DNA of 64,000 nt. It comes from Bryobacterales bacterium KBS 96. GTDB taxonomy: Bacteria; Acidobacteriota; Terriglobia; Bryobacterales; Bryobacteraceae. The notes under the pieces were generated by a model. That model had not been told where the DNA came from. It saw nothing but the letters and a program-made list of their open reading frames with translations, and ran no database searches. The DNA lies in assembly GCA_000381625.1 (NCBI GenBank), contig KB906767.1, forward strand, positions 4,765,357-4,829,356, read 5' to 3'. The first letter of the stretch is position 1; every line of letters begins with the position of its first letter. Position numbers and translations under genes: made by a program. Positions 1 to 64,000 of this stretch are shown here, piece after piece.

Positions 1-50
1 GTGCCAAGCACAAAGGCGAGACCGAGCATCACACTGGCAATCTTTTTCAT
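1..50 (-). CDS. Partial secreted or membrane protein, N-terminus only
   Basis: Only the first 16 or so codons are inside the window, reading MKKIASVMLGLAFVLG. Two lysines followed by a hydrophobic stretch look like the start of a signal peptide or a membrane anchor. A strong Shine-Dalgarno sequence (AAAGGAGAT, complement of 59-67) lies 8-9 bases before the ATG, which supports the start. The rest of the gene is off the left edge, so the function cannot be called. The 111 bases between this start and the next gene hold its leader and nothing else recognisable. Confidence 0.6.
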   Translation of the reverse strand, partial: MKKIASVMLGLAFVLG

Positions 51-161
51 TGAGACATATCTCCTTTGACGACTACTGAGCTGTCTGGCTCGATTCCATC
101 GTGCCAGCTTGTAATGAAACTATCCTTAACTGGGTATTAAATACGGTTAATGCCGGCGGCG

Positions 162-611
162 CTAAAGTTTCCGATTCCGTTTTTCAGCTTCGCGAGCTTC
201 CTTTGATTTAGGAGCGAGATCAATCACCTTGGCGAAAGACTTCTTCGCATCCTCTGTACGTCCTAGTTTCGCCTGTGCTTCGCCTAGACGCAGGTACGCT
301 TCAGCCCATCCCGGATTCCACTTCGTTGCCTCGAGGAAACGATTGGCCGCGCCCTTATACTCCGACTTATGCAGGTAGAACATGCCAATTTCGAGCACCT
401 GCTTGGCCTTTAGGGGGTTGAACGTATATTGCTCGGGTTTCTGCTCCTCGTCCTCTTCCGGAGGATTGTCTTCATCGGGAGGTTGTTGCGCCTGCGCTGA
501 AGCCGCTGGAGTGCTGTCGTGCTTTGCGGTGGGCTGCTGATGACTCTGCGCAAGCAGAGGGAGGGAGGCGGACACGCCGAGAAGAACCGGAATCCACAAC
601 CTGCGTGTCAC
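162..611 (-). CDS. Secreted TPR-repeat protein
   Basis: A 149-residue protein if started at the GTG at 611. This start is preferred because it puts a basic n-region (VTRRLW) directly before a hydrophobic stretch ending in an Ala-X-Ala-like LLAQS site. The longer frame to 665 would run into uvrC on the other strand. A Pro/Glu/Gln-rich acidic linker follows the signal peptide. The C-terminal half holds about two tetratricopeptide repeats (for example GWAEAYLRLGEAQAKLGR and a preceding FYLHKSEYKGAANRF unit), ending in a basic tail. TPR proteins serve as protein-protein scaffolds; no partner is evident. Divergent from uvrC, with the two 5' ends almost touching. Confidence 0.75.
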   Translation of the reverse strand: MTRRLWIPVLLGVSASLPLLAQSHQQPTAKHDSTPAASAQAQQPPDEDNPPEEDEEQKPEQYTFNPLKAKQVLEIGMFYLHKSEYKGAANRFLEATKWNPGWAEAYLRLGEAQAKLGRTEDAKKSFAKVIDLAPKSKEAREAEKRNRKL

Positions 612-630
612 AATCAAAGTATAGCTGCCG

Positions 631-2508
631 ATGGATCTTCGTGAACGAGTAGCGCAGCTTCCCACCGCGCCCGGCGTTTATCTCTATAAAAACGGCGAGG
701 GGACTGTCCTTTATGTTGGCAAGGCCAAAAATCTCCGGAGCCGTGTACGCAGTTATTTTTCCGAAGACCGGTTGGCTGAAGCGAAAACGGGTAGTCTGAT
801 CGCCGAATCCCGCGACGTCCATTACATTCAAGTCGACAACAACAAGGAAGCGCTGGCGCTTGAAAACAACCTTATCAAGCAGTACAAGCCGCGTTTCAAT
901 GTCCTACTGCGCGACGACAAAACGTATCCGTACATACGCTTGACGAACGAGAAATTTCCCAGGGTCTACGTGACACGCCGCCTTGTCAAGGATGGCTCTT
1001 CGTATTTCGGCCCGTATTTCCCAGCCAATCTTGCGTACCGATTGGTTCACTTCATTCACAGGCATTTCAAAGTGCCTTCGTGCAAAATCGACTTCGGCCG
1101 CAAGCATTCGCATCCTTGCCTCCAATTTCACATCCACAGGTGCCTGGGGCCTTGCGTAGACAGTCTGACGACGGAACAGGATTACGCGGCCGCCGTCCAG
1201 GGTGTGCGTTTGTTTCTCGAAGGCCGACACGGCGATCTGGTAAGGCAACTGGAAAGCCGCATGGAAGCGGCCGCCGAGGACATGCGTTTCGAAGAAGCGG
1301 CGAGCCTGCGGAACCTGATCGCCACGGTCCGCGAAGGTGAGGAAAAGCAAAAAATGGCGGCTGCCGAGGGCGAAAACACCGACGTCTTTGCCTACTACGC
1401 GGAAGCGCCGCTAGTGGCCGTAAACCTGTTTCACCTTCGAAATGGCCGGATCGTCGATCGCCGTGAATTCTTCTGGGAAGATCAGCACGAGTTCGAGCCG
1501 AGCGAGTTCTGCGGCGCGCTATTGAAACAGGTGTACCTCAATCAGGAGTACATCCCGCACACAATTCACGTGCCGGTGGACTTCGACGATCGCGAAGAAT
1601 TCGAAGAGTTGTTATCGGAACGCCGCCGCCGGAGAGTGGAGATTCTGCTGCCGCAGCGCGGGACCAAAAAAGCGATGCTTTCGCTTGTCGAAATGAACGC
1701 AAAGAACAGTTTCGACCAGCGGTTCCGGGTGTTGAAGCCTTCTTCGAAGCTGATTGGCGCCGCATTGCAGGATGCTCTCAGTCTGCCGGATGCGCCGAAG
1801 CGCATCGAGTGTTTCGATATTTCGCACATTCAAGGCACGGACAAAGTGGCCAGCATGGTCGTTTGGGAAGACGGCCGCATGAAGAAGTCCGATTACCGCA
1901 AATTCATCATTCGAACCGTGGAAGGCAACGATGATTTTGCGTCGATGCGGGAAGTGATCACCCGGCGCTATTCACGGTTGCGGGAGGAACAAATAAAATT
2001 TCCCGATCTGGTGATCGTCGACGGCGGCCTTGGGCAACTACACGCGGCGGCCGAGGCGCTGGAGGAAATCGGCGTCACGGATCAGCCTCTTGCGTCCATT
2101 GCGAAACGCGAAGAATGGATTTACGTGTATGGGCAGGAAGACGAGCCCATTATTCTCGACAAGTTCTCGCCGATTCTGCATCTCGTCCAGATGATTCGCG
2201 ACGAGGCGCATCGTTTTGCCGTCACCTTCCACCGCAACCGCAGAGACACGAACAGGCTCCGGTCGGAGTTGCATGAGGTGAAAGGCGTAGGTCCCAAGAC
2301 CGTGGAAAAGCTGCTGCGCCATTTCGGCAGCCTCGAACGCATCCGTCTTGCCGGCGATCCGGAGCTTGCGAAAGTTGTCGGCGCGGTCGCGGCCAAGCGG
2401 GTGCGCGATTATTTCGGAAACCCGATCGAGAGCATCCCGCTGGCGCCGATCGGCGCTTCACTGCCCGTTGAACAAACGGAGGCCGAGAGCATCGGGAAGT
2501 CCGGCTGA
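631..2508 (+). CDS. uvrC: UvrABC excinuclease subunit C
   Basis: A 625-residue protein of the usual UvrC length. UvrC makes both incisions around bulky DNA lesions in nucleotide excision repair after UvrA/UvrB damage recognition. The N-terminal GIY-YIG nuclease is plain (GVYLYK near residue 16, then VLYVGKAKNLRSRV near 27-40). A UVR (UvrB-binding) motif lies near 205-235 (ESRMEAAAEDMRFEEAASLR). The RNase H-like C-terminal nuclease carries IECFDISHIQG and VIVDGGLGQL, and a helix-hairpin-helix module (VKGVGPKTVEKLLRHFGS) closes the domain set. The last 51 bases overlap the convergent metallophosphoesterase gene tail to tail. A TATAGC element at 620-625 is a weak candidate -10 box only 5 bases before the ATG. 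Confidence 0.97.
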   Translation: MDLRERVAQLPTAPGVYLYKNGEGTVLYVGKAKNLRSRVRSYFSEDRLAEAKTGSLIAESRDVHYIQVDNNKEALALENNLIKQYKPRFNVLLRDDKTYPYIRLTNEKFPRVYVTRRLVKDGSSYFGPYFPANLAYRLVHFIHRHFKVPSCKIDFGRKHSHPCLQFHIHRCLGPCVDSLTTEQDYAAAVQGVRLFLEGRHGDLVRQLESRMEAAAEDMRFEEAASLRNLIATVREGEEKQKMAAAEGENTDVFAYYAEAPLVAVNLFHLRNGRIVDRREFFWEDQHEFEPSEFCGALLKQVYLNQEYIPHTIHVPVDFDDREEFEELLSERRRRRVEILLPQRGTKKAMLSLVEMNAKNSFDQRFRVLKPSSKLIGAALQDALSLPDAPKRIECFDISHIQGTDKVASMVVWEDGRMKKSDYRKFIIRTVEGNDDFASMREVITRRYSRLREEQIKFPDLVIVDGGLGQLHAAAEALEEIGVTDQPLASIAKREEWIYVYGQEDEPIILDKFSPILHLVQMIRDEAHRFAVTFHRNRRDTNRLRSELHEVKGVGPKTVEKLLRHFGSLERIRLAGDPELAKVVGAVAAKRVRDYFGNPIESIPLAPIGASLPVEQTEAESIGKSG

Positions 2509-3198
2509 TTTCAGTTTCCGGTAGGTCGTGGCGATCGGATATTCGACGCGCCGTAAAGTCACCAGCCGGGCGTCCGAATCGTAGAGAGCATAAGCCGCCC
2601 TCGGATCTCCGTCTCGCGGCTGTCCTACCGATCCGGGATTAATCATGTAGAGCAGATCCGGCTCCAGTTGAATCGCGTATTCGCTTTCGTCGAGTTGTAC
2701 AGCTTTGATGATGCCGAGCCGCCGGTGTTGCCGGAAGAAACCGCCCTGGACATGGGTGTGTCCGAAAAACGCAAGCGGCATCTGCAAAGCGGATAGGCTC
2801 TGTCCCGCGACTTTCTCAGACAACACGTATTCATCTTCGTCGAAGGGTGTGCCGTGGAAGAGTTCGAAGTGTTCCAACACGGCCGGGCCACGCGGGATGT
2901 CGCGCAGATAGTGCAGTTGCTCCTGCGATAACTGGCTCATTGTCCAGCGCGCGGAGACCTGTGCGATCGGGTTGAACCATTCGAGGTCGTCGATTCCCGC
3001 GACGACTTTGTCATGATTACCGCGTACTACGTGAGCGCAATGGCCGGAGCACCAGTCCACGATCGCCGCCGGGTCGGGATTGTAGCCCACCAGATCGCCA
3101 CAGCAGACCACCTTGTCGTACTTGCTCTCCGCGTCGGTGAGCACGGCCGTGAGCGCCTCGAAATTGGCGTGGAGATCGCTGAGAATCAAGAAGCGCAC
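2458..3198 (-). CDS. YfcE-like metallophosphoesterase
   Basis: A 246-residue cytoplasmic calcineurin-like phosphoesterase with no signal peptide. The metal-binding motifs come in the family order: SDLH (D8, H10), GDLVGYNP (D35), GNHDK (N61, H62), LFHGTP (H115) and GHTH (H147, H149). This pattern fits the YfcE/MJ0936-type phosphodiesterases; the natural substrate cannot be told from sequence. The start overlaps the end of the upstream membrane metallophosphoesterase by 13 bases, so the two probably form one transcript. The 3' end overlaps uvrC on the other strand. Confidence 0.9.
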   Translation of the reverse strand: MRFLILSDLHANFEALTAVLTDAESKYDKVVCCGDLVGYNPDPAAIVDWCSGHCAHVVRGNHDKVVAGIDDLEWFNPIAQVSARWTMSQLSQEQLHYLRDIPRGPAVLEHFELFHGTPFDEDEYVLSEKVAGQSLSALQMPLAFFGHTHVQGGFFRQHRRLGIIKAVQLDESEYAIQLEPDLLYMINPGSVGQPRDGDPRAAYALYDSDARLVTLRRVEYPIATTYRKLKSAGLPDALGLRLFNGQ

Positions 3199-4319
3199 AG
3201 GCGTAAAAGTGTGATTTCCGGCGGAGAACCAAGGCGAATCGGCATGCCGATGGTTCCAATGCCCGAGTTTACATAAATAGAGGAAGCTGTTTGCGTGTAC
3301 AAGCCCTTTGTATAGGGAGTGAGAAAGTCGGCGATATTCAAGTTATAGTCGAGCACTTCAAAATTGATTTGACCGCCATGCGTGTGCCCGGCCATCACAA
3401 GATCGAAGCCTTTCGACGCAGCAACCGGAAAAACGTCGGGATTGTGGGATAGCAGAAGGTTGAAATCGCCAACACTGACGAGTTCCTCGGTTCCGAGCAG
3501 ATAATCCGAATGCAAAGGCTGATAGTCGACCCCAACCAGATTCAGTCCCGCGCTTCCAAACTTTAGGCGCGCCGCCTCAAACCGAAGAAATTTGATTCCT
3601 AGCGATGCGCCCCGAGCCGCCGCATAATCCTGCACGTGAGAGTACCGCTCATGATTGCCCATGCAACCCCAGATGCCGGATACATTCTTGAGCCTGCTTA
3701 GCTGGCGGAGGCATACGTCGAGCGGATCGTTGACGCTGGTAATCATGTCGCCGGTGACGATGGCGAGGTCCGGGCGCAATTCATTCGCCGCATCGATGAC
3801 GTGCACAAGATCTTTTTCGAGGTAGAACGGACTTAAGTGAATATCGCTGAGTTGCACCAGGCGGAGGTTATGCAGGTCGCGCGGCAGAGAAGGAAACTTG
3901 AGATCTATCTCATTAACGATGAAATTCTTTCGCGTGAGAATGCCGAATGCAGTGACAGCGACAGGCGCCGCGCAGATGGCGGCGGTTGTTGCGCGAAAGA
4001 GCGCCCGGCGTTTGGGATTGAAAGCCGGAATGCGGTTGCGTACCGTAATGGCTGCCCACATGAACATGACGCAGATGCACCAAGCCATCGTCAGCCCCGG
4101 CAGCCAGATGCGAACGATGTTTGGATAAGTACGCCGATAGGGCGGAGCCGCGTTCTCTTGCATCGTCAGAAACGTGAAGAAACCCGCGACGGCGACGATT
4201 GAGCTGATGATCAGTGTCGTCCTGTTTTTTCGTGCGATCCAAATCTGAAGCGCGAAGCCTGTCAGACAAATGAAAAAGCCGATCGGATCGTTAAGGCCCA
4301 GGAGCCCAGTGAGGTCCAC
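3186..4319 (-). CDS. Membrane-anchored YkuE/YaeI-like metallophosphoesterase
   Basis: A 377-residue protein. The first 130 residues hold about four hydrophobic segments (near 12-28, 36-52, 72-92 and 110-126), which anchor a C-terminal phosphoesterase domain. Motifs are SDIHLS (D159, H161), VTGDMI (D191), GNHERY (N222, H223) and AGHTHGGQ (H312, H314). Family members such as YaeI and YkuE act on lipid-A precursors or the cell envelope, but this substrate is not shown here. First gene of a two-gene operon with the overlapping downstream metallophosphoesterase. Confidence 0.9.
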   Translation of the reverse strand: MDLTGLLGLNDPIGFFICLTGFALQIWIARKNRTTLIISSIVAVAGFFTFLTMQENAAPPYRRTYPNIVRIWLPGLTMAWCICVMFMWAAITVRNRIPAFNPKRRALFRATTAAICAAPVAVTAFGILTRKNFIVNEIDLKFPSLPRDLHNLRLVQLSDIHLSPFYLEKDLVHVIDAANELRPDLAIVTGDMITSVNDPLDVCLRQLSRLKNVSGIWGCMGNHERYSHVQDYAAARGASLGIKFLRFEAARLKFGSAGLNLVGVDYQPLHSDYLLGTEELVSVGDFNLLLSHNPDVFPVAASKGFDLVMAGHTHGGQINFEVLDYNLNIADFLTPYTKGLYTQTASSIYVNSGIGTIGMPIRLGSPPEITLLRLCAS

Positions 4320-4404
4320 ACTCCATAGTATCGAAAGGCCGTAAACTATCCGCTACATCGAACGATGTCAAGACTTGAGTGCCGGCGAAGCGCCCTGCAT
4401 CTCC

Positions 4405-5754
4405 CTAGCTCTTGATGTCGCGCGATTCAGCGTCCCAAAACACCGGCTTCTTTCGAAAATACGATTCGTTCGCCATGTGGCAGGCAAGCGCGGCGTGATT
4501 ACCGAACATCGCATCCTCCGTTACGGGCTTGCGGGTCTTTACCGCCTGGAAGAAGTTCCACAGGTGCGGCTTTACGTCATCCCAGTTGTGGCCTTCATAC
4601 AAAGCGCCATCGCTCAATGGCTCGTGCCCGGGGACGGGATCGTGCTTGGCATGCCATTGCCGCTCATACTCTTCGCGCATCTTCGCCGGGAAGCTGGCCG
4701 AGTAGTAACTGGGTTCGGTATCTTTTCCCGTTTGCGGCGAATACCGGAGCTCGTTGCCGCTTGCGTCAAGTATCCCTTTCGGGCCCATGAAGCGCGCAAG
4801 TTCGGGTGTTTCCGTGCCAAGCCCCAGCCGGACGTACACGGGAATTCCGTGATAGTCGAACAGCACCGCGTGTATGTCCGGCATGTTGCGGCCGTCCTTC
4901 CATCGGAAGATTCCACCCAGCGCCGATGCCGAGCGCGGGGCTTCATTCCATCCAAGCGTGAAGAGCATGCCGCTAATCAGGTGCACCATCAGGTCTCCGC
5001 CGACGCCGGTCCCGTATTCGCGCCAGCAACGCCAGCGCGCGAAGCGGTATTTATCAAAAGGAATTTTGGGGGCGTCATTCAACCAGGTTTCCCAATCCAG
5101 GTTCGCCGGTGAAACGTCCAGCGGCGGCGGGTATTCCCACGCGCCATTGGGACTGTTGCGGCCCATGGTCAGTTCCACCATCTCGACGTCGCCGATTGCG
5201 CCCGCATGATACATCTCGCGAGCCTTCGCGCACAGCACGGAGCTGACGCGCTGCGAACCAATCTGCACGATGCGGTTATTCTTTTTCGACGCGGCAATCA
5301 TGTCGAAGCCTTCAGGCGCCCTGTGCGACATCGGTTTCTCGCAGTAGATATCTTTACCGGCGTTGCAGGCGTCCACAACCACTCGTTTGTGCCAGTGATC
5401 GGGCACGGCGGCGACAATGCAATCGATGTCTTTGCGGTCAAGCAATTCGCGGTATTGTCTTGTGGTTGGCAGGCTCGGATTGTTCGTAATTTGTTTCGCC
5501 AGCGTGTGGCGTTCGTCGTAAAGGTCGGCTGCCGCTACACATTCGACCCCCGGCAAGCTAATCGCATTCGGAAGCAGTCCCGATCCTTGCATGCCGACGC
5601 CGATCATGCCGAACCGGACGCGATCGCTCGGAGACGTCGCTCTCGTTGAGCCAGTGGATTGTGCTTCGAGCAGTACTGCTCCCGGCTTCATAAGGCCAGC
5701 GACGCCGAGCGCTCCCGTTTGAAGAAAGCGCCGGCGGGGAAAATCGTTGTTCAT
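4405..5754 (-). CDS. Tat-exported Gfo/Idh/MocA oxidoreductase
   Basis: A 449-residue protein with a twin-arginine signal at the N-terminus (RRRFLQTGALGVAGLMKPG), so it is probably folded with its cofactor and exported. A Rossmann NAD(P)-binding domain follows (RFGMIGVGMQGSG near residue 47). The family's CEKPMSH motif supplies the substrate/cofactor lysine, and the C-terminal half is the usual alpha/beta substrate domain. Secreted members of this family are common in Acidobacteriota, Planctomycetes and Verrucomicrobia and act on sugars or glycosides; the substrate is unknown. It stands alone, 86 bases from the metallophosphoesterase pair. Confidence 0.9.
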   Translation of the reverse strand: MNNDFPRRRFLQTGALGVAGLMKPGAVLLEAQSTGSTRATSPSDRVRFGMIGVGMQGSGLLPNAISLPGVECVAAADLYDERHTLAKQITNNPSLPTTRQYRELLDRKDIDCIVAAVPDHWHKRVVVDACNAGKDIYCEKPMSHRAPEGFDMIAASKKNNRIVQIGSQRVSSVLCAKAREMYHAGAIGDVEMVELTMGRNSPNGAWEYPPPLDVSPANLDWETWLNDAPKIPFDKYRFARWRCWREYGTGVGGDLMVHLISGMLFTLGWNEAPRSASALGGIFRWKDGRNMPDIHAVLFDYHGIPVYVRLGLGTETPELARFMGPKGILDASGNELRYSPQTGKDTEPSYYSASFPAKMREEYERQWHAKHDPVPGHEPLSDGALYEGHNWDDVKPHLWNFFQAVKTRKPVTEDAMFGNHAALACHMANESYFRKKPVFWDAESRDIKS

Positions 5755-5855
5755 GCGTGCCCTCCTTCAGCAGACCGCCGAGACTCGCGGCTGGCCGGTT
5801 CACAGCTTATCGCAATCCGAATCGCTCCGCGCCAGGATTTCCCTCGCGCTTTCGT

Positions 5856-8264
5856 TCACCAGGCCGTTGATGCAGATCCCTTTCCGGCACGGGTCGAAAC
5901 ACACTCCGTTTCTGCTTCGCCATCCAGCGCCGCCGATGGGCGCCGCAGCGTCACTTCTTTCCGATACATGCTCTCCAGACGCTTCGTAATCACGGCGCCG
6001 TCTTTTTCCGTTTCAACCAGATGCCGCGCATGAGCGGCCAAATCGTCGCTGTGTTGCGGGTCCTCGAGTAGACGTATGGCTGCTTTCGCGAACTCATCGG
6101 ATGAATCCGCGATTTCGCAGACGCCCCCGCTCGCGCCCGCCAGGCCTTCGGCGCCGATTGACGTCGATACCGCCGGTATTCCGGCCGCGAACGCCTCGAG
6201 CAGTTTGACCCGCACGCCGGAACCGCTGCGAACCGGACAAACGAATACGGCGTAACGAGCAAGCGGGCCGCGGATGTCTTCGACGTAGCCGGTGAACCGG
6301 ATATTGGGATGGTTCACGAGGAAACCAAGAGACGGTGGCGGCTCCGACCCGACAATCACCAGTTGAGCCTCCGGTTTCATGGCTGTGATCCTCGGCAGGA
6401 TTTCGGACACCATCCAACGCAGCGCTTCCACATTCGGTTCATGCCGAAAACTGCCGACGAAAAGCAGTGTGTTCGGTTCGCGGCCATCTCGCGAGTACTC
6501 GTAATTCCGGGTTTGAATACCGGCGCGAAGGTCCGTATCGAGGCGTTCACGCAGATCGGGTAGAAACTGCCGCAGATAAGCCGCGTTGTGCTCTCCACAT
6601 ACCTGTATGCGCGTCATCCGCGGCAGCATGCGAAGTTCGTAGCGCAGAGCCCGCAGATACTCCAGGCCGTACTGTACGCGTCTCCCGGCGCCTGTCAGCC
6701 CGTTCATTGTGCGGGCCACGCTTTGAAAATACAGATCGTGCTCGAAGAGGAAACAAGGAATATATTTGTAGTCGCCTGCGTACTGCGCGAATTGCGTGTA
6801 CTCGAGTTGCACTACATCGATGTGTTCCTGATAGAGAGTTCTGTGAAGCCGCCACTCGAACTCGGAATCGGCAAATTCTCGCACGGCGTGTGGCAAACGG
6901 GACGACGGCTGCTTGGTCCGGAGGGGCCGTCGCACATTGAATCTTACCGATTGACAGAAACGCGAAAGGCTTTCCTGCCGCGCCAGTTCATCCGGCCGAT
7001 CGAGCATTCCGATGACGTGTAAACGCGCAAGGGGCGCCAGCGATTCAAGCGTCAACTTCATGAATACGGCTCCGCCGTGCAGCGGGGGCTCTATGGCGTA
7101 AGGGGCGGCGAACAAGACCCGCAGCCGCGAAGGAACAGGCTCCAGCGGCGCATCGAAACGATCGCGAAAATATCCTCCTATATGCCTTCGAAACGCTTCA
7201 CGGTCGTTGACCGCGGCCAGGCTGCGCGCCCGCCATCGTGAGGCAGCGGCGCCGCCGATTTGAAAAAACGCTTTAGCCAGGCCCGGAAAGCTGAAACTGC
7301 CGGGTTGATCCCCAGAGATCAACGTATGCACCGAACTCGCGAAACAACCGGCGAAATGGGCCAGCAGCATCCGCCAGCTATGAATGTTTTTCCACACCAT
7401 CAGCACCGCATTCTTCTTGAGAACGCCCTGAATATACTGCGGCGAAAATTTGCGGCCGATGGTGCCCCGGTGCTCGTGATAGACGATGCTTCGCGGCTGG
7501 TAGAGGACTTTCCATCCGCGCTTCCAAGCCATAAAGCCCAGGTCTGTGTCTTCGTAATAAAACGGCTTCAAGATTTCGTCAAAGCCGCCCAGTTCGAGAA
7601 ATTTGTGACGATCGTAAGCGCTCGATCCGCCGCCGCCGTAAAAGCACGGGAACGGCTTCGCGATCTCGTCGTCGACGCGATGTCTCACCCGGAAGCGCCC
7701 TTGTCCCCACCAGCCCTGCGTAAGGCCGGTTTCTTCGCGGCGCTTCTCGGGATCGGAAAAAAAGATCTGGCACGAAACCGAAAAAACCAGGGGGTCGGCA
7801 AACGGCTCCAGCAGCGGCGCCAGAAAGTCGCTTTCCACCCGCATGTCGCTGTTCAACAAGACGACGATGTCGTTCTTGGCTTCCCGGAAACCGAGGTTCG
7901 ATCCTCCGCCGAAACCCAGATTTCGGTCGCAACGAATTAACCGTACCTGCGGAAATCGTTCGGCTACAAAATCCGCGCTGCCGTCAGTCGACGCGTTGTC
8001 CACCACAATCACTTCGTTTCGAGGATTGCCGGAAACTCCGTCGATCACGCTCGGTAAATACTTCTCCAGCAGATCGTGGCCATTCCAGTTTGGAATCACG
8101 ACACTGGCGGCGCGATTATCGGCCGCGGCTGCGGGCGGAAGGCGTTTTCGGCCGAATACAGCGAAACAGAGGTCGGTAGCACACAAAACTGCGGCGCTCA
8201 CCAGCAGCAGGAGCGGGCTCAAAATCAGGAGTAAAATCCCAATCGAAAATCGCAGGAGCATCAT
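5856..8264 (-). CDS. Two-domain glycosyltransferase, GT2 fused to GT4
   Basis: An 802-residue fusion. Residues 1-40 contain one or two hydrophobic segments that probably tether it to the inner membrane. A GT2 domain follows (VVIPNWNGHDLLEKYL, EVIVVDNASTDGS, a VLLNSD nucleotide-sugar motif and YYEDTDLGFMAWKRGW). From about residue 390 a GT-B (GT4-like) domain begins (LRVLFAAPYAIEPPLHGGA), with the nucleotide-sugar signature PVRSGSGVRVKLLEAFAAGIP near its end. Two transferases in one chain suggest sequential sugar addition to an envelope or exopolysaccharide glycan. The start overlaps the stop of the upstream coiled-coil gene by 4 bases (ATGA), which indicates coupled translation. Confidence 0.9.
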   Translation of the reverse strand: MMLLRFSIGILLLILSPLLLLVSAAVLCATDLCFAVFGRKRLPPAAAADNRAASVVIPNWNGHDLLEKYLPSVIDGVSGNPRNEVIVVDNASTDGSADFVAERFPQVRLIRCDRNLGFGGGSNLGFREAKNDIVVLLNSDMRVESDFLAPLLEPFADPLVFSVSCQIFFSDPEKRREETGLTQGWWGQGRFRVRHRVDDEIAKPFPCFYGGGGSSAYDRHKFLELGGFDEILKPFYYEDTDLGFMAWKRGWKVLYQPRSIVYHEHRGTIGRKFSPQYIQGVLKKNAVLMVWKNIHSWRMLLAHFAGCFASSVHTLISGDQPGSFSFPGLAKAFFQIGGAAASRWRARSLAAVNDREAFRRHIGGYFRDRFDAPLEPVPSRLRVLFAAPYAIEPPLHGGAVFMKLTLESLAPLARLHVIGMLDRPDELARQESLSRFCQSVRFNVRRPLRTKQPSSRLPHAVREFADSEFEWRLHRTLYQEHIDVVQLEYTQFAQYAGDYKYIPCFLFEHDLYFQSVARTMNGLTGAGRRVQYGLEYLRALRYELRMLPRMTRIQVCGEHNAAYLRQFLPDLRERLDTDLRAGIQTRNYEYSRDGREPNTLLFVGSFRHEPNVEALRWMVSEILPRITAMKPEAQLVIVGSEPPPSLGFLVNHPNIRFTGYVEDIRGPLARYAVFVCPVRSGSGVRVKLLEAFAAGIPAVSTSIGAEGLAGASGGVCEIADSSDEFAKAAIRLLEDPQHSDDLAAHARHLVETEKDGAVITKRLESMYRKEVTLRRPSAALDGEAETECVSTRAGKGSASTAW

Positions 8265-8656
8265 GGCAGGTCATCCCCGATAGCGGGTCCGAGTCCCAGC
8301 ATCCGTCCCAAACGTATCCATCGCGAGTTGCGCACCTGTTGCCGTTCGTTCAACAGCCGGTTTACCGCATCGGCCGCCGTTGTAAATTGCGCTTGCAGCC
8401 GTTCGAGTGAGAGATTGCGGATTTCAAGCTTTTGTTGCAGGCTGATTATCGCGTTTCTCTGCTCTTGTAAGCGAGATTCCGTTTCTCGCAGCAATGCCTC
8501 GGCTTTCATGAGCTGTTCCTGCAAGTCGCCCGCCCCCTGCTTCGGCATACTTCGAGGCTCCGGCGCGCCGCCCGCGGCCTGTCGCTGGCGCTCGGAGGCA
8601 GAACCGCCGGAACCAGTGTCGTCACGAGTCGATTCCGATAAGGGCCGCTGAGCCAT
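8261..8656 (-). CDS. Small coiled-coil protein coupled to the glycosyltransferase
   Basis: A 131-residue protein of unknown function. The ATG at 8656 is chosen because GAGGTG lies 7 bases upstream; a GTG three codons earlier is the alternative. The N-terminal 45 residues are polar, Pro/Gly/Ser-rich and probably disordered. Residues about 48-110 form an uninterrupted heptad-like helix (LQEQLMKAEALLRETESRLQ), then LNERQQVRNSRWIRLGRMLG. Similar coiled-coil stretches occur fused to or beside polysaccharide glycosyltransferases, where they may act as length-control or scaffold parts; that role is an inference from position. The stop overlaps the downstream glycosyltransferase start. Confidence 0.7.
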   Translation of the reverse strand: MAQRPLSESTRDDTGSGGSASERQRQAAGGAPEPRSMPKQGAGDLQEQLMKAEALLRETESRLQEQRNAIISLQQKLEIRNLSLERLQAQFTTAADAVNRLLNERQQVRNSRWIRLGRMLGLGPAIGDDLP

Positions 8657-8759
8657 GGTTGCCACCTCAATGTCGGCACGCCCTCGACGACTCGCGACAC
8701 CCCTTCCGTTTTCCCACTGTCATCCTATGGTAAGCTGCCGCCCGTTGCTGCTTCTCCTT

Positions 8760-9722
8760 TTATTCCACCCGCTCCGGTGTAAGCGGCGGAGCGATTCTTG
8801 CCGGAGTGGGCTCCGGATTCCCGACAGCGCTATCGCCTCCAAGTGTTACGCGAGCGGCCCATTCCGCGCCGGCAAGCACGATCATTGCTCCGAAAAACGC
8901 CCAGACAATGATCGATGCCGAGTGTACAAACGGGCCCTCCTCTCCCTTGAGTTTCGCCAGTAGCCAAGGCCAGGTCATCAGGTCGACATATTTCAACCCC
9001 TCCAATAACAGGCCGACCGCGATTGACGCCGGGAGAACCCGTCGAATCGGAATCTTTCTGTTCGGCAAAAGCCAGTAGACCAGGAAAATAACCGTCATGG
9101 TTAGTGGGATGGCGACGACCCGGAACAGGAAATTCCTGAGAAATTCGGTCACGGCGTTGGAGCCAAAGGTCTTGGTGATGAACTCATGATTCCAGGCGGT
9201 CAGGCTTGTGGATAACAGCACGAGCGTGCCGCAGACAAAGATCATGCCGAGGCTTACGAGTTGATTGCGCAAATAGCTTCGGTTCTTGCGCACTCGCCAA
9301 GCGCGATTCAACGCCACTTCCAATGGCTCGAATATGCCGTTTGCCGTGATGAACAGCAACAAGATTGATAGCAGGCTGACGCCTTTATGGTCCCATGCCG
9401 CAGTGTTCAGATAGCCCACGATATCGATATAGCCGCCACCGTGATAGTTCGGGAAATAGTCTCCGACTGCGTAGAGGATCGCTCGTACCCCCGCCTCCCA
9501 GCGGAACACCCACCGGCAGATCAGAATCATCGTCAGAACAAACGGGAAAAACGAAAGTAGAACATTCGCCGCGATCGAAAATGAATACACGTGAACTTCG
9601 GTTTCGAACAGGAGACGAATGGTTGGCTCCAGTGTGCCGCGCAAGGCGCGCCACGTGCGAACGTGGACCGGTGGGGCCGGTCTGAAGGGATCGCTCCCAG
9701 GCGCGGTATAAGGCCGAATCAC
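8760..9722 (-). CDS. YihY/BrkB-family inner-membrane protein
   Basis: A 320-residue polytopic membrane protein. The hallmark opening of the YihY/virulence factor BrkB family is present (YSFSIAANVLLSFFPFVLTM near residue 47), followed by about five further membrane segments (LLSILLLFITANGIFEPLE, LVSLGMIFVCGTLVLLST, LFRVVAIPLTMTVIFLVYWL, VLPASIAVGLLLEGLKY, ASIIVWAFFGAMIVLAG). The C-terminal tail is proline-rich and cytoplasmic. The biochemical role of the family is unresolved. The GTG start at 9722 overlaps the TGA of the upstream copper-protein gene (GTGA), so the two are translationally coupled. Confidence 0.88.
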   Translation of the reverse strand: MIRPYTAPGSDPFRPAPPVHVRTWRALRGTLEPTIRLLFETEVHVYSFSIAANVLLSFFPFVLTMILICRWVFRWEAGVRAILYAVGDYFPNYHGGGYIDIVGYLNTAAWDHKGVSLLSILLLFITANGIFEPLEVALNRAWRVRKNRSYLRNQLVSLGMIFVCGTLVLLSTSLTAWNHEFITKTFGSNAVTEFLRNFLFRVVAIPLTMTVIFLVYWLLPNRKIPIRRVLPASIAVGLLLEGLKYVDLMTWPWLLAKLKGEEGPFVHSASIIVWAFFGAMIVLAGAEWAARVTLGGDSAVGNPEPTPARIAPPLTPERVE

Positions 9723-10096
9723 TGCGAACCGCTCTGTACTTGGACGTTGCTAAGGCTGTAATCGGAGCCGCTCACGTCAACGGTGGCGGTGATCTTATCG
9801 CCTTCATGCAGCTTTGCGAAATCGCTCTTCGAACGGACCGGGTATTCCATCGTCATCGCCTCCATCCAGCCCTTGATCTGTCCATGTTTGACAGTGGCCG
9901 TTTGAAGCTTGGCGTCCAGGCTGACCACTACGCCTGTCATTTGATAATGACGCTCGGGCTCTTTGGGGCTCGATTCGCGCGAACACGCAACCGGCAGCAT
10001 GAATACAAGGGCGACAGCCAGGGACGCAAGGAAACACCCGAATGTGGATCTTCTTCGATGGGATATGAATCTTGCTTGCACTCGAGTCGCTTTCAT
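9719..10096 (-). CDS. CusF-like periplasmic copper-binding protein
   Basis: A 125-residue exported protein. A basic start and hydrophobic stretch (CFLASLAVALVFMLPVACS) end in a cysteine at position 38 that could be lipidated, although the residue at -3 is proline, so the lipobox is imperfect. The mature part is a small OB-fold-like domain of the CusF/copper-binding family. H71, W77, M81 and M83 in KHGQIKGWMEAMTMEYPV are the expected copper ligands. In the family this domain handles Cu(I)/Cu(II) in the periplasm, often beside Sco1 or RND copper pumps; no such partner is seen here, only the coupled BrkB-family gene. Confidence 0.82.
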   Translation of the reverse strand: MKATRVQARFISHRRRSTFGCFLASLAVALVFMLPVACSRESSPKEPERHYQMTGVVVSLDAKLQTATVKHGQIKGWMEAMTMEYPVRSKSDFAKLHEGDKITATVDVSGSDYSLSNVQVQSGSQ

Positions 10097-10136
10097 CTTT
10101 CAGCGTACCCGTAGTGCCCTTGGGTCCACAAACGGG

Positions 10137-10142
10137 TATAAT
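10137..10142 (+). promoter_or_regulatory. -10 box (TATAAT) for the YIP1 gene
   Basis: A consensus TATAAT lies 35 bases before the YIP1 ATG, and GAGGAG at 10165-10170 is a good ribosome-binding site. No convincing -35 hexamer is seen at standard spacing (TTGGGT at 10120 is too close). Confidence 0.5.
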
Positions 10143-10177
10143 GCCCTGCAAGCTATCAAAGCCCGAGGAGTGAAACT

Positions 10178-10897
10178 ATGGCGGATCAGGTATTGCCTGC
10201 GGCGGAACCCGAGAGCCCGATGAGCGATTTCGGCGGGATGTTCAACTTCTTCATCGATGCGCAAGCGGCGGCGAAGCGTCTGCCCAGGAAATGGTTTTGG
10301 ATTGCTCCTTTAATCCTGGCCTCCATTGTCCTCATTGTTCTCGGCGTGCTGAACATGCCGCTGGTTCAGCAGGCAATGATGAACCAGCCGCCACCGCCCA
10401 ACATGGATCCGGAGCGCTACCAACATGGCATGCAGGTCGGCATGATGATACAGAAGGTCGCCGTTTTTCTGTCACCCGTCATCATGGTGGTTTTCTGGGC
10501 CATCATGGCGCTGATTGTTTATGGCGCGTGTGCGGTCATCAGCATTCAGGCTCGCTTCATTGAACTGTTCAACCTCATGGCTGGGTTGTCGCTGATCACA
10601 ATGCTGCAGGCTGTCGTGCAGGCGGTCATTCTGCACGCGAAAGGCGAACCCTCGGGCATGGCCGACTTGCAGCCCGCAATCGGTTTGGACATTTTCGCGC
10701 CGCAGGGCACAAATCATGTTCTGGTTGCTTTTCTGGGTTTCGTGAACGTCTTCGAAATCTGGATGATCGTCATGGCTGTGCTCATCACTGCAGCCGCGTA
10801 CCGCGTTACAAAGGGAAAAGCCGTTGTGGCGATTCTGCCGCTCTTCGCGTTGGCCCTGCTGCTGAAGCTGGTGGGAGCCTTTTTCTCGCCTCGATAA
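10178..10897 (+). CDS. YIP1-family integral membrane protein
   Basis: A 239-residue protein with about five hydrophobic segments (near residues 42-62, 95-118, 124-142, 178-205 and 212-232). The N-terminal cytoplasmic piece contains GGMFNFFIDAQAAAKRLPRKWFW, typical of bacterial YIP1-domain proteins. The family is widespread in Acidobacteriota with no settled function. GAGGAG 7 bases before the ATG and a TATAAT at 10137 support the start. It is divergent from the copper-protein operon and is followed by a palindromic repeat element. Confidence 0.8.
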   Translation: MADQVLPAAEPESPMSDFGGMFNFFIDAQAAAKRLPRKWFWIAPLILASIVLIVLGVLNMPLVQQAMMNQPPPPNMDPERYQHGMQVGMMIQKVAVFLSPVIMVVFWAIMALIVYGACAVISIQARFIELFNLMAGLSLITMLQAVVQAVILHAKGEPSGMADLQPAIGLDIFAPQGTNHVLVAFLGFVNVFEIWMIVMAVLITAAAYRVTKGKAVVAILPLFALALLLKLVGAFFSPR

Positions 10898-10920
10898 ACC
10901 GGGCACATGCGACTGCCTTA

Positions 10921-11056
10921 GTACAGCGTTTCGTAAATAAGACGTTTTGCGGCAGGACCACTCCCTGACGGTCGTGGCTCGGAACTGAGCCGCGTGCATC
11001 AGCGAGCGGTTTTGAGCGGCTCTTCGATACGCTACTGTATTTACGAATAACCGTAC
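10921..11056. repeat. 136-bp nested inverted-repeat element, MITE/REP-like
   Basis: The outer ends are 19-bp imperfect inverted repeats: 10921-10939 and the complement of 11038-11056 agree at 15 of 19 positions, both beginning GTAC and ending TTCGTAAATA. Inside is a second palindrome of two 24-base arms (10957-10980 and 10987-11010, 18 of 24 pairing) around the 6-base loop GGAACT. TTA occurs on both outer flanks (10918-10920 and 11057-11059) and could be a target duplication. No open reading frame fills it. It sits between two convergent genes, a common site for MITE or REP-type insertions. Confidence 0.6.
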
Positions 11057-11060
11057 TTAG

Positions 11061-11213
11061 TTACTCGTTAGCATCTCGCAATGGCGATTTCTTGTGCTTG
11101 GGTTTGCGGCGTTCGGACTTTGGCTCAATGGCGCGGGCCGGCTTCGGGCTGCCGACACGTTCCCGCGCGATCGCCTTCACTTCTTTCTTGGCATCAAATT
11201 TTTTGCGTTTCAC
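11061..11213 (-). CDS. Small basic protein, 50 residues
   Basis: A frame from a GTG at 11213 to a TAA at 11061 encodes a Lys/Arg-rich 50-residue protein. It opens VKRKKFDAKKEVKAIARERV, continues with GSPKPARAIEPKSERRKPKHKK and ends LRDANE. The composition is far from random translation of this DNA, and the piece resembles small basic proteins I associate with Acidobacteriota, though I cannot name a family. No strong Shine-Dalgarno precedes the GTG and there is no in-frame ATG. The stop lies 4 bases from the palindromic element. The small membrane-protein gene lies just upstream on the same strand. Confidence 0.6.
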   Translation of the reverse strand: MKRKKFDAKKEVKAIARERVGSPKPARAIEPKSERRKPKHKKSPLRDANE

Positions 11214-11233
11214 AGAGCGGCATTTCTGGGAAA

Positions 11234-11551
11234 TTAGGTTCCCGGACTACGCGGACTATGCGGATCAATTGTCTTATCCAGCGCGCCTGATCTTATGTCC
11301 GCGCGGTTTAGCCAGGTCACGGCCCCAAACGCTCCCAACCAGGAGCCTAAAGCAGCGAAAACGACATAAACCGAGTTTCCCGTATAACTGATGACAGCGA
11401 AGGCCGAGAGCAGATACCACAGGCTGCTCCAGCTTGCCGCGGAAACCCGGCGGCGCTCGGAAACCGCCGAATTGAACAGAACATAAATGGCATCGGTCAG
11501 GGCGGTAGATACTACGACGCCTGCTGCGATCAGAGGATTTGGCGCATGCAT
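11234..11551 (-). CDS. Small three-helix membrane protein
   Basis: A 105-residue hydrophobic protein with about three membrane segments (LIAAGVVVSTALTDAIYVLF, WSSLWYLLSAFAVISY, VYVVFAALGSWLGAFGAVTW) and a short polar C-terminus. It has no motif that I recognise beyond this topology. It is adjacent to the basic 50-residue protein and about 40 bases from the HIT gene on the same strand, so it may be co-transcribed with them. Confidence 0.65.
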   Translation of the reverse strand: MHAPNPLIAAGVVVSTALTDAIYVLFNSAVSERRRVSAASWSSLWYLLSAFAVISYTGNSVYVVFAALGSWLGAFGAVTWLNRADIRSGALDKTIDPHSPRSPGT

Positions 11552-11588
11552 TCGAAGTACGCCTCCGTTTGAATTCTTGAAACAGTAC

Positions 11589-12017
11589 CTACATCAGCTT
11601 CTTTGCTTCACGTTCGATGGAGGCGCGGACCGTCTCCATGGCCTTCGAATCGGCATACTTATTGCGCGGCCAGAAGAACCCTCGCAGCCCATCTCCCCGG
11701 CGGCGCGGAACAATATGAAGGTGGAGATGGGGAACCGTCTGGCTAACGGTGTTATTGATCGCGAGAAAAGTTCCCTCTGCCTGAAGCGCGGCGCCAACAG
11801 CCTTGGTCAATAGCTGCCCCTTCAGGAACATCGGCCCAACGAGATCCGCTGGGACGTCTGTAAACGTGGTGTAGTGTTCACGCGGGCAGAGCAACACATG
11901 GCCGGGAAACAGCGGATGCGCGTCGAGGAAACCTACAAAATCGCCGTCTTCGTACACGCGCGCGCCCGGAATCTTCCCGGCGATGATGCCACAAAAGATG
12001 CAGTCCTGGTCCGTCAT
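11589..12017 (-). CDS. HIT-family nucleotide hydrolase/transferase
   Basis: A 142-residue protein from the ATG at 12017 (MTDQDCIFC), chosen because the longer frame to 12125 would run back over the end of the peptidase gene; an ATG at 12035 is the alternative. The histidine triad HLHLHIVP is complete. CIFCGIIAGKIPGARVYED is the usual HIT N-terminus, with a Cys-X-X-Cys pair that in many members helps bind zinc. HIT proteins cleave or transfer nucleoside phosphates (AMP-lysine, AppppA and similar). Immediately downstream of the M14 peptidase. Confidence 0.92.
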   Translation of the reverse strand: MTDQDCIFCGIIAGKIPGARVYEDGDFVGFLDAHPLFPGHVLLCPREHYTTFTDVPADLVGPMFLKGQLLTKAVGAALQAEGTFLAINNTVSQTVPHLHLHIVPRRRGDGLRGFFWPRNKYADSKAMETVRASIEREAKKLM

Positions 12018-12099
12018 GCGCGGCAATCCAAACATCGAAAATACGGAACCAACTTGTGATGGCGCATCCAGTATAACGGGCTCTGGTCTTGGCGCCCGG

Positions 12100-14811
12100 T
12101 TATTCGTCCTGCGGCGCCGAAGCATGCGCCGGCCCTCGAAACACAGCGTTCATCAGGAAGAGTTCGAGTCCATCCATATAAGTGCGGAAAGCCGGATCGG
12201 CCGTGAAGCCGATCGTGAAACCGCCACCCTCCGGTTGAACCGCGATGAACGGTTTGAACGCAATCTGCTTGCGATATTCGTCCCAAAGATATCCGCTCGC
12301 CAGCACTTGGTCGGGAGCCGCGAAATAAGCTGCATTCACACCGTCGTCCTGCTTCATCGGGGAAAAAATGAGATTGCCTTGCACCAGCGCATACGCCGAT
12401 TGCGGAACGCCATCCGTGACCCAGTTCCCCTGATCGACAAGGACCTTCAGTAAAACACCCTGCGACGAATCGGGCAGCGCATCTGACGGCTGGATCGATC
12501 TCTGGTAGTCTTCCGCCGACGAAAGGAGCGTGCCGGGTGCGCGCGCATCCTCAGGTTCCTTCTCTTCGTCGGCATCCGCGTCTTTCGGTCGTTTTGTGGC
12601 CTTCTTTTCAAAATTCCGTTTGGCTGTCGGCAACTCTTCCCGTGTGAGCGCAAGCAGCCCGATTTTTGGATCGGCCGCAAACTTCATCGCGTTGCAGATG
12701 GCGATGAGTGTTCCTCCGCCGCGCACCCAAGCCTTGATACGTTCCGCGCCGCCTGTTTTGAGAATCGAAGCATAGTCGCCGCCATCCGGAAGAATCAGCA
12801 CCTGATAGCGCGTCAGGTCGGCCGACACTAACTGTTGCGTGCGAATGATCGTAACCGGATAGTTGAATTTTCTTTCGAGGACGAATCGCAGAGCGCCGGC
12901 GCTCGATGCGGAAGTTGGTATATCCCACGCCATGGCAACCCTTGGCCGGCGTATGGCACGGACCCAATGACTCCCGAAATTGGGCCCCCGGTCAATCCAA
13001 CTCGTTTGCGTGGCGACTACCTCCGCGCCGGTATTTTTCGCGAGTGTTCCCAACATGTCCACCAGACCGGGTTGATTCTCGTGTACGGCGATAATCAGCG
13101 ACCCTCGCGGATACTGGTGTCCTGCCTGGGTGAACGCACGGTCGCTCGAGAGCACGCGAATTCCGTGCTGCAACGCCGCGCTCAGGAAGCGCGCGCCGGC
13201 CGTGTTCCACGGAACCAGGTAATCAATCGCATCGCTTCTGTCCGTGAACTGCCCTTTGGGCAACGTGTCGATCGTGACCGGCTCGATGCCGGACTTCGGC
13301 ATTGTCTTGAGCGCCGCCGATTCGACGTTGAACTGGAGCGGCAGCGACCAGGCCGTCACATCGTAAATTTCCGAGTTCTGCTTGCGAAGGCGGCGGTCAT
13401 CCTCGCCTTTAAGGAAATCCTGCGGCATCGAGGTCTCTTTATCAAGCAGCGTGCGGATCAAGCGCTTTTCGGGCTGGATGAGAGATACAAGATAGGAGCC
13501 GGTTGGAACGCTCTGTCCTTCCACTTGCTCCGCAGCGCGAAATCGCTGCACGGCGATTCCTTGCTCAAGCAGAGTTCTCGCAAGTTCATCCGCCATGTCC
13601 GTATCGTTCGTTCGCTTCAGCAGATACGCCCGAACCGGTTCCGTGCGTCCTTCCTCGATTGCCGAAGAGCGATACCGGTAGAAGTTCATCATCAACTCGT
13701 CATGATGCTCCGCCGCCGCCTGGAGTGTCGAAAGCGAGGTGGTGAAATGATGCCGTATTGTGTCGCGATAGAACAGCAGCGAATTATCATAGCGGCGCAT
13801 CACCAGCCCACGCGCGGATGCTTCTTCATACGTCATGCCGATTGCGCCGTAGAGCACCGGCCAGCCCGCGCCGTAGCCGGGATAAAACGCGTCGTACTCC
13901 TCGCGAGTGAAATAGTTGAATCCAAACCGGTCGAACCATTTCGCATTGTTCTTGCCGAACCAGAAGAGTTCCTCTTTCTGATCGGGCGTCATGTTCGGGT
14001 TGTAAGGATTGGACTCAGGCGAAAAGTAATAGGTGCTGTTGGCCCCCATCTCGTGCAAGTCCACATACACCTGCGGCAACCACTCCAGCAGGCTCTTCAC
14101 TCTTCCTTTCGTTTCCGGTTGTGAGAGCGCAAACCAATCGCGATTCATATCGATGTAGTAATGATTGGTGCGGCCGCCTGGCCAGGGCTCGTTGTGCTCG
14201 GCCGCAAATGGATCGGAGTCCGGCGCGAGTCCTTTGGCAATTTCGAAGTCTTGTACGAATCGCGCGCGACCGTCCGGATTCTGTAGGGGATCGATGATGA
14301 CGAGATCTTTGGCGAAAATCGCGTCTACCATCCGGTCGTTCTTCGCCGCCAGCAGATGGTATGCCGTCAACATCGCCGCGTCGGACGAAGAAATCTCGTC
14401 GCCGTGTACTCCGTAAGCCAGCCAGATAAGAGCAGGCAGGCTTTGAATTATGTGTTTCGCCTCCGCTTCCGTTGTCTCCGACGGATCGGCGAATTCGAGA
14501 TACTTCTGCCGCAGCGAGTCGAGTTGTTTGATGTGATCGGGCGCTCCGATCACCATATAGATCAGCCGCCGGCCTTCCCAACTCTTCGCGTAATCGAAAA
14601 TACGCACTCGATCCGGCGCATACTTCGCGAGCGCCTCCATGTAGCGCACGATGTTCTCCGGCGTGGTGATGCGCTCACCGGGTTCATAGCCCAGCACGTT
14701 TCGGATTGCCGGAGTAGTGGGATCGTACTGTGCTCCCGGCCAAAACTCATAGGCCGGTTGCGCGCCGGCAGCCAGAACCTGCGTCAACAGAAGAAGCAGC
14801 AGTTTGCGCAT
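12100..14811 (-). CDS. Secreted M14 zinc carboxypeptidase with amidotransferase-like tail
   Basis: A 903-residue exported protein with a leucine-rich signal peptide (residues 1-18). The M14 catalytic domain follows: YGVHGDEISS supplies the HxxE zinc pair (H136, E139), and YVDLHEMGANSTYYF supplies the third zinc histidine. From about residue 620 a class I glutamine-amidotransferase-like fold appears (YQVLILPDGGDYASILKTGG, then IKAWVRGGGTLIAICNAM), without an obvious catalytic Cys-His-Glu triad. A charged Lys/Glu/Asp-rich linker lies near 730-760. It is much longer than classical carboxypeptidases (about 300 residues); large secreted M14 proteins with this architecture are common in Acidobacteriota and Bacteroidota. 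Exact peptide specificity is unknown. Confidence 0.9.
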   Translation of the reverse strand: MRKLLLLLLTQVLAAGAQPAYEFWPGAQYDPTTPAIRNVLGYEPGERITTPENIVRYMEALAKYAPDRVRIFDYAKSWEGRRLIYMVIGAPDHIKQLDSLRQKYLEFADPSETTEAEAKHIIQSLPALIWLAYGVHGDEISSSDAAMLTAYHLLAAKNDRMVDAIFAKDLVIIDPLQNPDGRARFVQDFEIAKGLAPDSDPFAAEHNEPWPGGRTNHYYIDMNRDWFALSQPETKGRVKSLLEWLPQVYVDLHEMGANSTYYFSPESNPYNPNMTPDQKEELFWFGKNNAKWFDRFGFNYFTREEYDAFYPGYGAGWPVLYGAIGMTYEEASARGLVMRRYDNSLLFYRDTIRHHFTTSLSTLQAAAEHHDELMMNFYRYRSSAIEEGRTEPVRAYLLKRTNDTDMADELARTLLEQGIAVQRFRAAEQVEGQSVPTGSYLVSLIQPEKRLIRTLLDKETSMPQDFLKGEDDRRLRKQNSEIYDVTAWSLPLQFNVESAALKTMPKSGIEPVTIDTLPKGQFTDRSDAIDYLVPWNTAGARFLSAALQHGIRVLSSDRAFTQAGHQYPRGSLIIAVHENQPGLVDMLGTLAKNTGAEVVATQTSWIDRGPNFGSHWVRAIRRPRVAMAWDIPTSASSAGALRFVLERKFNYPVTIIRTQQLVSADLTRYQVLILPDGGDYASILKTGGAERIKAWVRGGGTLIAICNAMKFAADPKIGLLALTREELPTAKRNFEKKATKRPKDADADEEKEPEDARAPGTLLSSAEDYQRSIQPSDALPDSSQGVLLKVLVDQGNWVTDGVPQSAYALVQGNLIFSPMKQDDGVNAAYFAAPDQVLASGYLWDEYRKQIAFKPFIAVQPEGGGFTIGFTADPAFRTYMDGLELFLMNAVFRGPAHASAPQDE

Positions 14812-14853
14812 AAAAGGTCCGAAGTTATAGGCGCGGCCGGCCTCCCGGCTGAC

Positions 14854-15915
14854 TTAAAGTGTAAGCGTGACTTTGCTGAGAGTTCGCGGCTTGTCTGGAT
14901 CGAGTCCCTTGACCTCGGCGAGACTGGCCGCAAACAACTGGCCGGGAATGACATAAGGAATTGCAGTGAAGAGTTCCTCCGGAATCGCCGGCTTACGAAC
15001 CAGCGCCGCTGGAATGGTCACGACGTTGTTCTTGTCCGTCTGTGCCTCCCGATTGCTGCGATCCGTAATGATGAGACTTTCGACCTGGATCGATTTCAGC
15101 CGCTCTAGCAGTTCGCGAATCGGCTTCCACGTTACTCCGGGGGGAGCAAACACAAATGCCGGAAACGACGATTCGAGCATCGCAATCGGCCCGTGAAGCA
15201 GATCGGCCGACGAAAACCGCTCGGCGACCACATAGCAAGTCTCCATCAACTTTAGGGCAAATTCGAACGAATTGGCGTAATTGAGGCCGCGGCCTACAAC
15301 TACGGCCTGCCGCATGAAGCGGTATCGCTCGGCGCGCGTCCGGATCTCCGATTCCAGCTTCAGCGCCGCGCCCGCGAAATCCGCCAGTTTTTTCAAATCG
15401 TCCAGCTTGATCGCCGCGCCCAGCGCATAGGCCAGCATGTACATCGAAAAGAGTTGGCCCGTGTAGGTCTTGGTGGCCGCGACGCTGCGTTCTTTTCCGG
15501 CGCGCACAAGAAATGCATATTCACACATCTTGGCCAGCGCGCTGTTAGCCTCGTTGGTAATCCCGATGGTCATCGCGCCCGCTTCGTGCGCGCGCTCCAG
15601 AACAAGATTTGTATCCGTGGATTCTCCGGATTGCGAAATAGCCACGACCAGCGCGTCTTTCAGGTCGACATGAGCTTTGTAGAGAGTGTAAACGGAAGGG
15701 GCGGCCAGAGAAACGGGAATGCCCGTGGTGATTTCGAGAAGGTACCGCCCAAACTGCGCCGCGTTGTCCGAGGTTCCGCGAGCGGCCAACACGATAAAGC
15801 GCGGGCGGTGCGTCTCAAAATGCTTGCGAAGGCGCTCCACATTGCGCGATTCCGATTTGAATGTTCGTTCAATCGCGGCTGGCTGCTGCCGGATTTCTTC
15901 AAGCATGGTCGACAT
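14854..15915 (-). CDS. SIS-domain sugar-phosphate isomerase/deaminase, GlmS C-terminal type
   Basis: A 353-residue double-SIS protein resembling the isomerase half of GlmS without its glutaminase domain, the architecture of NagB-II/AgaS-type deaminases and FrlB-like deglycases. Visible motifs are LAARGTSDNAAQFGRYLLE, VVAISQSGESTDTNLVL and KERSVAATKTYTGQLF. The ATG at 15915 is chosen over a GTG/TTG-rich extension to 15957; an ATG at 15906 is also possible, and neither has a strong ribosome-binding site. It is divergent from the GntR regulator with about 100 bases between. With the sugar genes beyond, it probably interconverts an amino-sugar phosphate, likely glucosamine-6-phosphate to fructose-6-phosphate. 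Confidence 0.85.
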   Translation of the reverse strand: MSTMLEEIRQQPAAIERTFKSESRNVERLRKHFETHRPRFIVLAARGTSDNAAQFGRYLLEITTGIPVSLAAPSVYTLYKAHVDLKDALVVAISQSGESTDTNLVLERAHEAGAMTIGITNEANSALAKMCEYAFLVRAGKERSVAATKTYTGQLFSMYMLAYALGAAIKLDDLKKLADFAGAALKLESEIRTRAERYRFMRQAVVVGRGLNYANSFEFALKLMETCYVVAERFSSADLLHGPIAMLESSFPAFVFAPPGVTWKPIRELLERLKSIQVESLIITDRSNREAQTDKNNVVTIPAALVRKPAIPEELFTAIPYVIPGQLFAASLAEVKGLDPDKPRTLSKVTLTL

Positions 15916-15972
15916 GCAACGAAGATAGCATCGGCGTCGCAGACAACTGCCGAGCATACCTCCGCATGTCTG

Positions 15973-15978
15973 TATAAT
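15973..15978 (+). promoter_or_regulatory. -10 box (TATAAT) before the GntR gene
   Basis: A consensus TATAAT lies 39 bases before the GntR ATG (16018), in the short divergent region shared with the SIS gene. TGTCT at 15968 and AGACA at 15994 form a wide imperfect inverted pair around it that could be part of an operator, but this is weak. Confidence 0.4.
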
Positions 15979-16017
15979 GACCTAACGACCTGAAGACATA
16001 TTTAGTCCCGAAAATTG

Positions 16018-16775
16018 ATGGCATCTTCTCCTCATGTCCCGGTGGCCGTTCTCGACCGTTCTTCGCCCATTCCCCTGTATCACCAGCTCCGTGGCATCCT
16101 GCAGCGGCAAATTGAGCATGGCGAATTGCGAATTGACGACCGGCTTCCGAACGAGGATCTGATTGCGTCTCGCTACGATGTGAGTAAAATCACCGTTCGG
16201 GAAGCGCTGAAAACACTTGCGGCTGCTGGATACGTCCGGCGCGAACAGGGCCGAGGAACCTTTGTCACCAATCCGCGTGTTGCGCAAGGGCCGCGAAAGC
16301 TGACTTGCTTCAGCGATGAGATGAAGCTGCGAGGACTGACTGCGAGTTCCCGAGTGCTCGCCGGCGAAGTCATTCCCGCCGATTCGGATTTGGCCGGCAA
16401 ACTCGCCATCAATCAGGGTGCGAGCGTCTTCCGTTTGAAGCGCATTCGGCTTGCCGACGGCGAGATCATGGGGCTTCAGACGGCGCCCTGGCTCTCGAAC
16501 GAGTTCCGGGAATCACCGAAATCGATTTTGGCGTGGTGTCGCTTTATGAAACGCTGGAATTGCGATATGGCCTGAAGCCGGCGCAAGCTCGCGAGACGCA
16601 TTGCGCCATTGCGCTCGGCCGCGCTGAAGCTCATCAACTTGGACTGCAGCCAGGCGCGCCCGCTCTCTCAGCCGAGCGCCTCAGTGTTTTAGCGGACGGC
16701 ACGCCGCTCGAATATGTTTGGTCGGTGATGCGCGGCGACCGTTATCAAATCGTTCTCAACCTCAGCGCGTTCTAG
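16018..16775 (+). pseudogene. GntR/HutC-family regulator, frameshifted
   Basis: The N-terminal winged helix-turn-helix (PIPLYHQLRGILQRQIEHGE, YDVSKITVREALKTLAAAGY, RREQGRGTFV) and the start of a UTRA effector domain lie in one frame, which ends out of sense at 16575. The rest of the UTRA domain (VPGITEIDFGVVSLYETLEL through RYQIVLNLSAF) lies in the next frame up to 16775. The switch is at about 16501-16503, where restoring one base gives a continuous protein of about 252 residues, the normal HutC length. Such regulators sense sugar phosphates, so this is the expected switch for the neighbouring amino-sugar genes. It is either a recent inactivation or a sequencing/assembly error. Confidence 0.8.
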
Positions 16776-16779
16776 CCGG

Positions 16780-19185
16780 ATGCCTAATTGCTGCCCCATG
16801 CTTACTCTCGAAAATGCCAGGATCACGGCCGGGCTGAGCATGCCCAGCCCCTACACGGAATTCGTTGTCTGTTTTAGGCGTGAGGCACGCCTCGCCTGCT
16901 CTGGCCTCCGGATTAGCGCCATTCTCCTTTGCTTCTTCCTGTTCACCCCAGCGAACGTCTTTGCGCAACAGCCCAGCGCCGAAAACTTCTTCCCCATTTC
17001 GGTCTGGTACGGCGGAGGTAAAGCTCGCGCCCCGATGCTCGAGCGCGATCCGCTAACGAAGGTGGATGCCTGGCGGAAGGATATTGTTCAAATTAAGAAG
17101 CTCGGCTTTAACACCGTCCGCTGCTGGATCGATTGGGCAAGCGGAGAACCGGAGGAAGGACGCTACCAGTTTCAAACCATCGACGTCATCCTTAAGCTGG
17201 CCGAAGAGCAAGGGCTGAAGGTGATCGTTCAGGTTTACATGGATTCCGCGCCCTCGTGGGTTGGCCGGAAATATCCCGATTCGCTGTTTGTTTCTTCAAA
17301 TGGCGAAGCCATCCATCCGGAATCCGCTCCGGGTTATTGTGTCGACAATCCGGGTGTTCACGAAGAGGAGCTGAAGTTCTACACGGCGCTGGCGGAAGAT
17401 GCGAAGAAAAGCCCGGCGTTTCTCGGATGGGACCTTTGGAGCGAGCCGCATGTGATCAACTGGGCGACGCCTACGTACATCTATCATCCGGAGTTCTGTT
17501 TCTGCAAATATTCCATCGCGCGCTTTCGTTCGTGGCTGAAAAAGAAATACGGTTCGCTCGACAAACTCAACGAGTCCTGGTACCAGCAATACACGGCTTG
17601 GGATCAAGTTGAGCCGAATCGTCTGAGCACCATTCTTTCTTACACCGATTTCATCGACTGGAAAGAGTTCATCGTCAACAAGCTTGGTCAGGATCTGCGC
17701 GACCGTTATGAGGCTGTGAAACGCGTCGATCCCAATGCAGTCGCCACTTCGCATGCCGCAGGCATCGGCTTGTTCAGTTCACCACTATGGTGGGAAGGCC
17801 AGCCCGACGATTGGACCATGACTTCGCAGGTCGATTATTACGGCACGTCGTTCTATCCAAAGCATTCATCCTTCGTTAATCGCGACGTGCAATGGCGCGG
17901 CGCGCTGCTCGATTTCACGCGTTCCTTCGGATTTGCAAATGGCGGACGCGGTTTTTGGATCGGAGAAATGCAGGGCGGCTTCGGAACCGTCGCGCTGAAT
18001 GTTTCGCCGACCGTTACACCGCAGGACCTTCGCAATTGGACCTGGAGCGCGGTTTCCCGTGGAGCGAAGGCGATTAACTACTACGCCTGGTATCCGATGA
18101 GTACTGGATACGAATCGGGCGGCTTCGGACTCATCAAGCTCGACGGGACCGTTACTGAGAGAAGCCGCATGGCCGGATCGATTGCGAAGATCGTTAACCG
18201 CAATCAGAAAGTGTTTCTCGAAGCGCATCCTCCGAAAGCGGAGGTTGCGATTGTCTACAACCCACTCTCATACTTTGTGGGCGGCCGGCAGCGGGAAACT
18301 GTTTACGGCGGCCCCCAGGGCGAAGTGAATGGGATCGAGCGAGACTCGATGCTCGGCGTCTACCGCGCGCTATTTCCGACGAATGTGCCGGTGGACTTCA
18401 TTCACATCAGCCGCTTGTCGCAAACATTGTTGAAGCAGTACAAGCTCGTGATATTGCCCTATCCGTTGATGATTCCTTCTTCTTCGGCCGGGCAGTTCAA
18501 AGAATACGTGCGGAATGGCGGTCACCTCGTGGCCGAGGCACGGCTGGGGTGGAATAACGAGCACGGCTCGTCTTCTCCAACCATTCCGGGCATGGGCTTA
18601 TATGAAGTGATGGGCTGCCGCGAAACGGACGTGCAGACCGGGAAAGACGGGCGCACGACGTTGAAATGGACAAGCGACGATCTTCCAGGTTTCATGGCCG
18701 GCGAATCGTTGCCGGCGCGCTGGTACGAGGAGACTCTGAAACCGCTTGGGTCGCAAGCGCACGTTGTTGCGACATTCCCCAGCGAGGCCGCGGCTGCCGT
18801 CCTGTCGTCCTACGGTAGAGGCAAAACTCTGATACTCGGCTCTTATGTGAGCGCCGCGTACGAAACTCGCCGCGATCCCGCCGCCATTCGGTTCTACACG
18901 GCCCTGCTGAAGTGGGCCGGCGTGCCGTTGCCGGTAACCGTCTCGGGAGCTTCGCCTGAAGTGAGGTATCTCGAAAGCGGGCGTGACATCTTGATCTTTG
19001 TCTTCAATCATGGCAATCAGCCCATCGACCCCTCTGTTTCGCTGCAGCTTCCGGATCGGTCCTATAGCGCCATCGATCTTGTGACGGGGAATGCTGTCCA
19101 GACCGCAACGGAAGCAAACGGCACGACCATCCGGGAACGGATCGCGCCGGACGATGTATGGGTGGTGAAGCTTTCGCCGCGTTAG
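16780..19185 (+). CDS. GH42-like secreted beta-glycosidase
   Basis: A protein of up to 801 residues with a beta-galactosidase-type TIM barrel. E222 in LGWDLWSEPH fits the acid/base and E396 in FWIGEMQGG the nucleophile. LGFNTVRCWIDWASGEPEEG is the typical GH42 opening. A trimerisation-like Rossmann domain follows (LVILPYPLMIPSSSAGQFKEYV), then a small beta C-domain. A hydrophobic segment (ISAILLCFFLFTPANVFAQ, about residues 48-66) looks like a signal peptide. The preceding 45 residues are doubtful because that DNA contains a perfect hairpin also present elsewhere; an ATG at 16840 is a better start. It starts 5 bases after the GntR frame and 15 bases before the ROK gene. Confidence 0.85.
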   Translation: MPNCCPMLTLENARITAGLSMPSPYTEFVVCFRREARLACSGLRISAILLCFFLFTPANVFAQQPSAENFFPISVWYGGGKARAPMLERDPLTKVDAWRKDIVQIKKLGFNTVRCWIDWASGEPEEGRYQFQTIDVILKLAEEQGLKVIVQVYMDSAPSWVGRKYPDSLFVSSNGEAIHPESAPGYCVDNPGVHEEELKFYTALAEDAKKSPAFLGWDLWSEPHVINWATPTYIYHPEFCFCKYSIARFRSWLKKKYGSLDKLNESWYQQYTAWDQVEPNRLSTILSYTDFIDWKEFIVNKLGQDLRDRYEAVKRVDPNAVATSHAAGIGLFSSPLWWEGQPDDWTMTSQVDYYGTSFYPKHSSFVNRDVQWRGALLDFTRSFGFANGGRGFWIGEMQGGFGTVALNVSPTVTPQDLRNWTWSAVSRGAKAINYYAWYPMSTGYESGGFGLIKLDGTVTERSRMAGSIAKIVNRNQKVFLEAHPPKAEVAIVYNPLSYFVGGRQRETVYGGPQGEVNGIERDSMLGVYRALFPTNVPVDFIHISRLSQTLLKQYKLVILPYPLMIPSSSAGQFKEYVRNGGHLVAEARLGWNNEHGSSSPTIPGMGLYEVMGCRETDVQTGKDGRTTLKWTSDDLPGFMAGESLPARWYEETLKPLGSQAHVVATFPSEAAAAVLSSYGRGKTLILGSYVSAAYETRRDPAAIRFYTALLKWAGVPLPVTVSGASPEVRYLESGRDILIFVFNHGNQPIDPSVSLQLPDRSYSAIDLVTGNAVQTATEANGTTIRERIAPDDVWVVKLSPR
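16877..16891. repeat. REP-like hairpin inside the 5' end of the GH42 frame
   Basis: GGCGTG AGG CACGCC is a perfect 6-bp stem with a 3-base loop. The 13-mer GGCACGCCTCGCC that starts at 16884 recurs as its complement at 49345-49357 in a noncoding palindrome, and both places also carry GCCCCTACA nearby. This suggests a dispersed palindromic repeat rather than protein-coding sequence. Confidence 0.45.
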
Positions 19186-19200
19186 AAATCTTCAGAAAAC

Positions 19201-20091
19201 ATGGATTCCGTCATTGCCATTGATTTGGGTGGAACAAAGCTCTGCGTCGCGGTCGTGGATCGCGGTGGCAACGTGCTCTGGCGCAAAAAGCTACCCGTCG
19301 CAAACGAAAGTTCGGCGGCAACCATTGAGCAACTTGTGCAAGTGATTCGCGAAGCCGAAACAGCCTTTCCGGCATCGCGCAACAATTCGCGGCCGGCTGG
19401 CATTATTGTCCCGGGCATCTATTTCGCCGAAACGGGAAACGCCTGGGCGCCGAACCTGTGGGGACGCGAGGAAGTGCCTTTGCGGTCGGAACTGGAAGAC
19501 AGGCTTAAGCTGCGAATCGCCATCGATAGCGATCGCGCCGGATATGTTCTCGGAGAGCGCTGGCTCGGGGCCGCTCGCGGTTTGAACGATGTTGTGTTTC
19601 TCGCCGTGGGCACCGGCATCGGGGCTGGCATCGTCGCCGGCGGCCAATTGTTACGCGGCCACTCCGATATAGCGGGCGCCGTTGGTTGGTTCGCTCTGAA
19701 TCCGTCCAGATCGGAGATCTATACGCAAGTGGGTTGTTGGGAAGCTGAAGGCGCCGGTCCTGGTTTGGCCAGGCGGCTCGGCGTCGTTTCCGCGGAACAG
19801 GTGATTTCTGCCGCGCGCCGTGGCGATCCGGCCGCCATCGAAGCGATTGAACAAAGCGCGCGCTATCTCGGCATGGGAATCGCGAACATCGTTAGCATCT
19901 TGAATCCCGAGATGATCGTCCTGGGCGGCGGCTTGATGCAAGCGGCCGATCTATTCCTCGATTCGATAAGGCGCGTGATGACCCGGTGCGCGCAGCCCAT
20001 CGCCGCGAGGCAAGTGCGAATTGAAGTATCCCGGCTCGGAGAAGATGCCGGTTTGTTGGGGGCCGCCCGGCTGGCTTTCGACCATATCTAA
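19201..20091 (+). CDS. ROK-family sugar kinase
   Basis: A 296-residue kinase. The ATP phosphate loop AIDLGGTKLCVAVVD stands at residues 5-19, the acidic catalytic region is RIAIDSDRAGYVLGERWLGA, and the second glycine loop is LAVGTGIGAGIVAGGQLLRG. The ROK zinc motif is reduced to QVGCWEAEGAG, with a single cysteine, which is seen in divergent members. ROK kinases phosphorylate glucose, N-acetylglucosamine, N-acetylmannosamine or fructose. The setting between a glycosidase and SIS isomerases points to an amino sugar. No DNA-binding domain is present, so it is not a NagC/XylR-type repressor. Confidence 0.92.
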   Translation: MDSVIAIDLGGTKLCVAVVDRGGNVLWRKKLPVANESSAATIEQLVQVIREAETAFPASRNNSRPAGIIVPGIYFAETGNAWAPNLWGREEVPLRSELEDRLKLRIAIDSDRAGYVLGERWLGAARGLNDVVFLAVGTGIGAGIVAGGQLLRGHSDIAGAVGWFALNPSRSEIYTQVGCWEAEGAGPGLARRLGVVSAEQVISAARRGDPAAIEAIEQSARYLGMGIANIVSILNPEMIVLGGGLMQAADLFLDSIRRVMTRCAQPIAARQVRIEVSRLGEDAGLLGAARLAFDHI

Positions 20092-20114
20092 TTTAATGAA
20101 GAAGAAAAGGACTT

Positions 20115-20873
20115 ATGTCTGCGACTAAGTATTACGAACAGATTTCCGGCGTGTTGGCAAAGATTCACTCCACACAACAGAGTCAGCTCGAAAAGGCGGC
20201 CGAAGTCATGGCTACGGCCATTGCCTCGGGAAAGCGCGTCTATCTCTATGGCAGCGGCCATTCCGTGATTCCCGTGATGGATATCTTCCCGCGATATGGG
20301 AGCTTTGTCGGCTTCTTTCCGCTCTACGATCCACGGCTCATGTGGTCGAACGTCGTAGGACCCGGCGGCGCGCGCGAGTTGCTGTGGCTCGAACGAAAAG
20401 AAGGGTACGCGGAAGTATTTCTGCAAAGTTATCCGCTCGAAGCGGGCGATGTCATCATCGTGTTCTCGCATGGCGGGTTGAACGCGGCTCCTATTGACGC
20501 GGCCTTGTATGCGAAGAAGAAACGCCTTACGGTCATCACGGTATGCTCGCTGGCCAACGCGAAGGCTGCCAAAGCGACGCATTCGACTGGCAAAACGCTC
20601 TCGGACGCGGCTGATATCGCCATTGATAACTGCGTGGCGCCGGAAGATTCTCAAGTCGACATTGGACGTCCTGAAAAAGTAGCGGCAGGGTCGACAATGG
20701 CTGTCGTATTTATCGCCATGTCCCTGGTTGCCGAGACCGGCGTGCGCTTGGTTGCGAAAGGTCACAATCCCGTCACGTTCGTTTCCCCGAATGTTCCGGG
20801 CATTGAGAAGGATCACAATCAAAAAGTATTCCAGACGTTCAGCAGGGCGTTGTTCTCGCGCAACGGCGAATGA
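20115..20873 (+). CDS. SIS-domain sugar isomerase, UPF0309-like
   Basis: A 252-residue single-SIS protein. YLYGSGHSVIPVMDIFPRYG and DVIIVFSHGGLNAAPIDAAL are the phosphosugar-binding loops of the UPF0309/YckQ-like group, some of which are encoded with N-acetylglucosamine kinases. A long C-terminal part (DSQVDIGRPEKVAAGSTMAV) is also typical. The stop overlaps the start of the MFS gene by 4 bases, giving coupled translation. With the ROK kinase and the GlmS-like SIS protein it likely handles a phosphorylated amino sugar; the exact reaction is not certain. Confidence 0.88.
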   Translation: MSATKYYEQISGVLAKIHSTQQSQLEKAAEVMATAIASGKRVYLYGSGHSVIPVMDIFPRYGSFVGFFPLYDPRLMWSNVVGPGGARELLWLERKEGYAEVFLQSYPLEAGDVIIVFSHGGLNAAPIDAALYAKKKRLTVITVCSLANAKAAKATHSTGKTLSDAADIAIDNCVAPEDSQVDIGRPEKVAAGSTMAVVFIAMSLVAETGVRLVAKGHNPVTFVSPNVPGIEKDHNQKVFQTFSRALFSRNGE

Positions 20874-22063
20874 ACCGAATCTCAACCGCAGCGCGAATTC
20901 GCCCCGGCTGGCTCAGCATTGCAGCCTACACCGGAATGTTTACCTTCGGCATTGTGATGGCGCTTCTCGGGGCCATCCTGCCGCTGATTTCCCAGCGCCT
21001 TCACTTCGGTCTGGCGCAAGCGGGCAATCTCTTCTTTGCGCTGAACCTCGCGATGCTGATCACTACGCTGGCGCTTGGCCCCTTGCTCGATCGCTTTGGC
21101 ATGCGGCCCGCCTTTATTGTGGCTCCCGTGTTTGTTGCGGGCGCCGTCTGCCTGATTGGCCGCGTCGCTAATTTCGGCGGACTGATCGTCGCGGTTATCT
21201 TACTGGGCATCGGCGGAGCGGCATTGAACCAGGCCACTAACACGCTCATAGCCGATTTGAATTGGGATGAACGGAAAAAAGGTGCTGCTTTGAATCTGCT
21301 CGGCGTGTTTTTCGGGTTCGGCGCCCTGTTCATTCCATTTACCATCGGAGCCTTGCTGGATGTGCTTGGATTGAAGGACATTCTCTATGCCGCGGCGGCG
21401 TTGACCCTGGTAACCGTTGCGTTGAGTCTCCGGCTATCGTTTCCCAGGGCGCAACAGGGCGGAGGTGTGCCATTTGCCGAAGTAATACGGCTCGCTCGCC
21501 AGCCACTCGTCATTGCATTCGCGATACTTCTTTTCTTCGAATCGGGAAATGAATTTATTCTGGGCGGGTACATCACGTCCTACCTGACGCGGACTTTGGG
21601 AGCGACGGTTGCAACCGCTTCTTATCTTCTGGCCGCCTATTGGGGAGCCTTGATGCTGGCTCGTATTATTTTGAGCCGGATCTCCTTGCGGATTGATGGT
21701 CAGATATTGATGCTTGCCAGTGCGTTAGGAGTTGCGGCCAGCGTTGCGTTGCTGATTCTAGGTCCTTCACTTCTCGTCGCGGCAATTGCAACTATCTTGC
21801 TCGGCCTGAGCATTGCGGCCATTTTCCCCACGGCCCTGGCGCTCGCCGGATCGCGGTATGCGAGTCACTCGGGCACGGTATTCGGAATCTTAATTGGCGT
21901 CGCATTGTTCGGGGGCATCACTCTTCCGCTGCTTGCGGGACGGATCGCTGAAAGCCGGAGTGTCCGTTTAGGGCTCTCTCTTGCGATTATGGATGCCCTG
22001 GCCATATTTGCTCTACAACTGATTGCGGGACGAATCATGAGGACACAGGATCATGTTCAGTAG
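20870..22063 (+). CDS. MFS sugar transporter
   Basis: A 397-residue protein with 12 predicted membrane helices. The first half has GPLLDRFGMRPAFIVAPVFV, a version of the MFS motif A between helices 2 and 3, and the layout resembles FucP/GlcP-type sugar porters. It overlaps the upstream SIS gene by 4 bases and the downstream PIG-L gene by 11 bases. In this operon it is the obvious importer for the sugar released by the GH42 enzyme or deacetylated by the PIG-L protein. Substrate is inferred from context only. Confidence 0.88.
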   Translation: MNRISTAARIRPGWLSIAAYTGMFTFGIVMALLGAILPLISQRLHFGLAQAGNLFFALNLAMLITTLALGPLLDRFGMRPAFIVAPVFVAGAVCLIGRVANFGGLIVAVILLGIGGAALNQATNTLIADLNWDERKKGAALNLLGVFFGFGALFIPFTIGALLDVLGLKDILYAAAALTLVTVALSLRLSFPRAQQGGGVPFAEVIRLARQPLVIAFAILLFFESGNEFILGGYITSYLTRTLGATVATASYLLAAYWGALMLARIILSRISLRIDGQILMLASALGVAASVALLILGPSLLVAAIATILLGLSIAAIFPTALALAGSRYASHSGTVFGILIGVALFGGITLPLLAGRIAESRSVRLGLSLAIMDALAIFALQLIAGRIMRTQDHVQ

Positions 22064-22823
22064 CATTCGCCAGTTCATTTCGATGGGATTTCTCGCTGCC
22101 GCTTGCGGCCTTTCGGCAAGCGCGCAACAACGAACCATTCTGGCCATCGGCGCTCATGCTGCCGATATGGATTTGACTGCCGGAGCGATTCTTGCTCACC
22201 AGAAAAAGTTGGGCGACCGGGTTGTCATCCTGCATATGACGCTGGGCGAAGCGGGCAATCCGAACATGCCTCCGGCGCAGTACGCCGAGCAAAAGCGACG
22301 CGAGGCAATCGCGTCCGGCGAGGCGCTTGGAGCCGAAGTGATTATCGGACCGTATGCCGACGCCATGCTCCCCAATGACGAGGAAGCGCGAAAATACGTT
22401 GCCGATATTATCCGCCAGGTGAAGCCTACTTACGTCATTACTCACTGGAAGAACAGTTTCCACAAAGACCATCGAAATACGCACGCCATCGTAGTGGATG
22501 CGGTCTTAATGGCGGAATTGGAAGCGGTCAAAACGGCGCATCCTCCTTATCGGGGCCTTAAGGGCGTTTTCTATGCCGACAACTGGGAAGATTCGGAAGA
22601 TTTTAAACCCTACATCTTCGTGGATGTCTCCGATGTCTTCGATCAATGGAAGCAGGCCATCCGCTCGTATCAGATGGTGCGCGGCGGCGTGTCTCCTTTC
22701 GATTACTTCGACTACTACACTGCGCATTTGAAAGAGGAAGGGGCGTTGGTTGGAAAGAAATATGCGGTCAGCTTGGACGTTGACGAATCGTCCAAGCGGC
22801 GCATCCTCGATTCACTGCGATGA
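22053..22823 (+). CDS. Secreted PIG-L/LmbE-family deacetylase
   Basis: A 256-residue protein with a signal peptide (residues 1-25, FLAAACGLSASAQ). The zinc site is IGAHAADMDLTAGA: H35 and D38 match the HPDD motif, with Pro-Asp replaced by Ala-Ala. The third ligand histidine is in SFHKDHRNTHA. PIG-L/LmbE enzymes remove N-acetyl groups from GlcNAc-type substrates. The exported form next to amino-sugar genes suggests extracytoplasmic de-N-acetylation. Loss of the first aspartate of HPDD (the usual general base) is unusual and may change activity. It overlaps the convergent cytochrome gene by 12 bases at the 3' end. Confidence 0.85.
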   Translation: MFSSIRQFISMGFLAAACGLSASAQQRTILAIGAHAADMDLTAGAILAHQKKLGDRVVILHMTLGEAGNPNMPPAQYAEQKRREAIASGEALGAEVIIGPYADAMLPNDEEARKYVADIIRQVKPTYVITHWKNSFHKDHRNTHAIVVDAVLMAELEAVKTAHPPYRGLKGVFYADNWEDSEDFKPYIFVDVSDVFDQWKQAIRSYQMVRGGVSPFDYFDYYTAHLKEEGALVGKKYAVSLDVDESSKRRILDSLR

Positions 22824-24161
22824 TCGAGAGGCGGCTGTGCGGCGCTTGAAAAATTGCCACTTGTTCACATTGGCTGGCACAGCCACGTCGAAGAAGCCCA
22901 CCATCATTTCATCGTAGGTCTGGTCGCCCCAAGTGACGGCGCTCTCCGGATCGGGGTTATGCGGATTGTTTCGCGAATTATCGAACCAGGCGACAGCTTG
23001 TAATTCAGTTCCGGCTTTCAGAAAGCGTGGAGTGGCCAGCTTATAACTCAGTTGCCAGTAGAAGTTGTAATTTACGCGTAGCAGCGGCTCTACGGAGCCG
23101 TCGCGATGAACAATGTTGTATTCGAAGCGCTTCCCGCGCAGATGCATGTGCGGGAAAAAACTCAATAAAGTGGCTTCATTTGGCAAAGTGCCGTGCACCT
23201 CCACGCGGTAATTGTCGACGCCGGGCGGAATGACGAATTTATCGTTCGTGAGTTGTAGCGTCAGCACACGCTGCTTCGGCGGCGTCCTCGCGAAGATCAG
23301 GCCGATACTGGACTGGTCGCTCGCTGCACGGCCGTTCGTCGTGTAATGCATCTGGAACACCAGGTCCGAGCCGGCGGGAATGAATTTCGCGCGGCCCGGC
23401 GCCCATTGGTCCGGTGCGCTTCCTGGCGCATAGACAAGCAGCACTTCGCTATCGGTCCACATCGCGTCGCGGCGGTCCTGAGGGTCCTTCAATGTCGAAG
23501 CCGTAAAGGGTGCGCCAACCGGAGCACGCCGCAGCCACTTTGAATCGGGCGGCCGGATGTACACCACGGCGTGATGCACATGATCGCGAGCCGATGGACG
23601 GATTTCGGACATCCGTACCCACATGTCTCTCGTAAAGCCGGTCGGAACAATCTCGTAAGTGTATTCGACGTCTCCGCGGGCTGGAATTGCGACGGGCCGT
23701 GGCATTTCAACAATGCGATCGGGTTGAGGAATGGTCCATCCAGCGGCCCAATGCGGCGGGGGCGGAGCGTCGCGGGGATCGCCCGCCATCGCGCCGTGAT
23801 CCGCCCAATCGCAAATCGTCTGAATTTGTGGCGCCGTCAGAGAAGGATCGTTGGCGAAATGCCCGATAGCGGGATCGGCGAACCACGGTGGCATCTGCCG
23901 CGATTTGACAGCCTGCCGGATGGCTTTCGTCCACGGCCTGGTTTGCTTGTAAGTAACCAACGGCATGGGTGCAATTTCGCCCGGACGGTGGCACACCTGG
24001 CAATGCTCCTGCAAAATTGGAAGCACGTCTTTGTAGAAGGTCAAATGTTGGGTCGCAAGCGGCGCTTGCCCTGCATTTAGCGTGAGTGCGGCCAGACCGA
24101 CTAAGGGCAGAAGAGGCCAGAACCGTTTATTCAGGGCCTTCGAAATGTGGCTTATCGTCAA
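22812..24161 (-). CDS. Secreted cytochrome c/copper type II monooxygenase-like protein
   Basis: A 449-residue exported protein with a hydrophobic N-terminus (residues 14-31). A c-type heme site, CQVCH (C54, C57, H58), opens the mature part in the setting FYKDVLPILQEHCQVCHRPG, common in Planctomycetes and Acidobacteriota. The rest matches copper type II ascorbate-dependent monooxygenase (PHM/DBH) domains: DHVHHAVVYIRPP in the first half and SFFPHMHLRGKRFEYNI in the second provide copper histidines. The heme may feed electrons to copper, but no substrate is known. The 5' end overlaps the enoyl-CoA hydratase gene by 35 bases, so it may belong to the same transcript. Confidence 0.85.
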   Translation of the reverse strand: MTISHISKALNKRFWPLLPLVGLAALTLNAGQAPLATQHLTFYKDVLPILQEHCQVCHRPGEIAPMPLVTYKQTRPWTKAIRQAVKSRQMPPWFADPAIGHFANDPSLTAPQIQTICDWADHGAMAGDPRDAPPPPHWAAGWTIPQPDRIVEMPRPVAIPARGDVEYTYEIVPTGFTRDMWVRMSEIRPSARDHVHHAVVYIRPPDSKWLRRAPVGAPFTASTLKDPQDRRDAMWTDSEVLLVYAPGSAPDQWAPGRAKFIPAGSDLVFQMHYTTNGRAASDQSSIGLIFARTPPKQRVLTLQLTNDKFVIPPGVDNYRVEVHGTLPNEATLLSFFPHMHLRGKRFEYNIVHRDGSVEPLLRVNYNFYWQLSYKLATPRFLKAGTELQAVAWFDNSRNNPHNPDPESAVTWGDQTYDEMMVGFFDVAVPANVNKWQFFKRRTAASRSSQ

Positions 24162-24972
24162 CGTCTGAACCCGTAGACGCCAGCGGCGAGGACGTAGTGT
24201 ACGGAGCCGCCGGCATGCTCGGCCACTGTGCCTCGCGCTTTTGATGAAAGGCGGCCACGCCTTCTTTGAAATCCGCGCTCACCATGCATTTGGCTCGCAG
24301 CCTCGCGGCAAGCTCCCCCACCTGCGTCCAACTCTTGCCTCGCGCTCCATGAACATATTCCAAGCCCATGCCGATGGCCTCCGGACTCGCCTTGGCGATG
24401 TCTCTGGCGATGGCGGCCGCTCTGTCTTCCACTTCGAACGCATGCGCGACCTGGTGGATCAGTCCCCACGCCAGCGCCTCCTGTGTCGAAAACAATCTGC
24501 CCGTCATGCTGAGTTCCAGCGCTCTCCTTGCGCCAATCGCCTCTTCCACGCATCGAAAGACCAGGAACGGCCACAGGCCGATCCGAATTTCAGTCAGACC
24601 GAACAAAGAACCTTGTGCCGCAATCGCCACGTGCGCCTGCGCCACCAAGCCTAGCCCGCCGCCCAAGGCCGGTCCATTGATGCAGGCAATGATCGGCTTC
24701 TTCGATATGCGTCCCAGCGAAAAGAGGTCTTCATGAATGGCGGATGCCTCAATGCCATTGGGCGAAACTGCTTCATCGAGATCCATACCCGCTGAAAACA
24801 CGCGCCCGTTCGCATCGATCAAAATGGAGCCCACGTGCGGATCGTTCTGCGCGCCCGCAATGGTGTCCACTAATAGACGGCACATCTCTTCGTTAAACGC
24901 GTTGCGTTTGTCGGGCCGGTTCAGCGTAATGTGGAGGACTCGTTCCTGGCGCTCAATCAATAGCAAGCTCAT
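24127..24972 (-). CDS. Enoyl-CoA hydratase/isomerase family protein
   Basis: A 281-residue crotonase-fold protein. The oxyanion-hole motifs are DANGRVFSAGMDLDEAV and ACINGPALGGGLGLVAQAHV, with an acidic residue in the FGLTEIRIGLWP stretch. Crotonase members hydrate 2-enoyl-CoA or act as isomerases or lyases. The gene overlaps the AtuA C-terminal gene by 20 bases and follows the carboxyltransferase, matching the liu/atu order where the hydratase acts right after a methylcrotonyl- or geranyl-CoA carboxylase. About 25 extra residues at the C-terminus show no motif. Confidence 0.92.
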   Translation of the reverse strand: MSLLLIERQERVLHITLNRPDKRNAFNEEMCRLLVDTIAGAQNDPHVGSILIDANGRVFSAGMDLDEAVSPNGIEASAIHEDLFSLGRISKKPIIACINGPALGGGLGLVAQAHVAIAAQGSLFGLTEIRIGLWPFLVFRCVEEAIGARRALELSMTGRLFSTQEALAWGLIHQVAHAFEVEDRAAAIARDIAKASPEAIGMGLEYVHGARGKSWTQVGELAARLRAKCMVSADFKEGVAAFHQKREAQWPSMPAAPYTTSSPLASTGSDVDDKPHFEGPE

Positions 24973-25288
24973 CGGCGCTCACCTCGATTTCTAATGTCAA
25001 TAGCGCGGCGCCATGGGTCTTGCCCTGGGCGTCCGTCCGCAGGGAGATCGTACCACCGCCATCCAGCGCTTGTTCCATTACGAAGTTCAATGCCGCCAGA
25101 TTGGGCAGTTCATAGCGTGTAACGGTCCCCTTCACGAGCGGCCCGAAATGCGCCTTCACCCGCTCCGCCGTCACCTCGCGGACCAACACCGGATAATATT
25201 CCGGCAGCAACGCGATCACGCCGACATTCGAAATATCGCCCTTATCGCCGGACCGCGCGTGGGCCATTTGAGAAAGCGGAATTTTCAC
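24953..25288 (-). CDS. AtuA C-terminal-like domain protein
   Basis: A 111-residue protein beginning KIPLSQMAHARSGDKGDISN, the signature of the domain that forms the C-terminal part of AtuA (DUF1446) proteins in many bacteria. Here it is a separate gene starting 4 bases into the AtuA gene's end, so the two pieces are probably translated together and assemble. Function of the domain is not established beyond its link with acyclic terpene/leucine-type catabolism. Confidence 0.88.
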   Translation of the reverse strand: MKIPLSQMAHARSGDKGDISNVGVIALLPEYYPVLVREVTAERVKAHFGPLVKGTVTRYELPNLAALNFVMEQALDGGGTISLRTDAQGKTHGAALLTLEIEVSADELAID

Positions 25289-26619
25289 TCCACCACCTCC
25301 ACTCGTGTCCGGACCATTTCGCGTCGTACCAGCGTGGGCCAGTAAGCAACGATCTCCCGCACGGGCGGACGTCCCTCGCCGTAGCCGGTAGCGGTCGGCG
25401 GGCCGCTAAGCACCAGCGGGATCAGTTCGCGCGTAAAGCGCTCCACCGGCGCTTTCTGCCGGTCCCGAACGCCGATCCGTAGTTGTACTTCCGCCGGTTC
25501 AGCTACGCGCGGCGCCAGATGCCCGTGACACGCGTTCACACCGAAGAATTCCGTGTGGATTTTTTCGAACTGCAGACCCAGATCCGCCAGCCGCTGCCGC
25601 ACCACATCATCCGCAACCCGCGCTTTTGCGAGCGCATCGGGCGCAGAGTACACCAGCGTGCCGGTCGCCTTCCAGCCGTAGTGATACGACAGCGAAACTT
25701 TCAACGTATCGGGGCGCGGCCGTCCCTCCGCGCCGGTGATGCGCACGCGGTCGGGTCCGTCGTCCTGAAGCTGAATGCTGGTGAAATCGGCGATAACGTC
25801 GGGAGTCATGTAGCGCCGCGGGTCGCCGATCTCATAGACCAGTTGCTCCTTCACGGTGGCGAGCGTCACGCGACCACCGGTGTTCTCGTGTTTGGCGATC
25901 GCCATCGTTCCGCCAGAATCGGCTTCGATGATCGGATAACCGATGTGCGCGAAATCGGGAGTGCTCTGCCAATCGGCATGGCAATTGCCGCCGGTGGCCT
26001 GCGCGCCGCACTCGATTACGTGGCCCGCGATCACGCCCGCGGCCAGCAAATTCCAATCGTTTGGAGTCCAGCCGAATTCATGAATCATCGGCGCGAGCGC
26101 GAGCGCCGCGTCGGCGCACCGTCCGGTAATCACGATATTCGCGCCTGTTCTCAGCGCCTCGGCGAGCGGAAACGCGCCGATGTAGGCATTCGCGCTCTGT
26201 ACTGCGGAGCGGACGCCGGCCAGCGGCTCCCCGGTATCGATGTTGCGCAATTCGTGACCACCCGCCATCAATTCGTCCAGGTGATCCATCAAATCGTCTC
26301 CGAGCACGACCGCCACCCGCAGCCCGGGAGCGAGCCGGCGCACTTCGCGTGCGCATGCAATGGGATTCACTCCGCCGGCGTTCGCGATCAGCCGTATTCC
26401 TTGATCGCGAATCTGCCTTGCGATGCGTGCAACCAGCGGCGGAAAATCTCGCGCATATCCAAGGTTCGGATCGGCCTTTCGCTGCTTCTGCAGAATCGAC
26501 ATCGTCACTTCGGCGAGATAATCGAGTGTCAGGTAATCGAGAGGTCCGCCATTGACGAGCCGGACTGGGGCTTCCAGCCAGTCTCCCCAGAATCCCTGGC
26601 CGTTGGCGATGCGGATCAC
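25285..26619 (-). CDS. atuA: AtuA-family (DUF1446) protein
   Basis: A 444-residue protein. The GTG at 26619 (VIRIANGQGFWGDW) is chosen because it overlaps the TGA of the upstream carboxyltransferase as GTGA, and because family members begin exactly there; the frame extends in the wrong sense to 26688. Conserved stretches include LDYLAEVTMSILQKQR, LIANAGGVNPIAC and ITGRCADAALALAPMIHEFG. AtuA is essential for growth on acyclic terpenes in Pseudomonas but its reaction is unknown. Position between carboxyltransferase and enoyl-CoA hydratase supports a role in branched acyl-CoA breakdown. It lacks the C-terminal domain, which is encoded next. Confidence 0.88.
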   Translation of the reverse strand: MIRIANGQGFWGDWLEAPVRLVNGGPLDYLTLDYLAEVTMSILQKQRKADPNLGYARDFPPLVARIARQIRDQGIRLIANAGGVNPIACAREVRRLAPGLRVAVVLGDDLMDHLDELMAGGHELRNIDTGEPLAGVRSAVQSANAYIGAFPLAEALRTGANIVITGRCADAALALAPMIHEFGWTPNDWNLLAAGVIAGHVIECGAQATGGNCHADWQSTPDFAHIGYPIIEADSGGTMAIAKHENTGGRVTLATVKEQLVYEIGDPRRYMTPDVIADFTSIQLQDDGPDRVRITGAEGRPRPDTLKVSLSYHYGWKATGTLVYSAPDALAKARVADDVVRQRLADLGLQFEKIHTEFFGVNACHGHLAPRVAEPAEVQLRIGVRDRQKAPVERFTRELIPLVLSGPPTATGYGEGRPPVREIVAYWPTLVRREMVRTRVEVVE

Positions 26620-28211
26620 CGGCGCGCTCCGTCCGGATGGTTTTCGAACAGCACGACGGGCAGGTGCTCCGTGTGTTCCCGTTCGCAAGCTGCTTCAAAC
26701 GCGATTTCGAGAATCCGGCGAGTCGCCAGAGGATCGATCACCGCATCGCAGTGCCCGCGCGCGGCCGCATACTTCGCGTCCAGCCAGCGGTCGTAATCGG
26801 CACGCGTCCGCGCGATCTTCGCTTCCAGTTCCGGCGCCGGATTTTCTCCGGCGGCTTTCGCCTTATCGATCTCGGGACCGTAAATCGCCTGAATAGCGGA
26901 ATCGCCTTCCATCACGCCGATTCGCGCCGTCGGCCAGCAGAACGTGAAGTTCGGGTCGAACCCTTGTCCGGCCATCGCATAATAGCCGGCGCCGCTCGCG
27001 TGGTTTACGGTGACGACGATTTTGGGCACGGTCGCACATGCCATGGTTTCGACCATCTCGGCGCCCGCGCGGATAATGCCTTCGCTTTCGGCCTCCACGC
27101 CCACCATGAACCCGGAGACGTCCTGCAGATAGAGAAGCGGCAGGCGCTGCCGCTCGGCGTTCTCGACAAAATACGCTACTTTCCGCGCCGACTCGGCGTA
27201 CACGATTCCACCAATCCGCGCTTTATCGCGGCTTTTCAAAAAGCCGCGGCGGTTGGCGATCACGCCGATAGGACGTCCGTGGAGACGCGCCGTTGCGCAG
27301 AGAAGTTCCGGAGCGTAATCGGGTTGAAACTCCAGAAAATCGTCGCCGTCGAGAAGGCACTCGAGCAGATCCTCCACGCGATAGGGCAGGCGATGGTCGT
27401 CCGGCAGAATATCGTACAGCCCTTCCGCGCCGGCCTGTGGCGGAGCGCCGCGCCGAGCGGGCTTCGGCGGCGGAAGTTGGCGGAACTGCTGGCGAATCAT
27501 ATCGAGGCACTCCGTATCGTCGGCCGCGCGGTAGTGGGCTACGCCGCTCACCGTTGTGTGCATCGCGGCGCCCCCGAGTGTTTCAGCGTCCGTCACTTGT
27601 CCCACAGCGCCTTTCACCAGGTTCGGGCCGCCCAGTCCCATGAAGCTGACTTTCTCCACCATGATGATGACGTCGCTCAGCGCGGGAAGATACGCGCCCC
27701 CCGCGATGCATGGCCCCATCACCGCCGAGATCTGCGGGATGTGCAGCCTGCGCCGCATCAGCGAGTTGTAATAAAAGATGCGGGCGGCCCCGTACTGACC
27801 CGGGAAGATGCCATCCTGCAGAGGAAGGTTGACGCCGGCCGAATCCACCAGGTAAACGATTGGCAAGCGATTCCGCATCGCAATTTCCTGAGCGCGCAGA
27901 ATCTTCGTAATGGTCTCCGGCCACCACGCGCCCGCTTTTACAGTGGCATCGTTCGCCACAATGATGGTCGGACGTCCCTCTATTTTCGCGAGCCCCGTCA
28001 CTACTCCAGCGCCTGGGGCCTGCCCGCCATACTGGTCGTAGGCGACCAGCAGACCGATCTCCAAAAAAAGGGTCCCGGGATCGATCAGGTGCTCGATTCG
28101 TTCGCGGGCGGTTAGCTTGCCGTCGCGATGCTGCTTTTCTATCTTCTTCGCCCCGCCACCGAGCCGGAGACGCTCTTCGAGATCCTGCAAATCGTTGACG
28201 AGTTTACGCAT
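26616..28211 (-). CDS. Acyl-CoA carboxylase carboxyltransferase subunit
   Basis: A 531-residue beta subunit of a biotin-dependent acyl-CoA carboxylase (MCC/GCC/PCC type). It shows the two crotonase-like halves: an N-terminal half with VAYDQYGGQAPGAGVVTGL and CIAGGAYLPALSDVIIMV, and a C-terminal half with FLKSRDKARIGGIVYAESA and VNHASGAGYYAMAGQGFDP. It transfers the carboxyl group from carboxybiotin to acyl-CoA. No biotin carboxylase/BCCP partner is present in the window, so that must lie elsewhere. First gene of the operon carboxyltransferase-AtuA-AtuA C-domain-hydratase. The length and the RIGVMEGDSAIQAIYGPEID region fit methylcrotonyl- or geranyl-CoA carboxylase best, which is an inference. 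Confidence 0.92.
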   Translation of the reverse strand: MRKLVNDLQDLEERLRLGGGAKKIEKQHRDGKLTARERIEHLIDPGTLFLEIGLLVAYDQYGGQAPGAGVVTGLAKIEGRPTIIVANDATVKAGAWWPETITKILRAQEIAMRNRLPIVYLVDSAGVNLPLQDGIFPGQYGAARIFYYNSLMRRRLHIPQISAVMGPCIAGGAYLPALSDVIIMVEKVSFMGLGGPNLVKGAVGQVTDAETLGGAAMHTTVSGVAHYRAADDTECLDMIRQQFRQLPPPKPARRGAPPQAGAEGLYDILPDDHRLPYRVEDLLECLLDGDDFLEFQPDYAPELLCATARLHGRPIGVIANRRGFLKSRDKARIGGIVYAESARKVAYFVENAERQRLPLLYLQDVSGFMVGVEAESEGIIRAGAEMVETMACATVPKIVVTVNHASGAGYYAMAGQGFDPNFTFCWPTARIGVMEGDSAIQAIYGPEIDKAKAAGENPAPELEAKIARTRADYDRWLDAKYAAARGHCDAVIDPLATRRILEIAFEAACEREHTEHLPVVLFENHPDGARR

Positions 28212-28294
28212 GGCGCCTTGCGGGCGCGGGCCGAAGAGCCGCCACTTCCGAGAGGTAATGCGGCTCGCGCCAAACTCCTGCTAGTCTAACAATC

Positions 28295-29350
28295 ATGCTA
28301 GGGGTCGATCCGCGAGCGTTTCGCATCATTTGGACGATCTTCCTGTTCGCGCTGCTGCTCGGGACGGTCTACGCCATTCGCGACACCCTGCTCTTATTTG
28401 CAATATCTATCTTCTTTGCCTATATGCTCGCGCCGCTGGTGGAACTGGTCGAGCGCATGACCCTGAAGCACCGCGGCGTGGCGCTTGCCATCGTCTACGT
28501 TGTGCTGGTCGCCGCGCTGGTAGCGCTCGGCGTGACACTCGGGTCGCGCATTGTCGATCAGGCGAGCTCGTTGTTCAGCAAACTGCCCGACCTGGTGGAA
28601 CACGACCGTTTGCAGAGCATACCTCTGCCCAATTGGCTCGAGCCACTGCGACAGCGAATTGTCACCGCCCTACAAGCCGAGGCCGCGACTCTACAACAAA
28701 GCATTGTTCCGCTGCTTCAACGGGCCGGCGGACACATTCTGTCTGGCATAAGCGTGATCGTCCCTATTATCCTGGTGCCGGTATTTAGCTTCTTTTTGCT
28801 TAAAGATGCGCGTGATATCCGAATCGCTCTGCTCGAAGGCTTTGAAGGCCGGGAGCGCAGCCTGCTTTCCCGCGTGCTTGCCGATATCGACCTTGTGCTT
28901 AGCAAGTACATTCGCGCGCTGGTGATTCTGTCGCTGTTTTCCTTTGGCGTCTGGGCAATCTTTCTCTATGCGACCGGTGCGCCCTACCAATTGTTGTTGG
29001 CGGGAATTTCGGGAATTCTGGAGTTCATCCCGCTGATTGGCCCGCTGACTTCGCTTATCGTCGTTCTGATTGTCTGCGCGATCAGCGGCCACAGCGGCCT
29101 TTTGTGGATCGCGGTTTTCTGGGCCGGTCTGCGGATGTTCCAGGATTACGTGCTGAACCCGATCCTGATGAGCGCCGGCATCGAACTGCATCCTCTGCTG
29201 GTGCTGTTCGGCGTACTGGCGGGTGAGCAGATTGGCGGCATTCCCGGCATGTTCTTCTCCGTCCCCGCCATCGCCATTCTGAAGGTGCTGTTCATCCGGT
29301 TGCGGGAAAGCCATATGCGCAGAACACTGGCCCCGAAGGCGCTGGGGTAG
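28295..29350 (+). CDS. AI-2E-family transporter
   Basis: A 351-residue membrane protein of the AI-2E (TqsA/YdiK/PerM-like) family. It has eight predicted helices arranged as an N-terminal hairpin set, a soluble amphipathic central stretch (LVEHDRLQSIPLPNWLEPLRQ), and a C-terminal block with the family signature ILEFIPLIGPLTSLIVVL and FQDYVLNPILMSAGIELHPL. Members export diverse small molecules or sodium; the name comes from a proposed autoinducer-2 role. Divergent from the carboxylase operon, stands alone. The 143 bases after it hold only the aroC leader. Confidence 0.9.
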   Translation: MLGVDPRAFRIIWTIFLFALLLGTVYAIRDTLLLFAISIFFAYMLAPLVELVERMTLKHRGVALAIVYVVLVAALVALGVTLGSRIVDQASSLFSKLPDLVEHDRLQSIPLPNWLEPLRQRIVTALQAEAATLQQSIVPLLQRAGGHILSGISVIVPIILVPVFSFFLLKDARDIRIALLEGFEGRERSLLSRVLADIDLVLSKYIRALVILSLFSFGVWAIFLYATGAPYQLLLAGISGILEFIPLIGPLTSLIVVLIVCAISGHSGLLWIAVFWAGLRMFQDYVLNPILMSAGIELHPLLVLFGVLAGEQIGGIPGMFFSVPAIAILKVLFIRLRESHMRRTLAPKALG

Positions 29351-29492
29351 CGAGGAGACTAGCAGGCGCGAAAACGGCCCAATAGCGTAAGTGGTTGATC
29401 CAATTACCGGAAAAAATTGAATTGGGTTTTGCGATGTGCGTTTCGGTGCATGCCTCGGCTCAAGCGTTCGATACCATAAAGAATTACACCGA

Positions 29493-30665
29493 ATGCTCCG
29501 CTTCGAAACGGCGGGCGAGTCGCATGGGGAATGCCTCGTCGCTACATTGACTGGCCTGCCGGCCGGAATCCCTATCTCTCTCGACTATTTGAACCGGCAA
29601 CTCTGGCGCCGGCAGCAGGGCTATGGCCGCGGAGGTCGGATGAAGATCGAGACCGATCGCGTGCATATCGTTTCCGGTGTGCGCAGTTCTCAAACGATCG
29701 GCTCGCCCATCGCCATTCTGCTGGAGAACAAAGACTGGAAGAATTGGACCGATATTCTGCCGGTCGAAGAGAAAGATCTCAATACCGAGAAAGCAAAGCC
29801 GGTGTCTCGGCCTCGTCCGGGGCATGCGGACCTGGCCGGCGCCCTTAAATACAATTTTGCCGATGCCCGCTACATTCTCGAGCGAGCGAGCGCGAGGGAG
29901 ACCACCGCGCGAGTCGCGCTTGGCGGCCTCGCCAAAACGTTCCTGCGGCAGTTTGACATTGAAGTTCTGAGCCATGTGATCGGAGTCGGTTCCGTCCGCT
30001 TGCAACGTCCGGCCGAATGGGGCGAAATCGTCGCGTTAAGCGAACGCGATACGGTGCTGCTGGGCTGTGTGGACGCCGAGACGGAACAGCGGATGAAAGA
30101 AGTGGTCGATCACGCATACCGCACCGGCGACACCTCCGGCGGCATCTTTGAAGTAGTAGCGCATGGATTGCCGCCAGGACTGGGATCGCATGCTACGTGG
30201 GATTCGCGGCTCGACGGGCGGCTGGCCCAGGCGATTGTTTCCATTCAAGCCGTGAAGGGCGCGGAAATCGGGCATGCCGAAGAAGGGTCCATGGCCTACG
30301 GTTCAACGGTGCAGGACACGATTCACTACAAGAAAGAAGAGCGGCGGTTTTACCGTGGGTCCAATCGCGCGGGAGGCCTGGAAGGCGGCATGACGAACGG
30401 CGAGGATCTGCTGGTCCGCGGTTTTCTGAAGCCGATTTCGACACTGCGGCGGCCGCTTGAGTCAGTCGATTTGACTACTCGCGAACCTGCGATCGCCGCT
30501 TATGAGCGCAGCGACGTGGCGGTGGTTCCGGCGGCCGGCGTGATCGGTGAAGCGATGGTGGCGCTGGTGCTGGCGCAGGCATTTCTCGAAAAGTTCGGCG
30601 GCGATTCGCTTGGCGAGGTCCGCAGAAATTACGAAGGATACCTGGAGCAAATTCGGAGATTTTGA
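29493..30665 (+). CDS. aroC: Chorismate synthase
   Basis: A 390-residue enzyme that makes chorismate from 5-enolpyruvylshikimate-3-phosphate using reduced FMN, the last step of the shikimate pathway. The ATG at 29493 (MLRFETAGESHG) is the family start; the frame runs 19 codons further upstream without sense. Motifs include ETAGESHGECLVATLTGLPAG, RPRPGHADLAGALKYNFADAR and SNRAGGLEGGMTNGEDLLVR. It lies 67 bases before def and may share a transcript with def-fmt-argJ. Confidence 0.97.
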   Translation: MLRFETAGESHGECLVATLTGLPAGIPISLDYLNRQLWRRQQGYGRGGRMKIETDRVHIVSGVRSSQTIGSPIAILLENKDWKNWTDILPVEEKDLNTEKAKPVSRPRPGHADLAGALKYNFADARYILERASARETTARVALGGLAKTFLRQFDIEVLSHVIGVGSVRLQRPAEWGEIVALSERDTVLLGCVDAETEQRMKEVVDHAYRTGDTSGGIFEVVAHGLPPGLGSHATWDSRLDGRLAQAIVSIQAVKGAEIGHAEEGSMAYGSTVQDTIHYKKEERRFYRGSNRAGGLEGGMTNGEDLLVRGFLKPISTLRRPLESVDLTTREPAIAAYERSDVAVVPAAGVIGEAMVALVLAQAFLEKFGGDSLGEVRRNYEGYLEQIRRF

Positions 30666-30731
30666 CCCCCGGGCGCCGGTGTAGCGCATTTCGTTCGTAC
30701 GCGAGTCAATCAGATAGGTGAGAGAGAGTAG

Positions 30732-31247
30732 ATGGTTCGGAATATTGTGAAATACGGCGACGTGGTTCTCGAAACAAGTGCGGAACCAATTACGGAATTC
30801 GACACCCCCGAACTCCACGGCCTGATCGCCGATATGTGGGAGACGATGTATGCGGCCAAGGGCGTGGGTCTTGCCGCTCCGCAAATCGGCCTCTCGAAGC
30901 GTCTGTCCGTAATCGACACGAGCGTCGGAGAACGCGAAGAAGACAAAATCGTCATTATTAACCCGGAAATCGTTCTGAAAGAAGGCTCGCAAACCGGGGA
31001 AGAAGGCTGCCTCAGCATTCCTGGATTTCGCGAGCCGGTGACGAGAGCGCACAAAGTGCGTGTTCGCGCCCAGAACGAGAAGGGCGAAACGGTCGAGTAC
31101 GATGGGGAGGAATTGCTGGCGCGGGCGCTTCAACATGAAATCGATCACCTGAACGGGATCTTGTTCGTGAGCCACTTGAGCACGTTGAAGCGGGATATGA
31201 TCCGGCGCAAGATCCGTAAGCTGCAAAAAGCGGGGGAATGGAAATAG
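30732..31247 (+). CDS. def: Peptide deformylase
   Basis: A 171-residue metalloenzyme that removes the formyl group from new polypeptides. All three motifs are present: GVGLAAPQIG (44-53), EEGCLSIPG with metal ligand C93, and QHEIDHLNG with H135, catalytic E136 and H139. Just 15 bases separate it from fmt, the enzyme that adds the formyl group to the initiator tRNA; this def-fmt pairing is very common. Confidence 0.97.
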   Translation: MVRNIVKYGDVVLETSAEPITEFDTPELHGLIADMWETMYAAKGVGLAAPQIGLSKRLSVIDTSVGEREEDKIVIINPEIVLKEGSQTGEEGCLSIPGFREPVTRAHKVRVRAQNEKGETVEYDGEELLARALQHEIDHLNGILFVSHLSTLKRDMIRRKIRKLQKAGEWK

Positions 31248-31262
31248 CGGACGATATTTGGA

Positions 31263-32201
31263 ATGCGGGTTGTCTTTCTAGGCACGCCTGAGTTCGCGGC
31301 GCCCACACTGGAGGCGCTGGTCGCGGCGGGACATGAAGTCGCCGCTGTCTACACGCAGCCGGATCGTCCTAAGGGACGCGGCAATCGGCTTTCCCAATCG
31401 CCTGTCAAAGAGGCGGCCGCGCGGCACGGGCTGATGGTCTTGCAGCCGGAGCGGATACGGCGCCCGGAAAACGTCGCCGCGCTTAGCGAATTGAAACCCG
31501 GCGCCATGGTGGTCGTTGGCTACGGGCAAATTATTCCGCAAACCATCATCGATATTCCGAAGCATGGAATCCTGAACGTGCATGCGTCGCTGCTTCCGAA
31601 ATATCGCGGAGCGGCGCCCGTGCAATGGGCGATTGCAAACGGCGAAAGCGAGACAGGCGTCACCATCATGCAGATCGACGCGGGCCTGGACACGGGAGAC
31701 ATGCTGTTGCGGTGGCGAACGGCGATTGGGCCGCACGAGACCGCTCCCGAATTGGCGTTAAGGATGGCAAAGGAAGGCGCGGCTCTGTTGACCGAAAGCT
31801 TGCGGCGAATCGAGAACGGGACCGCGCGGCGCGAGAAACAGAATGATGCCGAAGCGAGTTACGCGCCAATTCTAAAGAAAGAAGACGGGCTGATTGTGTG
31901 GACGCGGCCCGCTCAGGAAATTTACAATCGGCTTCGCGGATTCACGCCTTGGCCCGGCGCGTACACGCAGTTTCGAGGCCAGCAGCTGCAGGTAATCCGC
32001 GCGATTCCGCATCCGCATTCGTTGGACGCGCCGAGTGGAATGGTGCAAACCGACCGACGGCGTCTATTTGTCTCGTGCGGCGCCGCGAGCACTCTGGAAT
32101 TGCTGGAAGTGCAAATGCAAGGGAAAAAGCGCATGGCCGTCGGCGATTTCCTGAATGGATATCCGATCGCGCCAAATGAACACCTCGGAGGGAATCAGTG
32201 A
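31263..32201 (+). CDS. fmt: Methionyl-tRNA formyltransferase
   Basis: A 312-residue enzyme that formylates initiator Met-tRNA using 10-formyltetrahydrofolate. The N-terminal formyltransferase domain has MRVVFLGTPEFAAPTLEAL and the catalytic NVHASLLPKYRGAAPVQWAI with the following TGVTIMQIDAGLDTGDML. The C-terminal OB-fold tRNA-binding domain is seen in YNRLRGFTPWPGAYT. It overlaps argJ by 4 bases (ATGA-type). Confidence 0.97.
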   Translation: MRVVFLGTPEFAAPTLEALVAAGHEVAAVYTQPDRPKGRGNRLSQSPVKEAAARHGLMVLQPERIRRPENVAALSELKPGAMVVVGYGQIIPQTIIDIPKHGILNVHASLLPKYRGAAPVQWAIANGESETGVTIMQIDAGLDTGDMLLRWRTAIGPHETAPELALRMAKEGAALLTESLRRIENGTARREKQNDAEASYAPILKKEDGLIVWTRPAQEIYNRLRGFTPWPGAYTQFRGQQLQVIRAIPHPHSLDAPSGMVQTDRRRLFVSCGAASTLELLEVQMQGKKRMAVGDFLNGYPIAPNEHLGGNQ

Positions 32202-33385
32202 AACTTCCACTTGGTTATCGCTACGCGAGCGCATACGCGGGAATTCGAAAGCAAGCCGATCAGGATGACGTCGCGCTGATTGTTTCCGACACGCCCGCGG
32301 CCGCTGCGTCGGTCTTCACGCAAAATGTAGTGCAAGCCGCGCCCGTGCGGTTGGCAAAACAACACCTCAAATCGTCGGGTGGCAAGGTTGCGGGCATTCT
32401 GGTCAATGCCGGAAACGCAAATTGCGCGACGCGAACAGGCGATCGCGTTGCGCTTGACTCGTGTAAAGCCGTGGCGAAGGCGCTGAAAACCAAGCCGAAA
32501 TACGTGCTGCCGGCATCCACGGGAGTGATCGGCGTCGAACTTGATTCGAAATTACTCGTTGCGCCGGTTCCCAGGCTGGTTCAGAAGCTGTTGCCTGGGG
32601 AAGCGGCCTTCGAGAGCGTGGCCCGCGCAATGATGACCACCGACACGCAAATGAAAGTTGCGAGCGAGGAAGTCAAATTCCGGGGTGGAACCGTGGTTGT
32701 CGCTGGCATGACGAAAGGCTCGGGCATGATTCATCCGAATATGGCGACAACGCTGGGTTTCATCATGACGGACGCGGCGATACCGGCGAAGCTGCTGAAA
32801 CCGATGCTGCTCGACGCCACCGAGAGATCGTACAACTCTCTGACAGTCGATGGCGATACGTCAACGAACGACATGATCGCGCTGCTCGCAAATGGCGCAT
32901 CGAAGGTATCGCTCGACGACAAAGAGCGGAAGGTTTTTGCGGAAGTGCTGGCGTGGGTGTTGGAGAGCCTCGCCGAACAGATCGCGGCCGATGGCGAAGG
33001 CGCGCGGAAACTGATTATCATTCGCGCTCTTGGGTTCCGGAGCACGGAAGATGCGCGCCGCGTAGCCCGCGCAATCGCCAATTCGCCGTTGGTAAAAACG
33101 GCGATTGCGGGCAGCGATCCAAACTGGGGGCGGATTCTCGCGGCGGCCGGTTATTCCGGCGTCAAGTTCGATCCATCCAGGGTGGACATTCATCTGCAGC
33201 GTGAACTCGTTTGTAAAGGCGGACTGGCGGCCGAATTCGATGAGGATGCGATGAAGGAAAAGCTGAACGGCGGCGAAGTGCGTATTCGCGTTACTTTGAA
33301 CGGCGGAGGCAAGGCGCAAGCGCGGTTCTTCACTTGCGATCTGACGAAAGAGTATATCGAGATCAACGGGAGTTACCGGACATAG
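32198..33385 (+). CDS. argJ: Bifunctional ornithine acetyltransferase/N-acetylglutamate synthase
   Basis: A 395-residue ArgJ. The precursor is expected to cleave itself between A183 and T184 in KGSGMIHPNMATTLGF, giving alpha and beta chains with T184 as the nucleophile. It moves the acetyl group from N-acetylornithine to glutamate in the cyclic arginine pathway, and some members also use acetyl-CoA. VNAGNANCATRTGD and SDPNWGRILAAAGYSG are further family motifs. It is separated from argC-argB and an acetyltransferase 22 kb away, and is coupled by a 4-base overlap to fmt. Confidence 0.96.
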   Translation: MKLPLGYRYASAYAGIRKQADQDDVALIVSDTPAAAASVFTQNVVQAAPVRLAKQHLKSSGGKVAGILVNAGNANCATRTGDRVALDSCKAVAKALKTKPKYVLPASTGVIGVELDSKLLVAPVPRLVQKLLPGEAAFESVARAMMTTDTQMKVASEEVKFRGGTVVVAGMTKGSGMIHPNMATTLGFIMTDAAIPAKLLKPMLLDATERSYNSLTVDGDTSTNDMIALLANGASKVSLDDKERKVFAEVLAWVLESLAEQIAADGEGARKLIIIRALGFRSTEDARRVARAIANSPLVKTAIAGSDPNWGRILAAAGYSGVKFDPSRVDIHLQRELVCKGGLAAEFDEDAMKEKLNGGEVRIRVTLNGGGKAQARFFTCDLTKEYIEINGSYRT

Positions 33386-33509
33386 CAGTGCCGGCGCTCG
33401 AATCGTGTGCCGGCTCCGTTTCGAGAATTCGCAAATCCGCAATCTGTGGCAGGGCCGAGGCATGCCTTGACCGGCTCAGGTTCAAAGGTTTTTCACCGCG
33501 CCCGGGCGC

Positions 33510-35279
33510 TTACAGCAGTACGCTCTTTAGCTCTTCGAAATTGCGCCAGGTCACCAGGTAGAACTCGATATCGAGGCGGGTAAAGTGGCGTAACTCCCGG
33601 CGGAAATTCAGCCGGGGCGGCTTGGGGCCCGCGAGAAGCAAACGGCCGGCCTCGACTCGAAATGGAACCACCTCGAAATCGGCGGCGATGTTTGCAGGCA
33701 GCGACCGCGCGATATTGGCATCGACGTCGGGCGGCTTGAGATAGACGGATGGCAAGCCTTCTTGTAAACCGATCGCCTCGCATAAGCGTTCTTCGTCAAT
33801 CAGCCCGTAACCCAGTAGACGATCCGATAACTCGGCGCCAGGCGGCAGGCTCGCCCGCATGCTCTCCATCGCACTTTCGGCGATATAGCCGGAACCTACA
33901 AGAATCTGCGCCAGTTCCCGCGCGGGCGCCGTAAATGCTTCGCGGCTCGGATAGGCATGCTCGGTCTTGAGCCAAACCAGCGGACTACGGCGCAGCCGAG
34001 CCAGAGCGTAAGTAACCAGGGCGCGAGCCGTGGCCACGCCGTTTATGACGTTCTCATGCAGCGAGCGCAGCGGAACCAGCAGCGCGAACGTTCCGCCGTA
34101 AATGCGGCGCACGCATTCCATGCGAATGGCGAGCCGGACGCATTGCAGCAGCAACGTGGCGGTAGTCAGTGAAATCGCGAGCGGCGAATAGACGCGCATC
34201 GGCCAGGGCCGGTCTACCCGCCATGCCCACAACCACGTGAGTACGCCGGCAATAAACAGCACGTTCGCAAAGGCGCCAAGCGGATTGGCCCACAATCCTT
34301 TGCGGTCGCGCCAGAACCAGTATTTCGTCAGCCATTGCCCTCGCCAGCCATTGCGCTCCCAGCTTTGCAGCGCGACGCCCATCACCCAGCGCGTACGCTG
34401 CCGGACAGCTTTCCAAAACGCTCGCGGAAAATATTCGCGCGTCGCAGTGAAATCGCCTGCGGTAGCCAAGGGGCAAAATCGCTGCGAATAGCCCAAGGCA
34501 TGAATGCGGACGCCGCTCTCGTAATCTTCGGTGAGACTGGCGGGCTCAAATACACGATTGCCGTTAGTTTCGGCGAGGCGATCGAGCACATCGTGCGCAT
34601 AAGCTGTTCCCACGCCGTTCGAGGGCAGGAACGCCCGGCTGATTTGGCGAGCGCGCATGTCGATGGTCTGGTACTCCGCGAAATCGTCGCAATAGACGCC
34701 ATGCGTTAACTCGCGCTTGGGCGTGGGGAGCGCCAGCACCGGAACCTGAATCATGTCGTAGATCTGCCGCTCGCGATTGATGAGCGCTAAAGCGCCGGGA
34801 TGGATCAGGTCCTCCGCGTCATGCACAACAATGGTGTCGAACCGCATGCGGCGCTCTTCCTCAAAGAGGAGCATGTGCTGATAAATCCAGTTGAGGCAAT
34901 CGGCTTTGGACGTGGGGCCCGCATGTGGACACTCGGCCGTGTGAACGCGGCGCAGAGTGGCCGCCAGGCGCCGCGCGGCCGCGAGTGTCGCGTCATCGTT
35001 CGGATACACGCCCAGAAATAGATCGAAATTGTCGTAGCGGATGACCGATAGATTGCGCCGCACCATCTCGTCGATGACGGCCGCTTCGCGCCAGCAGGGC
35101 ACAAAAATGGCGATACGGCGTTCCTCTTCCGGTTCCGGAATCCGGCGCGGACGGCGCTTCGGCCGCGCCCAGCACCAGAGAACCAGCAGCGTGGGAACAA
35201 GATCGTCCAGCCCGCTGAGCAGCAGCAGGATGGCGAATGCCTCGACAGAGTGTTCGTAGAGCGCGTGTGGAACGGGCAC
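33510..35279 (-). CDS. NfrB-like glycosyltransferase with C-terminal MshEN domain
   Basis: A 589-residue inner-membrane protein of the N4-adsorption-protein-B (NfrB) type. A GTG start leads into a hydrophobic segment (residues 12-38). The GT2-family catalytic part carries HDAED (near 155), TEDYES (near 255) and RQRTRWVMG (near 298, a QxxRW-like motif), followed by four or so membrane segments (about 325-420). Residues 445-589 form an MshEN/GSPII_E N-terminal domain (LAQILVGSGYIAESAMESM, LLGYGLIDEERLCEAIGLQEG), which in other proteins binds cyclic-di-GMP or ATPase partners. It probably makes or exports a polysaccharide with nucleotide-second-messenger control. No partner NfrA gene lies next to it. 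Confidence 0.88.
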   Translation of the reverse strand: MPVPHALYEHSVEAFAILLLLSGLDDLVPTLLVLWCWARPKRRPRRIPEPEEERRIAIFVPCWREAAVIDEMVRRNLSVIRYDNFDLFLGVYPNDDATLAAARRLAATLRRVHTAECPHAGPTSKADCLNWIYQHMLLFEEERRMRFDTIVVHDAEDLIHPGALALINRERQIYDMIQVPVLALPTPKRELTHGVYCDDFAEYQTIDMRARQISRAFLPSNGVGTAYAHDVLDRLAETNGNRVFEPASLTEDYESGVRIHALGYSQRFCPLATAGDFTATREYFPRAFWKAVRQRTRWVMGVALQSWERNGWRGQWLTKYWFWRDRKGLWANPLGAFANVLFIAGVLTWLWAWRVDRPWPMRVYSPLAISLTTATLLLQCVRLAIRMECVRRIYGGTFALLVPLRSLHENVINGVATARALVTYALARLRRSPLVWLKTEHAYPSREAFTAPARELAQILVGSGYIAESAMESMRASLPPGAELSDRLLGYGLIDEERLCEAIGLQEGLPSVYLKPPDVDANIARSLPANIAADFEVVPFRVEAGRLLLAGPKPPRLNFRRELRHFTRLDIEFYLVTWRNFEELKSVLL

Positions 35280-35352
35280 ACTGGAATCCGGTAAAAAAGT
35301 AAGTGCGCTCTCGCCCCGAAAATTCGCACGGAATTAATGCTACCTATGAAGG

Positions 35353-36228
35353 ATGCGAAGAACGGGCATCGCCCTTCTGTTTGGAATCCTGGCGCTCGGG
35401 GGCGTGCGCGCGGGATCGCCGGGTTCCGAGCCGTTCCAGTTCGCCATTGTGGGCGACCGAACCGGCGGAACACAACCTCGTGTTTACGAGCAGGTGTGGC
35501 GCGAGTTGGCGGCGGAACATCCCGCCTTCGCCGTGACGGTGGGCGATACGATTCAAGGCGGCGACGACAGCACAGCGGAACGGGAATGGAACGCCGCGCT
35601 AATGGTTCCGGAAAAATACAAAGGGCTGGCCTTCTATCTAACGCCCGGTAACCACGATATCTGGTCGCAAGCTTCGGCGGAGCTATTCGAGAAATACGCG
35701 CGGCGCCCGGTCAACTACAGCTTCGATTTCCGCAACGTACACGTAACCGTGCTCGACAATAGCCGCGGCGAGCAGTTTGCGCCGGAAGCCCTGGATTTTT
35801 TGAAGCGCGATTTGAGGGCGCATTCGAAGCAGCCGGTGAAATTCATCGTGTCGCATCGCCCTTCGTGGCTGGTTCCGGTGTTATTCGGTAACGCCGATTT
35901 CCCGCTGCATCGTTTGGCAAAGAAGTATGGCGTGAAATACGTGATCGCGGGGCACTTACACGAGATGCTTCATTTCGAACTCGATGGCGTCACGTATCTG
36001 AGCATGCCGAGCGCGGGCGGCCATTTGCGCGCGTCCCAGAGATATCGGGACGGTTGGTTCTTCGGACACACGATGGTGCAGGTGCGGGGCAACGACGTAC
36101 GCTTCCGCATCGAGGAGTGCGGATCTCCGGTGGGAAAGGGCCGCGTCTCGACGCCCGCGGACTGGGGCGTGGACGGCCTGCGTAAACAGAGTGCGGCGCG
36201 TGCCCGGTGGACGTCCGCTGGGAATTAA
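35353..36228 (+). CDS. Secreted metallophosphoesterase
   Basis: A 291-residue exported calcineurin-like phosphoesterase. The signal peptide is IALLFGILALGGVRAGS. Metal motifs are AIVGDRTGG, VGDTIQGGDD, TPGNHDIWS, VSHRPSW and IAGHLHEMLHFE. The aspartate-rich opening GDRTG (rather than GDxH) is seen in secreted acid-phosphatase-like members. Divergent from the NfrB-like gene by 73 bases. Its 3' end marks the left border of the RHS island. Confidence 0.88.
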   Translation: MRRTGIALLFGILALGGVRAGSPGSEPFQFAIVGDRTGGTQPRVYEQVWRELAAEHPAFAVTVGDTIQGGDDSTAEREWNAALMVPEKYKGLAFYLTPGNHDIWSQASAELFEKYARRPVNYSFDFRNVHVTVLDNSRGEQFAPEALDFLKRDLRAHSKQPVKFIVSHRPSWLVPVLFGNADFPLHRLAKKYGVKYVIAGHLHEMLHFELDGVTYLSMPSAGGHLRASQRYRDGWFFGHTMVQVRGNDVRFRIEECGSPVGKGRVSTPADWGVDGLRKQSAARARWTSAGN

Positions 36229-36272
36229 AGGGCGCGGCTGGGGAGGGTGATTCGAATGCCCGGCGGCTTTTT

Positions 36273-36367
36273 TTCTGCGTCAGCCGGTTCAGCGCGTCGT
36301 AGGTAAAGTAGGTCGTGATCTGCCGGTTGTCCTTCTTCGTCGCCACGTTCCCAACCGCATCGTAAGT
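36273..36367 (-). pseudogene. RHS repeat fragment
   Basis: The minus strand encodes VATKKDNRQITTYFTYDALN, an RHS YD-repeat. This 95-bp piece aligns with 40822-40916 of the long RHS gene at roughly nine in ten positions. Both ends run into unrelated DNA, and an RAYT-type end (36414-36431) lies 46 bases to its right, so it is a scrap left by the same recombination that built the island. Confidence 0.75.
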
Positions 36368-36413
36368 CGCGCCTTCTGATTCGTTGCTCGATTTGCGCTT
36401 AAGGAATGGGTGA

Positions 36414-36431
36414 AATGAATGCTCCGTCCCC
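36414..36431 (-). repeat. RAYT-end motif, copy a (left-end type, variant)
   Basis: AATGAATGCTCCGTCCCC, complement GGGGACGGAGCATTCATT, followed on that strand by TCACCCATTCC. It belongs to the CATTTCCCATT type with a 2-base insertion and one change in the core. It borders the RHS scrap and cassette A. Confidence 0.7.
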
Positions 36432-36475
36432 AGAATTCCTCAAGAATCCCGAGGAATTCCCGAAGTTAACATTAG

Positions 36476-36934
36476 CTATTTTTTAGAAAGAGATTTACCT
36501 TTTGACGCTTTCGTCACGCCATTCGAAGTTGCTCGAATTTCTGAAAGCGCATAGATAATACTTTTCTTTACTCTTGGCCGAATGTTCTTACTCCTTAAAG
36601 CCTTCTCTAGCGCATCCACCGCCTGTCGGCTCCGTAAATTGCCCAGGGCTTCCGCTGCATGGTCCCTTATCTGGGTGGGCTCTGTCACATCATTGAGAAT
36701 GCCGACTAGGGCCGATGTATATGTTCTCTTACCGCTAAACCCGAGTACGTAAATTGCCGCGATTCGAGACCATTTGGAATAGCGCTTATCCAGAATCACA
36801 TCTATCAAGATCTCGTCGAGGCCCGATGCGGAAATTCCAATCATCCCCTTAGCTGATTCGATCGACTCGACCGGATCGCCTGTGAGCATTCGTGTGAGCA
36901 GCTTAACTGCAGAAATGTCTATTGGTCTATTCAT
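36476..36934 (-). CDS. HEAT-repeat-like candidate immunity protein A
   Basis: A 152-residue alpha-helical protein from the ATG at 36934. That ATG overlaps the TGA of RHS cassette A (ATGA), which strongly supports this start over one 28 codons upstream. Residues 40-135 look like three HEAT/PBS-lyase-type helical pairs (WSRIAAIYVLGFSGKRTY, RDHAAEALGNLRSRQAVDAL, VKKSIIYALSEI). In polymorphic toxin loci the gene just after the toxin tip normally encodes its antidote, and small HEAT proteins are known in that role; here it is inferred from position. The sequence is visibly more A/T-rich than the chromosome around it. Confidence 0.72.
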   Translation of the reverse strand: MNRPIDISAVKLLTRMLTGDPVESIESAKGMIGISASGLDEILIDVILDKRYSKWSRIAAIYVLGFSGKRTYTSALVGILNDVTEPTQIRDHAAEALGNLRSRQAVDALEKALRSKNIRPRVKKSIIYALSEIRATSNGVTKASKGKSLSKK

Positions 36935-38391
36935 TGTGCTGAACATACGCATTGACAATGCCGGGGATAGGTTCCGGGAGGTGCCGATTGGGTTGCGGCG
37001 CGCTTCGCGTTCAAGCACGCCTCGTTCTCATTGGATCCCGTGCCCGTCCCAGTCACGCGCGGGTAGGGCGGTGGATTTTCCCCGATTCCCTGCAGGTTGC
37101 AGGAGGCCGTACAACTCCACTTGGCTCTCCGAGCCGCCTCCTCTCGGAGTCGATTCGCGTTTTCAAATTCAACCTCGGATTTCCCGCCCGCGGGACTAGG
37201 ATTGAGTAGAACTTCAACAACGAAAACGGGAATTGCTGCACGAATTGCAAAGCTGACAATCTTATCCGCTAACGTTTCTGTGGCAACAGTTGCCGGGTTT
37301 GGCAACAGATTTCCGCTGGACGAAATCGAGCCAATCTGTCCTTGTGCGAACACCCCACCCGTATGCGGAATCACTATCGGCGCAGGCGGCGGAGGTGGCG
37401 GCGGTGGCTGTGGCTGCGGTTGTTCCGAGGGCCACGGAAAGGGAAAGTCAGGGAATCCCGGATAACCGCAGATGAATGGATCGTCAGCGCACGGGTCGTC
37501 TGGCGATGGGTCGAACCAATCGAAAGGACTTGTGCCGCTTGGATCGATAAGCGTTAGAGGATTGTTAGTAACATACGTATATCCGTTCCAACTCTGCGGA
37601 TTGAACAGATTGGCGCCTGCATTTCCGGGATCGGGGCTGTTGAATCTTCCCAGCGCCGCGCTGAAGTAGCGGGCTTGGAAGAAATCGAGCCCGGTTTCCG
37701 AATCCCGCTCCTGTCCCGTGAACTTCTGGTTCACGAAATCGGATGTGCCGAACGTACCGTCGCGGCCACCGCTGTTGGCCGCGATCTCTTCGCCGAACGG
37801 CACGTAATCGTGCCGGCCAACGGTGTTGCCGTTCTGGTCCGTCACCAGCCGGGTCGAACCCAGATGATCGGCCGCGATATAACAGGTCGAGCACGGCGGA
37901 GCCGGCATCCCTACTGAGTATTCCGCCGATAACCGCCCGAAGGCGTCATAAACGAATACTTTCTCCGTATTGTAAGTCGAGATCTCCTGCACCCGGCGGC
38001 CCGCTCCGTCGTACGAATAATACATGCTCCCGATGCCGCTTTGCGTGGCGCTGGTGAGGCGATTTTCCGCATCGTAGGTCAGGGCGCTGCCGGTGACCGA
38101 GACCAAGTTGCCGGCGGCATCGTACGAGTTGCCGGCCATCTGATTCGCGCTGTTGAACAAGCTGGATGAGTTTTGAGAGCAATAAGTTGCCGTCGGAGCC
38201 GAGCCGTTCGGAGGAAGACCAGGCCATCCGCACAGCCACATATTGCCGTGCTGATCGTATCCGAAATACCGCGACCACCCGCCGCTGTCAACGACGCCGG
38301 TCAGCGAATCAGTAGAATGAGTGCCCCGTCCCTTTATTTCCGAATTTCCCAGAAGTACAGAAGTTACCAGAAGTTGTCCATTACCTACCAT
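36931..38391 (-). CDS. RHS cassette A: truncated RHS core plus Cys-rich toxin tip
   Basis: A 486-residue frame from an ATG at 38391. About 30 N-terminal residues are unrelated sequence; RHS homology begins at LTGVVDSGGWSRYFGYD. The RHS-associated core runs through ADHLGSTRLVTDQNG and RYFSAALGRFNSPDPG to LTLIDPSG, then a Pro-rich linker (QPQPPPPPPPP) and the tip. The last 100 residues are unique: a short hydrophobic stretch (IVSFAIRAAIPVFVVEVLL), KWSCTASCNLQG, NEACLNAKRAATQSAPPGTY and CQCVCSAQ, with seven or so cysteines. Full RHS toxins are usually far longer, so this is a C-terminal cassette lacking export parts. Its stop overlaps the HEAT-like gene. The enzymatic activity is unknown. Confidence 0.8.
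   Translation of the reverse strand: MVGNGQLLVTSVLLGNSEIKGRGTHSTDSLTGVVDSGGWSRYFGYDQHGNMWLCGWPGLPPNGSAPTATYCSQNSSSLFNSANQMAGNSYDAAGNLVSVTGSALTYDAENRLTSATQSGIGSMYYSYDGAGRRVQEISTYNTEKVFVYDAFGRLSAEYSVGMPAPPCSTCYIAADHLGSTRLVTDQNGNTVGRHDYVPFGEEIAANSGGRDGTFGTSDFVNQKFTGQERDSETGLDFFQARYFSAALGRFNSPDPGNAGANLFNPQSWNGYTYVTNNPLTLIDPSGTSPFDWFDPSPDDPCADDPFICGYPGFPDFPFPWPSEQPQPQPPPPPPPPAPIVIPHTGGVFAQGQIGSISSSGNLLPNPATVATETLADKIVSFAIRAAIPVFVVEVLLNPSPAGGKSEVEFENANRLREEAARRAKWSCTASCNLQGIGENPPPYPRVTGTGTGSNENEACLNAKRAATQSAPPGTYPRHCQCVCSAQ
38307..38332 (-). repeat. RAYT-end motif, copy b (right-end type)
   Basis: AATCAGTAGAATGAGTGC at 38307-38324 followed by CCCGTCCC. It shares AATCAGTARAATGAGTGC with copies e and f. 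The RHS A homology stops 4 bases before it, at about 38303. Confidence 0.8.
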
Positions 38392-38411
38392 GAACGTCCC
38401 TGGTTTGCCAA

Positions 38412-38786
38412 TCAATCATCCCAAGTCGGACTGAAGACTGCTAGCTCTTCTTTGGGTTTGACCATCTTTGCAATCGCCTCATCGCTCATCCCTTTGCGCT
38501 CTTCGTATAGCAGTTCCGCGCCATCTTCAAGGCGGTCGTAGACTGGGTAGAGGCCGCGCAAACCCTTGAAGTTCACACGAATTTCGATTCCATCAGTATT
38601 TATAAAAACCCGATTCACCGCCTCTCCAAAAGTTAGAGCCTTATCATAGGCAGCCTCGGGAGAATCGGCTCTGATCAGGATCGTGTTGATGTGAACTAAA
38701 TTCTCGGTTTGGTCGGCGGCTTTGAATTCTTCTACAAGTTCGCCAATGAACCATTCAGTATTCTCTGGGATAAACACACCGTTCAT
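38412..38786 (-). CDS. DUF4288-like candidate immunity protein B
   Basis: A 124-residue protein. WFIGELVEEFKAADQTENLV, an N-terminal beta strand set, then DSPEAAYDKALTFGEAV and GLRGLYPVYDRLEDGAELLY match the layout I know as DUF4288, a small domain often found beside polymorphic toxins. It lies 18 bases downstream of RHS B on the same strand, so it is the likely antidote for that tip. The family assignment is from memory of the pattern and needs a profile search. Confidence 0.68.
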   Translation of the reverse strand: MNGVFIPENTEWFIGELVEEFKAADQTENLVHINTILIRADSPEAAYDKALTFGEAVNRVFINTDGIEIRVNFKGLRGLYPVYDRLEDGAELLYEERKGMSDEAIAKMVKPKEELAVFSPTWDD

Positions 38787-38804
38787 AAGTCCTCGTCAGC
38801 TCAT

Positions 38805-41222
38805 TTAGGACTGCGTGCTGTTTCGCCTGCAGCCAAAGGCTTTCTGAGTCGCCTTAATTTTCTGTAGCCTAGCGGAGTCACGAGTCTGCGATTGCAGAAA
38901 TGCTAAGGCAGCACAAATTGACGGGAATTTTCCACTGCTGACCAATTCTTGAGCCTCAGCGGTTATCCCCGTATCTGCTACGTTCGTGCGTCCGCGATAG
39001 ACGTTGGGATCACTGCTCTCTTCTCTTATCGTCTTGCCGTTCATTCTTTTATAAATGATGTAAGCCCCAGCTCCGATTGCCACGGCTCCGGCCCCGATGG
39101 CAATAATCTCGCAGACACCGCTCGCTACACAGATCGTGCCACCGGCTAGATCAATTGCGATTTCTATTCCGCCACCCGCACCAACTGCCACCGGTACGCC
39201 AGCGAGTATGCCGTTGCCATATTGCCCCTGTGCAAAGACACCGCCCGTATGTGGAATCACGATGGTCGCAGGTGGCGGAGGAGGAGGCTGTGGCTGTGGC
39301 TGCGGTTGTTCCGAGGGCCACGGAAAGGGAAAGTCAGGGAATCCCGGATAGCCACAAATGAATGGATCATCGGCGCAGGGATCGTCTGGCGAAGGGTTGA
39401 ATCCATCGAATGGACTTGTGCCGCTTGGATCAATAAGCGTTAGCGGATTGTTATATGCGTACGTATACCCGTTCCAGCTTTGTGGACTGAACAGATTCGC
39501 TCCTGCATTGCCGGGGTCCGGACTATTAAACCTCCCCAGCGCGCCGCTAAAGTACCGGGCCTGGAAGAAATCCAATCCGGTTTCCGAATCCCGTTCCTGG
39601 CCAGTGAACTTCTGGTTCACGAAATCGGATGTTCCGAACGTGCTGTCGCGCCCGCCGCTGTTGGCCGCGATCTCCTCGCCGAATGGCACGTAATCGTGGC
39701 GGCCCACAGTGTTACCGTTCTGGTCCGTCACCAGGCGCGTCGAACCCAGATGATCGGCCGCGATATAGCAGGTCGTGCACGGAGGGGCCGGCATCCCTGT
39801 CGAGTATTCCGCCGATAACCGCCCGAAGGCGTCGTACACAAACACTTTCTCGGTATTGTATGTCGAGATCTCCTGCACACGGCGGCCCGCTCCGTCGTAG
39901 GAGTAATACATGCTCCCAATGCCGCTTTGTGTGGCGCCGGTCAACCGGTTCTCCGCGTCATACGTCAGGCTGCTGCCGGTCACTGAGACCAGATTGCCCG
40001 CCGCATCGTAAGAGCCACCGGCAATCTGATTCGAGCCGTTAAACAAGCTGGATGAGTTCTGCGAACAATAGGTTGCCGCCGGAGCCGAGCCGTTCGGAGG
40101 CAGCCCCGGCCATCCGCACAGCCACATGTTGCCGTGCTGATCGTATCCGAAATAGCGCGACCACCCGCCGCTGTCCACTACGCCGGTCAACCGGTTCATC
40201 CCGTCGTACGCGAACGTTTCGTTAAAGCTGGCCGTAGGCGTTGGCCCGCCCGTTCCGTAGTTCGACACCGTCGCTCGCAGCGCTCCGTTATTGTCCGTAT
40301 TGTTCGTGGCGCCGCAGGTTGACAAGTTGTAGGAGCTGCCCCAATAGAGACACGAGGAGCGGAGCAATTTGTTGATGTCGTTATTGATGACGTCGAATGT
40401 TTCATAGGCCTGCAAGCGGCTGTTGTAATTCGTCGCGTGCCATACGTTGTTGCCATAGCCGACCAGGTTCACTTGATTGTCGGGCGTGTAGCTCACGTAC
40501 CCAACGTAGTTCTTCGGTTGCCCGCCTATCGTTCCGCTCAGGTAATTTTCACGCCCAGCGCCGTCATAGCCATACGTGAGTTTGCGGCCCGAGGGCAGCA
40601 TCTCCGATGTCAGCGCCCCCGCCAGGTTGTAGGTATAGCTGAATGGGTAAAGCTTGGAAGCCGTGAGCTGGCTCCCCGCCGTCACGTTGCCCAGCGGATC
40701 GAATGCCTGATTGCTGGTATAGGTTCCGTTGCTGGCCATCTGCGTCAGCCGCCCGATTGCGTAGGCTACGCCCGCCGTATCGTAGCTATAGCTGACCGGC
40801 GGTGTGCTGTCGCTGTAAGTCTTCTGCGTCAGGCGGTTCAGCGCATCATACGTAAAGTATGTTGTGATCTGCCGATTGTCCTTCTTCGTCGCCACATTCC
40901 CAACTACGTCGTAAGTATACGACGTGGTTCCCGATTCCGGCTGCGCGCTCGATTGCAGCCATCCTTGGTTGTCGTAATAGAAGTTTCTGACCTGCGTACC
41001 CTGTGTTACTTTTGTTAAATCACCGAGCGGATCGTATTCGTATTGCGTGGCGTACGCGAACCCGGACAGATCTTCTTCGACCTTCGTGGCCCGGCCGAAC
41101 GCGTCGGTCGTCGTCTTCAACGTCTTTCCCGCCGGGTCCGTCACGGTGGCCGTGTTTGCCGAGTACACGGTGGAAGTCGTGGAACCGTCGGGAAATCCGG
41201 GGACGGAGCACTCATTTCCCAT
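38805..41222 (-). CDS. RHS cassette B: longest RHS frame in the island
   Basis: An 805-residue frame with many YD-repeats (YEYDPLGDLTKVTQG, YTYDVVGNVATKKDN, FTYDALNRLTQKTYSD), the RHS-associated core (ADHLGSTRLVTDQNG, RYFSGALGRFNSPDPG, LTLIDPSG), the same Pro-rich linker as cassette A ending HTGGVFAQGQ, and a unique tip of about 135 residues. The tip opens with a Gly/Ala/Ile-rich hydrophobic stretch (EIIAIGAGAVAIGAGAYIIY) and ends with a basic segment (RLQKIKATQKAFGCRRN). Its first 11 codons (MGNECSVPGFP) are the RAYT-end motif itself, so the original N-terminus is lost. RHS proteins form a shell around the toxin tip; without N-terminal delivery parts this may be a silent donor or a truncated remnant. 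Confidence 0.82.
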   Translation of the reverse strand: MGNECSVPGFPDGSTTSTVYSANTATVTDPAGKTLKTTTDAFGRATKVEEDLSGFAYATQYEYDPLGDLTKVTQGTQVRNFYYDNQGWLQSSAQPESGTTSYTYDVVGNVATKKDNRQITTYFTYDALNRLTQKTYSDSTPPVSYSYDTAGVAYAIGRLTQMASNGTYTSNQAFDPLGNVTAGSQLTASKLYPFSYTYNLAGALTSEMLPSGRKLTYGYDGAGRENYLSGTIGGQPKNYVGYVSYTPDNQVNLVGYGNNVWHATNYNSRLQAYETFDVINNDINKLLRSSCLYWGSSYNLSTCGATNNTDNNGALRATVSNYGTGGPTPTASFNETFAYDGMNRLTGVVDSGGWSRYFGYDQHGNMWLCGWPGLPPNGSAPAATYCSQNSSSLFNGSNQIAGGSYDAAGNLVSVTGSSLTYDAENRLTGATQSGIGSMYYSYDGAGRRVQEISTYNTEKVFVYDAFGRLSAEYSTGMPAPPCTTCYIAADHLGSTRLVTDQNGNTVGRHDYVPFGEEIAANSGGRDSTFGTSDFVNQKFTGQERDSETGLDFFQARYFSGALGRFNSPDPGNAGANLFSPQSWNGYTYAYNNPLTLIDPSGTSPFDGFNPSPDDPCADDPFICGYPGFPDFPFPWPSEQPQPQPQPPPPPPATIVIPHTGGVFAQGQYGNGILAGVPVAVGAGGGIEIAIDLAGGTICVASGVCEIIAIGAGAVAIGAGAYIIYKRMNGKTIREESSDPNVYRGRTNVADTGITAEAQELVSSGKFPSICAALAFLQSQTRDSARLQKIKATQKAFGCRRNSTQS

Positions 41223-41224
41223 TT
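41199..41224 (+). repeat. RAYT-end motif, copy c (left-end type)
   Basis: GGGGACGGAGCACTCATT followed by TCCCATTT. Identical over 26 bases to copy d. It supplies the ATG of RHS frame B on the minus strand. Confidence 0.88.
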
Positions 41225-41585
41225 CCGTTTATCAAAAGTAAGCAGCTTCTACTTTATCCAGCGCGTCTTTCGGGGGGGCGGCCTGCTTTCCGCCGCTCCA
41301 GGGAACGCCCCATTCTCAGCCCGACATCTCGAACGAAGTCAGGGCTGCCAAACGGCCTTCCGGTGCGCGTCGGTTCGCGAATCCGTTCCAGTTCCGCCTC
41401 CACTCCGACGCCGGTCGTCAGGATGTCGCGCCATCGTTCCGGCGAATAGCATCGCCGCCATTGCGTCAAATCCAGAAATCCGGATGCATCGCCGGACAAG
41501 CGCGTTCGGACGCTTGACCACACGTAATCCTCCGCTCGGCTCACCATTCCCGCTCGCACTGGATTTCGTTCCACATAGGCGATCC
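41199..41585 (-). pseudogene. Partial tandem copy of the RAYT 3' region
   Basis: This 387-bp stretch repeats 41586-41972, including the left-end motif. The minus-strand frame 41254-41598 reads YVERNPVRAGMVSRAEDYVW through SLERRKAGRPP. A run of seven G at the site where the full copy has six shifts the frame, so it ends ERRAG instead of KDALDKVEAAYF. The N-terminal half with the catalytic HUH motif is missing, so it is inactive. Confidence 0.85.
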
Positions 41586-41611
41586 GGGGACGGAGCACTC
41601 ATTTCCCATTT
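41586..41611 (+). repeat. RAYT-end motif, copy d (left-end type)
   Basis: GGGGACGGAGCACTCATT followed by TCCCATTT; left end of the intact RAYT unit. Confidence 0.88.
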
Positions 41612-41618
41612 CCGTTTA

Positions 41619-42317
41619 TCAAAAGTAAGCAGCTTCTACTTTATCCAGCGCGTCTTTCGGGGGGCGGCCTGCTTTCCGCCGCTCCAGGGAACGCCCTATT
41701 CTCAGCCCGACATCTCGAATGAAGTCAGGGCTGCCAAGCGGCCTTCCGGTGCGCGTCGCTTCGCGAATTCGTTCCAGTTCCGCTTCCTCTCCGACGCCGG
41801 CCGCCAGGATGTCGCGCCATCGTTCCGGTGAATAGCATCGCCGCCATTGCGTCAAGTCCAGAAATCCGGATGCATCGCCCGACAAGCGCATTGGGGCGCT
41901 TGACCACACGTAATCCTCCGCTCGGCTCACCATTCCCGCTCGCACTGGATTTCGTTCCACATAGGCGAGCGCCGTCCATTGGTGAATCCGGTCCAGCGGA
42001 CACGAGTAATAACGGTTTTGCCAGAAGTGACCACTCGTTCGGAGCTTCACGTTCGCATAGCGGGCGTAATCGGAATGCGCCCGGCGCAGCGCGTTTGCCA
42101 GCGCATTCTCCTTCATCGGAACTGCCACTAGATGAACATGATTGCTCATTAGACAATAGCCCCACCAGCGGACGGCGTAGCGTTCGCCATACTCGCGCAG
42201 CAGCTGCAGGTAGACCATACGGTCTTGTTCTGCATGGAAAACGGCTCGTCGTCCGTTGCCCCTTTGTGTCACGTGATGCGGCAATCCCACCGCAATCACA
42301 CGTGCGATTCTTCCCAC
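41619..42317 (-). CDS. REP-associated tyrosine transposase (RAYT, Y1/HUH type)
   Basis: A 232-residue transposase. GLPHHVTQRGNGRRAVF is the usual RAYT N-terminus, and YCLMSNHVHLVAVP holds the HUH metal-binding histidines. The nucleophile should be the tyrosine in RRAHSDYARYANV, and SGHFWQNRYYSCPLD and ALAYVERNPVRAGMV are further family blocks. RAYTs are single-copy, domesticated relatives of IS200/IS605 transposases that process REP hairpins. Here the gene is intact, lies between matching end motifs, and is partly repeated just downstream. It is the likely source of the breakpoints in the RHS island. Confidence 0.92.
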   Translation of the reverse strand: MGRIARVIAVGLPHHVTQRGNGRRAVFHAEQDRMVYLQLLREYGERYAVRWWGYCLMSNHVHLVAVPMKENALANALRRAHSDYARYANVKLRTSGHFWQNRYYSCPLDRIHQWTALAYVERNPVRAGMVSRAEDYVWSSAPMRLSGDASGFLDLTQWRRCYSPERWRDILAAGVGEEAELERIREATRTGRPLGSPDFIRDVGLRIGRSLERRKAGRPPKDALDKVEAAYF

Positions 42318-42355
42318 TGGAATGGAGGTGGGTTGCCGCTCGACTTGCTCTCAGA

Positions 42356-42382
42356 AATCAGTAGAATGAGTGCTCCGTCCCC
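42356..42382 (-). repeat. RAYT-end motif, copy e (right-end type)
   Basis: AATCAGTAGAATGAGTGC followed by TCCGTCCCC; right end of the intact RAYT unit, bordering cassette C. Confidence 0.88.
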
Positions 42383-42415
42383 GGTTTCCGTGAATTCTGA
42401 ATTTCTGTTAAATGT

Positions 42416-42823
42416 TTAGCTCCGTCCACTGCGACGTCGGCAATAGATCAGAAACCAGATGTATACAATCAACAGGATTGATATGACCGCTTGCACAGCC
42501 AGCGGCATGCTCGGTCTCCTCAAGTAAGTGACGATTCCTGCAATGCCCGCCGAAGTGAATATAAAGGCAATAATCCACAATGAAAGTGGCGCTGAGGCCC
42601 GCTTTACAGCAATGTCCCGTCTGCGACGACTGCCTCTCCATACCAGCACGTTGGCTGCAAAAAGCACCGGGTAAGCAATTGCCGCACCGGGGTACAGTGG
42701 TACGATTCCGCATACGAAGAGCAACGTTAGAATCATAACCGCAAACAGATCCAGAATCAGAAGCCGCCAGATTCGCAAATCGGATTTTTCCGGGTCACCG
42801 AAGAAGAACATGTCTAGTCTCAA
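42416..42823 (-). CDS. Membrane protein, candidate immunity protein C
   Basis: A 135-residue protein with four hydrophobic segments (LLILDLFAVMILTLLFVCGI, AIAYPVLFAANVLVW, SLWIIAFIFTSAGIAGIVTY, LAVQAVISILLIVYIWFLIY) and short charged loops. It begins 3 bases after the stop of RHS C on the same strand. A polytopic antidote suits a membrane-acting tip, and the RHS C tip is indeed hydrophobic. No family was recognised; the immunity role is inferred from position and topology. Confidence 0.65.
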   Translation of the reverse strand: MRLDMFFFGDPEKSDLRIWRLLILDLFAVMILTLLFVCGIVPLYPGAAIAYPVLFAANVLVWRGSRRRRDIAVKRASAPLSLWIIAFIFTSAGIAGIVTYLRRPSMPLAVQAVISILLIVYIWFLIYCRRRSGRS

Positions 42824-42826
42824 GTC

Positions 42827-44281
42827 CTAAGGAATACAAGTGCCCGTAGTATCGACACCAACAGCGTCAGCCGCATTTTGCCCGAGTTCGGTCGAAAGGA
42901 GCAGTTTTTGTGTGGAGTTAGCTGCTTGATCGATAAGATGCCCTGTTAGCCCACCGTTGACACCCGCAGTGCCCAGCGATTCGACACCGGCTGCAGTACT
43001 TGCGGCATTAAGATTGCCGTTTGTTGCCAAGTACACTATGAACCCACCGATAGTTGTCGTGGTTGTCGCGATATTTGCGGCTTCGTTTGCCCTCTGAATG
43101 TTGCCCGTGGCAGCACCCGCTATTTGCAAGAATCCAGCAGCGATGTTTCCACTAGCTCCGATGAGTCCATATATCGCACCCGCAACGCCGAGTGGACCAC
43201 TAATAGGAACTGACGCCACACTCTTGGCTGCCAAAGTTATCTTTGTTGCACCGACCCCCAAATTCACAAGGCCTTTGGCTGCTGTGGCAAGTCTCGGAAC
43301 GAGGCACGTGCCGTTCTTCGCCAGTATTATCGGCACCTTCGGTGGCAGCGGTCGTGGCGGTATTATTTTCAGCGGTTTGTCGTAGTATCCAGAACCCCCA
43401 CTCCCGCAGTTGAAAAAGAAGCAAGGATCAGTCAAAATCGGGTCCGGCGGGCCGCCAGGAACGGTTATTGTGTCGTGACAGTTATTTCCATTCTCATCGC
43501 AAGTTGTCAAGCCGCTTGGATCAATAAGAGTTAACGGATTGTTATAGACATACGTATATCCGTTCCAACTCTGTGGATTGAACAGGTTCGCTCCGGCGTT
43601 CCCTGGGTCGGGACTATTGAACCTCCCAAGTACGCCACTGAAATACCGCGCCTGGAAGAAATCCAGCCCCGTTTCTACGTCTTGCTCCTGGCCCGTGAAC
43701 TTCTGATTCACGAAATCCTGCGTGCCGAACGTGCCGTCGCGGCCGCCTGTATTCGCCGCAATCTCCTCGCCGAACGGAACGTAATCGTGGCGGCCCACAG
43801 TGTTACCGTTCTGGTCCGTCACCAGTCGCGTTGAACCCAGATGATCGGCCGCGATATAGCAGGTCGTGCACGGAGGGGCCGGCATCCCTGTCGAGTATTC
43901 CGCCGATAACCGCCCGAAGGCGTCGTACACAAACACTTTCTCGGTATTGTATGTCGAGATCTCCTGCACACGGCGGCCCGCTCCGTCGTAATAGTAGTCC
44001 ATAGTGCCGATGCCGCTTTGCGTGGCGCTGGTGAGGCGATTTTCCGCATCGTACGTCAGGGCGCTGCCGGTGATCGAGACCAGGTTGCCCGCGGCATCGT
44101 AAGAGCCGGCGGCCATTTGATTTGAGGCGTTGAACAAGCTGGATGAGTTCTGCGAACAATAGGTTGCCGCCGGAGCCGAGCCGTTCGGAGGCAGCCCCGG
44201 CCATCCGCACAGCCACATGTTGCCGTGCTGATCGTATCCGAAATACCGCGACCATCCGCCGCTGTCCACTACGCCGGTCAA
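42827..44281 (-). pseudogene. RHS cassette C: truncated RHS core with hydrophobic Gly/Ala-rich tip
   Basis: A 484-residue frame whose RHS homology begins at LTGVVDSGGWSRYFGYD, the same residue as in cassette A. Upstream the frame runs through the right-end motif to a TAA, with no ATG; only a TTG at 44281 or an internal ATG (QHGNMWLCGW) could start it. The RHS core ends LTLIDPSG and the tip diverges there, without the Pro-rich linker of A and B. The 200-residue tip is Gly/Ala/Ile-rich (VPISGPLGVAGAIYGLIGAS, IAAGFLQIAGAATGNI), suggesting a membrane-inserting or pore-type toxin. The core is a mosaic of stretches matching A and B. Probably not expressed alone. Confidence 0.78.
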
Positions 44282-44283
44282 CG

Positions 44284-44309
44284 AATCAGTAAAATGAGTG
44301 CTCCGTCCC
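44284..44309 (-). repeat. RAYT-end motif, copy f (right-end type)
   Basis: AATCAGTAAAATGAGTGC followed by TCCGTCCC. It abuts the 5' break of RHS C at 44281 with the same junction as copy b has with RHS A. Confidence 0.85.
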
Positions 44310-44349
44310 TTTTATTTGCAGCGTCATCCTAGTCGCCTTCCGCCTGGGG

Positions 44350-44805
44350 CTAGGTCGCGGCAAACATGCCCAGGCCTAAGCAGAGCAGCCCGAGGCCGAT
44401 CACACGTGTCGTCACCACAACCACGGCATTGCGCGATAGCTCCGGATGGGTCTGGACGGTCCAGCGAAGCATCCGCTCGGGCTTGAACAGGTGCAGCAGC
44501 CCAAGAGCGACGAAGATCGACGCACCAACTGCCATTCCGAGATTATCGACAAACCAGGTCCCGACATGCCCCATACCCTGGCGACGACCTTCCACCGCAA
44601 TAATGATCAGTGCCGCGGCGCCCGGGAGCAGGTACACGAACGCATAGGCAAGTCTACCGGCCGGTCCTCGCGCCGAACGCGAGTAGACGGGTCTAGTAAA
44701 GAAAGGCGTAATCCGACCCGTGCGCAGCGTGTAGACGCCCTGCAGCACTAGGAAAGCTCCAACTATAAACCAACTCACGATCACCACAGCGAATGTGTTG
44801 GGCAT
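44350..44805 (-). CDS. Membrane protein, candidate immunity protein D
   Basis: A 151-residue protein from the ATG at 44805 (MPNTFAVVIVSWF); the frame extends upstream over the RHS D tip and is not credible there. It has four hydrophobic segments (FAVVIVSWFIVGAFLVLQGV, LAYAFVYLLPGAAALIIIAV, NLGMAVGASIFVALGLLHLF, VVVVTTRVIGLGLLCLGLGM). It starts 11 bases after the stop of the RHS D tip on the same strand, the expected place for its antidote. No sequence family recognised. Confidence 0.65.
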   Translation of the reverse strand: MPNTFAVVIVSWFIVGAFLVLQGVYTLRTGRITPFFTRPVYSRSARGPAGRLAYAFVYLLPGAAALIIIAVEGRRQGMGHVGTWFVDNLGMAVGASIFVALGLLHLFKPERMLRWTVQTHPELSRNAVVVVTTRVIGLGLLCLGLGMFAAT

Positions 44806-44816
44806 CAGCAGAACCT

Positions 44817-45443
44817 CTAAAACGTCACGCACGCGGAATAGGTGGAAGCGATCGATACGCCGGGCACTCCGACTGATGGGCCCCATGCCGCCCCAGATCC
44901 GTTGATCATTCCCTGTACGCCGATTAGAGCGGGCGTATTGTAGCCGCCGGACAGAGACCAACCAGCCAGAATGTCCTTTGCACCGCTCTGGTATGTCTGG
45001 CCGGTGAACGTTTTGCCGTTCGTTAACGGTCCCACTGCCGCGTTGTGTCCGGCAGATGCGCCAATGCCAATACCTGCGCACGCCGTATGACTGTTCGGGT
45101 CCCATTCCAGGTCGCCCGCGGGTCCGAGTCCCGCGACAACCGGAGCGCCCACGACCGGAATAATCCAGCTCAGAGCCCAGGGCTTATTGAAAATCGCGTT
45201 GAGTACTTGTTGTGTTTTGGAAGGCGCCACATTCTTTGGGGCGGCTGCTGCTGCACCTTTGCCCCCTCCTCCACCGCCGCCTCCACCATACGGCGCGCCC
45301 GGGGGCGGAGGAGTATTGCAGCCTGATGCTGTCGTCGAGCAGGGCGGCGGAATACAGCCCTGAGTTCCATACGAGACGCAGCCGGGGTAGGATGTGCCCC
45401 CACAATCCAAAGCGCCGTGGTCGGAATTCCGGGGACGGATCAT
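44817..45443 (-). CDS. RHS cassette D: orphan toxin-tip fragment
   Basis: A 208-residue frame that begins inside the left-end motif g (MIRPRNS) and has no RHS core left. It opens with a Cys/Pro-rich stretch (CVSYGTQGCIPPPC, PPPPGAP), a nine-glycine run and a Lys/Ala linker, like the low-complexity linkers of the other cassettes. A hydrophobic segment (ALSWIIPVVGAPVVAG) and a Gly/Ser/Ala-rich end (AGWSLSGGYNTPALIG, VSIASTYSACVTF) follow. The last part could be a beta-rich or membrane-active domain; no family recognised. The adjacent membrane protein is its likely antidote. As an orphan tip it would be useful only after fusion to an RHS carrier. Confidence 0.6.
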   Translation of the reverse strand: MIRPRNSDHGALDCGGTSYPGCVSYGTQGCIPPPCSTTASGCNTPPPPGAPYGGGGGGGGGKGAAAAAPKNVAPSKTQQVLNAIFNKPWALSWIIPVVGAPVVAGLGPAGDLEWDPNSHTACAGIGIGASAGHNAAVGPLTNGKTFTGQTYQSGAKDILAGWSLSGGYNTPALIGVQGMINGSGAAWGPSVGVPGVSIASTYSACVTF

Positions 45444-45456
45444 TCATTTCCCATTT
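45431..45456 (+). repeat. RAYT-end motif, copy g (left-end type, variant)
   Basis: GGGGACGGATCATTCATT followed by TCCCATTT; two changes in the core relative to copies c and d. It forms the right border of the RHS island. The 270 bases after it are A/T-rich and noncoding. Confidence 0.75.
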
Positions 45457-45728
45457 AGCTTCTCATCAAGGAACTACTCTAATCGGCCGATGTCGCAACG
45501 GAACGCCTATTGTATGTCGATATCGATGCGAACGGCGTTCAGCGGCGATTGAAAATTTACAACCTGTCAGTCAACTCGGGTTGCACCCGAATGATGCGAT
45601 GTGCAAGAAATCTCTCATAAACAATAAATATCTCAGAGATTAGTACGGAATAAACCCATTAGGACTAGAGAATTCATGCTTGCCCACTGGATTTCAAGAC
45701 GAATGCCCCCCTATAATCTCCAAGAAGC
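45457..45728. other. A/T-rich intergenic region
   Basis: No frame of credible length is present. AATCTCT at 45609 and AGAGATT at 45635 form a loose inverted pair around an A/T-rich loop. TATAAT at 45712-45717 is the only promoter-like element, close to the start of the next gene. Confidence 0.5.
45712..45717 (+). promoter_or_regulatory. -10 box (TATAAT) close to the start of propeller gene 1
   Basis: A consensus TATAAT ends 11 bases before the ATG at 45729, so a transcript begun about 7 bases downstream would have a leader of only some 5 bases. No clear Shine-Dalgarno is present. No good -35 is seen at 17-base spacing. Confidence 0.45.
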
Positions 45729-48700
45729 ATGAAACTGCTAGTGGTCTTTTCCGCATTCGCACTTGTGAATGCTTTCGGAGCGGTTTCGCCTGATCTCCGA
45801 AATTTACCGATCTCATTCGAGCCGAACGAAGGACAATTCTCCAATGACGCTCAGTTCGGCGCCCGCGCTCCCGGCCTACAGTTGAGCGTTTCCCATGGCG
45901 GTGTACGATTTGAAACCCGTCAGAAGGACAACACGGCTTCGGTTCAGATGACCTGGAAGAACGGCAGTCGCTCCGCCGCCGTCCAGGGCGAGGATGAGTT
46001 GCCGGGCAAAACAAACTACATCTTCGGCAGCGATCAAACGCGCTGGAAAACCAATCTGCCTACTTACCGCAAGGTGGCGGTCCACGGAATCTACAAAGGA
46101 GTCGATATTGTCCTCTACGGCAACCGGAGTCAATTGGAATACGACCTGGTGCTGGCGCCCGGCGCCGATGTAGCCGCAATCGACCTGCAGTTCAAGGGCG
46201 CGGATAGAGTTTCGTTGTCCAAGGATGGCGATCTTCTGTTACACACCGGCGGCGCCACATTTGAGCAACACAGGCCTCGCGTGTTTCAGGAACGCGATGG
46301 CCGGCGGGTGGAGATCGCGAGCAAATACGTGCTGCGAGCTAACGGGGATGTCGGGTTCGATCTCAACGGGTATGACCAGACGAAGCAGGTGGTGATCGAC
46401 CCGGTTCTGTCGTTCTCCACGATATTCGGCGGCAACGGAACCGACAATGCAAACGCGATTGCACTGGATAGTTCCGACAATATCTATTTGGCGGGAGATA
46501 CGACGGCTCTGAATTTCCCAACGGTTCAAGCGTATCAAAACGCGACACTGGATTACGGATCTACCCATATGTTCGTTATGAAACTGGATTCCACGGGGAC
46601 AACAGTACTCTTTTCCACCTATCTGGCCGGCACCAATTACGATTCCGCTCGTAGCCTTGCGGTGGACTCAATGGGGAACGTCTTTATAACCGGATCGACG
46701 CGGTCGGCCGATTACCCCGTTACGCCCGGCGCCATGCACTTCCCAAACAGCGGCCAAGCCTATGTGTCTACTTCAAACCACATCGCCCTCACGAAGTTAG
46801 ATGCCTCGGGTTCTTCACTGGTGTTCTCCGCTGTATTGGGCGGATCAATGGACGATGAGGTTGCGCGAATTGCGATTGATGCTGCCGGTAACAGCTTCCT
46901 TACCGGATACACCAGATCGTCCGATTTTCCCGTAACAAGCGGCGCTCGTAACGATCTCGACAAACTGCAGACCCAGTGGTTTACAAACGACAAGATTTTT
47001 GCGACGAAGGTAAATGCCTCGGGCACGTCTCTCATTTATTCCGCAGTCATCGGTGGTTCGGGTGGAGATGACGCTGCGGGGCTGGCTGTGGACTCAGACG
47101 GTAGTGCATACATCGCTGGAACGACGACTTCAGTGGATTTTCCGGTCACAAGTGGAGCCTATCAAGTCAGCTATTCCGGTTTCGCCAACTATCCAAACGG
47201 GTTCGTTCTCAAATTAGCTCCGGACGCTTCGAATCTTATTTTCGCTACATATCTCGGCGGATCCCAGAGCGATTCGATCAGCGCGTTGAGCCTGGATGCC
47301 CAGAAGAATATCTATGTAGCCGGCGTCACCGGATCGTCCGATTTTCCTACTATCAGTAATTCCTATTACGCACCAGCAACAGGTAGTCAAAACAGCGCAT
47401 TTGTAACAAAACTAAAGCCTGACGGTTCTGGGCTTATTTATTCCGCCGTTTTTGGTGGACATCTTAATTCTGTTGCCGATCTTGCGGTCAATGCAAATGG
47501 GGAAGTTAGCGTAGTCGGCGCCGTTGACGGTGCTTTCCCCACTAGTGACGGAGCTCCACAAGTAATCCCGGGCACTTTGGCCAGCGGCGCTCTATCGTAT
47601 AGTGGCACGAACGCCTTTATTCTAAAATTGACCGACACCGGACAGAACGCCTCATTCGCGACGTATCTAGGAGGAGTGTCCGCCGCCGCAAGGGCGGTCG
47701 CTGTGAACGGTAGCGGTGGGACTTACGTTACAGGTATCGGCGATAGCACGTTTCCGACAACGGCCGGCGCCTTTCGCACTGTAAGTACCGGCGAGATCTT
47801 CCTCGCCGAAATTCAGGATCCATCTTCGTGTACTTATACCACGGAACAAGGATCGGATGCTCTCCATATCTTAGTCACGACACAGCCGGGCTGTAACTGG
47901 ATTGCGGTGCCGGGGGCTTCTTGGCTTGGCATAGGCGCTGGCAGGTTCGGGTCGGGAAGTGGCACAGTCCAGATTCTTGAGGAATCGAACAATGCCTTGG
48001 CGCGCTCTGGCGAGTTGTCGATCGCCGGGGCCGTATATTCGCTCAACCAGGCCGCAGGATGCCAGTTGACCCTTTCCATGAGTTCTCAGACCTTTGCCGC
48101 CGATGGCGGTTCCGGCCAAATCACCGGCGCCATCGCCTCTGGTTGCGTAGTGCCTATGGCGTCCACCTCCGACTCTTGGATTCATTTGAATCTAACGTTT
48201 GGTAGCTCTTATAGCTACTCAGTGGATTTGAATGACACCGGGGCTTCGAGAGCCGGAACCGTCGTGATCGGCACGCAAACTTTCACCGTCGTCCAGAATG
48301 CAACGGCTTGTGAATTTCAGGTGAGCCCAACGTCCCTGGCCCTTCCTACTTTCGGGAACGCCTCGATTTCCGTGACTGCCAACTTTAATACTTGTCCGTG
48401 GACGGCCTCAACGGGAGGGTCGAATTCTCTCTATATTGGTTCCGGCGTCGGCCAGGGATCATCGAGTATCGGAATCAGCGCCTATAATCCCTTTGGGCCG
48501 CCGAAAACCGTCTTTATTACAGTAGCCGGCCAGCGGATATCGGTTACTATTCAAGGAACTGGCGGCGCTTATATCGGCGGAAAGATCGGTGTCTTCCGAT
48601 CCGGTGCCTGGTGGATCGACAGGAACGCCGACAACAACTGGACTGCACCCGAAGATGCCGTCTTCGCGTATGGATATGCCGGCGATATCCCCATTCTGGG

Positions 48701-49289
48701 CGATTGGGATAACACGGGCAAGTTACGGATCGGCGTGTTCCGCAGTGGCGAGTGGTGGGTGGACCTGAACGGCGATAATAGTTGGGACCCCGTCCACGAT
48801 GCCGTTTACTCTTACGGCCAGGCTGGTGACATCCCGGTCGTCGCGGATTGGGATAACACCGGCCGGCAACGCATTGGAGTGTTTCGCAATGGTCAGTGGT
48901 GGGTCGATTTGAACGGAGATCACATATGGTCCGCGGGAGTCGACGCCGCCTATGCCTACGGCCAAGCTGGCGATATTCCTGTTGTCGGAGATTGGACCAA
49001 TTCGGGCATGCAGCGGATTGGCGTCTTTCGTGGCGGCCAGTGGTGGCTGGACATGAATGGCGACCACACATTTACTCTCGCAGCCGACAGTGAATTTGTT
49101 TATGGCATTCCTGGTGACATGCCCGTGATGGGAGATTGGGATGGCACAGGCAGGCAACGGATCGGCGTCCTTCGCAACGGCGACTGGTGGCTCGATATAG
49201 ATGGCGACCATCAATGGACGAATCAATCGGACCGAGTGTTCACCTATGGTTTTCCGGGCGATATACCTGTCATCCTGCCCTGGCCTTAG
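45729..49289 (+). CDS. Secreted SBBP/BACON beta-propeller protein 1
   Basis: A 1186-residue exported protein. After a signal peptide (LVVFSAFALVNAFGA) comes a DUF7948-like N-domain (DLRNLPISFEPNEGQFSNDA, LPTYRKVAVHGIYKGVDIVL). A propeller of SBBP repeats follows from about residue 225 (FGGNGTDNANAIALDSSDNI, YLAGDTTALNFPT and about six more), then BACON-type Ig-like domains with Cys-X-Trp (PGCNWIAVPGASWLGI, NTCPWTAST). The C-terminal 240 residues are five 48-residue repeats (IGVFRSGAWWIDRN, AYGYAGDIPILGDWDNTGK). Such proteins are probably surface adhesins or carbohydrate-binding scaffolds; the exact role is unknown. It is tandem to a paralog. Confidence 0.88.
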   Translation: MKLLVVFSAFALVNAFGAVSPDLRNLPISFEPNEGQFSNDAQFGARAPGLQLSVSHGGVRFETRQKDNTASVQMTWKNGSRSAAVQGEDELPGKTNYIFGSDQTRWKTNLPTYRKVAVHGIYKGVDIVLYGNRSQLEYDLVLAPGADVAAIDLQFKGADRVSLSKDGDLLLHTGGATFEQHRPRVFQERDGRRVEIASKYVLRANGDVGFDLNGYDQTKQVVIDPVLSFSTIFGGNGTDNANAIALDSSDNIYLAGDTTALNFPTVQAYQNATLDYGSTHMFVMKLDSTGTTVLFSTYLAGTNYDSARSLAVDSMGNVFITGSTRSADYPVTPGAMHFPNSGQAYVSTSNHIALTKLDASGSSLVFSAVLGGSMDDEVARIAIDAAGNSFLTGYTRSSDFPVTSGARNDLDKLQTQWFTNDKIFATKVNASGTSLIYSAVIGGSGGDDAAGLAVDSDGSAYIAGTTTSVDFPVTSGAYQVSYSGFANYPNGFVLKLAPDASNLIFATYLGGSQSDSISALSLDAQKNIYVAGVTGSSDFPTISNSYYAPATGSQNSAFVTKLKPDGSGLIYSAVFGGHLNSVADLAVNANGEVSVVGAVDGAFPTSDGAPQVIPGTLASGALSYSGTNAFILKLTDTGQNASFATYLGGVSAAARAVAVNGSGGTYVTGIGDSTFPTTAGAFRTVSTGEIFLAEIQDPSSCTYTTEQGSDALHILVTTQPGCNWIAVPGASWLGIGAGRFGSGSGTVQILEESNNALARSGELSIAGAVYSLNQAAGCQLTLSMSSQTFAADGGSGQITGAIASGCVVPMASTSDSWIHLNLTFGSSYSYSVDLNDTGASRAGTVVIGTQTFTVVQNATACEFQVSPTSLALPTFGNASISVTANFNTCPWTASTGGSNSLYIGSGVGQGSSSIGISAYNPFGPPKTVFITVAGQRISVTIQGTGGAYIGGKIGVFRSGAWWIDRNADNNWTAPEDAVFAYGYAGDIPILGDWDNTGKLRIGVFRSGEWWVDLNGDNSWDPVHDAVYSYGQAGDIPVVADWDNTGRQRIGVFRNGQWWVDLNGDHIWSAGVDAAYAYGQAGDIPVVGDWTNSGMQRIGVFRGGQWWLDMNGDHTFTLAADSEFVYGIPGDMPVMGDWDGTGRQRIGVLRNGDWWLDIDGDHQWTNQSDRVFTYGFPGDIPVILPWP

Positions 49290-49343
49290 TACGCCCGATT
49301 AAAAACTGGGCGACCACGGCCGCCCAATGTCGTTTATGTAAGC

Positions 49344-49370
49344 GGGCGAGGCGTGCCGGATGCCTCGCCC
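49344..49370. repeat. REP-like palindrome between the propeller genes
   Basis: GGGCGAGGC and GCCTCGCCC form a perfect 9-bp stem around the loop GTGCCGGAT. A second, partial copy (GGGCGAGGCATCCCTCG) follows at about 49385. The lack of a T-run argues against a simple terminator. The arm matches the hairpin at 16877. Confidence 0.6.
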
Positions 49371-49440
49371 CTACAACACGTCGGAGGGCGAGGCATCCCT
49401 CGTCAGACTTTTCCGGGAATAACGGCCCGCTATTTACCTC

Positions 49441-49446
49441 TATAAT
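49441..49446 (+). promoter_or_regulatory. -10 box (TATAAT) close to the start of propeller gene 2
   Basis: TATAAT ends 8 bases before the GTG start at 49455, the same close arrangement as in the first paralog. AGGGAAG just before the GTG could be a short ribosome-binding site but would overlap the expected transcript start. Confidence 0.4.
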
Positions 49447-49454
49447 TCAGGGAA

Positions 49455-52400
49455 GTGACGCTGCGTTTTCTGCTGATTGCATTTGCAGCGGCAAATGCCT
49501 TCGGAGCAGCGGCGCCTGACTTCCGGAATCTACCCATTTCGTTCGAGCCCAACCGCGGGCAATTCGCTCGCGGCGTGCAGTTTGGCACACGCGCTGGCGG
49601 TCTGCTGGTCGGCGTCACAGGACGCGGCGTGCAATTCCAACTCGGCGGAGCCCCGGTTACGATGACCTGGAAACACGGCCGAACCTCCATTGGGGCACGC
49701 GGCGTGGACTCGCTGCCGGGTAAGGCGAATTATTTCCTTGGTAGCGACAGTAAATTGTGGGCGACGGATATCCCCACTTACAAGAAGATACTCGTACCAG
49801 ACATTTATAAGGGAATCGACTTAGCGATTTACGGAACGAACTCCCAGCTCGAGTACGATCTGAATCTCGCTTCCGGCGCAAGCCCCAAGAACATCGCTCT
49901 GCAAGTTGACGGTGTGCAGCGGATTACTATCTCGAAGCAGGGAGATTTGTTATTGTGCAACGGCGGCGCCTCGATTGTGCAGCATCGGCCTCGTGTCTAT
50001 CAGGTGATTCAGAACCATAAGATGCCGGTTCGGGCGAAGTATGTTCTGCGCGGTAAATTTGAAGTGGGATTCGAACTTGCGGCCTACGACCACCGTAAGC
50101 CCGTGATCATCGACCCGGAGCTTTCGTTTTCAACCGCATTCGGGGGCGGCGGCGCCGATGTTGTGGAAAGCATGGCGGTCGACCCGAGCGGCAACGTCTA
50201 CCTTGTGGGCACAACCACGTCCACCAACTTCCCGACAGCCGGAGCGTACGAAAACACGAATAGTAACGGATATAGTCACATGTTTGTGATTAAGCTAGAT
50301 CCAACCGGATCGACTGTTCTGTTCTCGACCTATCTTGGTGGAAGCGGCACTGAATCTGCCGATGCCATCGCTGTCGACGGCAGTGGGGCGATGTATATCG
50401 CGGGATCGACGACTTCGCCCGACTATCCGATAACCCTGGGAGCGATTCGGCAAGGCGACACGGCGCACGGCTTTTCCGATGTGGCCGTGACAAAGCTTTC
50501 GCCCTCGGGATCGTCGCTGGTCTTTTCCGCGGTGATTGGCGGGAGCGACAACGAACAGTCCGCGGGCATCGCGATTGACAGCGGCGGCGATAGCTTTATC
50601 ACGGGCACAACACGGTCGTTCGATTTCCCGGTTACGGCCGGCGCGCGCAACGACTTATCACAAATGAACGGCGCCGCGGCGAACACCAAGATCTTCGTGA
50701 TGAAGCTAAGTCCGTTGGCGAACGCGCTGAGTTACTCCGCCGTAGTTGGCGGAACGGGCCCGGACTCCGTCGCCGGAATCGCGCTCGATTCCAGCGGCGC
50801 AGCTTATGTCGCGGGAACCACCGGTTCGAAGGATTTTCCGGTCACGGCAAACGCCTTTCAGAAGTCGTTCAAGCCGGAGATTCCGCAAGGCGGGGCGGCC
50901 GGCTCCGAAACCGGGTACATTTTCAAACTGGCGAGCGATGGTTCCGCTCTGCAGTTCGGGACGTATCTCGGAGGAGCGGGGGACGACGCCATTACCGGCA
51001 TCGCTCTTGATTCCGCGAACGGCGTGTATGTCACCGGCGTGACGACTTCCTCGGATTTCCCGACCGTGCCGGGGTCGTATTCATTTCCGACAAACGGCGC
51101 TAAGAACGCCGTGTTTGTGACTAAGCTGAAGGCCGACGCGTCCGCCCTCGTGTACTCGTCGCTCTTTGGAGGGAACACGAACTCGGTGGGCGGAATTGCG
51201 GTCGATTCCAGCAAGGAAGCCATTGTCACCGGCGGGATCGACGCGAACCTGCTCGTAACGACAGGGGCTCCACAAATCGTGCCTGGATCTGGGCCATTGA
51301 CTCCGTCGGGATCGCCGCACGTGAGCAACGCCTTTGTCGTGAAGTTGAACAGTGACGGGACCGGCGCCACGCTCGGTACCTATCTGGGCGGCGCGGGCGC
51401 CGTCGGGAAGGCTGTCGCTGTCGACGCGAACGGCGGCATTTATGTCACCGGCTCCGCCGACGCAACGTTTCCGGTTACGGCGGGATCGTTTCGAACCATC
51501 AGCCCAGGACAGATCTTCGTAGCGAAGATTGTGGACCCCTCGCCTTGTACTTACTCGCTTCAGCCCGTCTCGACACTGACGGTCAATGTGATCACTCAGG
51601 CCGGCTGTCATTGGATCGCGGTTCCCGGAGTATCCTGGCTGGCCGTATCGTCGAGTAGTTCGGGAATGGGGAACGGAACAGTTCAGCTCATGGCTGAGCC
51701 GAATAGTGGCATCGAACGCTCCGGGGTGGTCTCCATTGCCGGGAACAGCTATCCGGTTGTGCAGCCGGTCGCGTGTCAAGTGACTCTTTCCGCAAACTCG
51801 CAACGGTTTGAAGCGGATGGCGGAAGCGACCAGTTCTCCGCGTTCACGTCGCCCGAGTGCGCTCTTCCGGCGGCGGTGACCAGCCAGCAATGGATTCACG
51901 TCAAATCACCGATCGCCGGGCTTTATACCTATACCGTCGATGCGGCGAGTCAACCGAGGTCAGGCTCGATCACGGTCGGCGTGCAATCGTATTCCGTCAC
52001 GCAAAGCGCGTCACCGTGCGCGTTTTCGGTGTCGCCGAATCCCGTGACCGTTCCCGTCGCGGGAACCACCGTGGTCACCATCACGGCCGATAACTACACA
52101 TGCCCGTGGAGTGCTACGAGCGATTCGTCCAAAATATTCTTCATTCCGTCACAGGGTCAGGGCACATCGACAATTACGGTAGCCGTGCCGGGAACGCGCT
52201 ATGCCGTTGCGCCTTCGTCCGCGGCCACCATCGCCGGAAAATCCGTGCAACTCAACGTTCAAGGCACGATCGGCGCTTACATCGGCGGCAAAGCCGGTGT
52301 CTTTCGTGGCGGCCAATGGTGGCTCGACTTGAATGGCGATGGCTCGTGGAGTTCACCCCAAGATGCGCTTGTCCTATACGGCTATCCTGGCGATTACCCA

Positions 52401-52985
52401 ATTATGGGTGACTGGGACAACACGGGGCGGATGCGCCTGGGCGTGTTCCGAGGCGGAAATTGGTGGCTCGACATCAATGGCGACGGCGCCTGGGACGCGA
52501 CGCACGATATCGAGTTTACCTACGGCTATCCTGGCGACATTCCCATTGTCGGCGATTGGGACCATACGGGAAAACAGAGAATCGGAGTATTCCGGAACGG
52601 CAACTGGTGGCTCGATGTGAATGGAGACCACAAGTGGAGTGGTGGCGCGGACATTGTGTTTTCGTTCGGGCAGGCGGGCGATTATCCGCTTGTGGGCGAT
52701 TGGGATAACACCGGATGGCAGCGGGTCGGCATCTTCCGCGATGGCCAATGGTGGCTCGACCTGAATGGAGATCATTTACCGGACACGATGTTCTATTACG
52801 GCTACGCCGGCGACATTCCGCTAGTGGGCGACTGGGACAACACGGGCAAGCAGAGAATCGGCGTATTTCGGAACGGCCAGTGGTGGCTCGATCGAAACAA
52901 CGATCATTCCTGGTCAAGCCCACAGGATATGGTGTTCACTTATGGCTATGCCGGCGATATTCCGGTATTGACGTCCTGGCAATAA
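49455..52985 (+). CDS. Secreted SBBP/BACON beta-propeller protein 2
   Basis: A 1176-residue paralog of the preceding protein with the same order of parts: signal peptide (FLLIAFAAANAFGA), DUF7948-like N-domain (DFRNLPISFEPNRGQFARG), SBBP propeller (FGGGGADVVESMAVDPSGNV and repeats), BACON-type domains (AGCHWIAVPGVSWLAV, YTCPWSATSD) and five C-terminal repeats (IGVFRNGNWWLDVNGDH, GQAGDYPLVGDWDNTG). The fourth repeat is 4 residues short (NGDHLPDTMFYYG). A GTG start is needed because no ATG precedes the signal peptide. The pair arose by tandem duplication and has diverged widely. Confidence 0.88.
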   Translation: MTLRFLLIAFAAANAFGAAAPDFRNLPISFEPNRGQFARGVQFGTRAGGLLVGVTGRGVQFQLGGAPVTMTWKHGRTSIGARGVDSLPGKANYFLGSDSKLWATDIPTYKKILVPDIYKGIDLAIYGTNSQLEYDLNLASGASPKNIALQVDGVQRITISKQGDLLLCNGGASIVQHRPRVYQVIQNHKMPVRAKYVLRGKFEVGFELAAYDHRKPVIIDPELSFSTAFGGGGADVVESMAVDPSGNVYLVGTTTSTNFPTAGAYENTNSNGYSHMFVIKLDPTGSTVLFSTYLGGSGTESADAIAVDGSGAMYIAGSTTSPDYPITLGAIRQGDTAHGFSDVAVTKLSPSGSSLVFSAVIGGSDNEQSAGIAIDSGGDSFITGTTRSFDFPVTAGARNDLSQMNGAAANTKIFVMKLSPLANALSYSAVVGGTGPDSVAGIALDSSGAAYVAGTTGSKDFPVTANAFQKSFKPEIPQGGAAGSETGYIFKLASDGSALQFGTYLGGAGDDAITGIALDSANGVYVTGVTTSSDFPTVPGSYSFPTNGAKNAVFVTKLKADASALVYSSLFGGNTNSVGGIAVDSSKEAIVTGGIDANLLVTTGAPQIVPGSGPLTPSGSPHVSNAFVVKLNSDGTGATLGTYLGGAGAVGKAVAVDANGGIYVTGSADATFPVTAGSFRTISPGQIFVAKIVDPSPCTYSLQPVSTLTVNVITQAGCHWIAVPGVSWLAVSSSSSGMGNGTVQLMAEPNSGIERSGVVSIAGNSYPVVQPVACQVTLSANSQRFEADGGSDQFSAFTSPECALPAAVTSQQWIHVKSPIAGLYTYTVDAASQPRSGSITVGVQSYSVTQSASPCAFSVSPNPVTVPVAGTTVVTITADNYTCPWSATSDSSKIFFIPSQGQGTSTITVAVPGTRYAVAPSSAATIAGKSVQLNVQGTIGAYIGGKAGVFRGGQWWLDLNGDGSWSSPQDALVLYGYPGDYPIMGDWDNTGRMRLGVFRGGNWWLDINGDGAWDATHDIEFTYGYPGDIPIVGDWDHTGKQRIGVFRNGNWWLDVNGDHKWSGGADIVFSFGQAGDYPLVGDWDNTGWQRVGIFRDGQWWLDLNGDHLPDTMFYYGYAGDIPLVGDWDNTGKQRIGVFRNGQWWLDRNNDHSWSSPQDMVFTYGYAGDIPVLTSWQ

Positions 52986-53049
52986 CAGGTTCACCAGGCT
53001 GAGACTTTCACGGGCGCACAACCAGCAAGGCGAGAGTTACGCTCGGAAG

Positions 53050-53874
53050 GTGAACGCGATTTGTACAACCTGCGGCGTCCAATATGCCGAAAGCCCGAAC
53101 TTGCCCGATTGCTGCCGCATTTGTGCCGACGAGCGCCAGTACATAGGAATCGATGGGCAGAAATGGACGACGCTCGACGAATTGCGGCGAGAGTACAAAA
53201 CAAGCAGTCATGCGGAAGAGCAAGGGCTCACTTCGTTTTGGATGGAGCCTCGTTTCGCGATTGGCCAGCGCGCTTTTTTGATTGAGACGCCCTCGGGAAA
53301 CGTGCTCTGGGACTGCATTAGCTTGCTCGACGAGCCGGCGATCGAATATGTGCGGCGGCGCGGCGGAATCGACGCAATCTGCATTTCACATCCGCACTAT
53401 TACACGGCCGTGGTCGAATGGAGCCGGGAGTTTGGAAACGCCCCTGTTTATTTACATCGTGACGATGCGGAGTGGGTGATGCGCCCCGCGCCGTGCATCC
53501 AATTCTGGGATGGCGAGGTGAAGAACATCGCGGGCGGCCTTCGTCTGATTCGGTGCGGCGGCCACTTCGCGGGGGCAACTGTACTTCACTGGCCGGAAGC
53601 ATCCGGGCACAAAGGAGCGCTGCTGAGCGGCGATACGATTCAGGTTGTGCCCGATCGCCGGTTCGTCAGCTTCATGTGGAGCTATCCCAACTATGTTCCC
53701 CTCCCTGCGCGCGCCGTACAGCGGATTATCGATGCCGTGGAACCGTATGAATTCGACAGGATCTATGGCGCTTTCCCCAAGATGACCGTTGCTCAGAACG
53801 GCAAAGATGCGGTGCGCCGGTCGGCGGAACGATATTTGCGAGCGATCCGCGACGGTTTGGACACACAGCGTTGA
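53050..53874 (+). CDS. MBL-fold hydrolase with N-terminal Cys4 zinc knuckle
   Basis: A 274-residue protein. The N-terminus AICTTCGVQYAESPNLPDCC then RICADER looks like a small zinc-binding knuckle. The rest is a metallo-beta-lactamase fold: AFLIETPSGNVLWDCISLLD, then ICISHPHYYTAVVEWS, GGHFAGATVLHWPE and ALLSGDTIQVVPDRR. The HxHxDH motif is altered to HPHYYT, lacking the Asp and second His, so metal binding is reduced or unlike classical enzymes. Such proteins appear in databases simply as MBL-fold hydrolases. A GTG start is used, with weak ribosome-binding signals. Confidence 0.82.
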   Translation: MNAICTTCGVQYAESPNLPDCCRICADERQYIGIDGQKWTTLDELRREYKTSSHAEEQGLTSFWMEPRFAIGQRAFLIETPSGNVLWDCISLLDEPAIEYVRRRGGIDAICISHPHYYTAVVEWSREFGNAPVYLHRDDAEWVMRPAPCIQFWDGEVKNIAGGLRLIRCGGHFAGATVLHWPEASGHKGALLSGDTIQVVPDRRFVSFMWSYPNYVPLPARAVQRIIDAVEPYEFDRIYGAFPKMTVAQNGKDAVRRSAERYLRAIRDGLDTQR

Positions 53875-53893
53875 TGTGGATTGCCGGTATGGC

Positions 53894-54119
53894 TCAAAAC
53901 CAGCCTTGCCCCTCGAATGGCGCGGCATTGTCGAGCCTCGGTTCGATTTCAGCTTCCGCCACGCCCAACTCGCGAAGTTTCGCTCGCGCCGCTTCCTTTG
54001 ATAGAGGATTCGATTTCGCCAGATGCGGGTCTGTCAAATCTGTTTCCAACTGCAAGATCACGTACTCGTATCCCGTTTCCGCCGGTTTCTTGAATACTTG
54101 CCAGCCCTTTTTCCGTCAT
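53894..54119 (-). pseudogene. Small conserved-looking protein with a 1-base frameshift
   Basis: ATG at 54119 has GGAGA 9 bases upstream and opens MTEK. Within a run of five A, removing one base gives a continuous 74-residue protein: MTEKGWQVFKKPAETGYEYV, then ILQLETDLTDPHLAKSNPLS, KEAARAKLRELGVAEAEIEP and a final PFEGQGWF before TGA. As written, the second part lacks a start and the first part ends in nonsense. Codon choice and composition are protein-like. Function is unknown. It is either a homopolymer sequencing error or a genuine inactivation. It lies just downstream of the MBL gene at 54201-55214 on the same strand. Confidence 0.6.
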
Positions 54120-54200
54120 CACTGATGTTCTCCGGGGCGGCCGCCGTATGTGGCTGCACACTGGGTCAGACTCCGGCCGGCGGTTGTGCGTTACGAATGG

Positions 54201-55214
54201 CTACTTCGCCGGGTAGCTGCGGCTGAATTTGTTGCGCGGATTATAGACCTCGAAACTTCCGTCTTCATGCGCCGTCAGCTCCAGATAATAGCCGGTGTCG
54301 GCATCTTCGATATTGGCGATATAGGAATCGACGGTGTTGTGTTCCTTGCCGCCCGCATCGGCGAAGTGAAGCTGCCAGAGCGCTTCGAGTCCGGGTGACG
54401 ACTTCAGCACCTCAACCGCGGACGGCGAACCGCCTTTTTTCGCCCCGTTGTCCATGATTGCAACTCGCGGCGCAATGGCATGCACGAGCGCCGGGCTGTT
54501 GCTCCAGTCCAGACCGTGATGCGAGACGACGAACACGTCCACTTTGCCGATACGGTTGACGGGACACATCAATTCCTTTTCCTTGTTCCAGGTCAGGTCG
54601 CCCAGATCCACCATGCGGAATTTGCCGAACGTCCAGACCGTGCCGAGCGATCGCGCGTTCTCGCTTGTATCTTTTTCCTTGTCGGGAGTGCTCGCGCAAT
54701 ACGGATTCTGCTGCCCGGCGCCCGGCAACGGCACGGTGATGAGGTTTCCATCGGCGGAAACCACTATACCCTCGATGCCTTTTACCGGGATAGGATCTCC
54801 TGGTTTTGCCACAATATGGTTCTTGCCCCCAATCGCCTTTTGATACGCCGCCGCGAGATGCTCCGCGTTCGCGCCCGTCTCGCGGGAAACGCCATGATCA
54901 ATGAACGTTTCGACCGGCAGTCTGTCGACGAGCTGCGGGACGCCGCCCGCATGATCCGCATGATAGTGCGTCAGAATAAAGTAGTCGATCTTCTTCACCT
55001 TTGCCCGCTTCGCCACGGCCGCAATCCGGTTGGCGTCCCGATAGTTGTTGTCAGCCCAGCCTGCGTCGATGAGCACCGTCTGGCCCGAAGGCGCCACCAG
55101 TAGCGTCGATTGGCCACCCTCGACATCGATGAAATAAACTTGAAGATCTTTCGAACGGGCCTGGGCCAGGCAGGCGAAGCTTAGCGAAAGCAGCAGGGCG
55201 AGGGTGAGGCGCAT
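54201..55214 (-). CDS. Secreted ComEC/Rec2-like MBL-fold hydrolase
   Basis: A 337-residue exported protein with a signal peptide (LTLALLLSLSFACLAQA). The metallo-beta-lactamase fold is intact: DVEGGQSTLLVAPSGQTVLI, ILTHYHADHAGG (complete HxHxDH), FRMVDLGDLTWN and VFVVSHHGLDWSNSPALV, as in the ComEC/Rec2 hydrolase domain. Free-standing secreted versions are common and of unknown substrate, possibly nucleic acids or nucleotides. No transmembrane channel part is attached. Confidence 0.88.
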   Translation of the reverse strand: MRLTLALLLSLSFACLAQARSKDLQVYFIDVEGGQSTLLVAPSGQTVLIDAGWADNNYRDANRIAAVAKRAKVKKIDYFILTHYHADHAGGVPQLVDRLPVETFIDHGVSRETGANAEHLAAAYQKAIGGKNHIVAKPGDPIPVKGIEGIVVSADGNLITVPLPGAGQQNPYCASTPDKEKDTSENARSLGTVWTFGKFRMVDLGDLTWNKEKELMCPVNRIGKVDVFVVSHHGLDWSNSPALVHAIAPRVAIMDNGAKKGGSPSAVEVLKSSPGLEALWQLHFADAGGKEHNTVDSYIANIEDADTGYYLELTAHEDGSFEVYNPRNKFSRSYPAK

Positions 55215-55323
55215 CGGGCTGATCGTATCAAACCGGCGAAACCGGCGGACAATGGGATGACGCGCAATCGGAACAACTGGCGTCCAGTTAACGTAGTTTG
55301 TAATAGAGGAGCCGAGTCGAGAA

Positions 55324-55782
55324 TTGCCTTACTGTACTCGATGTGGAACGCAGGTTGACGCGCGGGCGGCCTTTTGCTTCAACTGCGGAGCGCGGCAGGC
55401 CACGCCGCCTGAAACCGTTGAAATATTGAATCGGATGAGCGACAGGACCGCATCGATGCTTTGTTATATCCCGATTTTCGGCGTGATCCCGGCCATCATT
55501 TTCCTTGCGTCTCACAAGTACCGGAAGGACCCGCGGGTTCGTTTCGATGCCTTCCAGTCCGTCTATCTGTTCGTGGCGTTTTTGATCGTTTCATCCGTTC
55601 TGCCGGCATTTTTCCTGCTAAGTTTCGGCCATTTTGGCATCCACGCGCTGTTTATCGGGCTTCTTAAAGCCGCGCTGTTCATCACCTGGATCTATCTCCT
55701 GGTGAAGGCGGCCCAGCAGCAGCAGGTGCATCTGCCAATCATCGGCGACTTGGCGGCGCGGTCGGCCGCGGAGCAGATGTAA
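55324..55782 (+). CDS. Zinc-ribbon membrane protein, DUF4870-like
   Basis: A 152-residue protein from a TTG at 55324, supported by AGAGGAG 12 bases upstream and the standard opening MPYCTRCGTQVDARAAFCFN. Two CxxC pairs form a zinc ribbon (residues 4-24). Residues 45-135 hold about three membrane segments arranged as in DUF4870/Tic20-type proteins (MLCYIPIFGVIPAIIFLASH, RFDAFQSVYLFVAFLIVSSV, ALFIGLLKAALFITWIYLLV). Its role is unknown. It ends 20 bases before argC, and the argC operator lies in that gap. Confidence 0.82.
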   Translation: MPYCTRCGTQVDARAAFCFNCGARQATPPETVEILNRMSDRTASMLCYIPIFGVIPAIIFLASHKYRKDPRVRFDAFQSVYLFVAFLIVSSVLPAFFLLSFGHFGIHALFIGLLKAALFITWIYLLVKAAQQQQVHLPIIGDLAARSAAEQM

Positions 55783-55816
55783 GGTATAATTATTCAGTCA
55801 AGTGAATAATTACTCA
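55783..55816 (+). promoter_or_regulatory. Candidate double ArgR operator over the argC -10 box and start
   Basis: TGAATAATTACTCA at 55803-55816 matches the ARG-box core TGAATwwwwATTCA at all but one fixed position. GGTATAATTATTCA at 55783-55796 is a weaker second box (8 of 10 fixed positions). Their centres are 20 bp apart, the spacing used by ArgR tandem boxes. A consensus -10 box, TATAAT, lies inside the first box at 55785-55790. The match is to the known ArgR consensus; binding is an inference. No argR gene is in this window. Confidence 0.6.
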
Positions 55817-56824
55817 AAACGGGCCCCTGTCGGCATCGTTGGCTTCCGAGGCTACAGCGGCGCTGAACTAGTACAACTCCTGAAGCGGCATCCAGCCGTC
55901 GATATCTTTTTGCTGGAGCATCGTTCTGACTCCGAAGCGCCGCCGCGACCCTTGGGCGCCCAACCGCTTATAACGATTCCGGCGACCGCCGCCGCCGTGA
56001 AGCAGGAAGGTTTGGCGGTCGTGTTTCTTGCGACGCCGGCCGAAGTTTCCATGGAGTTGGCCCCGGGCTTTCTCGAAGCCGGGGCTAAAGTAATCGACAT
56101 CAGCGGCGCATTTCGTTTGTCCGATGCTGGAACATACCGTCGGTGGTACAACGCCGAGCACTCGGCGGCGCAGCTTCTCGACGAGGCGGTCTACGGCCTG
56201 CCGGAGTTTTACCGCGAGAAGATTGTGCCCGCGCGGCTGATCGCGAATCCGGGGTGCTACCCGACGGCTGCCAATTTAGCAATCCGGCCTTTGATTGAGG
56301 CCGAAGTTGTGGACCGCACTCGCGGCGTGATTTGCGACGCAAAATCCGGGGTTAGCGGCGCCGGCCGCAAGCCATCGCTGAAGACCAGTTTCTGTGAAGT
56401 GGCGGAAAATTTCAGCGCTTACAGCATTATGGAGCACCGCCATGTTGCTGAAGTTCTCCAGCATTCCTGCCTGGGCGAGCGCGAATTCACGTTTACGGCA
56501 CAGTTGATTCCGATTTCGCGTGGCATTCTCGAAACCATTTATATCCGCACTCAGCGGGTCGAAAAAGCTGTCGACCTGTTAAGCATCTACGAAGAGCGCT
56601 ATGCGAATGAGCCGTTTGTCCGGCTTTACGCTCCCGGCAAGACACCGGATCTGCGCGCGGTACAGCATACGAACTTTTGCGATATCGGTTTCGTGTACGA
56701 TGCCGCGAGCCAGCGAGCCGTCATCGTTGCCGCCGAGGATAACCTCGTCAAGGGGGCGGCGGGGCAGGCAATTCAAAATATGAACCTGGCTCTCGGATTC
56801 CCGGAGACCGAAGGTCTGCTGTGA
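55802..56824 (+). CDS. argC: N-acetyl-gamma-glutamyl-phosphate reductase
   Basis: A 340-residue enzyme of the third step of arginine synthesis, reducing N-acetylglutamyl phosphate with NADPH. A GTG start gives VNNYSKRAPVGIVGFRGYSG, with the Rossmann loop GFRGYSGAEL. The catalytic cysteine is C152 in ANPGCYPTAANLA. The ARG-box-like sequence covers the start, and TATAAT ends 11 bases upstream, so the transcript may be nearly leaderless. It overlaps argB by 4 bases. Confidence 0.96.
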   Translation: MNNYSKRAPVGIVGFRGYSGAELVQLLKRHPAVDIFLLEHRSDSEAPPRPLGAQPLITIPATAAAVKQEGLAVVFLATPAEVSMELAPGFLEAGAKVIDISGAFRLSDAGTYRRWYNAEHSAAQLLDEAVYGLPEFYREKIVPARLIANPGCYPTAANLAIRPLIEAEVVDRTRGVICDAKSGVSGAGRKPSLKTSFCEVAENFSAYSIMEHRHVAEVLQHSCLGEREFTFTAQLIPISRGILETIYIRTQRVEKAVDLLSIYEERYANEPFVRLYAPGKTPDLRAVQHTNFCDIGFVYDAASQRAVIVAAEDNLVKGAAGQAIQNMNLALGFPETEGLL

Positions 56825-57603
56825 AAGCGCTGATCAAGCTGGGCGGCACGTTGCTCGATGATCCGGCGCTTCGGAATTCGCTGGCCGCGCAGATCGTCGA
56901 AGCTTCACGTTCCTGCCAGGTGGCGATCGTACATGGCGGCGGTAAGCAGGTCACGCGCTTTCTCGAGAATCGCGGAGTTCAGTCACGCTTCGTCAACGGC
57001 CTACGCGTAAGCGATGACGCCGTGATCGACGCCGTGGTTAAAGTGATAGCCGGCACGGTGAATCAGCAGCTTGTATCCGCCCTGGTGGCGGCGGGAGCCA
57101 ACGCCGTCGGGCTCTCCGGCGTCGACGGGCCGCTGACGATCGCCGAACAAATGCAGCCGGAACTGGGGAATGTCGGGCGTCCCGTACGCACCGACGCCCG
57201 CCTGCTCCATCTGCTCTCGGGCGCCGGTTATTTGCCCGTCATCGCGTGTATTGCGAGCGATCGCCAGGGCAACGTGTATAACGTGAATGCGGACCAGATG
57301 GCCGTTTCATGCGCCGCCGACTGGGGGGCTGAGAGGCTTCTCTTCTTAACCGATGTGCCGGGCGTCAAGAACGGCGACGGCGACATTTTGCCGGAATTGA
57401 CGGTTGCCGAAAGCCGCGCGCTGGTTGCGAGCGGCGCCGCCCATGGAGGTATGCAGGCCAAACTCGAGGCGGCCGAAGCCGGATTGCGGCAAGGCATCGG
57501 CGAAGTGTGCATCGCGCCGGGCCGCGAAACGGATATTTGCGCTCGTCTGCTTGCCGGCGAATTCGTGGGGACTCGAATCCATAAGGGCAGGGAAGCCGCA
57601 TGA
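56821..57603 (+). CDS. argB: Acetylglutamate kinase
   Basis: A 260-residue amino-acid kinase that phosphorylates N-acetylglutamate. KALIKLGGTLLDD holds the ATP lysine, IVHGGGKQVTRFLENRG binds substrate, and LLFLTDVPGVKNGDG and GAAHGGMQAKLEAAEAGLRQ are further motifs. The N-terminus is short, without the extension found in arginine-inhibited kinases, so feedback control may lie elsewhere. GTG start, 4-base overlaps on both sides. Confidence 0.95.
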   Translation: MKALIKLGGTLLDDPALRNSLAAQIVEASRSCQVAIVHGGGKQVTRFLENRGVQSRFVNGLRVSDDAVIDAVVKVIAGTVNQQLVSALVAAGANAVGLSGVDGPLTIAEQMQPELGNVGRPVRTDARLLHLLSGAGYLPVIACIASDRQGNVYNVNADQMAVSCAADWGAERLLFLTDVPGVKNGDGDILPELTVAESRALVASGAAHGGMQAKLEAAEAGLRQGIGEVCIAPGRETDICARLLAGEFVGTRIHKGREAA

Positions 57604-58157
57604 TCGCGACCGCCGTCTCCGTGCGCAAAGCCGCTATCCGGGACATTCACGACATTCTGGAGTTGATTAACTCGTATGCCGCCGGCGGTGTCATGTTACC
57701 TAGGACCGAGTTCGAGATGTCGGAGAACATCCGCGACTTCTGGGTTTCTTATGACGAGGCTCTTCTCCTGGGCTGCGGGGCTCTTCATTTTTATACGCCG
57801 ACAACGGCCGAGGTTCGATCGCTTGCCGTCCGTGAAAACGCGAAACGCCACGGCATAGGCCGCGCCATCGTCGAAAAGCTGGAGGAAGAGGCCCGCGAGA
57901 ACGACCTGGAAGCGATCTTTGCCTTCACGTATGTCCCGGGCTTTTTCCAAAAACTCGGCTTTGAAGAGACGGAACGAGGCGAATTGCCCCTGAAAGCCTG
58001 GAAAGATTGCCTGCGCTGCCCCAAATTTCACAATTGCGATGAAATCGCCGTTCTGAAGCGGCTGCGATCTCCGGCTCCGGCGAAAAAGATGTCTGAGCAA
58101 TCCGAATACCCGGAGAATCGGCTCATAGAAATTCCCGCCTATAATCCTTCTCGTTAG
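57600..58157 (+). CDS. argA: GNAT N-acetyltransferase, probable N-acetylglutamate synthase
   Basis: A 185-residue GNAT enzyme. VRKAAIRDIHDILELINSYA opens the domain, VRSLAVRENAKRHGIGRAIV holds the acetyl-CoA loop, and FFQKLGFEETE is the C-terminal signature shared with short-form N-acetylglutamate synthases that lack the kinase-like half. It overlaps argB by 4 bases, so an arginine role is likely. Together with argJ at 32198 it means the cell encodes both an acetyl-donor route and the recycling route. The symbol is by function rather than by full-length homology. Confidence 0.85.
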   Translation: MIATAVSVRKAAIRDIHDILELINSYAAGGVMLPRTEFEMSENIRDFWVSYDEALLLGCGALHFYTPTTAEVRSLAVRENAKRHGIGRAIVEKLEEEARENDLEAIFAFTYVPGFFQKLGFEETERGELPLKAWKDCLRCPKFHNCDEIAVLKRLRSPAPAKKMSEQSEYPENRLIEIPAYNPSR

Positions 58158-58283
58158 ATCTTCCGACTAGTTTTAGTACTCAAGTCCTACAAATCCTTCC
58201 CTTTTTCCTACAAGGTAGTGAAAAAAATACTCTATTGAAGCAGATTTAATGAATTTTTTTCCCACTTAGGGCAAAAAATTCTA

Positions 58284-58310
58284 TTGCATTCGGGAATATC
58301 TGGTTATAAT
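58284..58310 (+). promoter_or_regulatory. Promoter of the molybdopterin-binding-like gene
   Basis: TTGCAT (58284-58289) and TATAAT (58305-58310) make a sigma70-type promoter with a 15-base spacer; reading the -35 as TATTGC at 58282 gives 17. The 190-bp region upstream is strikingly A/T-rich against its surroundings and has no frame of its own. AGGAG at 58334-58338 is the ribosome-binding site for the ATG at 58351. Confidence 0.65.
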
Positions 58311-58350
58311 CGAACCACGAGCAGACAGGTACTAGGAGATCTACAACCAA

Positions 58351-59322
58351 ATGCGAGCTTTAACAATTGATGTAAAGGAATCGGCGGGGCGAATTCTTTG
58401 CTGCACCATCTTTCGGCCGGGGGGCCGCAAGTTACTCGCCAAGGGGCATGTTCTGAGCGACGAGGACGTGCGGCTCCTCGAAACGGAGGGCATGGGCCAA
58501 GTTTGGGTCACGGAACTGGAAGACGGCGAAATTGGCGAGGACGATGCCGTCATGACAGTCGCCGGCGCCATGTGTTGCGGCTCCGTCGAAATCCGGCTAG
58601 CCGCCGGGGGACGCGCAAACCTCATCGCCACGGAAAGTTGCTGTGCATTGATCGACGATGAACTCCTTAAGCAGATCAACTGTACCAGCAGCGTGGTAAT
58701 CGCCACTGTTCCAAACTTCCGCTATGTCCGTGCCGGTGAGCGTCTCGCAACCATTAAGAGCGCGCCATTTGCCGTTGCCCAAGCGCAACTCGAGGCGGTG
58801 CTCTCGATCCTGAACGAGCGAGGCCCCATCCTGCAGGCTCGTCCAATCCGCGACGGCGGCGTGGCCGTGCTCTTTTCGGATCCCGTGCATGGAGACCGGG
58901 CGCGCACCTTGTTCGAAAACATTCTACGCACACGGTTGGAGCACTTCGACGCGACCGTGCGATACGCGCTATCCTCGGTGGAAGATGAAGACCAGGTGTC
59001 GCGTGCCCTGGGCCATTTGCTGCGGGCGAAGCCCTCGGTGATTTTGGTAGCATCGACAACCGCTCCGGCGGGCCCTGAAGACGTGATAGGCCGGGCCATG
59101 ACGAAAGTGGGCGCGCATATCGAGCGGTTTCTCGCCCCTGTAGAGCCCGGGAATCTGATGCTCATGGGATACAAGAACGAGGTGCCGATTATTTCGGCTC
59201 CCTGCTGCTACCGGTCGGCAAAGGCAAATGTGCTCGATCTGCTCCTGCCGCCGGTACTCGCGAAATATAGAATTTCCGGCTGGGAGATCGCCTGCCTCGG
59301 GCATGGCGGTTTGCTAGGCTAA
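58351..59322 (+). CDS. Molybdopterin-binding (MoeA/CinA-like) domain protein
   Basis: A 323-residue protein. The N-terminal 120 residues are beta-rich (ILCCTIFRPGGRKLLAKGHV, GRANLIATESCCALIDDELL). The C-terminal part has the fold and motifs of MoCF/MogA-type molybdopterin-binding domains (AVLFSDPVHGDRARTLFENI, VILVASTTAPAGPEDVIGRA, PGNLMLMGYKNEVPIIS). In full MoeA proteins an SS/TGDEL-type motif marks the site; here it is degenerate, so catalysis of molybdenum insertion is uncertain. It stands alone between its own promoter and a clear terminator. Confidence 0.75.
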   Translation: MRALTIDVKESAGRILCCTIFRPGGRKLLAKGHVLSDEDVRLLETEGMGQVWVTELEDGEIGEDDAVMTVAGAMCCGSVEIRLAAGGRANLIATESCCALIDDELLKQINCTSSVVIATVPNFRYVRAGERLATIKSAPFAVAQAQLEAVLSILNERGPILQARPIRDGGVAVLFSDPVHGDRARTLFENILRTRLEHFDATVRYALSSVEDEDQVSRALGHLLRAKPSVILVASTTAPAGPEDVIGRAMTKVGAHIERFLAPVEPGNLMLMGYKNEVPIISAPCCYRSAKANVLDLLLPPVLAKYRISGWEIACLGHGGLLG

Positions 59323-59375
59323 CAGTCTCCTCCACAGACCCAGGCGCCGCCTCAGAGCGCTCTGGGTTCACCTCG

Positions 59376-59404
59376 GCCGGGCGCGAAAGCGTCCGGCTTT
59401 TTTT
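59376..59404 (+). terminator. Rho-independent terminator
   Basis: GCCGGGCGC and GCGTCCGGC form a 9-bp stem with one G-T pair and a GAAA loop, followed by seven T. It separates the molybdopterin-binding-like gene from the ACP-KAS pair. Confidence 0.9.
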
Positions 59405-59457
59405 GCGCCGGGTGGTTCCGCCGTTTATCATGTAGCTTGCAGACGGGGAGTTTTTCG

Positions 59458-59736
59458 ATGGCAGAAGAAACGCTACAAGACGATATCGACGCACGAGTGA
59501 TACGGGTGATCGCGGAAACGCAGAAGATCCCGGCGGACTCGGTCACCATGGACAAGACCTTTGAGGATCTGAAGATCGATTCCTTGGACGGGATCAATAT
59601 TGTGTTCGGACTCGAAAACGAGTTCAACATCAGCATTCCGGACGAAGGCATGGAGAGCATGCGGGGCGTTCGCGACGCCGCCAATGGTGTGCGCCAGTTG
59701 TTGATGCAGAAGGCGAGTGCGAGCCCGCAATCATGA
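59458..59736 (+). CDS. Acyl carrier protein
   Basis: A 92-residue ACP. The ATG at 59458 is preceded by GGGGAG 8 bases upstream, so it is preferred over one 7 codons earlier. The phosphopantetheine serine is S42 in KIDSLDGINIVFGLEN, and the rest shows the four-helix acidic pattern. It is coupled to the next gene, a ketosynthase, by a 4-base overlap. The separate location from a full fab cluster suggests a dedicated ACP for this synthase. Confidence 0.93.
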   Translation: MAEETLQDDIDARVIRVIAETQKIPADSVTMDKTFEDLKIDSLDGINIVFGLENEFNISIPDEGMESMRGVRDAANGVRQLLMQKASASPQS

Positions 59737-60944
59737 ACCGTGTTGCAGTGACGGGGCTCGGCATCGTTTCCGCTCTGGGCCTTACGGTCCCCGAAGTTTG
59801 GGATAAATTAAAGTGCGGACAGAGTGGGATCGCTCCGTTGCCCGACCGTGGCGACCCTCCTTACCGTTTTTCCAATGGCGCGCTGGCGTGGGGATTCGAG
59901 CCGACCCGTTATTTCGAAGAGAAAGAACTTGCAATGCTGGAGCGCTTCGCCCAAATGGCTGCCGTGGCGGCTCGCGAGGCAGTCGCTCAAAGCGGATTGG
60001 ATTTCCGTGGGCCGCTGGCAAACCGGACCGCGATTATCACGGGATCGAGCGTGGGGGGGCAGTTTTCGGAAGAAGAAGGCTACCTCCAGCTTTATAAGAA
60101 GAATAATCCCAGGGTGTCGCCCCTGACGATTCCCCGCACCATGTCGAACGCCGGAGCAAGCCGTATCTCGCTCGAACACGGCATTCAGGGACCTGTCTAT
60201 ACGATTTCCACCGCCTGTTCTTCTTCGAATCATGCGCTAGGGCAGGCGTTCTGGATGGTTCGTCAAGGAACCGTGGAGGCGGCAATCGCCGGCGGAAGCG
60301 AGGCCGTTTTCGCGGAGGGCCTTTTGCGCGCCTGGGAAGCGCTGCGGGTTGTGTCTCAGGACACCTGCCGGCCGTTTTCCAAAGACCGGCGCGGGCTGAT
60401 TCTGGGCGAGGCCGGAGCGATGCTGGTGCTGGAGAATTGGGAACACGCGCGCGCTCGGGGCGCCGCCATTCTAGGCGAGGTTGTGGGCTTCGGCATGAGC
60501 TCGGATGCGTATCACATCACGCAGCCCACCGCGGAAGGGCCGGCGAACGCAATGCGCTGGGCTTTGCAGGACGCAGGGCTGTCGCCGGACGCCGTGCAGT
60601 ATGTCAATGCGCATGGCACCGGAACAACGGCTAACGATGCGACCGAAACGGCTGCGATCCGCAAGGTATTCGGCCCGCATGCCGACCGGTTGCTCGTCAG
60701 TTCCAGTAAATCGATGCACGGCCATACTCTCGGCGCCGCGGGCGCGGTGGAGGCCATTGCGACGGTGCTCAGCCTCCGGAATCAGTTGGCGCCGCCGACG
60801 GCTAACTATAACGAGCCGGATCCAGCCTGCGATCTCGACGTGGTTCCCAACGTAGCACGATGCGCGGCGATGGAATTCGCGATTTCGAACTCTTTCGCCT
60901 TTGGCGGATTGAACGCAGTGTCGGTATTTCGGGCAGTGCGATAG
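59733..60944 (+). CDS. Beta-ketoacyl-ACP synthase, FabF-like
   Basis: A 403-residue condensing enzyme that extends an acyl chain with malonyl-ACP. The catalytic cysteine is C162 in YTISTACSSSNHALG, with H294 in VNAHGTGTTAND, K326 and H331 in SSSKSMHGHTLGAAG. All key residues are present, so it is active by prediction. It is coupled to the ACP gene upstream. The pair may serve primary fatty-acid synthesis or a special lipid such as a polyunsaturated or branched chain; nothing in the window decides this. Confidence 0.93.
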   Translation: MNRVAVTGLGIVSALGLTVPEVWDKLKCGQSGIAPLPDRGDPPYRFSNGALAWGFEPTRYFEEKELAMLERFAQMAAVAAREAVAQSGLDFRGPLANRTAIITGSSVGGQFSEEEGYLQLYKKNNPRVSPLTIPRTMSNAGASRISLEHGIQGPVYTISTACSSSNHALGQAFWMVRQGTVEAAIAGGSEAVFAEGLLRAWEALRVVSQDTCRPFSKDRRGLILGEAGAMLVLENWEHARARGAAILGEVVGFGMSSDAYHITQPTAEGPANAMRWALQDAGLSPDAVQYVNAHGTGTTANDATETAAIRKVFGPHADRLLVSSSKSMHGHTLGAAGAVEAIATVLSLRNQLAPPTANYNEPDPACDLDVVPNVARCAAMEFAISNSFAFGGLNAVSVFRAVR

Positions 60945-61071
60945 CGCCGGTCAGCAATTGAAGAGGCGGTAATGCCGCGGCCGGCGGCGCGGCTCCACCA
61001 CGCATTTCTACTCGGTCAGCCGCCCCGAAACCTCGGCTTGGAGGCGGCGTCCCATTTCGGGGAGCACATCC

Positions 61072-62307
61072 ATGAAAGCCGTTGTATTTCACGCCGTCGG
61101 CGACATTCGCCTGGATGCCGTGAGCGATCCGAAAATCCAGAAGCCAACGGACGCGATTGTTCGCCTGACAGCCAGCGCGATCTGTGGGACGGACCTGCAC
61201 ATGGTCCGAGGCACGGTTAGCGGAATGAAATCAGGCACGATCCTTGGCCACGAGGGTGTCGGCCTTGTCGAAGAGATTGGAAAGGACGTACGAAACCTCA
61301 AACCCGGCGATTGGGTCGTGATCCCGTCCACAATCGGGTGTGGCTATTGTTCGTATTGCCGGGCTGGCTACTATTCCCAATGCGATAATGCCAATCCGAA
61401 CGGGCCGCAAGCAGGTAGCGCGTTTTACGGCGGCCCGCAGCAGACGGGGCCGTTCGATGGATTGCAGGCGGAATATGCGCGAATCCCTTTCGCGAACGTT
61501 GGGCTGGTGAAGCTTCCGGACGAAGTCAGCGACGATGAGGCCATCCTGATATCGGATATTTTCCCAACCGGGTATTTCGGCGCGGATATTGCGGAGATTA
61601 CGCCGGGCGATACCGTGGTGGTCTTCGGCTGCGGTCCGGTCGGCCAGTTCGCCATCGCCAGCGCGAAATTGATGGATGCGGGGCGCATCTTCGCGGTCGA
61701 TCATATTCCGTCACGGCTGGAGATGGCGCGGCAGCAAGGAGCGGAGGTGATCCATTTCGAGCAGGAGGATCCCGTTCAGACGCTCCATCAGCTTACAGGC
61801 GGAATCGGGGTCGATCGGGTAATCGATGCGGTTGGCGTCGATGCGCAGAGACCTCATTCGGGGCCGGCGGCAAAGGAAGCGGATAAGAAGTCGAAGGAAT
61901 TCAAAAAAGAGGTGGAGCAGGTCGCGCCGGACCGCCATCCCAAGCACGGGCATTGGGAGCCGGGCGATGCCCCCTCCCAGGTCCTGCAGTGGGCTGTAAA
62001 ATCGGTCGCCAAAGCCGGTACGGTCGCGATCATCGGGGTATATCCCGAAGCGGCGAGAACATTTCCAATTGGCGCTGCGATGAACAAGAACCTAAGCATC
62101 CAAATGGGAAACTGCAACCACCGAAAATACATGCCGCATCTTGTTGAATTGGTGCGGAGTGGCGCTGTCGAGATCGATTCGATTCTCACGCAGGTTGAAC
62201 CGTTGGCCGGTGTGCTCGAGGCATATGCAGCCTTCGATCAGCGGCAACCAGGCTGGATGAAAGTGGAACTGATTCCGCAAAGCAAAGCAGCGGTCATGCG
62301 GAAATAG
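61072..62307 (+). CDS. Zinc-dependent alcohol dehydrogenase
   Basis: A 411-residue MDR enzyme. Catalytic zinc ligands are C38 and H60-E61 (AICGTDLH, GHEGVG). Structural zinc cysteines are C90, C93, C96 and C104 (GCGYCSYCRAGYYSQC). The Rossmann loop is FGCGPVGQFAIASAKL. An inserted lysine-rich loop (residues about 260-300, KEADKKSKEFKKEVEQ) is characteristic of glutathione-independent formaldehyde dehydrogenase-like members, to which this is closest. GGGGAG lies 9 bases before the ATG, within a possible hairpin. Confidence 0.9.
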   Translation: MKAVVFHAVGDIRLDAVSDPKIQKPTDAIVRLTASAICGTDLHMVRGTVSGMKSGTILGHEGVGLVEEIGKDVRNLKPGDWVVIPSTIGCGYCSYCRAGYYSQCDNANPNGPQAGSAFYGGPQQTGPFDGLQAEYARIPFANVGLVKLPDEVSDDEAILISDIFPTGYFGADIAEITPGDTVVVFGCGPVGQFAIASAKLMDAGRIFAVDHIPSRLEMARQQGAEVIHFEQEDPVQTLHQLTGGIGVDRVIDAVGVDAQRPHSGPAAKEADKKSKEFKKEVEQVAPDRHPKHGHWEPGDAPSQVLQWAVKSVAKAGTVAIIGVYPEAARTFPIGAAMNKNLSIQMGNCNHRKYMPHLVELVRSGAVEIDSILTQVEPLAGVLEAYAAFDQRQPGWMKVELIPQSKAAVMRK

Positions 62308-62327
62308 TGTATTTTCAGCAGCTTGGC

Positions 62328-62385
62328 AGGGACGGACCCCAAACCTCCGTTTTCACTGGAGCCTGTCGCGATGGGGTCCGTCCCT
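62328..62385. repeat. REP-like inverted repeat, 13-bp perfect arms
   Basis: AGGGACGGACCCC (62328-62340) and GGGGTCCGTCCCT (62373-62385) are perfect complements around a 32-base loop that itself contains CTCC/GGAG. It lies between convergent genes and could stop transcription, but there is no T-run. The core GGGACGGA is shared with the RAYT-end motif, hinting at a related REP family. Confidence 0.65.
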
Positions 62386-62456
62386 ATTGCAGGCGCATTA
62401 TTGCGCCGGATTTTGCTGAGGTGTAGGGCTTTGATCCAGCCGACCGAAACTGGAAT

Positions 62457-63893
62457 TTAGAGCGACATTTCCACTGGCTGGCGGATTTCCAGGCAGCCCT
62501 TCCCGGTGGGCAGCACTTTGCCGGGGTTGAGCCGGCACTGAGGATCGAACAGGGACTTGAAGTTCTTAATCGTGTCGAGCGACTCCTCGGAGAACAGATG
62601 TCCCATGATGTCCATCTTTTCCATGCCGACGCCATGTTCGCCGGTAATCGACCCGCCGACGGAGATGCAGTAATCGAGAATTTCCTCGCCGCATAACTGC
62701 GCGCGCCTCAGTTCACCCTCTTTGCGCGCGTCGAAGAGAATGATCGGGTGCAGGTTGCCGTCGCCCGCATGGAAGATGTTGCTGATCACCAAGTCGTGCT
62801 TCTTTGCGATTTCCCCAATGGCTCGTAGGGTTTGGGCGATCTTAGTCCGCGGCACGACCCCATCCTGCACGTAGTATGTCGGGCTGATGCGGCCGATGGC
62901 GCCGAATGCGTTTTTGCGCCCTTTCCACAGCAGATCGCGTTCTTCGGGCGTTTTCGCGATCCGAACCTCGCGCGCTCCGCTTTCCATGCAGACGCGGGTC
63001 ACCCTTTCGGCTTGCTCCTCCACCGCTTCGATCAGCCCCTCCATCTCGATCAGCAGCACAGCCGCCGCGTCCAGCGGGTAACCGGCGTGAGTGGCTTCTT
63101 CGATCATGCGAAGCATGGGGCCGTCCAGCATTTCCAGCGCAACCGGGAGGATTTGACGCGCGGTAAGTTCGCCAACGGTATTGCCGGCTTCTTCCGGCGT
63201 GTTGTAGATAGCGAGCAGCGTCTTGACGGCCTCTGGCTGGCGCATTAAGCGCACTCCGATGCGCGTAATGAGGGCCATGGTGCCTTCCGACCCCGTCAGC
63301 AACCCGGCCAGGTCGTAGCCGGGCAGATCCAGTTCTTTGTCGCCGATCTGTATGACGGCGCCGTCCGCCAGAACAGCTTCCAGACTCACGATGTGGTTAG
63401 TCGTCACGCCATACGCAAGCGTATGGGGTCCACCGGCATTCTCGGCCACGTTCCCGCCGATAGTACACGCTCGCTGGCTGGAAGGATCGGGGGCGAAAAA
63501 GTAGCCGCTTGGCTGTGCCGCCAGCGTGATATCGAGATTGACCACTCCAGGTTGAACGACCGCCCGCTCATTCTCCAGATCGAGCTCGAGAATCCGATTC
63601 ATCCGCGAGAACGAGATGACTACCCCGCCCGCGCGGGGGATCGAGCCTCCGCTTAGACCGGTGCCGGCGCCCCGTCCGACGATAGCCGCGTTGTGCTCCT
63701 TCGCGGTCTTCACGATGAACACGACGTCATCCGTAGTGCGTGGAAAGACAACGATCTCCGGCAGATGCCGGTCTACGCCGCCGTCGTAAGAATAAAGTTT
63801 CAGATCGTGGGCGCTCGACAGCAATCCATCGTTCCCAAAGCGGGAGCGCAGAGCCTCAAGAAGCGCGGCGGTATCGGACGTCGCGGCTGTCAC
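62457..63893 (-). CDS. FAD-linked oxidase, glycolate oxidase GlcD-like
   Basis: A 478-residue FAD-dependent 2-hydroxyacid dehydrogenase/oxidase. The PCMH FAD-binding domain has VVFPRTTDDVVFIVKTAK, GRGAGTGLSGGSIPRAGGVV and IGGNVAENAGGPHTLAYGVT. The C-terminal domain ends SVGGSITGEHGVGMEKMDIM, with histidines near the flavin in NIFHAGDGNLHPIILFD. GlcD proteins oxidise glycolate or D-lactate together with GlcE/GlcF subunits, none of which is visible in this window. The GTG start at 63893 overlaps the TGA of the preceding thioredoxin-like gene (GTGA), so the two are co-translated. Confidence 0.93.
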   Translation of the reverse strand: MTAATSDTAALLEALRSRFGNDGLLSSAHDLKLYSYDGGVDRHLPEIVVFPRTTDDVVFIVKTAKEHNAAIVGRGAGTGLSGGSIPRAGGVVISFSRMNRILELDLENERAVVQPGVVNLDITLAAQPSGYFFAPDPSSQRACTIGGNVAENAGGPHTLAYGVTTNHIVSLEAVLADGAVIQIGDKELDLPGYDLAGLLTGSEGTMALITRIGVRLMRQPEAVKTLLAIYNTPEEAGNTVGELTARQILPVALEMLDGPMLRMIEEATHAGYPLDAAAVLLIEMEGLIEAVEEQAERVTRVCMESGAREVRIAKTPEERDLLWKGRKNAFGAIGRISPTYYVQDGVVPRTKIAQTLRAIGEIAKKHDLVISNIFHAGDGNLHPIILFDARKEGELRRAQLCGEEILDYCISVGGSITGEHGVGMEKMDIMGHLFSEESLDTIKNFKSLFDPQCRLNPGKVLPTGKGCLEIRQPVEMSL

Positions 63894-64000
63894 AGGAGAC
63901 TCTGTACGTACTGGTCAATATCGCTGGAGAGCCAGTTCTGGTCGGAAATGTATTTCCGCACGACCCGGCCGTCCTTGATGACGTACGTCTCCGGGTACTG
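63890..64000 (-). CDS. Partial TlpA/ResA-like thioredoxin, C-terminus
   Basis: The last 36 residues are visible, QYPETYVIKDGRVVRKYISD and QNWLSSDIDQYVQSLL. The PETYVIKDGRVV stretch contains the cis-proline loop of TlpA/ResA/DsbE-type periplasmic thioredoxins, which reduce disulfides during cytochrome maturation and similar tasks. The catalytic CxxC is off the right edge. The stop overlaps the GlcD start. Confidence 0.7.
   Translation of the reverse strand, partial: QYPETYVIKDGRVVRKYISDQNWLSSDIDQYVQSLL

Follow-up and report, generated by a model that had tools for sequence, protein, structure and literature searches.

A candidate ArgR operator over the promoter and start codon of argC in a Bryobacterales bacterium

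Does the DNA in front of argC in Bryobacterales bacterium KBS 96 carry an operator through which arginine could repress the genes of its own synthesis? The question arises from a stretch of 64,000 nucleotides of this genome (the window), in which the first-pass annotation had placed two candidate ARG boxes over the argC promoter and start, and from them had predicted arginine repression of argC-argB-argA. We followed this claim through the letters of the site, the rest of the genome, the related genomes and the repressor itself.

Layout of the site at argC

The features of the region, in window coordinates, are the following.

55324..55782, + strand: upstream gene, zinc ribbon (PF13240, 28.4 bits, cut-off 25) with a weak DUF4870 likeness
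55783..55796, + strand: ARG box 1, 14-bp core GGTATAATTATTCA, right half ATTCA intact
55785..55790, + strand: -10 element TATAAT in box 1, recognised from its sequence and from TATAWT in relatives; predicted promoter activity
55797..55802, + strand: spacer, 6 bp between the 14-bp cores, equal to 2 bp between 18-bp boxes; poorly conserved
55803..55816, + strand: ARG box 2, TGAATAATTACTCA, overlapping the GTG start and codons 2-5 of argC
55802..56824, + strand: argC, N-acetyl-gamma-glutamyl-phosphate reductase, GTG start (TIGR01850, 386.8 bits, cut-off 233.6)
56821..57603, + strand: argB, acetylglutamate kinase (TIGR00761, 193.5 bits, cut-off 151.3)
57600..58157, + strand: argA-like N-acetyltransferase (NF005840, 187.6 bits, cut-off 154; PF00583 over cut-off)

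Both boxes are found at 55783-55816 with the letters and positions first described, their starts 20 bp apart. Compared with the consensus TGAATWWWWATTCA, box 1 has 2 mismatches (12/14), confined to the left half, where the TATAAT also arises, and box 2 has 1 mismatch (13/14 positions); with 2 bp between the 18-bp boxes, the proposed fit to the ArgR consensus and to tandem spacing holds. The TATAAT that had been noticed within one of the boxes lies in box 1, and the palindrome said to span the pair is borne out by AATTATTCA (55788-55796) and TGAATAATT (55803-55811), which are exact reverse complements because the inner halves of the two boxes face each other. The pair overlaps a predicted promoter, as ARG operators do, with TATAAT in box 1 and the argC start in box 2.

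The TAA stop of the upstream gene, at 55780-55782, lies immediately 5' of box 1; the match of this gene to PF09685 (21.7 bits) is under the cut-off of 25. In argC, the GTG at 55802-55804 is the sole in-frame start found, and the frame is closed by a TAA at 55787-55789. The argC/argB and argB/argA overlaps are 4 bp each. From its place and family, the third gene of the operon is read as a short N-acetylglutamate synthase.

We consider, with a probability of about 93%, that the 34-bp site is a classic ArgR operator-promoter at argC. This reading is drawn from the boxes, from their conservation, from their placement before arg genes and from the presence of an ArgR with both domains; binding, arginine dependence and repression are predicted on these grounds. 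Against it count the two mismatches of box 1, the four argC loci of relatives that have no boxes, the 14 family genomes with no exact inner-half match and the one genome that has the box and no ArgR found in its assembly. When arginine is plentiful, the arginine-loaded ArgR hexamer would bind both boxes and would mask the transcription start, together with the -10 element through box 1 and, through box 2, the argC start codon and the bases that are transcribed first. RNA polymerase would be excluded as a consequence. When arginine drops, ArgR would be released and argC-argB-argA made. The argF-argG genes would be under the same kind of operator. In E. coli, according to the part of the source available (PMC6640053), the arginine-loaded hexamer binds two boxes that overlap the promoter.

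The overlap with the start codon is shared by some relatives. The window and 8 relatives share a GTG overlapping box 2 as the first start of the argC frame. Among the other 21 relatives having the boxes, 18 have as first argC-frame start an ATG located 33 to 57 bases downstream of where box 1 begins, and in L034, L036 and L042 there are earlier start candidates as well. In the window, transcription would start near 55797, that is, 7 bases after TATAAT, and would leave a leader of 5 nt. That box 2 contains the start codon in the GTG clade suggests that the argC mRNA of this clade is nearly leaderless. Leaderless genes have been predicted at 13.3% on average in 3/3 acidobacterial genomes, with a -10-like signal some 12 bp upstream of the start codon (PMC3160421, from partial text); the distance from -10 element to start codon is 17 bp here, and the mRNA would hence be nearly, not strictly, leaderless.

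The position of box 2, past the predicted transcription start and covering the start codon, would also suit an ArgR that binds the site and mainly activates, or that acts on translation of the near-leaderless mRNA, in either case without excluding the polymerase. We regard this as very improbable, since box 1 covers the -10 element, since the arginine-synthesis operators of E. coli partly overlap -10 and/or -35 elements in the available part of PMC6640053, and since the leader RNA has no structure beyond that of its shuffles (z 0.18).

The pair in the genome and in relatives

A single box is weak evidence in 64 kb. At up to 2 mismatches the window contains 3 matches, compared to 1.04 expected, and 3 were reached in 8 of 100 shuffles. 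For the pair as a whole we used a 34-bp matrix built from 53 sites of relatives (28 argC and 25 argF). The argC site scored 51.4, as opposed to -10.8 for the runner-up position in the window (the same site on the other strand being left out) and to a top score of 8.5 in 3 Mb of simulated sequence on both strands. A chance origin of the pair is thereby ruled out. The lowest two of the 53 training sites scored 16.7 and 21.0. The training sites include that of the nearest relative (L017), which has the identical 34 letters, so the score of 51.4 is not fully independent; the pattern counts are unaffected. A simpler two-box score was also used, in which at least 21/28 counted as present. Among 30 argR loci of 1.7-3.2 kb not one reached this value, and the threshold of 21 is borderline, because a chance 21 occurs once in a 9-kb locus (L043), at 22-bp spacing.

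In the 6.69-Mb genome the exact pattern TTATTCA-N6-TGAATAA has two matches, one at argC and the other at C1:5486644, directly 5' of argF, which is followed by argG. Its reversed control has none. When up to 3 mismatches are allowed, the pattern is found in 156 places, versus 69 for its reverse, and such looser matches are therefore unspecific. A 14-bp ARG box without any mismatch is found only once in the genome, as the second box of the argF site. The -10 letters of this site (TGTGTAATTATTCA) differ from those of argC. The argJ, argH and argR loci (L099, L179 and L001) contain no comparable ARG pair within the 3-4 kb examined of each, their best matrix scores being -31.5, -14.9 and -22.6, respectively. 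The idea that the box would recur at other arg genes was thus confirmed for argF-argG and failed for argJ. The window also contains the latter gene (32198-33382), at a distance of about 22 kb from argC. The argH gene adjoins a ribosome recycling factor gene and an amino-acid-kinase gene, which we read as frr and pyrH, pyrH being named by eye.

Searching the genome for a single box at up to 2 mismatches yielded 83 places, versus 36 for the reversed pattern, and at up to 1 mismatch 6 places, of which one is argC and one argF. Four single boxes with at most 1 mismatch (L003, L004, L005, L007) had no partner box and gave no tblastn match to seven Arg proteins (ArgA, B, C, F, G, H and R of this genome), and were discarded. 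The three 1-mismatch tandem places (L102-L104) had no match to the seven proteins either.

Conservation was assessed at argC in the loci of Bryobacter type, which make up 36 of the 80 sampled; the counts leave out 43 loci of other phyla and a distant acidobacterial one (L081). Three of the 36 (L025, L049, L094) start within argC and lack upstream DNA, which leaves 33. These relatives are akin and are not independent samples. The tandem box is found 5' of argC in 29 of the 33, 28 times at 20 bp and once at 21 bp (L044), and the palindrome is hence kept in close relatives, as the first-pass annotation required of a genuine operator. An alignment of 30 sites (that of the window plus those of the 29 box-bearing relatives, with L044 forced into the 20-bp register) gives, per column, 1.49 bits within the boxes, 0.46 within the spacer, and 0.20 and 0.21 within the flanks, figures that are raised by the choice of rows having the box and by their alignment on it. 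Of the 29 relatives having the box, 26 show TATAWT at the same place in box 1. Among the 21 box-bearing relatives outside the group with GTG in the box, the argC frame has a stop within box 2 in 14 and within the 34 bp in 16, which means that it is DNA, not protein, that is conserved there. Pure coding constraint is ruled out by these in-frame stops in box 2 and by the variable spacer between conserved blocks.

The argF loci behave similarly. The search covered 30 of the 34 genomes in the ArgR survey, and the tandem box was found 5' of argF, at 21/28 or more, in 27 of 30 loci (own included), two of which (L177, L178) stand exactly at 21/28. The misses are two loci without upstream DNA at a contig end (L150, L176) and one that scores 19 (L159), in which the inner halves are intact and the outer halves lost.

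Four of the 33 argC loci (L022, L041, L043, L045) have no boxes, although their genomes have ArgR. Among 32 loci that could be judged, these same four are also the only ones in which a neighbouring argA was not found; L047 was not counted here, its downstream side being cut. On a tree of argC (33 relatives, the window and, as outgroup, 3 of the 43 loci of other phyla), the group lacking box and argA needs 3 changes, of which well-supported branches force 2, so that the change arose more than once. L022 falls within the GTG-start clade; its start codon is retained and its box is gone.

We then consider surveys that start from the motif and use no gene information. Exact TTATTCA-N6-TGAATAA occurs in 47 of 61 family genomes and was not found in the remaining 14; the reversed control occurs in 0/61. 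One place per genome was read in 30 of the 47, and all 30 lie 5' of an arg gene, which is argC or argF in 28 cases, argB-argA in one and argA in another. This sample overlaps with the gene-first one, some genomes being identical or close kin. At L244 and L245 the exact pair stands 5' of argB-argA or argA, as if the operator travelled with argA.

In a draw of 297 genomes of the phylum, the exact pattern was found in 9, including all 3 of the own family, and the reversed control in 3, none of them in that family. The exact places number 11, and 6 of them precede arg genes. Of the 6 exact places outside the family, five (L182-L186) look like chance occurrences, having given no match to the seven Arg proteins. 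The sixth is an exact pair 5' of argR-argC in a genome of another family of the class (L189 in G117, family f2). In a second genome of family f2 (L220 in G069), a pair upstream of argC has letters nearer TGCATAWWTATGCA. At the level of the class, 30 argC loci were read from 41 genomes, and 22 of them (own included) reach 21/28 within about 1.5 kb upstream; the 8 that do not include 4 of the 5 loci of family f86.

These data bear on another view, namely that the site is an AT-rich promoter, a -10 element plus leader, whose likeness to ARG boxes is a by-product. TATAAT is indeed present and could be kept by any promoter. Such a promoter does not account for two conserved 14-bp blocks around a variable 6-bp middle, with a 20-bp period in 28 of 29 sites, for the same pair 5' of argF despite different -10 letters, or for the fact that a gene-blind pattern led to arg genes at every place read. 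We hold this view to be very improbable.

The repressor and its gene

The predicted repression calls for an ArgR homologue, and the genome has one. It is the single match to PF01316, the DNA-binding domain (62.1 bits, cut-off 27), and it carries the arginine-binding domain PF02863 (81.3 bits, cut-off 25). The protein aligns over its full length with solved ArgR/AhrC structures, with an E value of 2.5e-22 for 1f9n, titled arginine repressor/activator. ArgR was found in 33 of 34 genomes, own included; in the other (G018, locus L035) the box is present and ArgR was not found in the assembly. The AGDDT motif is present in 28 of 29 ArgR sequences (relatives and own), the remaining one being truncated; this set leaves out L128 and three matches without a locus. 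The recognition-helix motif was the selection key for the set and proves nothing by itself. In the draw of 297 genomes there are 193 ArgR matches, of which 190 are over cut-off.

The placement of argR was read in the 30 of 33 ArgR matches that were given loci. In 28 of these argR comes directly after argH, the exceptions being this genome (L001:1501-1935) and its nearest relative (L134). In both, argR stands alone with no ARG pair near it. Since argR is next after argH elsewhere, the argF box probably controls argR too in those relatives. Clustering of argR with arginine genes is the usual arrangement in the available part of PMC3293853.

ArgR is assigned to the site from sequence, and real boxes could be read by a different transcription factor with a similar site, as the genome with the box and no ArgR in its assembly might suggest. 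The site nevertheless fits the ARG consensus published in PMC4865122 (from partial text), ArgR was found in 33 of the 34 genomes surveyed, argR follows argH directly in 28 of 30 loci, and all 30 sites read stand before arginine genes. This possibility is in our opinion as slight as that of a mere AT-rich promoter, and ArgR remains by far the best candidate.

A more detailed picture of the GTG clade (the window and nine relatives, one with the box lost) has, we estimate, an even chance of being right. A single 34-bp element would serve as operator, promoter, leader and coding sequence, with most of the GTG and codons 2-5 coming from box 2 and the mRNA beginning about 5 nt before the GTG. In the window genome and its sister, argR would have left the cluster, ArgR would have ceased to limit its own production, and the regulon would be reduced to argCBA and argFG.

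Significance and comparison with known ArgR operators

It is well supported that the site would be an ordinary ArgR operator, a known kind of switch, newly mapped where we found no earlier description. By title or abstract in the open-licence literature, no account of an acidobacterial ArgR regulon was found, which is not proof of absence; a match in PMC11441701 came from a misspelt word. A comparative paper of 2001 reportedly dealt with conservation of the ARG site across bacterial lineages. The start-codon overlap, the freed argR and the link to argA are modest additions, and general knowledge of ArgR is unchanged by the finding at argC. The gain is a sequence-defined and directly testable candidate arginine regulon for the Acidobacteriota of the family around Bryobacter, together with one short exact pattern that finds arginine genes in this family without annotation. 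That argA and box are missing together, and that argR has moved out of its cluster, may be seen as small natural experiments in the rewiring of a feedback circuit.

The known systems are compared here from partial text of the sources cited. Both the forms of the ARG consensus and the domain layout of the ArgR family are described in PMC4865122, and the letters of the present boxes are nearer the E. coli form TGAATWWWWATTCA than the Streptomyces form TGCATRWWYATGCA given there. The spacing, on the other hand, equals that of the Streptomyces ArgR operators at argC, argG and argH, which consist of two 18-bp boxes with a 2-bp gap (PMC3293853). E. coli operators are likewise paired palindromic ARG boxes on promoter elements (PMC6640053); their usual gap is 3 bp, and 2 bp at argR (PMC3293853), as opposed to 2 bp here. 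In Bacillus subtilis, the AhrC operator is likewise made of paired boxes 5' of argC; these boxes are 11 bp apart and are accompanied by a single box within the argC coding region (PMC3293853), whereas the present ones are in tandem with 2 bp between them. Finally, in contrast to E. coli, box 2 reaches over the start codon here, and one predicted ARG box in the Streptomyces paper also overlaps a start codon (PMC3293853).
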